A DNA stretch of 36,369 bases, from NCBI GenBank assembly GCA_022791945.1, contig JAAVZY010000045.1, positions 1 through 36,369 on the forward strand, in the 5' to 3' direction. Source of the DNA: Oscillospiraceae bacterium. GTDB lineage: Bacteria > Bacillota > Clostridia > Oscillospirales > Ruminococcaceae. The notes beneath the pieces were generated by a model, which saw only the letters and a program-made list of their open reading frames with translations, did no database searches and had not been told where the DNA came from. Shown piece after piece: positions 1 through 36,369 of this stretch; the stretch's first letter is position 1, and every line of letters begins with the position of its first letter. Both the position numbers and the translations under genes were made by a program.

Positions 1-131
1 CATTGCAGATGCAACGTGAGGAGATGAAAACCCAGAGAAAACAAACCAGCAAAGAACAGCAGGAAACCGAGAAGCGGCGTCAGTTTGATTTGAAACAGCA
101 AAAACGAAAAGCGAAGCACAGAGGTCACTGA
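1..131 (+). CDS. C-terminal fragment of a basic, Gln/Lys-rich protein, possibly YjdF (DUF2992) family; truncated by window start
   Basis: Open frame from position 3 (LQMQREEMKTQRKQTSKEQQETEKRRQFDLKQQKRKAKHRGH*) ending TGA 129-131; the 'KQQKRK.KHRGH' ending resembles YjdF-family C-termini from memory. Confidence 0.4.
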   Translation, partial: LQMQREEMKTQRKQTSKEQQETEKRRQFDLKQQKRKAKHRGH

Positions 132-161
132 CCGCATTGTCTTTCAGCTTCCAGCTTATCA

Positions 162-192
162 GGGGGATTTCATCTTTTGGGTGAAATCCCCC
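162..192. terminator. Hairpin between convergent genes, probable terminator
   Basis: GGGGGATTTCA-tcttttggg-TGAAATCCCCC between the 3' ends of two convergent genes; no strong U-tract. Confidence 0.5.
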
Positions 193-246
193 TTGACAAA
201 TGTTCTCCTGGGATTTCTGGTTTGGGTGTGCTTCTAATGCTGGCGT

Positions 247-1002
247 TTATTCGTCTGTCCTGCCGGGATGGCGGTCCCCTTTGCCGGTGTAGCCCCAGCC
301 GTCCAGCCCGGCCCGGCGCATGGCGCCGAACAGACGGTAGCTGAAGCCGGGATCCTGGCGCTCCCGCTCCTGGAGGAATTCCTTGGTTCGCTGGCGGTTG
401 GTGGCCCCGTCTGCCGGACAGCGGCTCTTTACAATGGGCAGCTCCAGCCGTTTGGCGGCGGAAGCGATCTCCCGTTCCGGCACGAAAACCAGCGGGCGGA
501 TCATCGTCAGCCGCTTCCGGGTGAGATAACTCACAGGGGAAAAGCACCCCAGCCGCCCTTCGTTAAACAGGTTCATCACGAAGGTTTCCACCGCATCGTC
601 ATAGTGATGGCCCAAAGCAATCTTCGTGCATCCCAGCTCATTGGCGGCATCATGAAGGGCGCCTCGCCGCATCCGGGAGCAGAGACTGCATGGGTTCTGC
701 TCCTGGAGCACATCAAAAACGATCTCCCCAATCTGGGTGCGCCTGACCACGTAGGGGATGCCCTCCTCCCGGCAGAGATCCTCTATGGGGCCGTAATTGG
801 TTTCCACGCCGCCAAAGCCGGGATCCAAGGTGATGCCGGTGATCTGGAAATCCACCCCCAGGAAGCGCCGGAGCCGGGAGAGCCCCAGCAGAAGGAGCAC
901 CGAATCCTTTCCCCCTGAAACGCCTACCCCGATGCGATCCCCGTCCTGGAGCATATCGAATTCCTGTATCGCCTTACGCATCTTGCCAAGTATTTTCTGC
1001 AT
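247..1002 (-). CDS. TtcA/TilS-like PP-loop ATPase (tRNA 2-thiocytidine biosynthesis-like)
   Basis: PP-loop GVSGGKDSVLLL, 'PCSLCSRMRRGAL', 'ALGHHYDDAVETFVMNL'; start chosen at MQKILGK with AAAGGA about 6 nt upstream. Confidence 0.85.
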   Translation of the reverse strand: MQKILGKMRKAIQEFDMLQDGDRIGVGVSGGKDSVLLLLGLSRLRRFLGVDFQITGITLDPGFGGVETNYGPIEDLCREEGIPYVVRRTQIGEIVFDVLQEQNPCSLCSRMRRGALHDAANELGCTKIALGHHYDDAVETFVMNLFNEGRLGCFSPVSYLTRKRLTMIRPLVFVPEREIASAAKRLELPIVKSRCPADGATNRQRTKEFLQERERQDPGFSYRLFGAMRRAGLDGWGYTGKGDRHPGRTDE

Positions 1003-1030
1003 AAACATTCCTTTCCCTGAACGCTTTTTG

Positions 1031-1553
1031 AGTCTCTGCGTAGTCGAAGAGCAAGACCTCGAAGGGCTCTGCCTCGAGTCTCCGCAGTGCGTTGTTTCAC
1101 AACGCACTTAGGAATTCGGCTTCGCCGAATTCTGAGATGCGCCGCTAGCGGCGCATCGGGGACGCGTCCCCTTGGATTCCCATCTTTTTTGGGGGGTGGG
1201 GACGGGCGCTTGCGCCCGTCCCCCTACCTCGCTGGTACTTCCTGAGTGGTCGATCGCCAGCCTACCCATTTTTTCGTAAAGAAAAAATTCATCCCCATAG
1301 GCGGCGCAGAGACTACGACGCAGAAAGCTTTGAGCGGGGTCTGCTGCGCTCATACCCTCTGCGGCGCAGGGAGTATCCTGCACGCAGGAGGGAGCTTTTT
1401 TCTTTACGAAAAAAGCGTCCTGCGGGAATCAGACTATCTCTGTGGCAGAAAGCCGGAAACTTGACCCCACCCCTAAAAAGCCCTTAAAATTACGGGTTCC
1501 AAGGGGATTTAATCCCCTTGGCGGAGTTTGAGGCAGCGCCTCAAGGTCTTCCG
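1031..1553 (+). repeat. Modular intergenic repeat copy A (forward orientation)
   Basis: Contains CCAAGGGG..CCCCTTGG, GGGGACGGGCGCTTGCGCCCGTCCCC, CCTACCCATTTTTTCGTAAAGAAAAAATTC and GAGCTTTTTTCTTTACGAAAAAAGCG modules shared with copies at 5.7, 7.5, 15.3, 18.9, 23.0, 27.9 and 36.1 kb. Confidence 0.95.
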
Positions 1554-2788
1554 TAGAGAGCATCCAGAGTAGAACGAACCGTCTGTTCCCACAGGAAGAG
1601 GTTTTCAGGGCGGTAAGACACTGTGCTGATATCCTTGAGCACCAGCTCATAGGGGCAGCCGTGACGCTGGCAGGCTTCCACGGTTTCCAGCAGCTCCCGC
1701 CGGATTTCCTCCGGATCCGTTTGGATGGCTACATTGGCCGGATTGGGTTTCCGGGCGTATACATAGCTGCTCCCCAGCTGCTCCGCGCAGGATTCCACGC
1801 TGGCCCAGGGGCTGACCCCGATCTTGCGCATGTTGGGAATCTTTTTCAGCAGGTCGATCTTGTTGTCCAGAGGCTCGCAGCAGCCGTAATAGACCAGCCC
1901 GCACTGATCAAACAGCGCCCGTGAATAGTCCAGATCAAATTCCTGGTGCATGGCCGGGGACACGGACGAGAACATCTGCGCCATGCTCCGGATCCATACG
2001 TCCTTGCGGCGCAGGGGGCCTCCCGCATAATCCGCTGCCGGCAGATCCCGCACCAGCCCGGGGGTGCAGTGAAGAGTGGGCGCTTCGCATTCCAGCACGC
2101 CCAGCTCCTCATACCGCCGGATGGTGTACAGCCCGATTTCGGTAAATTTCCCGATGATCCGATGGATATGCTCCGGACGCTCCGCCATGTCCATCAGCAC
2201 CGACTCCACGCCCCGATACCGGATAATCTGATCCCACGGGGCATAGTAGATTTCCGTTCCCCGGAGGCGCACCGGCAGAATCCCCTCAAGCAGCTCCCCG
2301 GCCAGGGCCAGATTCCGCTGATCCTGCTCCGGATCCCCTGTAATTTCCGGGATGCGGATGCGCTCCACATCCTCCTCGGAAGCCAGCTGATCCTGATATT
2401 TGTGGGAGATGATGTTGTTCCGCCCGTCCAGGGCGATGGTGTCCTCCTCCACAGTGAGGCCGATGCCGGTGCTGCGGATGATTTTCCCCACCGGATAATA
2501 GGCCTCCAGCAGCTGATCACAGGGGAAATGCTTCTGCTGATAGATCCGCCGCCGGAAGAACTGCTCCATCCCCCGTGCGAAGGGATCCTCGCAGCGGAGG
2601 GCAAGCTGCCCGTCAAAATCCATCTCGTGCCAGGGTACCTCGTCGATGAGCACCGGAGGCCGTCCCGCCTCCAGGCTGTTGTTGGCTATCTGCCGGGCAC
2701 GCTTCCTTTCCTGGGCCGGATCCTGTGCGTATTCTGCATATTGGCGTGCCAGCTCCCGCAGTAGCTCCCGTTCCGCTGAGGTAATCAT
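1541..2788 (-). CDS. Uroporphyrinogen decarboxylase family protein (URO-D / corrinoid methyltransferase-like)
   Basis: Length and motifs such as 'YYAPWDQIIRYRGVESVLMDMAERPEHIHRI' and 'YYGCCEPLDNKIDLLKKIPNMRKIGVSPWAS'; start MITSAER with GAGGAGGAAG RBS. Confidence 0.8.
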   Translation of the reverse strand: MITSAERELLRELARQYAEYAQDPAQERKRARQIANNSLEAGRPPVLIDEVPWHEMDFDGQLALRCEDPFARGMEQFFRRRIYQQKHFPCDQLLEAYYPVGKIIRSTGIGLTVEEDTIALDGRNNIISHKYQDQLASEEDVERIRIPEITGDPEQDQRNLALAGELLEGILPVRLRGTEIYYAPWDQIIRYRGVESVLMDMAERPEHIHRIIGKFTEIGLYTIRRYEELGVLECEAPTLHCTPGLVRDLPAADYAGGPLRRKDVWIRSMAQMFSSVSPAMHQEFDLDYSRALFDQCGLVYYGCCEPLDNKIDLLKKIPNMRKIGVSPWASVESCAEQLGSSYVYARKPNPANVAIQTDPEEIRRELLETVEACQRHGCPYELVLKDISTVSYRPENLFLWEQTVRSTLDALYGRP

Positions 2789-2857
2789 ACCGCTTCCTCC
2801 TCGTAAATCCTGAAATCCTTTTGCACCTTTCCGAACAGCCCCGGAGCGCAAAAAGCC

Positions 2858-4129
2858 CTATTTTGCAACAGGCGCGACAGCCGCCGCAGCCCTGACCTCC
2901 ACTTCCTTCAAGGGCAGACCGACGCCCTGGGCAATCCGGCGCACGTCGTCAAATTCGGGCTTGCAGCGGGTGACTCCATAGCCTTCGCTGATCTTCACCC
3001 GCAAAGGGCCGTAGTCGGTTTCTGTCTCCACCCAGCGGGAGCGGAGCACCATCCGGGAGCAGAGCCGCCGCCGGACGCCGATGGTGGTGGTATGGGTCAG
3101 GAGCAGTTCGCCAAATTCCCGGCTCCGTTCCGGCGCGCAAAGGCAGGTGAGCATCACTGCCGGACGTCCCTTTTTCATTCCAATTGGCGTGGTAAACACG
3201 TCCAGAGCGCCCTTTTCCAGCAGCAGCTCCATTGCGTAGCCAATGGCTTCTCCGGTCATATCGTCTAGGTTGCAGGAAAGCTCCGTCACCTGATTGGTGA
3301 AGCCGTCCTCTCCGGCGCTCTCCCCCCAGAAGGCCCGGAGGCAGTTGGCTGCGGAAAGCTCTCTGGCGCCCATGCCGCAGCCAATTTTCGCCACCTGCAT
3401 CAGGGGCTGACTGCCGAATTCCCCGCCGAAATATTTCAGCAAGGCCGCTCCGGTGGGCGTGCAGAGCTCGCAGTCCACCGGGCCTCCTGCCGAGGGGATT
3501 CCCTCCAGGAGCAGAGCGGTGGCCGGCGCCGGAACCGGAAGAAGCCCGTGCGCGCACTTCACCATGCCGCCCCCCACCCGCACCGGGGAAACCACGATCC
3601 GCTCCGGTTTCAGCAGGTGAAGCAGAAGACAGCAGGCGGTCACGTCCGCCACCGCGTCCAGCGCCCCCACCTCAAGAAAATGAACCTCTTCCACCGGACG
3701 GCCGTGAACCTGGGCCTCCGCCTCGGCAATGAGCCGGTAAACCGCCTTGGCGTCCATCCGAACCTCCTCCGGAAGCCGGAGGCCGTCGATCAGCTGGCAG
3801 ATGGAGCCGTAAGCCGCGTGAGCGTGCTCATGGGGGTGGGAATGGTCATGATCATGCAGATGTTCATGATGATGGTGTTCGTGACCGTGGTCATGGTCAT
3901 GATGATGTTCACAGCCCTCCTCCTGTCCGTGGATCCGGACAGAAACGCGGGTGCCGCCGATGCCGCATCGCTGGGCGGGCAGTGCTTCCATGACAGCTCC
4001 GGGAATCCCGGCTTCGTTCATCTGGCGGAGGAAACCCTCCTGATCCGGCAAAAGCTCCAGCAGTGCGGCGGTCAGCATATCCCCCGCCGCGCCCATGGCA
4101 CATTCCAAATACAATGTTTTCAACGTCAT
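2858..4129 (-). CDS. larC: Nickel pincer cofactor biosynthesis protein LarC (single continuous ORF)
   Basis: MTLKTLYLECAMGAAGDMLTAALLEL, His-rich linker, VHFLEVGALDAVADVTACCLLL, ELSCNLDDMTGEAIGYAMELL. Confidence 0.92.
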   Translation of the reverse strand: MTLKTLYLECAMGAAGDMLTAALLELLPDQEGFLRQMNEAGIPGAVMEALPAQRCGIGGTRVSVRIHGQEEGCEHHHDHDHGHEHHHHEHLHDHDHSHPHEHAHAAYGSICQLIDGLRLPEEVRMDAKAVYRLIAEAEAQVHGRPVEEVHFLEVGALDAVADVTACCLLLHLLKPERIVVSPVRVGGGMVKCAHGLLPVPAPATALLLEGIPSAGGPVDCELCTPTGAALLKYFGGEFGSQPLMQVAKIGCGMGARELSAANCLRAFWGESAGEDGFTNQVTELSCNLDDMTGEAIGYAMELLLEKGALDVFTTPIGMKKGRPAVMLTCLCAPERSREFGELLLTHTTTIGVRRRLCSRMVLRSRWVETETDYGPLRVKISEGYGVTRCKPEFDDVRRIAQGVGLPLKEVEVRAAAAVAPVAK

Positions 4130-4181
4130 CGTTCCTTTCCTTCAGGTTCGGCTCCTCCGCTTTTTATGAAGTTGTGTGCAT

Positions 4182-4287
4182 AACGGGAAAGACCACGAGG
4201 CTCTGCCTCGAGTCTCCGCAGTGCGTTGTTTCACAACGCACCGCAGAGCGCGAGACAGCGTCTCGCGGCCTTCCTTCCCGCTGCGTA
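4182..4287. repeat. Modular intergenic repeat copy B (short form: end hairpins only)
   Basis: AAAGACCACGAGGCTCTGCCTCGAG...GTGCGTTGTTTCACAACGCAC...GCGAGACAGCGTCTCGCGGCC; same modules as the ends of copies A and C. Confidence 0.85.
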
Positions 4288-4304
4288 CACTCTGGCGGGG
4301 TGTT

Positions 4305-5585
4305 TTATTTCTGTGTGTCCTCTGGTTTTGGGGGGTGGTTCTGTTTTAGGAGGCTGTCGTACTTGCCGTTTAGTTCTCCGGATATGGCGGCCTTGCGGGC
4401 CATCCGCATTTCCTGCTTCCGGGAGGGCTTTTTCCCCTGGTAGACGGATGCCGCCAGCAGAGAGGTGGCCGGAATGGTAAAGAGAATCCCCAAGCTCCCC
4501 ACCACGGCCTGGAGCACCTCCACCACAATCATTTCCCGGTTGAACAGGGAAAGCAGCGATTCCGCGCTGGAGGCCAGCAGGAGCACTGTGGAAAGAGAGC
4601 TGCCGATGTAAGCCAAAATCAGGGTGTTGGCCATGGTGCACATCATATCCCGGCCGATATGAAAACCGGATTTGACCAGTTCGCCAAAGCCGATCCGGCC
4701 CTGAGAATGCTCCGCTACCTCCTGAAGGGAGGACGCCAGGGACATGGACACGTCCATAGTCGCACCCATAGCGCCCACCAGGATTGCCCCAAAGATGATT
4801 GCCCGGAGATCCAAGGCGGCGCCCTCCAGCATGGTCAGATAGATTGACTGCTCGTCCACCATACCGGTAAGATGGAGGATGCGATCCATGAGCAAGGTGA
4901 GCAGCCCGGTAAAGGCCAGACCGCCCAGGCATCCCGCTCCGGCGCAGAGGGACTTGCGGCTGGCCCCGCTGACAATCAGCAGGGTCATAGTGGTGACGAA
5001 TACGCAGATGATCGCCGACCAGAGGTAGACGTTCCGCCCCGCAAGGATGGCGGGGATAAACACCGCGAACACTGCCAGACAGGTAAACACAAGGGAGACA
5101 ATGGTGTTGACGCCCTTGATTCTGCCGAAGAGGAGCAGCATGACGAAAAAGAAGGCCACCAGCCCAATCAGCGCCCCGCTTCGATGGTATTCCATGAAAT
5201 ACCAGGCTTGCTGCCCGTCCCCCATGTCGGTAAAGCTCAGCACAATCCGATCCCCGGCGGAAACCCGATCCGGCATGGCCGCCAGCATGGAGTCCAGCTG
5301 CTGATAGCCGGTAACGGTAGTGCCCTTCAGCTCGCCGTTGGTGAGTCTGGCCCGAAAGGCGATCGTCTCGGTATAAACCTCCCCCGCCTCTCCGCTGAGA
5401 GTGTAGGTCTGTGTCTGGATGTCCAGTATCTCCCGTACCACCGCCGTGCAGGTCAGTTCCCCGCTGGAATAGACCCTGGGACGGTAGCTGGCGCTCCGGT
5501 TTCCAACCAGCAGAAAGACAACGGAGAGCACTACGGTGCAAAGATAGACTATCAGCTCCCGCCGGTTCTTTTTTGCATCACCCAT
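4305..5585 (-). CDS. YibE/F family membrane protein
   Basis: Multi-TM protein with YibE/F-like regions (GALDLRAIIFGAILVGAMGATMDVSMSLASSLQEV; TMANTLILAYIGSSLSTVLLL); start MGDAKKNRRE. Confidence 0.85.
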   Translation of the reverse strand: MGDAKKNRRELIVYLCTVVLSVVFLLVGNRSASYRPRVYSSGELTCTAVVREILDIQTQTYTLSGEAGEVYTETIAFRARLTNGELKGTTVTGYQQLDSMLAAMPDRVSAGDRIVLSFTDMGDGQQAWYFMEYHRSGALIGLVAFFFVMLLLFGRIKGVNTIVSLVFTCLAVFAVFIPAILAGRNVYLWSAIICVFVTTMTLLIVSGASRKSLCAGAGCLGGLAFTGLLTLLMDRILHLTGMVDEQSIYLTMLEGAALDLRAIIFGAILVGAMGATMDVSMSLASSLQEVAEHSQGRIGFGELVKSGFHIGRDMMCTMANTLILAYIGSSLSTVLLLASSAESLLSLFNREMIVVEVLQAVVGSLGILFTIPATSLLAASVYQGKKPSRKQEMRMARKAAISGELNGKYDSLLKQNHPPKPEDTQK

Positions 5586-5680
5586 GCAGGACGGCGCTCC
5601 CTTCTTCGTTGGACTTGCATTTCTATTGTACCTTCCCCGGCCCCACAAGTCAACCGCCCTGGACATTCTCCAAAGGCAGC

Positions 5681-6220
5681 CTGTACGACAGCGGGAAGGA
5701 AGGCCGCGAGACGCTGTCTCGCGCTCTGCGGTGCGTCGTTTCACGACGCACCTAGAAATTCGGCGAAGCCGAATTCTGAGATGCGCCGCTAGCGGCGCAT
5801 CGTGGACGCGTCCCTTTGGAATCCCGTCTTTTTAAGGGCTTTTTTAAGGGCGGAAAAGGGGTGGGTCAAGTCTGTACAGACTTCCCTCTCTCTGCCACGC
5901 AGAGAGTCTGATTCCCGCGGGACGCTTTTTTCGTAAAGAAAAAAGCTCCCTTGTGGGTGCGGGGTACTTCCTGTGCCGCAGAGGGTGCACGCAACAGAGC
6001 ACGCTCGAGACTTTCTGCGTCGCACCCTCTGCGCCGCCTGCTGGGCTGAATTTTTTCTTTACGAAAAAATGGGTAGGCGGGCGATCGTCCACGAAAAGAG
6101 TACCAGCGAGGTAGGGGGACGGGCGCAAGCGCCCGTCCCCACCCCCAAAAGACGGGAATCCAAGGGGACGAGTCCCCTTGGCAGGTGCTCGAGGGCAGCG
6201 CCCTCGAGGTCTTCCCCGTT
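5681..6220 (-). repeat. Modular intergenic repeat copy C (reverse orientation)
   Basis: Reverse complement of the copy A module order, including AAGTCTGTACAGACTT and both TTTTTTC-loop-GAAAAAA hairpins. Confidence 0.95.
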
Positions 6221-6306
6221 TGTGCGCTGTTCAATATTCCTGCCTGGGGGCATCATACCGGGACAGGGCTGTGCATACAATACAAACAACGGATTGCCCG
6301 GAAAGG

Positions 6307-7518
6307 ATGAATCGAGCTATGAAGAAGCTGAAAAAGCGATTGGGGAGCGTGCTTTCCATCCTGCTGCTGACCGGCCTGCTGGCAGGTGCGCCGCTCTCCG
6401 CCAGCGAGCCGGGGCCGGAGCCGGAGAGCCTGCCAGCCAATGCCCAGGAAACCGCAGGGCCTTCGATTTCCGCAAAGTCCGGTCTGCTGATGGACTGCAC
6501 TACCGGCGCGGTTCTCTATGAGAAAAATCCCCACGAGGCCATGCCTCCGGCCTCCATCACCAAGATCATGACCATGCTGCTGGTGATGGAAGCCCTCGAA
6601 GACGGTACCCTGACCATGGATGAGCAGGTGACTGCCAGCGCGCACGCGGCTTCCATGGGCGGCACGCAGATCTGGCTCCGGGAAGGGGAACAGATGACCG
6701 TGCGGGATCTGCTCAAGGCGACAGCCGTAGCCTCCGCCAATGATGCGGCCATGGCCCTGGCGGAGCATGTGGGCGGCAGCGAAGAAGCCTTTGTGGCCCG
6801 GATGAACAGCCGGGCGGCAGAGCTGGGAATGGCGGACACCAAGTTCTGCAATCCCACCGGGCTGGATGCGGAAGGCCATGTTTCTTCCGCCTATGATATT
6901 GCGCTGATGTCCAGAGAGCTTTTAAGCCATCCGGAGATCCGGGAATTCACCTCTATCTGGATGGATTCCCTCAGGGAAGGAAAAACAGAGCTGGTAAACA
7001 CCAACAAGCTGGTGCGGTTTTATCAGGGCTGCACCGGGCTCAAGACCGGCACCACAGACGGCGCGGGCTCCTGCGTCAGCGTCTCCGCCACAAGGGAGGA
7101 TATGAGCCTGATCTCGGTAGTCATGGGATGCGCCACCTCCAAGGAGCGGTTCGGCAGCGCGCGCCAGCTTTTGGACTATGGGTTCGGCACCTTTACGATG
7201 TACCGCACCGGCGTATCCAGCGACAGCCTGGCGCCGGTAAAGGTTGTGGGCGGCGTGGAGCCTGTGGTGGAGGTGGAAACCGACGCCGGAGGATTGATCA
7301 TCCTCCGGAAGGGAACTGAGCAGTCCGTCCTGGAGGAGATGCAGGTGCTTCCGGAGGTAGAAGCCCCGGTCGAAGCAGGTCAGGTCCTGGGACAGATCCG
7401 CCTTTCCATCGACGGAGAGGAGCTGGCCGTTTTCCAGGTACGGGCCCGCGCCTCTGTAGAGCGCCTCACCTGGCAGCGCTCCTTCGCCGATCTCTTCCTC
7501 CGCATGGTCGCCTTATAG
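6307..7518 (+). CDS. D-alanyl-D-alanine carboxypeptidase (penicillin-binding protein 5/DacF-like)
   Basis: Signal peptide, SxxK in PPASITKIMTMLLVMEAL, SAN in AVASANDAAMAL, KTG in GLKTGTTDGAGSC. Confidence 0.95.
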   Translation: MNRAMKKLKKRLGSVLSILLLTGLLAGAPLSASEPGPEPESLPANAQETAGPSISAKSGLLMDCTTGAVLYEKNPHEAMPPASITKIMTMLLVMEALEDGTLTMDEQVTASAHAASMGGTQIWLREGEQMTVRDLLKATAVASANDAAMALAEHVGGSEEAFVARMNSRAAELGMADTKFCNPTGLDAEGHVSSAYDIALMSRELLSHPEIREFTSIWMDSLREGKTELVNTNKLVRFYQGCTGLKTGTTDGAGSCVSVSATREDMSLISVVMGCATSKERFGSARQLLDYGFGTFTMYRTGVSSDSLAPVKVVGGVEPVVEVETDAGGLIILRKGTEQSVLEEMQVLPEVEAPVEAGQVLGQIRLSIDGEELAVFQVRARASVERLTWQRSFADLFLRMVAL

Positions 7519-8077
7519 GGGCAGAGAAAGGCCGCGAGAGCTCTGCTCTCGCACTCTCGCCAAGGGGATTAAATCCCCTTGGAACCCGTAATTTTTGAAG
7601 GGCTTTTGAAGGGCGGAAAAGGGGTGGGGTCAAGTCTGTACAGACTTCCGGATTTCTGCCACGCAGAGGGTCTGATTCCCGCAAGCCGCTTTTTTCGTAA
7701 AGAAAAAAAGCTCCCGCCTGCGTGCGTAATACTCCCTGTGCCGCAGAGGGTATGAGCGCAGCAGAATACGCTCGAAACTTTCTGCGTCGCAGACCCTGCC
7801 CCGCTCGTAGGGCTGAATTTTTTCTTTACGAAAAAATGGGTAGGCGGGCGATCGTCCCTGCGGAAAATATCAGCGAGGCAGGGAGTACCAGCGAGGTAGG
7901 GGGACGGGCGCCAGCGCCCGTCCCCACCCCAAAAAGACGGGATTCCAAAGGGACGCGTCCCCGATGCGCCGCTAGCGGCGCATCTCAGAATTCGGCGAAG
8001 CCGAATTCCTAAGTGCGTTGTGAAACAACGCACTGCGGAGACTCGAGGTCTTAATCGCAGAGATATCCCAGGCTTTC
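7519..8077 (-). repeat. Modular intergenic repeat copy D (reverse orientation)
   Basis: Full module set; the right end GAAAGCCTGGGATATCTCTGCG (reverse strand) follows the lepB stop TAG. Confidence 0.95.
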
Positions 8078-8617
8078 CTATTGGAGCCACTCAATACGAG
8101 GATAGTATTTCAGCGCTGCCTTTCCCACGATACTGGTTCGGGAGACATAGGGATTTTCCCAATAGCGGGAATCGTAGGAATCCAGCCGATTGTCACCCAT
8201 CATAAAATAACAGCCCTCCGGCACCTGGAAAGGGCCGAAGTCCGCCGCAAAAGACGGCAGCGCCTCTTCCTCCGGCTTCCGGTAAGGCTCCTCCAGCGCA
8301 GCCCCATCCACATAAACAGTCCCCCCTATCCCCTCCACGGTTTCCCCCGGAAGACCAATCACCCGCTTGATCAGCAGGCCCGAGCCGCCCTCCGTGGAGC
8401 GAAAAACAATAATATCTCCCCGCTGGGGTCCCTCCCGCAGGTAGGCCAGCCGGTTCACCAAAAGCCGGTCATGGATCATCAGGGTATTTTCCATGGAGCC
8501 AGAGGGGATCTGTGCGTTTACCACAAAAAACGCATTGACAATCACCACCATGAGCACAGCGGCCAGGATGGTCTTTGCCCAGCTCAGAACCTCTTTTTTG
8601 ACCTGCCTTTTATCCAT
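8078..8617 (-). CDS. lepB: Signal peptidase I
   Basis: QIPSGSMENTLMIHDRLLVNRLAY, RGDIIVFR, KRVIGLPGETVE, YFMMGDNRLDSYDSRYW. Confidence 0.96.
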   Translation of the reverse strand: MDKRQVKKEVLSWAKTILAAVLMVVIVNAFFVVNAQIPSGSMENTLMIHDRLLVNRLAYLREGPQRGDIIVFRSTEGGSGLLIKRVIGLPGETVEGIGGTVYVDGAALEEPYRKPEEEALPSFAADFGPFQVPEGCYFMMGDNRLDSYDSRYWENPYVSRTSIVGKAALKYYPRIEWLQ

Positions 8618-8681
8618 AAACGCTTATCCTTTCCGCAGATAGAGAAAATCCAAGCGGAGCCCCCGACAAAGCGCCCCCTCG

Positions 8682-9098
8682 TCAGCTCCGCTTCCGGAAT
8701 ACAATCCACTTGGAAATAACATAATTGAGAATGATCACCACAATATTGGAGAGTACTTTTATTACAAGATCATTGAAGCCCAGCCGCTGGGCGAACAGAT
8801 ACATCATTCCTATATCCAGCAGGCCGGAGAAAACCCTCCCGCCAAAGAAAGCTCCTGCCTCCAGCAGGAGCTGCTTTGCTGTGGAGGCCTTGCTTTGAAA
8901 CACCCACCGCCGGTTGGTCAGGTAGGCGAAAATCACTGAAATAACCCAGGCGACAGCAGTGGAGAAGGTTACATCCAGGGAAAGCCCCCGGGCCAGCAGG
9001 ACATAGGCAATAATATTGATCAGGGTTGTCAGGCCGCCGAAAATCAGATAGAGCAATGCCTCCCGATATTTCTGCAGGAGCGCCAGGAGCTTGTCCAT
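8682..9098 (-). CDS. GtrA family membrane protein
   Basis: YLIFGGLTTLINIIAYVLL ... VAWVISVIFAYLTNRRWVF ... VLSNIVVIILNYVISKWIVFR. Confidence 0.92.
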   Translation of the reverse strand: MDKLLALLQKYREALLYLIFGGLTTLINIIAYVLLARGLSLDVTFSTAVAWVISVIFAYLTNRRWVFQSKASTAKQLLLEAGAFFGGRVFSGLLDIGMMYLFAQRLGFNDLVIKVLSNIVVIILNYVISKWIVFRKRS

Positions 9099-9146
9099 GA
9101 AGAACCATTCCTTTCACGGCAGAACCGCAATTTCACCAAAAGTAAG

Positions 9147-9173
9147 AGCCCGAAGCATCTGCTCCGGGCTCTG
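9147..9173 (-). terminator. Probable terminator of the tRNA operon
   Basis: GAGCCCGAAGCATCTGCTCCGGGCTC hairpin followed (minus strand) by TTACTTTTGG. Confidence 0.5.
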
Positions 9174-9175
9174 CC

Positions 9176-9261
9176 TGGTGGGAGATGATGGATTCGAACC
9201 ATCGAAGCTGAAAAGCAACAGATTTACAGTCTGCCCCCTTTGGCCACTCGGGAAATCTCCC
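9176..9261 (-). tRNA. tRNA-Tyr (GTA)
   Basis: GGGAGAT/ATCTCCC acceptor, GACTGTAAATCTG anticodon arm, GGTTCGAATCC T-arm, encoded ACCA. Confidence 0.96.
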
Positions 9262-9300
9262 CCATTGCTTGAGATATGCTTGGCAGACGTTGGGTAACCT

Positions 9301-9376
9301 TGGAGCTGGTGGACGGATTCGAACCCCCGACCTGCTGATTACAAATCAGCTGCTCTACCAGCTGAGCTACACCAGC
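9301..9376 (-). tRNA. tRNA-Thr (TGT)
   Basis: GCTGGTG/CACCAGC acceptor, CTGATTTGTAATCAG anticodon arm, GGGGGTTCGAATCC T-arm, encoded CCA. Confidence 0.96.
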
Positions 9377-9409
9377 ATTTTTCTGCGCCGTAACCTCAAG
9401 TGCTTGTTT

Positions 9410-9438
9410 ATTATAGCATGGCAGATGTCACTTGTCAA
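9410..9438 (-). promoter_or_regulatory. Sigma-A-type promoter for tRNA-Thr/tRNA-Tyr
   Basis: TTGACA-17 nt-TATAAT on the minus strand. Confidence 0.85.
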
Positions 9439-9568
9439 CCTTTATCTGCAAATTTTTTATTCAAAATCGGTTCTCTGATGAAACCAGCGCTTTCCGGACC
9501 TGGCCGGATGCCGCTTTGCGCAGCAGCGGGAATTTCCCTTCCACTATTTGTAAATTCGAGAAAAAAGG

Positions 9569-9597
9569 TTGCTTTTTTCTGACAAATCGGTTACAAT
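9569..9597 (+). promoter_or_regulatory. Candidate promoter upstream of the cell wall hydrolase
   Basis: TTGCTT-17 nt-TACAAT. Confidence 0.45.
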
Positions 9598-9716
9598 CAA
9601 GTTACATTTTGTGAACCGCAAAACAATTTCCAGCGGACAGCCTGTGCAGATGAGCGTACAGGCTGATACTATGTCCGGCCCCCCTTCGGGGCGTCCGGGA
9701 AAGGAAGGAATCTGTT

Positions 9717-10556
9717 ATGCAGACAATATGTGATGCGCACGCTCTGCGCAGACGAAGAAAATGGGGAGGCGTTCTCTGCTCCCTGTTCCTGCTTTTCGGA
9801 GCTGTGCCCGTGGGCGCTGAGGAGCAGGCGGCTCCGGAGCCGCCCGCCGTTCTTGTGGACGGCCAGTCGGCCGAGGCGCTGACCGTGGTTTCCATAGAGG
9901 GGGTTCCCTATCTTTCTCTTGGGCTGACAGCGCTCTATCTCCGGCAGGACAGCAGCTCCAGCTGGGATCAATACGGCCGCCTGGTGATCTCCGGGGAGGA
10001 TCTGCAGCTCACTGCAAAGCCCGGGAACTGCTATATCGGCGCTAACGAGCGGTATCTTTATCTTCCCAAGGGCGTCCGGCAGGATGCATATGGGGATGTG
10101 CTGATACCGGCTTCGGCTGCGGCCTGGGCCTTTAACGCCACTCTCGCCATTGGGGAAAACGGTGAGCTGCAGTTCGTCAGGGGCGAGGGCTCCATCCGCT
10201 CCGGCGAGGACTATTATGATCCGGAGGCAGTGGATCTTCTTGCCCGGGTCATCCGGCATGAGTGCGGCAGAGGCTCCACCCTGGGGCAGATCGCGGTCGG
10301 AAATGTGATTCTCAACCGGGTGGGACATCCCTCCTTCCCGGATTCTCTGGAGGAAGTCATCTATCAGCCCGGCCAGTTTACCGGCGCTACCAGCATTGAG
10401 CCGGACGCCGAGAGCATCATTGCCGCCAAGCTCTGCATCGAGGGCGCTTCTGTGGTGGGCAATGCCTGCTGGTTCAGCCAGGCAGGCCATTCCTCCTGGG
10501 CCTCCCGCAACAAGAGCCTGGTAACCGTCCTGGGCGGCAACGCTTTCTACGCCTAA
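9717..10556 (+). CDS. SleB-like cell wall hydrolase with signal peptide
   Basis: C-terminal LLARVIRHECGRGSTLGQIAVGNVILNRVGHPSFPDSLEEVIYQPGQF... Hydrolase_2/SleB signature. Confidence 0.88.
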   Translation: MQTICDAHALRRRRKWGGVLCSLFLLFGAVPVGAEEQAAPEPPAVLVDGQSAEALTVVSIEGVPYLSLGLTALYLRQDSSSSWDQYGRLVISGEDLQLTAKPGNCYIGANERYLYLPKGVRQDAYGDVLIPASAAAWAFNATLAIGENGELQFVRGEGSIRSGEDYYDPEAVDLLARVIRHECGRGSTLGQIAVGNVILNRVGHPSFPDSLEEVIYQPGQFTGATSIEPDAESIIAAKLCIEGASVVGNACWFSQAGHSSWASRNKSLVTVLGGNAFYA

Positions 10557-10574
10557 AGGTTCTGTCTGTTTTAG

Positions 10575-10610
10575 CAAAAAATCCCCCGGCTAAGCCGGGG
10601 GATTTTTCGC
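10575..10610. terminator. Rho-independent terminator
   Basis: AAAAAATCCCCCGGC-TA-AGCCGGGGGATTTTT. Confidence 0.9.
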
Positions 10611-10675
10611 TAAAACATGGATATGCTGAAATCCATACAGACTGCGGCGCTTGATGGCGGCACACCCTTGAGGAT

Positions 10676-11545
10676 TTACCGCGCAGGCTCCCAGACAGCC
10701 GTAGAGCCGCAGGGAAGCACCATTCCGCTCTCCGTCACAGGAAGGCCGATCTCGCTGCTGGAGAGGGCGCCCTTCCGGCGGAGAGCGGCGCCCAGCAGGT
10801 ACTCCATCACCGCCGGGGATAAGCCGGTGGTGTAGGAATTCAGCAGGAAAAACAGCGGAGCCTCCGACAGGGCCCGGGCGCAGAGGGATACCATATCGTA
10901 GATCTGTTCCTCCAGCTTCCAGACCTCCCCTCCGGGGCCTCTGCCATAGGAGGGGGGATCCATGATGATCCCGTCATAGCGCTTCCCCCGCTTGAGCTCG
11001 CGGGCTACGAACTTTTCGCAGTCATCCACAATCCAGCGGACAGGCCTGTCCTCCAGGCCGGAAAGGGCGGCGTTCTCCCTGGCCCAGGCCACCATCCCCC
11101 TGGAGGCGTCCACATGGCAGACCTCTGCCCCCGCCGCGGCGCAGGCCAGGGTGGCTCCCCCGGTATAGGCAAACAGGTTCAGTACCCGCACCGTCCGTCC
11201 GGAGGCGCGGGCAGCGCGGATCCGCTCCCCCATCCACGTCCAGTTCACCGCCTGCTCCGGGAACAGGCCGGTATGCTTGAAGCCGGTGGGCCGGATCCGG
11301 AACCGGAGCTCTCCCCAGCCGATGGTCCAGCTCTCCTCCATCCTGGTGTGGAACTCCCACTGTCCGCCCCCCTTGCTGGAGCGGATATACCGCCCCTCCG
11401 CCCGGCCCCAGAGGGGATTCTCCCGGGGGGTGTTCCAGATGATCTGGGGATCCGGCCGGATCAGAATATGGTCGCCCCAGCGCTCCAGTTTCTCTCCCCC
11501 GCTGGCGTCAATGATTTCATAGTCCCCAAAGCTGGCTGTGCGCAT
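10676..11545 (-). CDS. Class I SAM-dependent methyltransferase (COG1092/RlmI-like)
   Basis: VLNLFAYTGGATLACAAAGAEVCHVDAS and YDGIIMDPPSYGRGPGGEVWKLE. Confidence 0.88.
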   Translation of the reverse strand: MRTASFGDYEIIDASGGEKLERWGDHILIRPDPQIIWNTPRENPLWGRAEGRYIRSSKGGGQWEFHTRMEESWTIGWGELRFRIRPTGFKHTGLFPEQAVNWTWMGERIRAARASGRTVRVLNLFAYTGGATLACAAAGAEVCHVDASRGMVAWARENAALSGLEDRPVRWIVDDCEKFVARELKRGKRYDGIIMDPPSYGRGPGGEVWKLEEQIYDMVSLCARALSEAPLFFLLNSYTTGLSPAVMEYLLGAALRRKGALSSSEIGLPVTESGMVLPCGSTAVWEPAR

Positions 11546-12895
11546 TTATCCAATCCTTTCCTGGATGACCCTGCATACCTGATCGCAGTATTCGTTGATC
11601 ACCGTGTATTCGTCCCCCTCCAGCATGACCCGGATCAGGGGCTCCGTGCCGGAGGCCCGCACCAGAATCCGTCCCCGATCCCCCAGGCTCCGCTCCACCT
11701 CCCGGATGGCCTCTATAATCTGCTCATCCTCCAGGAAATGGGCCTGGGCCTCGGGCGCGGCGGGCAGATTCCGCATAACCTGGGGGGATTTCACCATGGC
11801 CTTGGCAAGCTCCGACATGGGCAGGCCGGACTGCTTGTAGATCCGCAGCAGCTGAACGGCGGTCAGCTGCCCGTCGCCGGTGTTGGCGTAATCCTTGAGG
11901 ATGATATGGCCCGAGTCCTCCCCGCCCAGGTTGTAGCCTTGGCGGAGCATCTCCTCCAGCACATACCGGTCCCCCACCGCTGTGGAAACCATCTGGATCC
12001 CGCTGGCCCTGCCGAACTGCTGCATCCCAAAGTTGGACATGACCGTAATGACCGCCGTATCCTTGGCGAGCCGGCCCTCCTGCTTCATGCTCCGGGCGAA
12101 GATGGCCAGAATCTGATCCCCGTCCACCCGGTTGCCGTTCTCGTCCACTGCCAGACAGCGGTCCGCGTCCCCGTCAAAGGCAACGCCCACCTGACAGCCG
12201 TTGGCCTTCATATAGTAAATCAGCGCGTCCAGATTGGTGGAGCCGCACTTGTCGTTGATGTTCATCCCGTTGGGATTGGCGTGGATGATATGGGCGCTGG
12301 CTCCCAGCTCCCGGAACAGCAGATCCGCCGTGGCGCTGGCGCTGCCGTTGGCGCAGTCCACCGCTACATTGATCCCGCTCAGGTCAATGTCCACCGTCCG
12401 CTTCACGTGCTCCACATAATCAGAAACCGCGCTCTTGCGCCGGTAAACCCGCCCCAGCTCGATCCCCTTCTTCAGGGCAATCCGCTCCGGATGATCCAGG
12501 ATCAGAGCCTCGATCTCCTCCTCTACCTGGTCGGGAAGCTTGTAGCCCGTGCGGCTGAACAGCTTGATGCCGTTGAACTCCACGGGATTGTGGGAGGCGG
12601 AGATCATAATCCCCGCGTCCGCCTCATACTTGGGCACCAGGTAAGCCACCGCCGGCGTGGGAATCACCCCCAGCAGCTCCGCGTCCGCCCCTACGGAGCA
12701 GAGCCCAGCCGTCAGGGCCGCCTCCAGCATCTCCGAGGAAACGCGGGTATCCTTGGCGATGATAATCTTCGGCTTCCGGTTGGTATGCCGGGTGAGCACC
12801 ACTGCCGCCGCCCGGCCAATCTGCATGGCCAGCTCGCAGGTAAGCTCCGTGTTGGCAATCCCCCTTGCGCCATCGGTTCCAAACAGTCTTCCCAT
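11546..12895 (-). CDS. glmM: Phosphoglucosamine mutase
   Basis: GRLFGTDGARGIAN, ISASHNPVEFNGIKLF, GVAFDGDADRCLAVDENG, RASGTEPLIRVM. Confidence 0.97.
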   Translation of the reverse strand: MGRLFGTDGARGIANTELTCELAMQIGRAAAVVLTRHTNRKPKIIIAKDTRVSSEMLEAALTAGLCSVGADAELLGVIPTPAVAYLVPKYEADAGIMISASHNPVEFNGIKLFSRTGYKLPDQVEEEIEALILDHPERIALKKGIELGRVYRRKSAVSDYVEHVKRTVDIDLSGINVAVDCANGSASATADLLFRELGASAHIIHANPNGMNINDKCGSTNLDALIYYMKANGCQVGVAFDGDADRCLAVDENGNRVDGDQILAIFARSMKQEGRLAKDTAVITVMSNFGMQQFGRASGIQMVSTAVGDRYVLEEMLRQGYNLGGEDSGHIILKDYANTGDGQLTAVQLLRIYKQSGLPMSELAKAMVKSPQVMRNLPAAPEAQAHFLEDEQIIEAIREVERSLGDRGRILVRASGTEPLIRVMLEGDEYTVINEYCDQVCRVIQERIG

Positions 12896-12920
12896 CCCAA
12901 TCACCTTTCTCTCTGGAAAA

Positions 12921-13958
12921 TCAGAAGGTCATCTGCCCCTCCCGCAGGATGCCCAGATGGGCATAGCCCAGATTGGTGACACAGCGCCCTCTGGGGGTGC
13001 GGGCCACAAAGCCCAGCTGCATCAGGTAGGGCTCATATACATCCTCCAGGGTCACGGCTTCCTCCCCCAGGGCGGCGGCCAGGGTTTCCAGCCCCACCGG
13101 CCCGCCGTTATAGTGGGTGATGATGGTCCTGAGCATCCGGCGGTCCACCATATCTAGCCCCAGCTCGTCGATCTCCAGCTTGGAGAGGGAAATATCCACC
13201 ATTTCCTTGGAAATGGTTCCGTCCCCCAGCACCTGGGCGAAGTCCCTCACCCGCTTCAGCAGCCGGTTGGCGATCCGGGGCGTGCCCCGGGAACGCTTCG
13301 CCAGCTCCAGGGCTCCCTCCTTGTTGCAGGAGATGTTCAGAATCCCCGCGCTCCGCAGGATGATCTGGGACAGCTGCTCGGGGGTGTAGAGCTCCAGCCG
13401 GAACAGCATCCCGAACCGATCCCGCAGAGGGGAGGTGAGCTGTCCTGCCCGGGTGGTGGCCCCAATCAGGGTGAACCGGGGCAGATCGATCCGGATGGAA
13501 CGGGCGGAGGGGCCCTTGCCGATGATGATATCCAGGGCGTAGTCCTCCATGGCCGGATAGAGCACCTCCTCCACCGCCCTGGACAGGCGGTGGATCTCAT
13601 CGATGAAGAGCACATCCCCTGCGCTGAGATTGGTCAGCAGAGCTGCCAGATCTCCGGGCTTTTCAATGGCCGGGCCGGAGGTAACCCGGAGATTTACGTT
13701 CATCTCATTGGCGATGATGGCGGAAAGGGTGGTTTTTCCCAGTCCGGGAGGGCCGTAAAGCAGGACGTGATCCAGGGCCTCTCCCCTTGCCTTAGCCGCC
13801 TCGATATAGATGGACAGGTTTTCCTTGACCTTGTCCTGCCCGATGTATTCCCCCAGGGTTTTGGGCCGCAGGGAGAATTCAACGTCCACATCCTCCGCGC
13901 TCAAATCCGGAGAGGCCAGCCGCCCAGCCCCTTCAAACTCGCCGTTTTCGTCAAACAT
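12921..13958 (-). CDS. ruvB: Holliday junction branch migration ATPase RuvB
   Basis: [46 protein letters not shown]. Confidence 0.98.
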
Positions 13959-13999
13959 CCGCTGTTTCTCTCCCTCTCACATCTCACAGGCCGCAGAAG

Positions 14000-14596
14000 C
14001 TACAGCTTCGCGGCCAAGGCCTTCAGCCCGTACTTGATCATTTCCTCCACGGAGGTGTCCGGCTCCAGCTTGGAAATCGCCTGAGCCGCGTCCCCCCGGG
14101 AATAGCCCAGCGCCTCCAGGGCGCTGATGGCCTCGGAGGCGTTCCCCACAATGGGAGCGGCCTCCAGGGAAGGCGCTCCCACAGCGCCCGCAGACCCACC
14201 GGAGAGCTTATCCTTCAGCTCCAGCAGGATCCGCTGGGCAATTTTGGGGCCCACACCGGGAGCCTTCAGGGCCTTTACATCTCCCGCGGCCACGCTCAGG
14301 GCCAGCCGATCCGGCGTCAGGCTGGAGAGGATGGAAACCGCCGCCTTAGGCCCTACGCCGGAGACAGAAATCAGCAGCTTGAAGGCCTCCAGCTCCTGCT
14401 GCTGGGAGAAACCAAACAGATCCAAAGCGTCCTCCCGGACGCTGAGATGGGTATAGAGCTTCACCGGAGAGCCGATTGCCGGAAGCCCGGAAACGGTGGT
14501 CATGGAGGTTTTGACGGAATAGCCGATCCCGCCGCACTCCACTACCACATGATACGGCTCCACCAGCTCCAATATTCCGCTGACACTGTAGAGCAT
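14000..14596 (-). CDS. ruvA: Holliday junction branch migration protein RuvA
   Basis: MLYSVSGILELVEPYHVVVECGGIGYSV, HhH region SGVGPKAAVSILS / PGVGPKIAQRILLELKDK. Confidence 0.97.
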   Translation of the reverse strand: MLYSVSGILELVEPYHVVVECGGIGYSVKTSMTTVSGLPAIGSPVKLYTHLSVREDALDLFGFSQQQELEAFKLLISVSGVGPKAAVSILSSLTPDRLALSVAAGDVKALKAPGVGPKIAQRILLELKDKLSGGSAGAVGAPSLEAAPIVGNASEAISALEALGYSRGDAAQAISKLEPDTSVEEMIKYGLKALAAKL

Positions 14597-14624
14597 GGCA
14601 CTCATCCTTTCGTTCCGGGGCATT

Positions 14625-15125
14625 TCACCGTCCGAACAGCTGCCGGGTCAGCCGGGAGGGGGACGCGTGGGCATGGCAGACAGCAATGGCCAGGGCGTCG
14701 GCGGTATCGTCCGGCTTGGGCATTTGGGTCAGCTTCAGCAGGCGGCGGGTCATATCCATCACCTGGTGCTTTTCCGCTTTCCCGTAGCCCACCACCGCCT
14801 GCTTTACCTGCACGGGGGTGTATTCATAGACCTCGGTCTGATGCTGCTGGGCGGAGAGGAGGATAACCCCTCTGGCCTGGGCCACATCGATGCCCGTGGT
14901 TTTATTATTGCCGAAATAGAGCTTTTCCACCGCCATGGCCTGGGGCTTGTGGCGATCCAGCAGCTGAGTTATCTCATCGTAAATCAGGGCAAGCCGTTCC
15001 TGAAAGGGCATTCCCGCAGGGGTCAGGACCGCTCCGTAGTCGAGGGTGGTAAAGGCGCTGTTCCGGTACTCCACCACCCCGTACCCAACAATCGCATATC
15101 CCGGATCAATCCCTACTATTTTCAT
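14625..15125 (-). CDS. ruvC: Holliday junction endodeoxyribonuclease RuvC
   Basis: MKIVGIDPGYAIVGYGVVE, AVEKLYFGNNKTT, DDTADALAIAVCHA. Confidence 0.98.
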   Translation of the reverse strand: MKIVGIDPGYAIVGYGVVEYRNSAFTTLDYGAVLTPAGMPFQERLALIYDEITQLLDRHKPQAMAVEKLYFGNNKTTGIDVAQARGVILLSAQQHQTEVYEYTPVQVKQAVVGYGKAEKHQVMDMTRRLLKLTQMPKPDDTADALAIAVCHAHASPSRLTRQLFGR

Positions 15126-15158
15126 TCTCTTCCTTCCTCAAAAGACCGCTCCGTCCAC

Positions 15159-15288
15159 TGCGCTTATTATACCACAAGCCCGCAGGGCGCGGTGGTATAA
15201 TCGGCCATAGAGGCGGGAGCGAGCATTCCGTGAGCGCATCGCCTTGGCCATCAGCGTATAATAAGCGCTTTGCGCTTATTATACCATG
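15159..15288 (-). repeat. TGGTATAAT-bearing palindromic repeat, copy 1 (upstream of ruvCAB)
   Basis: Reverse complement shares GGCCAAGGCGATGCGCTCAC..GCTCCCGCCTCTATGGCCGATTATACCA and flanking TGGTATAAT palindromes with 26523-26641. Confidence 0.9.
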
Positions 15289-15324
15289 ATCCGCCAGACG
15301 GTGCAAGAAAATCAAAAGCTGTAT

Positions 15325-15826
15325 TCACAAGGGCAAGGCCGCGAGAGCTCTGCTCTCGCGCTCTCGCCAAGGGGATGCATCCCCTTGGATTCCCATCTTT
15401 TGGGGGTTATGGGATGTTGGATTTCAGTCCCTGCCTCGCTGGCACTTCCCGTAGGGACGGTCGCCCGCCTACCCATTTTTTCGTAAAGAAAAAATTCAGC
15501 CCAGCAGGCGGCGCAACGTCTGCGACGCAGAACGTTTCGAGCGTGCTCTGCTGCGCTCATACTTTCTGCGGCATAGAGAGTACCCCGCACGCAGGGAGGA
15601 GCTTTTTTCTTTACGAAAAAAGCGTACTGCGGGAATCAGACTCTCTGCGTGGCAGAAAGCCGGAAGTCCGTACAGACTCACCCCCACCCCTTTTCCGCCC
15701 TTAAAAAAGCCCTTCAAAAATTACGGGTTCCAAGGGGATTTAGATCCCCGATGCGCCGCCAGCGGCGCATCGCGGAGACTCGAGGCAGAGCCTCGAGGTC
15801 TTGCCTTTCGACACACGTACAGCCTC
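15325..15826 (+). repeat. Modular intergenic repeat copy E (forward orientation)
   Basis: Same module order as copy A; right end reads TGA|GAGGCTGTACGTGTGTCGAAAGGCAAGACCTCGAG on the minus strand. Confidence 0.95.
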
Positions 15827-16045
15827 TCAGTATTCCTCGAAGAGGCGGCGCTGGAGGAGGAGATTCCGGCGGCGGGCCTGCTCCGTGGCCTCGGGATCAT
15901 AACGGCAGACGCCGTTCTCACGGACGAAATGATCTCCCTCCCGAGGGCTCTCATAGAGCTCCTCCAGGGGAAGCGCACAGCGGGAGCCGTCCTCCCCCGC
16001 GCAGACCGCCAGCGCGCCTTCTATCCGGTCGATCACATATCTCAC
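15827..16045 (-). CDS. DUF3006 domain-containing protein
   Basis: MRYVIDRIEGALAVCAGEDGSRCALPLEELYESPREGDHFV; adjacent to a ComEC-like MBL gene, a common arrangement. Confidence 0.85.
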   Translation of the reverse strand: MRYVIDRIEGALAVCAGEDGSRCALPLEELYESPREGDHFVRENGVCRYDPEATEQARRRNLLLQRRLFEEY

Positions 16046-16995
16046 GCGGCGCTCCCCTCCTGGTTTTCATAGCTGATCACAAGCTCCCCGTCAGCTACCT
16101 GGAACAGGAGATCTCCCTGATAGTCAGTGCGGTAAAAGGCCGCCCCGTCCTCCCGAATCAGAGCCAGCGTCTCCCGGTGGGGATGCCCGTAGGAATTTCC
16201 CTCCCCGCAGAGCGCAATGCAGTAATCCGGATCCACCGCCCGGTAGAAGCGCTTGGAGGTGGAGGTGCTGCTCCCATGATGCCCCAGCTTCAGCACATCC
16301 GCCCGGAGATCCACCTCGTCCTCCAGCATATCCGATTCCACCGGCGTCTCCATGTCCCCTGTAAAGAGAAACCGCCTTCCCTGGTACTCGAACCGGCAGA
16401 CTAAGGATGTGTTGTTCAGCTCGTCGTAATCCCGGTCCGGGCCCAGAATGGTCAGGACGCCCTGGCCCAGCTCATAGCTGTTCCCCACCCGGGAAGGGGT
16501 TATTTTCAGATCCCTGTCCATGATGGCCTCCAGCACCTCCGTATAGGTTCTGGTAGTGGGCGTCATGCTGTCCGGCAGACGGGGCATGATCACCTTTCCG
16601 ATCTCAAACTCCTTGATCACCGTGTCCATGCCGCCGATGTGATCCGAATGGGGATGGGTCATCAGCAGGTAATCAATCTTGGTAATCCCCTGGCCCCGCA
16701 GATAATCCGTCACGGTTTTTCCCTGATCGTTTTCTCCGGCGTCAATCAGCGCGGTATACCCGTCGGAGCGGATGAGGATGCTGTCCCCCTGCCCCACGTC
16801 AATAAAATGCACCTGACAGTCAGAGACAGCGTTGGAGGGACCCGCCGGCGCATCTGTACCGTCCAGTCCGGGGAGCTCGCCCTCCAGGGCCATCAGCAGG
16901 TAAAGCACCAGACAGATTCCCAGCAGAATCAGCAGCCCCTGGTTCAGGGGGATTTTCTTTTTGGCTTGTGACCGCGGCCGCGCTGTTCGTGCCAT
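16042..16995 (-). CDS. ComEC/Rec2-like MBL-fold hydrolase, N-terminal TM
   Basis: VHFIDVGQGDSILIRSDGYTALIDAG, MTHPHSDHIGGMD, LFTGDME, VLKLGHHGSSTS. Confidence 0.93.
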   Translation of the reverse strand: MARTARPRSQAKKKIPLNQGLLILLGICLVLYLLMALEGELPGLDGTDAPAGPSNAVSDCQVHFIDVGQGDSILIRSDGYTALIDAGENDQGKTVTDYLRGQGITKIDYLLMTHPHSDHIGGMDTVIKEFEIGKVIMPRLPDSMTPTTRTYTEVLEAIMDRDLKITPSRVGNSYELGQGVLTILGPDRDYDELNNTSLVCRFEYQGRRFLFTGDMETPVESDMLEDEVDLRADVLKLGHHGSSTSTSKRFYRAVDPDYCIALCGEGNSYGHPHRETLALIREDGAAFYRTDYQGDLLFQVADGELVISYENQEGSAA

Positions 16996-18854
16996 TGATC
17001 ATGACTCCTTTCTTTTAGATGGCTTCGGGGAGGACGGGCCGCGCATCTGCCCTTTTGGGCGGGGGCGGGACCTGTCCGGGGATCCGGCGGGATCAGGCAT
17101 CCCGGCCCGGTTCCGATCAGATCCTCCCGCTTGGCCAGGATGAGCGCCTTCTTCACCAATGCCCGGTTCTCCGGCAGATAGTACTGGAGCAGCGCCCGCT
17201 GCATGGCCTTTTCCTCTTTGGAACGGGGGACATAGACCTGCTTCCCGGTAAAGGGATCCAGCCCCGTATAATACATACAGGTGGAAACCGTCCCCGGCGT
17301 GGGGTAGAAATCCTGCACCTGATCCGGGTGGAGCCGCTCTGCCTTCAGAAACAGAGCCAGCTCCACAGCCTCCTCCAGAGTGCTCCCCGGATGGGAGGAC
17401 ATCAGGTAGGGCACCAGGTACTGTTCCTTCCCCAGCTGCCGGGTTTTCTCCATATACCTGCGGGAAAATTCCCGGTAGGCGCCGATATGGGGCTTGCCCA
17501 TGCAGTCCAGCACTCCGGCGGCGCAGTGCTCCGGAGCCACCCGGAGCTGGCCGCTGACATGATGCTCCACCAGCTCCTCAAAGAAAGCGCTGTCCGGATC
17601 CGCCAGGAGGTAGTCGTACCGGATGCCGGAGCGGATGAACACCTTTTTTACTCCCGGCAGAGCTCGGAGCCGCCGAAGGAGGGACAGATATGCGCTGTGA
17701 TCCGCCCGCAGCCGGGAGCAGGGCTCCGGCGCCAGACAGCGCCGCTGCTGCAGCCTGCACATGCCCCCCTCCTGATGATCGCAGGAGGGCCGGCGGAAGT
17801 TGGCGGTAGGGCCGCCCACATCACTGATGAAGCCCTTGAACCGGGGATTTTTCAGGAAGCCCTCCGCCTCCCGCAGAAGGGATTCCTCACTGCGCACCGC
17901 AATATGCCGGCCCTGATGGAAGGCGATGGAGCAGAAATTGCAGGCCCCGAAGCACCCCCGGTTGTGGGTCAGGGAGAACTCCACCTCCTGGAGGGCGGGC
18001 ACTCCCTCCGGGTACATGGGATGGGCGGCCCGTTCATAGGGCAGCTCCGCCACCCAGTCCAGCTCCTCTGTGGTCAGGCACCGCATGGGCGGATTCTGTA
18101 CCAGCATCCGGTTCCCGTGCCGCTGGAGAAGGATTTTCCCACGCAGGGGATCCTGCTCGTTCATCTGCTGGCAGACGGCTTTTGCGTAGCTGGCCTTATC
18201 CCTGGCCACGATCTCAAAGTCCGGGCACTGCACCCCGCCCCAGGGGGTATCCCTGGGATCAATCAGAACGCAGGTACCCCGAATATCGGTGAGGGAGGCG
18301 ATTTCCTCGCCCGCCTCCAGCCGCCGGACCAGCTCCATGGTCTGAAGCTCGCCCATGCCGTAGATCAGGAGATCCGCGCCGCTGTCCAGCAGGATGGAGG
18401 GCCGGACCCGATCGTCCCAGTAGTCATAATGGGCGAACCGCCGGAGAGAGGCCTCCAGGCCTCCAAGGACGACAGGCGTGCCGGGAAACGCCTTCCGGCA
18501 GAGCTGCGAGTAGGCGATCACCGCCCGATCCGGCCGAAGTCCCCGACGGCCGCCGGGGCTGTAGGCATCCTGGGAGCGGAGCCGCTTGGCAGTGGTGTAG
18601 TGAGCCACCATGGAATCGATATTCCCGCCGGAAACCAGAAAGGCCCGGCGGGGCGCTCCCAGGCGGCGGATATCCTCCAGCCCCTGGGGCTGGGCGATGA
18701 TACCCACGGCAGCGCCCATGGCCTCCGCCACCCGGGAGATAATGGCGGCCCCAAAGGTGGGATGATCCACGTAAGCGTCCCCAGTGACCACGATATAATC
18801 CAGCTGCCGAATCCCCCGTTCATCCAGCTCCTTCCGAGAAACAGGCAGAAACAT
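16944..18854 (-). CDS. YgiQ family radical SAM protein
   Basis: MFLPVSRKELDERGIRQLDYIVVTGDAYVDHPTFG, CFGACNFCSIAFHQGR radical SAM motif, VLGGLEASLRRFAHYDYWDDRVR. Confidence 0.96.
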   Translation of the reverse strand: MFLPVSRKELDERGIRQLDYIVVTGDAYVDHPTFGAAIISRVAEAMGAAVGIIAQPQGLEDIRRLGAPRRAFLVSGGNIDSMVAHYTTAKRLRSQDAYSPGGRRGLRPDRAVIAYSQLCRKAFPGTPVVLGGLEASLRRFAHYDYWDDRVRPSILLDSGADLLIYGMGELQTMELVRRLEAGEEIASLTDIRGTCVLIDPRDTPWGGVQCPDFEIVARDKASYAKAVCQQMNEQDPLRGKILLQRHGNRMLVQNPPMRCLTTEELDWVAELPYERAAHPMYPEGVPALQEVEFSLTHNRGCFGACNFCSIAFHQGRHIAVRSEESLLREAEGFLKNPRFKGFISDVGGPTANFRRPSCDHQEGGMCRLQQRRCLAPEPCSRLRADHSAYLSLLRRLRALPGVKKVFIRSGIRYDYLLADPDSAFFEELVEHHVSGQLRVAPEHCAAGVLDCMGKPHIGAYREFSRRYMEKTRQLGKEQYLVPYLMSSHPGSTLEEAVELALFLKAERLHPDQVQDFYPTPGTVSTCMYYTGLDPFTGKQVYVPRSKEEKAMQRALLQYYLPENRALVKKALILAKREDLIGTGPGCLIPPDPRTGPAPAQKGRCAARPPRSHLKERSHDQWHEQRGRGHKPKRKSP

Positions 18855-18872
18855 TTCTGGTTTTGCGCTCCT

Positions 18873-19398
18873 TTCGGGGAAGACCTCGAGAGCTCTGCTC
18901 TCGAGCTCTCGCCAAGGGGATTAAATCCCCTTGGATTCCCGTAAATTTTTTTGGGGGTGGGGGCCTGCCTCGCTGATACTCCCCGCAAGGCCGATCGCCC
19001 GCCTACCCATTTTTTCGTAAAGAAAAAATTCAGCCCTACATGCGGAGCAGAGACTGCGACGCAGACAGCTTCGAGCGTGTCCTGCTACGCTCGGGGCTTT
19101 CTGCAAGGAGGGCCAGCTTTGTGCTACGCTCGGAATCCCCCTGCCGCTTCGTCAGAAGCGGAATACAAGGGGGCAAGGGGTTTGTGCGGCGCAGAGAGTA
19201 ACCCACACGCAGGTGGGAGCTTTTTTCTTTACGAAAAAAGCGTCCTGCGTGAATCAGACTCTCTGCGTGGCAGAAAGCCGGAAGTCTGTACAGACTTGCC
19301 CCCCTTTTTCCGCCCTTAAAAAGGACGGGAATCCAAGGGGGGCCAGGCCCCCTTGGCGGAGCTCGAGGCAGAGCCTCGAGGCCTTCCCCCTGACATTC
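18873..19398 (+). repeat. Modular intergenic repeat copy F (forward; ~90-bp internal insertion)
   Basis: Same module order as copy A; extra sequence around 19095-19183. Confidence 0.94.
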
Positions 19399-22074
19399 TC
19401 AAACATCCTGATTCATGTTCATTTCGATCCACTGCTGACGGGTGATGATGACGGGGCGGGGCTTAGAGCCCTCAAAAGCGCCCACGATGCCCTTGCTCTC
19501 CATCTCATCAATCAGGCGGGCGGCGCGGGCATAGCCTACCTTCAGCTTTCGCTGAAGGTAGGAGGCGGAGGCCTGGCCGGCCTCGATCACGCACTCCACC
19601 GCGTCATTCAGCAGCTCGTCGCTGTCGTCGAAGCCGCCGCCGTCACTGCCGCCGCTCCCCTTCTCCGACACGGCCTGCCGCTCGATCTCCTCCAGCACCT
19701 TGTCGTCATAGTCCGCCGTGCCGCTGTTCTTGATAAACTCTGTGACCTGCTCCACTTCCTTGTCGCTGACAAAGCAGCCCTGCACCCGCACCGGCTTGGG
19801 ATACCCCAAAGGAGCGAACAGCATATCGCCCCGGCCCAGCAGCTTCTCCGCGCCGCCCGCGTCCAGAATGGTGCGGGAATCCACTGTGGAGGACACCGCG
19901 AAGGCAATCCGGGAGGGAATGTTGGCCTTGATAATGCCGGTGATTACATCCACCGAGGGCCGCTGGGTGGCAATCACCAGGTGCATCCCGGCCGCGCGGG
20001 CCATCTGCGCCAGCCGGCAGATGGCGTCCTCCACCTCGTTGGGCGCGGCCATCATCAGATCCGCCAGCTCGTCGATGATGATGACCACCTGGGGCATGGG
20101 CGCCAGCTCCGGCTTCTCCTCGGCAAGGGCGTTGTAGCCGAAGAAGTCCCGGACGTTGTTCTCCGCAAAGAGCTTGTAGCGGTTGAGCATCTCCGTCACC
20201 GCCCAGCCCAGCGCCCCCGCCGCCTTCCGGGGATCCGTCACCACGGGGACCAGCAGGTGGGGAATCCCATTGTAAACCCCCAGCTCCACCACCTTGGGAT
20301 CGATCATCAGGAACCGCACCTCGCTGGGGGAGGATTTGTACAGCAGGCTGATAATAATGGAATTGATGCAGACTGACTTGCCGGAGCCGGTGGCTCCGGC
20401 AATGAGCATGTGCGGCGTTTTGGCGATATCCGCAATCACCGGCGCGCCGGTAATGTCCCGGCCCAGAGCGAAGCTCAGCTTGCTCTTTGCCTGCTCGAAC
20501 TCCCGTGTCTCGATGATCTCCCGCATGGTGACCACGTCGGTTTTCCGGTTGGGAACCTCAATGCCCACCGCCGGCTTGTTGGGAATGGGCGCTTCGATCC
20601 GCACCCCCGCCGCCGCCAGGTTCAGGGCAATATCGTCCGCCAGACCGGTGATCCGGCTGATCTTCACCCCTGCGGAGGGCTGGAGCTCATACCTGGTCAC
20701 CGTGGGCCCCCGGCTGATATCGATCACCTTGGTCTGCACCCCGAAGCTCTTCAGGGTATCCACAAGCAGATCCGCGTTGGCCCGAAGCTCGCCGCTCACA
20801 TCCTGGTTTTCATTGGGCTTGGGCGCCTTCAGCAGCCCCACAGGCGGGAATACATACTCCCCTCCTACATAGAGCTTTGCCTGATCCGCCCGGTCGAATA
20901 CCGGCTCCACCGGGATCACCGGCTCCTCCTCCCGCTGGAAGCTTAGCGCCTTGTTCACCAGCTCGTCCACAGCGGGATCCCGTTCCTCCAGGGCCGGGAT
21001 GGGCTCCTCCGCCGGGAGAAGCGGCTCAGGAGGCGCATCCGGCGCGGAGGGAGCCTCCTCCGCCTCCAAGACCTCTGAAACCTCCAGAACAGGCTTGGCA
21101 GTCCGCACAGAGGAAACCGCCTCGGCGGACACCGCCGCCTGCTTCCGCTCTTCCTCCAAAAGCACCTCCAGAGAGGGCTTCTGCTCCTCCGGGGGAGGCT
21201 TCGGGGCGGAGGGCTCCTTCGGCAGCTCCGGAGCGGCGTACTGCTCCCAGAGCCGATCCGCCTCCCGCGCGGCGGGCGTCTCCCCTCTTGGCGGAGCAGT
21301 GGGAGCGGGCTCCGGAGGGGTATCCTCCTGCTCCTCCGGACCCAAATCCACGTCAATATTGAAGCGGTTGGCCCGCTTACGCTCCTCCCGACGCTCCCGC
21401 TTTTCCTCCGTAACGGCCTCCCGCTCCTCCCGGCGCTGGACGTAGCTCTCGTTCACCTTCTGCACCGGCTTGGCAATCCCCTTAAACAAGCCGATGAGCG
21501 TGGCGCCCGTCAGCAGCATCACAAAGGCAAACAAAAACAGGGAAATGATGATCACCGCGCCCACCTTGCCGCAGGCGGCGTTGAGCGGCCAGCCCAGCAG
21601 GCCCCCGGCTACACCGCCGCCCTTGAGGAACCGGCCCTTGTCGTAGAGCTCCATAATCCCGTCAAAGAAGCCTGTCCCGGGGAAGGGATTGGCGGAACAG
21701 ATCTCCGCCAGGGCGCAGACCAGCAGCTCCAGAATGCCGGTCTGCCAGAGCTTGTGGCGGATCTCGCCCACGGGCTTGTCCAGGGTGGCCATAATGGCTA
21801 TGTAGATCAAAGCCGCCGGAATCAGCCAGACCGCCGCCCCGAACAATCCGTAGAGGAACTGGTGCATCAGGAGCCACAGGTTGCTCCCGGAGATGGCCGC
21901 GATGGCCGCCAGCAGGATGCCCGCCGTAAACAGCACAATGGCGGAGGCCTGCTGGCGGCTCCGGCGGACCTGCTCCTGTCCGGATTTGCTCCGGGCTCCG
22001 GTTTTCGCCCGGCTTCCAGCGGGCTTTTTCCGTCCGGAGGAGGCGGGCTTTCTGGTGGATGCTTTTGTTGCCAT
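19399..22074 (-). CDS. DNA translocase FtsK/SpoIIIE
   Basis: N-terminal TM helices, Pro/Glu-rich linker, [28 protein letters not shown], gamma-like C-terminal winged helix. Confidence 0.97.
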
Positions 22075-22124
22075 GATACAGTAACCGTCCTTTTTCTGTA
22101 TATCTGTATGAATGCTTCCGGATC

Positions 22125-22973
22125 CTACCGGACAATCAGATCGTAGATTCCCAGACCGATGGTCACCGCGCCCACCGCCAGGGTGTAGTAGGCGAAGATC
22201 TTAAACCGATCCGACCGGATCAGCCACGCCACCATCTTAATGGCGAAGAATCCCACTACTGCGGACACAAGGAATCCCACCGCCAGGGGCAGAAGCTCCA
22301 CCTCCTGCCCGGAGGTGACCACATCCTTAAACTCCATCACGCCCGCCCCCAGGATCGCCGGGATGCCCAGGATGAAGGAGAACTGAACCGCGTACTTCTT
22401 CGACAGCCCGCAGATCAGGCTGGTTGCCACCGTAGAGCCGGACCGGGAAATCCCCGGCAGGGTGGCCGCGCACTGGGTAAGGCCGATGGCAACAGCGTCC
22501 GTATAGCGCATATTCCGCCCGGTTTTATCCCCCTTGACCACTCGGTCGGAGAGATAGAGCAGGACGCTGGTCAGCAGGAAGCAGCCGCCCAGCACCAGCA
22601 GACTGGGCTGGCTGATCAGCCCCTTCAGCTTCCCGTAGAAGGGCAGCAGCAGGCAGAGGGGCAGAGTCGCCACAATCAGCATGACGATCATCCGCCGGTA
22701 CTCGTTCATATCCTTCCAGCGAAATTTCCCGGTAAAGAGATCTCCCGCCATCCGGAAGAACTCCAGGATCAAATTCCAAATGGTGCTGTGGAAGGCAATG
22801 AACACCGCCACCAGCGTTCCCAGGTGCATCACCACCGAAAGGAGCGTTCCCTCCTCCGGGGAAACCTGGGTAAACCGCTGCACCAGAGCCAGATGCCCTG
22901 AGCTGGAAACGGGCAGGAACTCCGTAAGTCCCTGAACAATCGCCTGAAGAACCGCGCTTAGAATATTTGACAT
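22125..22973 (-). CDS. uppP: Undecaprenyl-diphosphatase UppP (BacA)
   Basis: [22 protein letters not shown] and [19 protein letters not shown]. Confidence 0.97.
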
Positions 22974-23009
22974 GATCCTTCCTCCATTATGTAGGTGTCT
23001 GCCTGGCGC

Positions 23010-23530
23010 CAGAGCCTATTCAAGATCTCTGGGTATCAGGGGAAGACCTCGAGAGCTCTGCTCTCGAGCTCTCGCCAAGGGGATTAAATCCCCTTGGATT
23101 CCCGTAAATTTTTTTGGGGGTGGGGGCCTTCCTCGCTGATACTCCCTACGTGGCTGATCGCCCGCCTACCCATTTTTTCGTAAAGAAAAAATTCATCCCC
23201 ATAGGCGGCGCAGACCGTACGACGCAGAAAGCCCCGAGCGTGTTCTGTTACGCTCATACTGTCTGCGCCGCAGGAACTATCCCGCACGCAGGGGGGAGCT
23301 TTTTTCTTTACGAAAAAAGCGTACTGCGTGAATCAGACTATCTGCGTGGCAGAAAGCTGGAAGTCTGTACAGACTTGACCCCACCCCTTTTTCCGCCCTT
23401 GAAAAGCCCTTAAAAATTACGGGTTCCAAGGCGATTTAGATCCCCGATGCGTCGTGAAACGACGCACCGCAGAGCCGCGAGACAGAGTCTCGCGGCCTTG
23501 CCCGACCGCGCAGAGAGCCTGAACAGCCTC
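23010..23530 (+). repeat. Modular intergenic repeat copy G (forward; both terminal repeats recognisable)
   Basis: Left AGAGCCTATTCAAGATCTCTGG; right GCGCAGAGAGCCTGAACAGCCTC (inverse of GAGGCTGTTCAGGCTCTCTGCGC); internal modules as copy A. Confidence 0.94.
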
Positions 23531-23743
23531 CTAGCGTTCTGTGTGGGGGCGGGCGTTGGGGAGCAGCTCTCCTGGAGCGTACCGAAGATAGTCTGCCGGA
23601 TCCGTGGAGAGGATCCGTTCAATCTGCAGGCCCTCCGGAGAGCTTCTGCCCTGAAACAGGCTTTCGCCCTGCCGCCGGTATTCCATCGGCCCGGGCGGCT
23701 CATAGAAGATTGCATATTCACTGACCACTGTGTGCAGAAGCAT
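23531..23743 (-). CDS. ylzJ: YlzJ-like protein
   Basis: [18 protein letters not shown]-terminus and position immediately downstream of, and overlapping, a tepA-like gene. Confidence 0.75.
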
Positions 23744-24548
23744 GAAATCCCTCGCTTTCTCCTGAACGGCGCTGGCCTGTTTTGCCGGGAGCGCTCCGGC
23801 GGGCCGCGCCGGATTTGCGGGGCTTTTTCTTCTCTTCCCCCGCCCTGCTCTCGATCATCCCATAAAGGCACTGGACCGCGTCCGCCAGGCCGCCCAGCCG
23901 ATCAATCAGGCCCTCCTTGACCGCGTCCTCCCCGTTCAGGACGGTTCCCACATCCGTGGCCAGCTCTCCGGTGGTCATCATCAGCTTCCGGAAGCGCTTC
24001 TCCGTGATCCGGGAGTTTTTCACCACAAAGCCCACGATCCGATCCTGCATCTTCTCAAAGTAGGACAGCGTTTGAGGGACGCCCAGCACCAGGCCGTTCA
24101 TCCGCACGGGATGAATCGTCATGGTGGCGGAGGGCACAATGAAAGAACAGTTGGAGCTTACCGCCAGAGGGACGCCGATGGAATGCCCGCCCCCCAGCAC
24201 AATGGAAACCGTGGGCTTTGACATCCCGGCGATCAGCTCCGCAATGGCAAGGCCCGCCTCCACGTCTCCGCCCACGGTATTGATCAGGATCATCAGCCCC
24301 TTGATCTCCGGGGACTGCTCGATGGCTACCAGCTGGGGCATCACATGCTCATATTTGGTGGTTTTGTTCTGGGAGGGCAGGATGTAGTGGCCCTCCACCT
24401 GCCCGATGATGGTCAGGCAGTGAATCACGTGCTCCCCGTGGGTGGTGATGGAGCCGGTCTGAATGATGCTGCTCTGCTGAGTCTCTTCCTCCTGGGTGTC
24501 CTCCTGCTCCTCTTCGGGGCAGTTCGCCGCCTTCAGCTCCTCGTTCAT
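23718..24548 (-). CDS. tepA: ClpP-family protease/translocation-enhancing protein TepA-like
   Basis: [66 protein letters not shown] ClpP-like motifs; tepA-ylzJ order. Confidence 0.85.
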
Positions 24549-24676
24549 CCTTGACCATTCCCTTCCCGCCGTACAAACCGGTACGGCCTATTTGCATCTG
24601 TCCCCGCCAAAGCGCCGGGACAGTCCGCCGGGAATAGTGTTTACCTCTTTCAGCAGAGTATGCGGCTCATCTTTCT

Positions 24677-24705
24677 ATTATAATCAGCTTTCCAGATGAT
24701 GTCAA
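24677..24705 (-). promoter_or_regulatory. Sigma-A-type promoter upstream of tepA-ylzJ
   Basis: TTGACA-17 nt-TATAAT on the minus strand. Confidence 0.8.
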
Positions 24706-24743
24706 ATAAAAATAAACATATGTTCCAAATTATTTTTTATATT

Positions 24744-25472
24744 TTACGACAGATCCCAGGGATCCATTCCCTGCTCCCGGAGGGTGCCGGCCAGTTCCCC
24801 CTGGGGAACTGTGATGTTGGTATAGTATTGGGGGATTTCCCCTACAATAATGGTTTCAGCGGCCACGAAGTCAGTATGTACTGTCACGGGCTCCCGGCGG
24901 AGGGGAACCATGGCGGAGAGCTCCAGGGTAAGCCCCAGTACGATCTGGTGGCTGGTCTGGTTGATTCCGGCGGAGTGAAAGCGGCTTTCCACCGTAGTGC
25001 TCAGGCTTCCCACAGGGACCAGCCGAAAGGGGATATCCGGCCCTCTTCCGGCCAGCCACTCACTTCCCAGAAGGGTGCCCAGCGGCAGGGAATAGCTGTG
25101 GCGGCGCTGTTCCTCCAGGGCCTGGGCGATGTTCTGTTCCAGCCTGCTTTTGAGCCGTCCCAGCTCTCCGGCGTTGGTTTCCACCGAGATGATCCGCCCC
25201 TCCCCGTCCTGGGCGATCTGAACCAGGGCGCCGTAATCCAGGCCGGTTTCCTGGAGAAGGCTGAGGGTTTCCTCCGCCAGAATTTCCGTGGCCAGGAGCC
25301 GCCCCTGATACTGGAGGGCCTCCCTCACGGTGGATCCCATGGCAAAGTGGATCGCTCCTGCAAGCAGCACGGTCAGAAGAAGGAAGCGCGTCAGGGGACT
25401 GCGCCTTCTCCTTGGCGGAATCCCAGTCCCCGGGCGGCTCTGCCTTGAATAGTTCCGGTGAACCGTTTTCAT
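24744..25472 (-). CDS. yunB: Sporulation protein YunB
   Basis: TM near N-terminus; GLDYGALVQIAQDGEGRIISVETNAGELGRLKSRL; LPLGTLLGSEWLAGRGPDIPFRLVPVGSLSTTVESRFHSAGINQTSHQIVLGL. Confidence 0.9.
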   Translation of the reverse strand: MKTVHRNYSRQSRPGTGIPPRRRRSPLTRFLLLTVLLAGAIHFAMGSTVREALQYQGRLLATEILAEETLSLLQETGLDYGALVQIAQDGEGRIISVETNAGELGRLKSRLEQNIAQALEEQRRHSYSLPLGTLLGSEWLAGRGPDIPFRLVPVGSLSTTVESRFHSAGINQTSHQIVLGLTLELSAMVPLRREPVTVHTDFVAAETIIVGEIPQYYTNITVPQGELAGTLREQGMDPWDLS

Positions 25473-25582
25473 CCCCTCCTTGCTTAAATATGGCCCAGAG
25501 GGCATATCAACAGTATATGCGGCTCTCTCCTGGAAATCAATTCACCAGGGACGTCCTCATGCCCGCCGCATTCTTTTCTCCC

Positions 25583-25611
25583 TTGACAAATTGCGCTTTA
25601 TAGGATACGAT
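25583..25611 (+). promoter_or_regulatory. Candidate promoter for the queT leader
   Basis: TTGACA-17 nt-TACGAT, upstream of repeat copy H and the riboswitch. Confidence 0.6.
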
Positions 25612-25633
25612 ACAAAATAAACGATTTTGAAAG

Positions 25634-25880
25634 GTTGTCTCTGCGTGGCCGAAGGGCAGGGCCGCGAGACGCTGTCTCGCGCTCTGCCAAGGGGAAGGGA
25701 TTCCCCTTGGATTCTCGTTATTTTAGGGCTTTATTAAAGGGTTGGGGTTAAGTCTGTACAGACTTCCCTGCTTCTGCCACGCAGAGAGTCTGATTCACGC
25801 AGTACGCTTTTTTCGTAAAGAAAAAAGCGTACTGGTGCGGATCCCAAGTCTGTACGCCCCAGCAAGCGTGCGCCCACACT
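25634..25880 (-). repeat. Modular intergenic repeat copy H (partial, reverse orientation)
   Basis: TCTCTGCGTGGCCGAAGGGCAGGGCC end, CCAAGGGGAAGGGATTCCCCTTGG, AAGTCTGTACAGACTT, then the A/T-rich hairpin closed as a perfect inverted repeat. Confidence 0.92.
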
Positions 25881-25904
25881 CCCGGCGGGAAGGGATAATT
25901 CCCG

Positions 25905-25943
25905 CAGTCAGTCGCAACCTCCTGACTTAAAATAAAACTACGG
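25905..25943 (+). promoter_or_regulatory. preQ1-I class riboswitch
   Basis: AGTCAG-TCGCAACCTC-CTGACT stem-loop followed by A-rich tail TTAAAATAAAACTACGGAAGG merging with the RBS; closely resembles the Thermoanaerobacter tengcongensis preQ1-I aptamer (GGGUCGCAGUAACCCCAGUUAACAAAACAAGG). Confidence 0.85.
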
Positions 25944-25958
25944 AAGGAAAATGAATCA

Positions 25959-26492
25959 ATGGAAGCATCCAAACGCACCCGCAAACTAACACAAACCGCC
26001 ATGCTGGCGGGACTGTACGCAGCAATCACCTTCGCTACCTTTTTTATGTCCTTTGGAGCAATCCAGTTCCGGGTAAGCGAAGCGCTGACGATTCTCCCCG
26101 TATTCACGGCCACAGCCGTGCCGGGGCTCTCTTTAGGCTGCGCCCTGGCCAACCTGGTGGGCTTTTTTGCCGGGGTGAATCCCACCGGCTGGCTGGACGC
26201 TGTTTTCGGCACCTCAGCTACCCTCCTGGCTGCCCTGCTCACCCGCCGGCTGGGAAAAGACGGGCCTCTTTGGAGAAAATGCCTGTTGGCCCCTCTCCCG
26301 CCGGTGCTCCTTAACGCCCTGATTGTGGGGCTGGAGCTGGCCTTTGCCTTCGGACCAATGAATCTGCCCGGATTCCTTTCCTATGCCCTCTCAGTGGGGA
26401 TCGGGCAGGCAGTCATCTGCTACGGGCTGGGCGTTCCTCTCCTGCTGGCCCTTTCCCGGAAGGCGCTTTATCAGAAGATTTTCCGGGAATGA
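25959..26492 (+). CDS. queT: QueT family ECF transporter S component (queuosine precursor transport)
   Basis: LTQTAMLAGLYAAITFATFFMSFGAIQFRVSEALTILPVFTATAVPGLSLGCALANLVG; preceded by preQ1-I riboswitch. Confidence 0.93.
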   Translation: MEASKRTRKLTQTAMLAGLYAAITFATFFMSFGAIQFRVSEALTILPVFTATAVPGLSLGCALANLVGFFAGVNPTGWLDAVFGTSATLLAALLTRRLGKDGPLWRKCLLAPLPPVLLNALIVGLELAFAFGPMNLPGFLSYALSVGIGQAVICYGLGVPLLLALSRKALYQKIFRE

Positions 26493-26522
26493 TGCTTCCC
26501 GTACCTTGCATTCGGAAAGAGT

Positions 26523-26641
26523 TTCATGGTATAATAAGTGCAAATCACTTATTATACCATGGCCAAGGCGATGCGCTCACTTCGTTCGCTCCCGCCTCTA
26601 TGGCCGATTATACCATTCCGCTTTGCTTCATGGTATAATGA
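26523..26641 (+). repeat. TGGTATAAT-bearing palindromic repeat, copy 2
   Basis: CATGGTATAATAAGTG-CAAAT-CACTTATTATACCATG palindrome (26525-26561), then GGCCAAGGCGATGCGCTCAC...GATTATACCA and CATGGTATAATG; homologous to 15159-15288. Confidence 0.92.
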
Positions 26642-26682
26642 GTACAGATTGACAAACCAACAACATAGGGAGTGTGCGGTGT

Positions 26683-26835
26683 ATGAAAACATTGTTGAAA
26701 ATTCTGGCTTGTGCATCTGCGGCTCTGATTCTGGTACAGCTTGCGCAGCTCTTGGTAGATATCCTGTATGAGCGGTACGGGAAACGCTACATCCTCACGG
26801 GCGAGGGCGAAGGCCACGTCCAGGCCCAGGACTGA
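26683..26835 (+). CDS. Small (50 aa) single-TM protein of unknown function
   Basis: MKTLLKILACASAALILVQLAQLLVDILYERYGKRYILTGEGEGHVQAQD*; AGGGAG upstream, TGGTATAAT promoter-like motif at 26632-26640, terminator downstream. Confidence 0.6.
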   Translation: MKTLLKILACASAALILVQLAQLLVDILYERYGKRYILTGEGEGHVQAQD

Positions 26836-26862
26836 ACAGGATAGACTGCTTTCTTACAGATC

Positions 26863-26903
26863 TGAAAGCGCCGGGAACGCAATAGCGTTCCCGGCGCTTT
26901 TTG
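26863..26903 (+). terminator. Strong rho-independent terminator
   Basis: AAAGCGCCGGGAACGC-AATA-GCGTTCCCGGCGCTTTTT. Confidence 0.93.
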
Positions 26904-26914
26904 TCCGTCCCCGC

Positions 26915-27880
26915 TCAATCCCTCAATCCGGCAGAGTCCCGCCAGGCCATGTAATCCTCATAGAGCCTGGCCGACTCCGGCGCCCCCGCAAAGGCCGCCG
27001 AACCGGGTCTGCTGAGCATCCCCTGATATTGATAGGCCAAAATCCGATCCACATAGGGAGACACCGCCTCCAGCTGCCGCCGTATCCGTTCAAAGGGCGC
27101 GGGCAGAAGGGGGCTCTGATAGGTTTCTCCCTGGAAGGTGAACAGCTCCACATCCGCCCAAAGGGCGGCGCGCCCCGCCTTATCGTGAGCCCGCCGCAAG
27201 GCCTCGTAATACCTGGGCGTCTCTTCCGTGGAGGACTTGCGCACCCCTACCTCATCCTGATAGGCAATGAAATCCACATCCAGGGCTTCCAGATCCCGAA
27301 CATAGCTGTCGTCCGCACGGATATCCTTAGTGCCGTAGGGAGCAATCAGGGTGCGGAAGCGCGGGTTCAGCCTGCGGGAATGGGCGGAGGAGAGATTCAC
27401 ATACTCGGCAAACAGCTGAGGGATCCCGCCCCGAAGCCAGCACTCGTCCGGGTAATACCAGCCGTAGAAGCTGGGATGTCCTCCAAAGCGTTCCGCCAGC
27501 TGCTCCATGGCCCGGAGCACCCGATCCAGCCGCTCCGGCCGGGTCATGTTCAGCTCCGTCTCCCGCCAGTTTCCGTAAAAGCCGTTGCTGACAAAGACCT
27601 TCATTCCCAGTCTGTCCGCTTCGTCCAGGAGCACCTCCAGGGGATTCGGACAGGCAAGCCGGCTGGGCGGATAAATATCCGTTTGAAAATAAGCGGCGTC
27701 ATCCAGAGCAGTGGCCAGGAGAACCAGGTATTCCATACCGGCCCCCCGCATATCTCCCAGCAGAATCCGCCATTGTTCCGGGGTAAAGGCAGCGCAGGCC
27801 GGATTGTAAAGTGCTCCCTCCTGGCGGGAATGGTGCTGAAACTCGATCCAGCTGCCCGTAATAAGCTTAAATGCTGACAT
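26915..27880 (-). CDS. DUF4434-like (glycosidase-fold) protein
   Basis: MSAFKLITGSWIEFQHHSR..., FVSNGFYGNW, FYGWYYPDECWLR, VDFIAYQDEVGV; TIM-barrel-like motif pattern. Confidence 0.75.
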   Translation of the reverse strand: MSAFKLITGSWIEFQHHSRQEGALYNPACAAFTPEQWRILLGDMRGAGMEYLVLLATALDDAAYFQTDIYPPSRLACPNPLEVLLDEADRLGMKVFVSNGFYGNWRETELNMTRPERLDRVLRAMEQLAERFGGHPSFYGWYYPDECWLRGGIPQLFAEYVNLSSAHSRRLNPRFRTLIAPYGTKDIRADDSYVRDLEALDVDFIAYQDEVGVRKSSTEETPRYYEALRRAHDKAGRAALWADVELFTFQGETYQSPLLPAPFERIRRQLEAVSPYVDRILAYQYQGMLSRPGSAAFAGAPESARLYEDYMAWRDSAGLRD

Positions 27881-27914
27881 GGCAAAACAACTCCTTCCGA
27901 TCAGTCTGTGCTTA

Positions 27915-28426
27915 CAGCGGGAAAGACCTCGAGAGCTCTGCTCTCGAGCTCTCGCCAAGGGGAGCTGGCTCCCCTTGGATTCCCATCTTTTTGGGGTGGG
28001 GTGGGGATGGGCGCTTGCGCCCGTCCCCCTACCTCGCTGGTACTCCCTGCCTCGCTGCCGCTCCCTTCGTGGACGATCGCCCGCCTACCCATTTTTTCGT
28101 AAAGAAAAAATTCAGCCCTGCGTACGGGGAAGGAGCTGCGACGCAAAGAGCTTCGAGCGGGCCCTGCGCAGATTCTCTGTGCGGCACAGGAAGTATCCCG
28201 CACCCGGGAGGAAGCTTTTTTCTTTACGAAAAAAGCGTACTGCGGGAATCAGACTCTCTGCGTGGCAGAAAGCCGGAAGTCTGTACAGACCTGACCCCAC
28301 CCCTTTTCCGCCCCTAAAAAAAGCCCTTAAAAAATTACGGGTTCCAAGGGGATTTAGATCCCCGATGCGCCGCCAGCGGCGCATCGCGGAGACTCGAGGC
28401 AGAGCCTCGAGGTCTTGCCCTTCCTG
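27915..28426 (+). repeat. Modular intergenic repeat copy I (forward orientation)
   Basis: Full module set as copy A. Confidence 0.95.
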
Positions 28427-30631
28427 CTATGAATACAGCTTCTCAGACAGGGGGCGGCGTTTGCCGGTGAGGCGCTCGATGGTCTGAAGCATCAGGGCAA
28501 GATCCATGGGCTTTACAAGATGGGCGTCGATGCCGCACTCCCGGGAGCGGATCCGATCGCTCTCCTGCACATTGGCGGACAGGGCGATGATGGGGATCCC
28601 TGATAAGGCCGGGTCTGCCAGTGCGCGAATTGCCGCGGCCTCCTGCCACCCGTCCATGACCGGCATCTGCAAATCCGTCAGCACCAGATCATAGTGACCG
28701 GCAGGCATTTTTTTGAGCTTTTCCAAGGCAAGCGCCCCGTTTTCCACCGGATCTACCACAAAGCCCATTCGCTCCAGAAGCTCGGTCTCTATCTCCAGAT
28801 TGATTTCATTATCCTCCGCCAGCAGGATCCGCTGGGAAACCTCCTGGCTGGACAGCACCTTCCGCTCCGGCGCGGTGCGGGCCTGACGGCGAAGCCGGAG
28901 CATCACCGTGAAGGCGCTTCCCTGGCCTATGGCGCTCTCCACCTCTATCGTTCCGCCCATCATGTCCACAATCTGCTTGGCAATGGTCAGCCCCAGCCCG
29001 ACGCCGTGGATTTTGCTGTGGGTGGAGTTTTTCTCCCGGCTGAAGGGCTCGAACACCTTCTCCAGAAACTCCGGGCTGATGCCCACGCCGGTATCCTTTA
29101 CCCGGAGGCTGTACTCCATATAATCATTGACCTGCTCTTCCCCCTGGGCGGCTGAAAGCGTCACCTGCCCGCCTGGATTGGTATATGTAATGGCGTTGCT
29201 GGTCAGGTAGAACGCAAGCTGCCGGAGCTTCTCCGGATCCCCGTATACCGCGCTGTGCTCCAGCCTGGAGCACTCTATCCGGAGGGAGATATTCTTCTCC
29301 CTGGCCTGGGGCTGGAAATAGGAATAGGTCCGCTCCAAAATCTCCCGCAGATCGCAGGCTGTCTCCTGCGGGCCGGTCATCTCAGAAAGGGCGGATACCT
29401 CCAGCACCTTGTCGATCATGTCCAGCAGGGTCCGTCCGGCGGTTTCCATCTGCGCCAGATAATCCGTCAGAATCGGATCCTCCGTGCTCAGCCTGGCAAG
29501 AGAGGTGAATCCGAAAATGGCGTGAAGCGGCGTCCGCATATCGTGGGACATATTGGACAGAAAGGCGTTCTGGCTGGCAATCGCCAGATTGGCCTTGGTC
29601 AGAGCCTCTGACAAAAGGGCCTGCTGCTCCATCTGCTGACGGATCTCCTCGTCCACCCGGCGGTAGCCAAAAACCACCTGGCTGACCTGCTCCTGACGCC
29701 CCACATCCACCAGCCGGAGCTGGAGGTATTGGATCTCTCCCTTTACGACCACCCGGTAATTGAAATAATAGGTGCCGCTTTCGGCCAGCTTTTCCCGTAT
29801 ACAGGCAGGCGCCGTCTCCCGGGTCACCAGCTCCCGATCCTCCGGATGCACCCAGATATCCACGTAGCTTTTGGCGTACTGAGAGTAAGGCAGGGGATGA
29901 TACCGCTCCTGAAACAGCAGAGCGGTCCGCTGACTGAGCCGATAGGGCACGATCTGATCCGTGTCCAAATCCAAATAGCAGATGGACTCGTAATTGATGC
30001 TCAGACCCTCGATCACCTCCAGCTGCCGGAGGTACTCCTGATTGATCAGGCTCCGTTCCTGATCGTATTTCTGGATCAGGCTCTGGAGCCGCTGTTCGCC
30101 CTCCAGCTTTTCGCTGAGCAGGCGGGCCCGTTCCGCAAGAAGCTGCTCCCGCTTATCGGTGGCGTCTGCCAGAAACACATAAAAGACGTTTCCCACAGCG
30201 GGAACACAGATAAAGTGCCCGTAGTCCTCAATCCAGCGGACAGCGCCATCCCTGCGGCAGATCCGGTACTCTACATAGTCCAGATCGAATTGGCTGGCGG
30301 CAACCTGGGCGCGGATGCTTTCCTCCACCTGCTCCAGATCCTCCGGATGCACCAGCCCGCGAAAGGAATCTGCCGTATGCGCCCGGAACTCCTCTATGGT
30401 ATCGCATTGGAAAATACGCAGAAGTCCCCGATTGGCATAGATGATCCGTTCGTCCTGATCCGCGTGATAAATCAGGAAGCCGCCGGGCATTTCGTCCATG
30501 AAGCGTGTAAAGGCCCTCAAGGTCTGGTCGTCTTTATCAGGAAGGGAGGAAACGCATCCGCATTCCTGAGACGCGCACAGCATTTGCAGAATGCGGGCCA
30601 TGAGAGCATGCTCCTGCTCCTGTTGGTTCAT
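28427..30631 (-). CDS. Hybrid sensor histidine kinase/response regulator with PAS domain(s)
   Basis: PAS-like N-terminus, H-box LSNMSHDMRTPLHAIFGF, GVGLGLTIAKQIVDMMGGTIEVES, REC domain RILLAEDNEINLEIETELLE...DLVLTDLQMPVMDG. Confidence 0.95.
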   Translation of the reverse strand: MNQQEQEHALMARILQMLCASQECGCVSSLPDKDDQTLRAFTRFMDEMPGGFLIYHADQDERIIYANRGLLRIFQCDTIEEFRAHTADSFRGLVHPEDLEQVEESIRAQVAASQFDLDYVEYRICRRDGAVRWIEDYGHFICVPAVGNVFYVFLADATDKREQLLAERARLLSEKLEGEQRLQSLIQKYDQERSLINQEYLRQLEVIEGLSINYESICYLDLDTDQIVPYRLSQRTALLFQERYHPLPYSQYAKSYVDIWVHPEDRELVTRETAPACIREKLAESGTYYFNYRVVVKGEIQYLQLRLVDVGRQEQVSQVVFGYRRVDEEIRQQMEQQALLSEALTKANLAIASQNAFLSNMSHDMRTPLHAIFGFTSLARLSTEDPILTDYLAQMETAGRTLLDMIDKVLEVSALSEMTGPQETACDLREILERTYSYFQPQAREKNISLRIECSRLEHSAVYGDPEKLRQLAFYLTSNAITYTNPGGQVTLSAAQGEEQVNDYMEYSLRVKDTGVGISPEFLEKVFEPFSREKNSTHSKIHGVGLGLTIAKQIVDMMGGTIEVESAIGQGSAFTVMLRLRRQARTAPERKVLSSQEVSQRILLAEDNEINLEIETELLERMGFVVDPVENGALALEKLKKMPAGHYDLVLTDLQMPVMDGWQEAAAIRALADPALSGIPIIALSANVQESDRIRSRECGIDAHLVKPMDLALMLQTIERLTGKRRPLSEKLYS

Positions 30632-30658
30632 GATGCCATCTCTCCTCTCTTGTGCCTA

Positions 30659-30821
30659 AGAGCCTGTTCAAAATCTCCGGGCGCAGCGTCTGAAAGGCGC
30701 TTTTTCCGCACAGGCGGCGTCAAAAATGCTCGGAATCCACAAAGGATTCCTCCGCTTTTTTCCTTGCTGTGCAAAAAAATCCCCTTCCATTCGCCCCACC
30801 CAGAGATTTCGAACAGGCTCT
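30659..30821. mobile_element. MITE-like element with 23-bp terminal inverted repeats
   Basis: Left AGAGCCTGTTCAAAATCTCCGGG, right CCCAGAGATTTCGAACAGGCTCT (2 mismatches in 23); TAA on both sides of GAGCC...GGCTC; no ORF. Confidence 0.8.
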
Positions 30822-30974
30822 AAAAAGTTTAACACAAAAAAGGTGTGTTGTCATTACCTTCTGCTAAAGAAATTCTGACAGATAGTTCCCGAAGGGCAAG
30901 GACAGACACCCGAAAGCCCACACAAATCCCCTCTCTTTGCCCCTAAAAAAGAGAGCAAAAGCGCATACAGACCG

Positions 30975-31451
30975 TCAGCTTTCCAGGCGGCTTTTTCGGT
31001 AAGCGGCCCGTTTTTCTCCGGCCTCCCACTCCTTGACTTCCTCCAGGGTTTCCCGCACCAGCTGGGGGACAGGCGTCGGACGGTCCTGCTCGTCAAGGGC
31101 CACCATCACCAGGTAGGCCCGGTTGATGAGGAAGCGCTCACCGTTCAGCTCTTCAATGAAGGTATCCACCCGCACCTCCATAGAGGTGCGGCCCACATGG
31201 GTCAGCTGGCCCACAAGCACGACCGTATCGTTCACGTGCGCCGGCGCGCGGAATTCCAGGTGATCCACAGCCACAGTGGTTACATTGCGGTTGGAATGCC
31301 GCCGTGCGGCAACGGCGGCTACCACATCGATCCATTCCATGAGCCTGCCGCCAAAAAGCCGTTTATAGCCGTTGATGTGCTCAGGCATCAGAATCTGTAT
31401 TTGTTCTGTCCGGGACTGGGCCACTGTTTTGGGCACAAAATTTTCATCCAT
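30975..31451 (-). CDS. Acyl-CoA thioesterase, hotdog fold (YciA-like)
   Basis: HINGYKRLFGGRLMEWIDVVAAVAARRHSNRNVTTVAVDHLEFRAPAHVNDTV. Confidence 0.9.
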   Translation of the reverse strand: MDENFVPKTVAQSRTEQIQILMPEHINGYKRLFGGRLMEWIDVVAAVAARRHSNRNVTTVAVDHLEFRAPAHVNDTVVLVGQLTHVGRTSMEVRVDTFIEELNGERFLINRAYLVMVALDEQDRPTPVPQLVRETLEEVKEWEAGEKRAAYRKSRLES

Positions 31452-31545
31452 ACTCTCACCTTCCTGACAGCCTCACCCAAGGGGCTCCGCCCCCTGGATC
31501 CCATCTGCATTTACACTCTCATTGTTGACCGTGCCGGGCCGTTCC

Positions 31546-31802
31546 ATTCCGGGCCGCGCATCTGTAATAGTGGACCTGCCGCCCTCCATATAGTGTGATA
31601 CCAGGCCATTTCCCAAAGGAGGGGCAGACGATTGGAACCAACTGACCATGCGAACCCTGTTTGCAGAAGCGTTTTCAAGGACGGCGGGGAAACAACCTCC
31701 AAAAAGCAGTTCACAGGCGTCTGGATTGAGCTGATCAACAGCATCGAAAGAAACAAGAAAATGCCGCCACCGGCAGAGCCCCCACCCTCCCAGAGATCTT
31801 AG
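31546..31802 (+). pseudogene. Possible decayed small gene (family not recognised)
   Basis: Two adjoining frames read ...PFPKGGADDWNQLTMRTLFAEAF / FKDGGETTSKKQFTGVWIELINSIERNKKMPPPAEPPPSQRS*, joinable by restoring one T in a T-run near 31673; in-frame stop upstream, no clear start. Confidence 0.3.
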
Positions 31803-31805
31803 CGC

Positions 31806-31880
31806 CCTCTGCGTGGCCGGAGGTCAAGGTCGCGAGACGCGGCCTCGCCCTTCGACCACGCAGAGATTCCCAACGGGCTC
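31806..31880. repeat. Modular intergenic repeat copy J (vestigial: ends only)
   Basis: CTCTGCGTGGCCGGAGG...CGAGACGCGGCCTCG...CCTTCGACCACGCAGAGATTCCCAACGGGCTC terminal inverted repeats. Confidence 0.8.
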
Positions 31881-34215
31881 AGTCCTCCTGCCAGAAGGTC
31901 TGGAGCTCGCAGGAAAGGTCGGAAGCGCTGCGTATTCGGCGCCAGCCGTCCCAATGAGCGGGGAAGAGCTCCTGGTAGGCGGGGGTGCTGAAACGGCTGT
32001 CGATCAGCAGCACAATTCCCCGATCCTGGATGTCTCGGATCACACGGCCGGCGGCCTGGAGCACCTTATTCATTCCCGGGAACCGATAGCTGTAGTCAAA
32101 GCCCCGGCCCCGCTTTCCGTCAAAGTAATCCTTAAGCAGGTTGGTCACGGCGTTCACCTGGGGAAGCCCTACCCCGATCACCGCCGCCCCAATCAGCCGC
32201 TCCCCCCGCAGATCAATTCCCTCAGAGTACACGCCTCCCAGGACACAGAAGCCCAGGCGGGAGGCCCCGTCCGCCTGAAACTGGTCCAGAAAAGCCTCCC
32301 GCTCCTCCTCATCCATGCCGCTTTCCTGCATCAGCGCCTCCGCCTGAGGATACCGCTCCTGAAAGATCGTGTATACCTGCCGCAGATACTGGTAAGAGGG
32401 GAAAAACGCCAGGTAATTCCCAGGGCGGGCGGAAATCATGGCAAACAGCAGCTCCGCAATGGGAAGCAGGCTCTTCTCCCGGACGGTATACTTGGTGCTG
32501 ATTCCGTCAGCTACCAGAAGCCGCAGGCGCTCCGGAGCAAAGGGCGAGGGCAGCCGGCAGCAGCGAGCCTCCTTTCCCCCGCCCAGCACCTCTATATAAT
32601 AATCCAGGGGGGAGAGGGTGGCGGAAAACAGGATCGAGGCCCTGCCCCGGCTCATGCAGGCATCCAGAAACTGCGAGGTGTCCAGACAGAGCAGCTGCGC
32701 CTCCAGACCCTCTTTGGCGCCGCAAAAATAGGCGGCGTAGTGCTCGTCAAAAAGCTCCCCGATTTGCAGAAAGAACAGCACTTCAAAATAAAATGGCAGG
32801 ATCTCCCTGGAAAGGGGATGGCCCCGGTGGACCTCCAGCCACTCCCCGCAGGCGGCAGAAAAGGAGGTCAGTGTCTGGAGCAGCGCCTCCGGGCGCTCGC
32901 GCTCCACCCGCCAGTCCATGGGATCACAGCGGCGCTGAAGCTCCAGCAGGGCCTGGTTCACCTTTCCCAAGGCGGAAACCAGCTTTCGCTCCCCCTTGCA
33001 TTTCCGCCGGAGCGCCAGAACAGCAGGCTTGGAGAGCCTGGCGGAGTACATTTCCCGGGAACGGTCCACCAGATTGTGCGCCTCATCAATCAGGAAAATG
33101 TAATCCCCGCCCCCTTCCGAAAAGAGCCGCTTCAGGCAGGCCACCGGATCGAACAGGTAATTGTAATCACAGACGATTCCGTCGCACCAAAGGGTCAAAT
33201 CCAGGGAGAGCTCAAAGGGGCAGAGACGGTTTTCCTCCGCCCAGGCTTCGATCGCCGGCCGGGTGAAGGCGTCCCGTTCCTGCAAAAGCGCATAGAGAGC
33301 CCCGTTGATCCGGTCATAGTAGCCATCCGCATAGGGGCAGCTTTCCGGATTGCAGTCCCGCTCCTCCAGAAAGCAGATTTTATCCTTGGCGGTCAGGGTG
33401 ACGGTTTTCAGCCGGAGCCCCTGCTCCCGCAGCCGCCGGAAAGCGTCCTCCGCAGCCTGACGGGTAATGGTTTTGGCAGTCAGGTAGACGAGCTTTTCCC
33501 CCATCCCCTCCCCCATTGCCTTCAGGGCGGGAAAGAGGGTGGACATGGTCTTTCCGATGCCGGTGGGCGCCTGGCAGAAGAGCCTGCCGCTTCCCTGAAT
33601 GGTGCGGTAGACAGCCGCCGCCAGCTTTCGCTGGCCCTCCCGATAAGCCGGAAAGGGGAAGGCCAAGTCCCTGAGGGCGCCGGTGCGCAGAGCGGCCCAC
33701 TGCTCCTGGAATTCCGCCCACCGCTGGTACTGGGCCAGCAGCCCATCGTAAAAGTCCGCCAGCTCTCCGGCGGTGCAGCGGCGCTCAAAGCGGATGATTT
33801 CCTCCGTGTCTATCTGATAGTAGGTCAGCCGCAGGGAAACCTCCTCCAGCCCCTCTTTCAGGCAAAGGAAGTGCCCATAGCACATGGCCTGCCCCCAGTG
33901 CGCGCGATCAAAGTCCTCTGTGATGAGGCCGGCGGGGCAGCCGGTGGTCTTGATCTCGTCAACAAGCACCTCCCCGGGCTTGCGGAGGATCCCGTCGGCC
34001 CGCCCCTGGACAATATATGTAAATCCCTCCCGCCGGGTGGTCAGGGAGAGGGAAACCTCCGGCTGATACCCCGGCCCCTCCCGCTTCTGAAGCATCCGAT
34101 GGATCCGGGAGCCCTCAGGCGCCCGATCCTTTCCCCCGAACCGGTTGTCAATGCTCCCGCTGTGCAGAAGAAACTCCGTCAGCGCCCGGACGGACAGATG
34201 AATTTCCCGGCTCAT
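31879..34215 (-). CDS. ATP-dependent DNA helicase: RecB/Cas4-like PD-(D/E)XK N-terminus plus XPD/DinG-like Fe-S helicase
   Basis: GRADGILRKPGEVLVDEIKTT nuclease motif, QAPTGIGKTMSTLFP Walker A, FLIDEAHNLVDR DEAH box, Fe-S-type cysteines (CFLEERDCNPESCPYA...LCPFEL), QAAGRVIRD motif VI. Confidence 0.93.
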   Translation of the reverse strand: MSREIHLSVRALTEFLLHSGSIDNRFGGKDRAPEGSRIHRMLQKREGPGYQPEVSLSLTTRREGFTYIVQGRADGILRKPGEVLVDEIKTTGCPAGLITEDFDRAHWGQAMCYGHFLCLKEGLEEVSLRLTYYQIDTEEIIRFERRCTAGELADFYDGLLAQYQRWAEFQEQWAALRTGALRDLAFPFPAYREGQRKLAAAVYRTIQGSGRLFCQAPTGIGKTMSTLFPALKAMGEGMGEKLVYLTAKTITRQAAEDAFRRLREQGLRLKTVTLTAKDKICFLEERDCNPESCPYADGYYDRINGALYALLQERDAFTRPAIEAWAEENRLCPFELSLDLTLWCDGIVCDYNYLFDPVACLKRLFSEGGGDYIFLIDEAHNLVDRSREMYSARLSKPAVLALRRKCKGERKLVSALGKVNQALLELQRRCDPMDWRVERERPEALLQTLTSFSAACGEWLEVHRGHPLSREILPFYFEVLFFLQIGELFDEHYAAYFCGAKEGLEAQLLCLDTSQFLDACMSRGRASILFSATLSPLDYYIEVLGGGKEARCCRLPSPFAPERLRLLVADGISTKYTVREKSLLPIAELLFAMISARPGNYLAFFPSYQYLRQVYTIFQERYPQAEALMQESGMDEEEREAFLDQFQADGASRLGFCVLGGVYSEGIDLRGERLIGAAVIGVGLPQVNAVTNLLKDYFDGKRGRGFDYSYRFPGMNKVLQAAGRVIRDIQDRGIVLLIDSRFSTPAYQELFPAHWDGWRRIRSASDLSCELQTFWQED

Positions 34216-34259
34216 ATGCACCTCCTGACTGCTCGCAGAAACACCGCTCACGTTTTCTT

Positions 34260-34712
34260 TCAGAAGCTGTTTGTCTCCGGGAGGATTCGCAGGATGGCGG
34301 CAGCGGCTTCCTCCGGGGAAAGCGTTTCTGTGTCGAGCCGGAGATCGTGGGGTTCTGATTCAAACTGGCCGTATTTCCGCTCCAGCATGGCTGCTACAGG
34401 GGGAGGAAGCTTCCCGTTCATCCGCTGGGCAAACCGCCGCTGAATGGATTCCAGGCGGGCTGTAATCAGAACGCGAACACATTTCTCCGGCAGAAGCGCC
34501 AGATGCTCCTTTTCAGAAATGACATAGATCATCGCTCCGTCCCCGAAGGCGTCCTCCAGCTTCTTTCGGAACAGCGCGGCCGCAGCGCTTTCGCTTTTGG
34601 CCAGACGCAGGTAGTCCCGCCCGCTGTAAAGCTCAGCATCCAGCTTCTGCTTCAGGCAGTCCGCAATGGTGGATTTTCCCGTACAGCTGTCCCCTATCAG
34701 CGCTATTACCAT
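34260..34712 (-). CDS. P-loop NTPase / cytidylate kinase-like protein
   Basis: MVIALIGDSCTGKSTIADCLKQKL Walker A. Confidence 0.8.
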   Translation of the reverse strand: MVIALIGDSCTGKSTIADCLKQKLDAELYSGRDYLRLAKSESAAAALFRKKLEDAFGDGAMIYVISEKEHLALLPEKCVRVLITARLESIQRRFAQRMNGKLPPPVAAMLERKYGQFESEPHDLRLDTETLSPEEAAAAILRILPETNSF

Positions 34713-34784
34713 AAACAACTTCCCTTTCGCTTCCTGGTTTTGAATCGTTCTTCCCGCTACAAATATACCACAAGCATATCCCAA

Positions 34785-34934
34785 GGGCAAGACCTTGAGA
34801 GCTCTGCTCAAGGGTCAAGGCCACAGGCCTTGACCCTGCGCGCCATTCGCCAAAGGGATTAAAATCCCCTTGGAAGAGCGCGAGACAGCACGGCCTCGCC
34901 CTTCAACGCACGCAGAGATTCTGAACAGGCTCTA
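34785..34934. repeat. Modular intergenic repeat copy K (ends and hairpins only)
   Basis: CAAGACCTTGAG..., GGGTCAAGGCC-ACA-GGCCTTGACCC, right end ACGCAGAGATTCTGAACAGGCTC|TAA. Confidence 0.82.
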
Positions 34935-35312
34935 AAAGAGGTTGTTCCAGCCGGGGAGCTCACGCTGGTAGATATGGGAGGCCTGGAATCGGAGCTGCTC
35001 CAGGGCGCTGAAGGCATTCTCAAAGGATTCGTTTTCGATATGGGCTGACAGGCTTACAAGCCCCATTTCCAGCCGATCCAGATCGTCATGATGGACATAG
35101 AAGCTGAGAAATCCCTCCCGTTTCTCCCAAAGGGATTGCAGCTCTGCCGCTGTTTTTTCCAGGGCGGCGGCATCCTTCTGCCGGCAGGCGGCTTGTCCCC
35201 GGAGCGTTTCCGCTTCAAATTCATCCCGGAGCCCCCGGGCATAGTTCAGTCCTCCCAGGCTCAGCCCCAGGATGGCGGTCAGAATGATTCCGATGGTGAT
35301 CAATCTTCCCAT
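34932..35312 (-). CDS. DUF4363 family protein
   Basis: N-terminal TM, Trp/Glu-rich helices (LQSLWEKREGFLSFYVHHDDLDRLEMGLVSLSAHIENES); downstream of DUF421 gene. Confidence 0.85.
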   Translation of the reverse strand: MGRLITIGIILTAILGLSLGGLNYARGLRDEFEAETLRGQAACRQKDAAALEKTAAELQSLWEKREGFLSFYVHHDDLDRLEMGLVSLSAHIENESFENAFSALEQLRFQASHIYQRELPGWNNLF

Positions 35313-35317
35313 GGCGT

Positions 35318-35995
35318 TCACTCCTTCTCCTGCTTGGGAATCAGGCGGTAGCTTCTATTCTGATCGATGGTCAGAAGAAATACCTTTTTCAAAGGTATCT
35401 TTCGCTTTTCCAGGATGCTTTCCAGCCACTCCGGGCTGATGTTGTAGTCCCTCATGCTGCTTTGGAGAATCTGCCCGTCGCTGATCACCACAACCGGCGG
35501 AGCGGGATCCTTCCCCTGAAGGCGCAGCATCTCCGGCGTGACGGTCTGGGCGGAGAATTTCGGAAGAACGCTGACCTTGCCTGTGGTTTCCACAATGGCA
35601 TACTGAACCTCCTCCAGATCAAAAATCCCCTGCTGACGCAGGGATTCCATCAGATCGTCGATGGAAAACCGGAGCTTCCGGAGCTTCCGCTGATCCAGCT
35701 GTCCGTTCTGAATCACAATCACCGGCTTGCCGGATACCATGGAGCGGAAGCCCTTGGACTGCAGGCTGATATTGGAAACCACCAGTTCAAAGGCAACCAG
35801 CACCAGCACCGGAATAGCCCCCAGCACCATGGGAATGTTGGCGTCCTCAATGGGAAGGGAGGCAATGTTTGAAATGAGGATGGTGATCACCAGCTCGGTG
35901 GGCTGGAGCTCTCCCAGCTGCCGCTTGCCCATCAGCCGCAGGCTGAAGGTCACCAATACATATAGAAATGCCGCCCGCAAAAATACTACCAGCAT
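35318..35995 (-). CDS. DUF421 (YetF-like) membrane protein
   Basis: RLMGKRQLGELQPTELVITILISNIASLPIEDANIPM ... GKPVIVIQNGQLDQRKLRKLRFSIDDLMESLRQQGIFDLEEVQYAIVETTGKVSVL. Confidence 0.94.
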   Translation of the reverse strand: MLVVFLRAAFLYVLVTFSLRLMGKRQLGELQPTELVITILISNIASLPIEDANIPMVLGAIPVLVLVAFELVVSNISLQSKGFRSMVSGKPVIVIQNGQLDQRKLRKLRFSIDDLMESLRQQGIFDLEEVQYAIVETTGKVSVLPKFSAQTVTPEMLRLQGKDPAPPVVVISDGQILQSSMRDYNISPEWLESILEKRKIPLKKVFLLTIDQNRSYRLIPKQEKE

Positions 35996-36068
35996 ACGCC
36001 GCCGCCTTCCTTTGGAAGAACTCTCCCTTCCATTATGGACTGCGCACCGTTTTTTATACTCCTTTTGG

Positions 36069-36369
36069 CTTTCTGCGCGGCCGAAGGGGAAGACCTCGAG
36101 GGCGCTGCCCAAGGGTCAAAGCCGCAGGCTTTGACCCTGCGAGCTTCCTGCCAAGGGGATGCGTCCCCTTGGATTCCCGTCTTTTTTTGGGGGGTGGGGA
36201 CGGGCGCTTGCGCCCGTCCCCCTGCCTCGCTGGTACTCCCTGCAGGGAGGATCGCCCGCCTACCCACTTTTTCGTAAAGAAAAAGTTCATTCCTACAGGC
36301 GGCGCAGGAACTACCCCGCACGCAGGAGGGAGCTTTTTTCTTTACGAAAAAAGCGTACTGCATGAATCA
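36069..36369 (+). repeat. Modular intergenic repeat copy L (forward; truncated by window end)
   Basis: Left end and central modules present up to GAGCTTTTTTCTTTACGAAAAAAGCGTACTGCATGAATCA. Confidence 0.95.

Follow-up and report, generated by a model that had tools for sequence, protein, structure and literature searches.

A MITE with IS5-family ends carries a folded core kept over many genera while the ends vary

Positions 30659..30821 of the window (the whole stretch of DNA that was analysed, 36,369 nucleotides) hold a 163-bp element with no gene inside. We propose that this element is a MITE moved by an IS5-family transposase, that it carries a class-wide folded core of presumed function, and that the ends around this core, and hence the transposases, were repeatedly exchanged; taken as a whole, we consider this reading probable. 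The original prediction overlooked the main point, namely that it is the interior of the MITE that is conserved, and missed both the full-length foldback and the sister copies, of which the genome has some 20 or more. The MITE, referred to as family A, and its parts are located as follows:

30659..30821, minus strand (structured sense): whole MITE of family A, a full-length foldback, based on copies, fold and homologues
30657..30659, no strand: left target duplication TAA, based on its identity to the right flank and on the TNA pattern across copies
30660..30682, plus strand: left terminal inverted repeat (TIR) GAGCCTGTTCAAAATCTCCGGGC, based on the TIR pattern in the sequence
30701..30781, minus strand: conserved structured core (models R1/R2) with stems P1, P2 and P3 and internal loops AAGGC/AACGC and CGCAG/AAG, based on covariance model (CM), covariation and distribution
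30798..30820, minus strand: right TIR, reading GAGCCTGTTCGAAATCTCTGGGT on the minus strand, based on the TIR pattern in the sequence
30821..30823, no strand: right target duplication TAA, based on the sequence and TNA flanks

The prediction of a 163-bp element with inverted TIRs and TAA at both junctions was borne out, with the TIR proper (GAGCC...GGCTC, 30660-30820) starting one base inside the 163-bp limits. The TIR is GAGCCTGTTCRAAATCTC, and the element begins with GAGCCTGTTCAAAATCTC and ends with the inverted GAGCCTGTTCGAAATCTC, each bordered by TAA. With at most 3 mismatches, the TIR pattern matched 8 times in the window compared to 0.55 times in shuffles; with at most 2 mismatches, it matched 245 times genome-wide compared to 6 times with the pattern reversed. 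A blastn search of the genome of origin (G000; 2.75 Mb in 157 contigs) returned at least 20 full or near-full MITE A copies with 81-98% identity, and all 18 own copies tested for their position are intergenic. The element, being short (163 bp), multi-copy and without a transposase gene, has the features that define MITE membership. Identical TNA triplets, placed inside CTNAG-like sites, flank 11 of 19 own MITE A copies, and when ends are defined by profile, TNA adjoins 35 of the 40 ends that belong to elements of MITE size. Homologues of ~150-163 bp with the same ends and diverged arms occur in a genome of the same genus (G003) and in two genomes of other genera (G036 and G023), and TNA is duplicated at 5/7 copies in G036 and at 5/6 copies in G023. 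The predicted minus-strand RNA fold of MITE A has an energy of -102.5 kcal/mol (z -12.0) and is a foldback over the entire length of the element.

The 3-bp target duplication, for which empty sites had been proposed as the check, was confirmed at a sister family, MITE B, and for the window copy no orthologous empty site could be aligned, genus relatives being ~65-81% identical over most matched stretches. MITE B is 162-163 bp long, has the ends AGAACCTGTATTCAYAGC, and has a 79-bp stretch in common with MITE A (86-89%). When joined, the flanks of MITE B match uninterrupted modular repeats with a single copy of TTA/TAA, and these paralogous empty sites confirm the duplication. Because the copies of MITE B are near-identical, we take them to be young; they break the assembly, and many contigs terminate there (C10, C16, C22, C30, C33, C34, C46, C53 and others in G000). 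Three copies of MITE A (L006, L023 and L028, on contigs C64, C11 and C151) occupy one and the same position in an IS3-like transposase sequence, suggesting that the MITE has travelled inside another IS; an empty copy of this site was not found in the own genome. The window also contains another palindromic repeat at 26526-26639 (CATGGTATAATAAGTGC...TTATACCATGG), of which ~115-bp relatives occur many times in the genus relatives G003 and G006.

The sequence evidence supports that the window element is a MITE of an IS5-family IS. The own genome has six matches to PF01609 (DDE_Tnp_1). At L048 (contig C54), an IS5-type transposase is left as a 3' fragment, the stop of which adjoins AGAGCCTGTTCAAAATCT, a sequence whose first 18 positions are identical to the MITE end (18/18), and a second, decayed remnant (L049) has a TIR match of 15/18. 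Only decayed or incomplete copies of the partner IS are present in this genome; its 123-aa transposase fragment scores 97 bits with NF033580, under the cut-off of 110, and the complete relative L079 scores 214 bits with NF033580 (IS5_3; cut-off 110). A scan of named genomes using the L048 fragment identified two-ORF ISs of ~0.85-0.92 kb in Ruminococcus, lactobacilli, Wolbachia, Nitrospira and others, with overlapping ORFs and like TIRs that extend into the terminal part of the transposase gene; 57% is shared with a Wolbachia relative, and TNA was read at the Ruminococcus IS copies L074, L079 and L118. On a contig from uncultured Clostridia (L057), a core-bearing MITE (2312-2473) and an apparently complete IS (2491-3381) have the same TIRs and are separated by 17 bp, and the own fragment shares 74% identity with the transposase of this IS. 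An IS with matching ends, on whose existence the original prediction turned, was thus found (as a remnant at L048 and apparently complete at L057), and the IS5-family origin it had suggested for the MITE agrees with own transposase remnants adjoining the same TIR, with two-ORF relatives elsewhere carrying it and with the TNA triplets at 11/19 copies. Among 80 relatives searched for an autonomous IS, no close relative of the transposase was detected. The IS427-type copy L051 and others were rejected as partners, having ends GAGTCTGTTCTCAC or none that were found, and no match to the MITE TIR. In its TIR AGARCCTGTYYARNATCT, TNA duplication, length, overlapping two ORFs and TIR reaching into the transposase gene end, the partner IS resembles ISWpi1-like members of the IS5 family (NF033580). 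The TIR of ISWpi1 is 23 bp long (PMC3004938). Unlike the ISs of this type in Wolbachia, Lactobacillaceae and Ruminococcus relatives, the window element is geneless and its partners in the own genome are truncated.

Reading outward from the modular repeats of the window, the MITE end recurs at the following positions:

23011..23531, plus strand: modular copy G, with an exact TIR on the left, a degraded one on the right, and flanks CCA and CTA without duplication
31863..31880, minus strand: degraded TIR-like end, probably of copy J, with 2 mismatches
34915..34932, minus strand: exact TIR on the right of modular copy K, with no partner TIR found on K left

Both of the intact ends expected from the original prediction, on copy G left (23012-23029) and on copy K right, are exact. 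The degraded ends that it listed are plausible for G right (23513-23530) and at 31863-31880, each with 2 mismatches, and for copies D and E nothing above background was found; other weak TIR matches in the window have scores that are reached by shuffled windows or lie inside repeats. Together with the facing and the flanks described next, these matches show that the ends of the modular repeats are transposon ends. Among TIR-profile neighbours within 800 bp, 21 pairs point inward compared to 2 outward (3 are tandem), and TNA lies at 17 of 20 profile-defined modular ends, both of which speak for the idea that this IS mobilises the modular repeats as genuine transposable units of ~430-630 bp; the spacing of paired ends falls into two size classes of about 50-185 and 437-631 bp. 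However, left and right flanks are identical in only 3 of 10 modular elements with profile-defined ends (superseding 1/12 from an earlier end definition), which is not distinguishable from chance (0.29), and many modular copies lack one TIR or both. With the TNA flanks agreeing in only these 3/10, we give transposition of the modular repeats as units even chances; recombination between copies would account for the mismatched flanks. The transposition origin suggested for the modular family is thus supported only in part, by the ends, which are shared, inward-facing and TNA-flanked, but not by agreement between the two flanks. Tiny elements with little beyond two TIRs (42-67 bp) were also observed (L147, 2468-2518; L155, 2428-2494; L148, 2720-2786; L169, 2483-2524).

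Inside the MITE lies the folded core of ~80 nt, which is conserved together with its internal loops AAGGC/AACGC and CGCAG/AAG, unlike the arms and ends of the element. The core CM has a sole match in the window, with 83.5 bits and an E-value of 7e-21 (E-values of the core models are rough). In an alignment of 32 cores, 23 of the 24 base pairs have both-sided changes, covariation scores 0.636 compared to 0.162 ± 0.015 in shuffled controls and at most 0.146 in slid controls (32 rows), and 91.3% of cells are pairing compared to 65.3% after shuffling; some of the rows had also served to train the model to which this alignment (A3) was fitted, so that these values lean towards structure. Arm-to-arm copying in a palindrome could also preserve pairing without selection on the folded strand and, in this way, add to the covariation.

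Concerning the role of the core, one proposal, which we regard as possible but somewhat doubtful, is that it acts as RNA in read-through transcripts, as a processing site, stabiliser or terminator in the style of ERIC or Correia/NEMIS. On the sense strand, the helices contain G.T in 57 cases and A.C in 8, a figure that leans on an alignment made in the sense orientation and that amounts to favouring G.U over A.C on one strand; copy-specific changes likewise comprise 43 G.U compared to 24 A.C (p = 0.03), the apical hairpin of the MITE fold is terminator-like, and the tested own copies are all intergenic. A strand-blind self-alignment of the core with loops included gave A.C 108 compared to G.T 83 and no G.T excess, probably because the conserved internal loops get paired. 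Arguing against an RNA role, own copies have no orientation bias towards neighbouring genes (7 same, 6 opposite). No protein recurs within about 1.5 kb of 57 core loci, and with neither an orientation bias nor a linked protein found, nothing points directly to the role of the core. Searches of Rfam 15 above the gathering score gave no match in four core loci and only two tRNAs in the window.

According to a first covariance model, which covers the middle 82 nt of the MITE, 88 of the 249 genomes of the family contain the core, and these represent 54 of its 126 genera. With a second model, matches were obtained in 83 of the 391 class genomes (E <= 1e-5) and in 13 of 399 genomes drawn phylum-wide, nine of them outside the class; the core was not found in plasmids, phages or viral contigs. 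Core-bearing elements are foldbacks of 160-180 bp or are ~280 bp long with two inverted cores, and the flank sequences differ between copies beyond the TIRs. The ends of these elements include GAGCCTGTTC, GAACCTGTGGTCAATAAC, GGGCGTGTTGACACTATC and GGGTGTTTCTGAGAA, as well as GGGGTTCTCTAAAAACCGG, GTAAACACTGATTAAA, AGACCTCCACGG and TAGGCATAAGAGAGTCGAAT, and 29 sampled ends fall into 12 groups at a loose threshold, the largest of which is IS5-like. Three end types are present in the own genome alone, AGAGCCTGTTC in MITE A, AGAACCTGTATTC in MITE B and TAGGCCTTGTTTGA around a core at L257 (contig C135:6747-6827), and G165 and G277 each have three end types in four copies. Because the duplication is 3 bp (TNA) with GAGCC/GAACC ends but 4 bp in G238 (4/4) and G431 (3/6), more than one kind of transposase was involved. 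For some core matches, especially outside the family, the search for surrounding TIRs returned none. At loci of G314 and G474 (L293, L296, L297, L304 and L305), elements of ~280 bp have two inverted cores between TIRs of another type. A conserved core amid unrelated ends is a pattern that we found in no database or paper searched, and searches of the open-access literature by sequence and by terms returned nothing relevant on it.

We also considered that the element may be an ordinary MITE only, that is, a deletion derivative of an IS5-family IS in which core likeness reflects descent or horizontal transfer without function and in which the ends drifted together with their transposases. The TIRs of the main cluster are all IS5-like and grade into each other, and several genera have A-type MITEs that bear the same TIR; indeed, many IS5-type ends lie along a continuum, which may reflect divergence instead of swapping, and clearly unrelated ends are fewer. 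Nevertheless, we consider this account unlikely, as core and loops are conserved and arms and ends are not, unrelated end types exist, some of which duplicate 4 bp rather than 3 bp, and both-sided changes affect nearly all pairs (23/24). Finally, it is quite improbable that the core is a single-stranded DNA hairpin for the host replication machinery or an HUH (Y1) transposase in the style of REP/REPIN or IS200/IS605, with the DDE ends being secondary: the strand-specific structure, the conserved internal loops, the REPIN-like ~280-bp elements with two inverted cores and the 57 to 8 excess of G.T over A.C would fit, but the TIRs are of DDE type, the duplications are fixed, no recurrent protein accompanies the 57 loci, and an 80-nt hairpin is far longer than REP or IS605 hairpins.

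At the level of sequence, the comparisons demonstrate borrowed ends, a 3-bp duplication, a conserved folded core and exchanged ends; in addition, we infer mobilisation in trans, a single-strand function of the core and capture of ends by fold-back. Specifically, in the preferred reading of an IS5-moved MITE with exchanged ends, an IS5-family DDE transposase (NF033580 type, two overlapping ORFs, ISWpi1-like) would bind both GAGCCTGTTC ends in trans, the element would insert at CTNAG-like sites with duplication of TNA, and the partner IS would since have decayed in the own genome. The core, as RNA or single-stranded DNA hairpin, may help the element to persist or spread. More tentatively, new ends might be gained when replication folds back at the hairpin beside an IS end and copies this end inverted, which would explain why the arms are palindromic right up to the TIRs. 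A bolder proposal is that the core is a new class-wide structured RNA or single-stranded DNA domain that is long-lived by taking the ends of any available DDE transposase, i.e. a selfish hairpin that switches vehicles, perhaps via fold-back copying of an IS end nearby; we see this as a serious possibility that falls a little short of even chances.

The elements share with bacterial MITEs that they are short and non-coding, have IS-shared TIRs and target duplications, and are present in many intergenic copies; they differ in that the interior and not the ends is conserved between genera, in the full-length foldback, and in having one core with many ends. Like REP, BIME and REPIN sequences, they are dispersed intergenic hairpins, at times with two inverted, but they have DDE-type TIRs, duplications of 3 or 4 bp and an 80-nt core, and no RAYT-like neighbour, by which REPINs are recognized, was found near the 57 core loci. 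With ERIC and Correia/NEMIS they have in common long imperfect intergenic palindromes that likely fold as RNA, whereas their host range is much wider, their ends are exchangeable, their sequence is different and their core matches no Rfam 15 family above threshold.

As a rule, MITEs are both defined and classified by the ends that they borrow from ISs. Here, the reverse applies: a folded core is kept over many genera, and the ends vary even within one genome. The origin of MITEs, their survival beyond their transposases and the possibility that a non-coding repeat can have its own function thereby become testable, and the covariance model is a ready tool for searching for the core.
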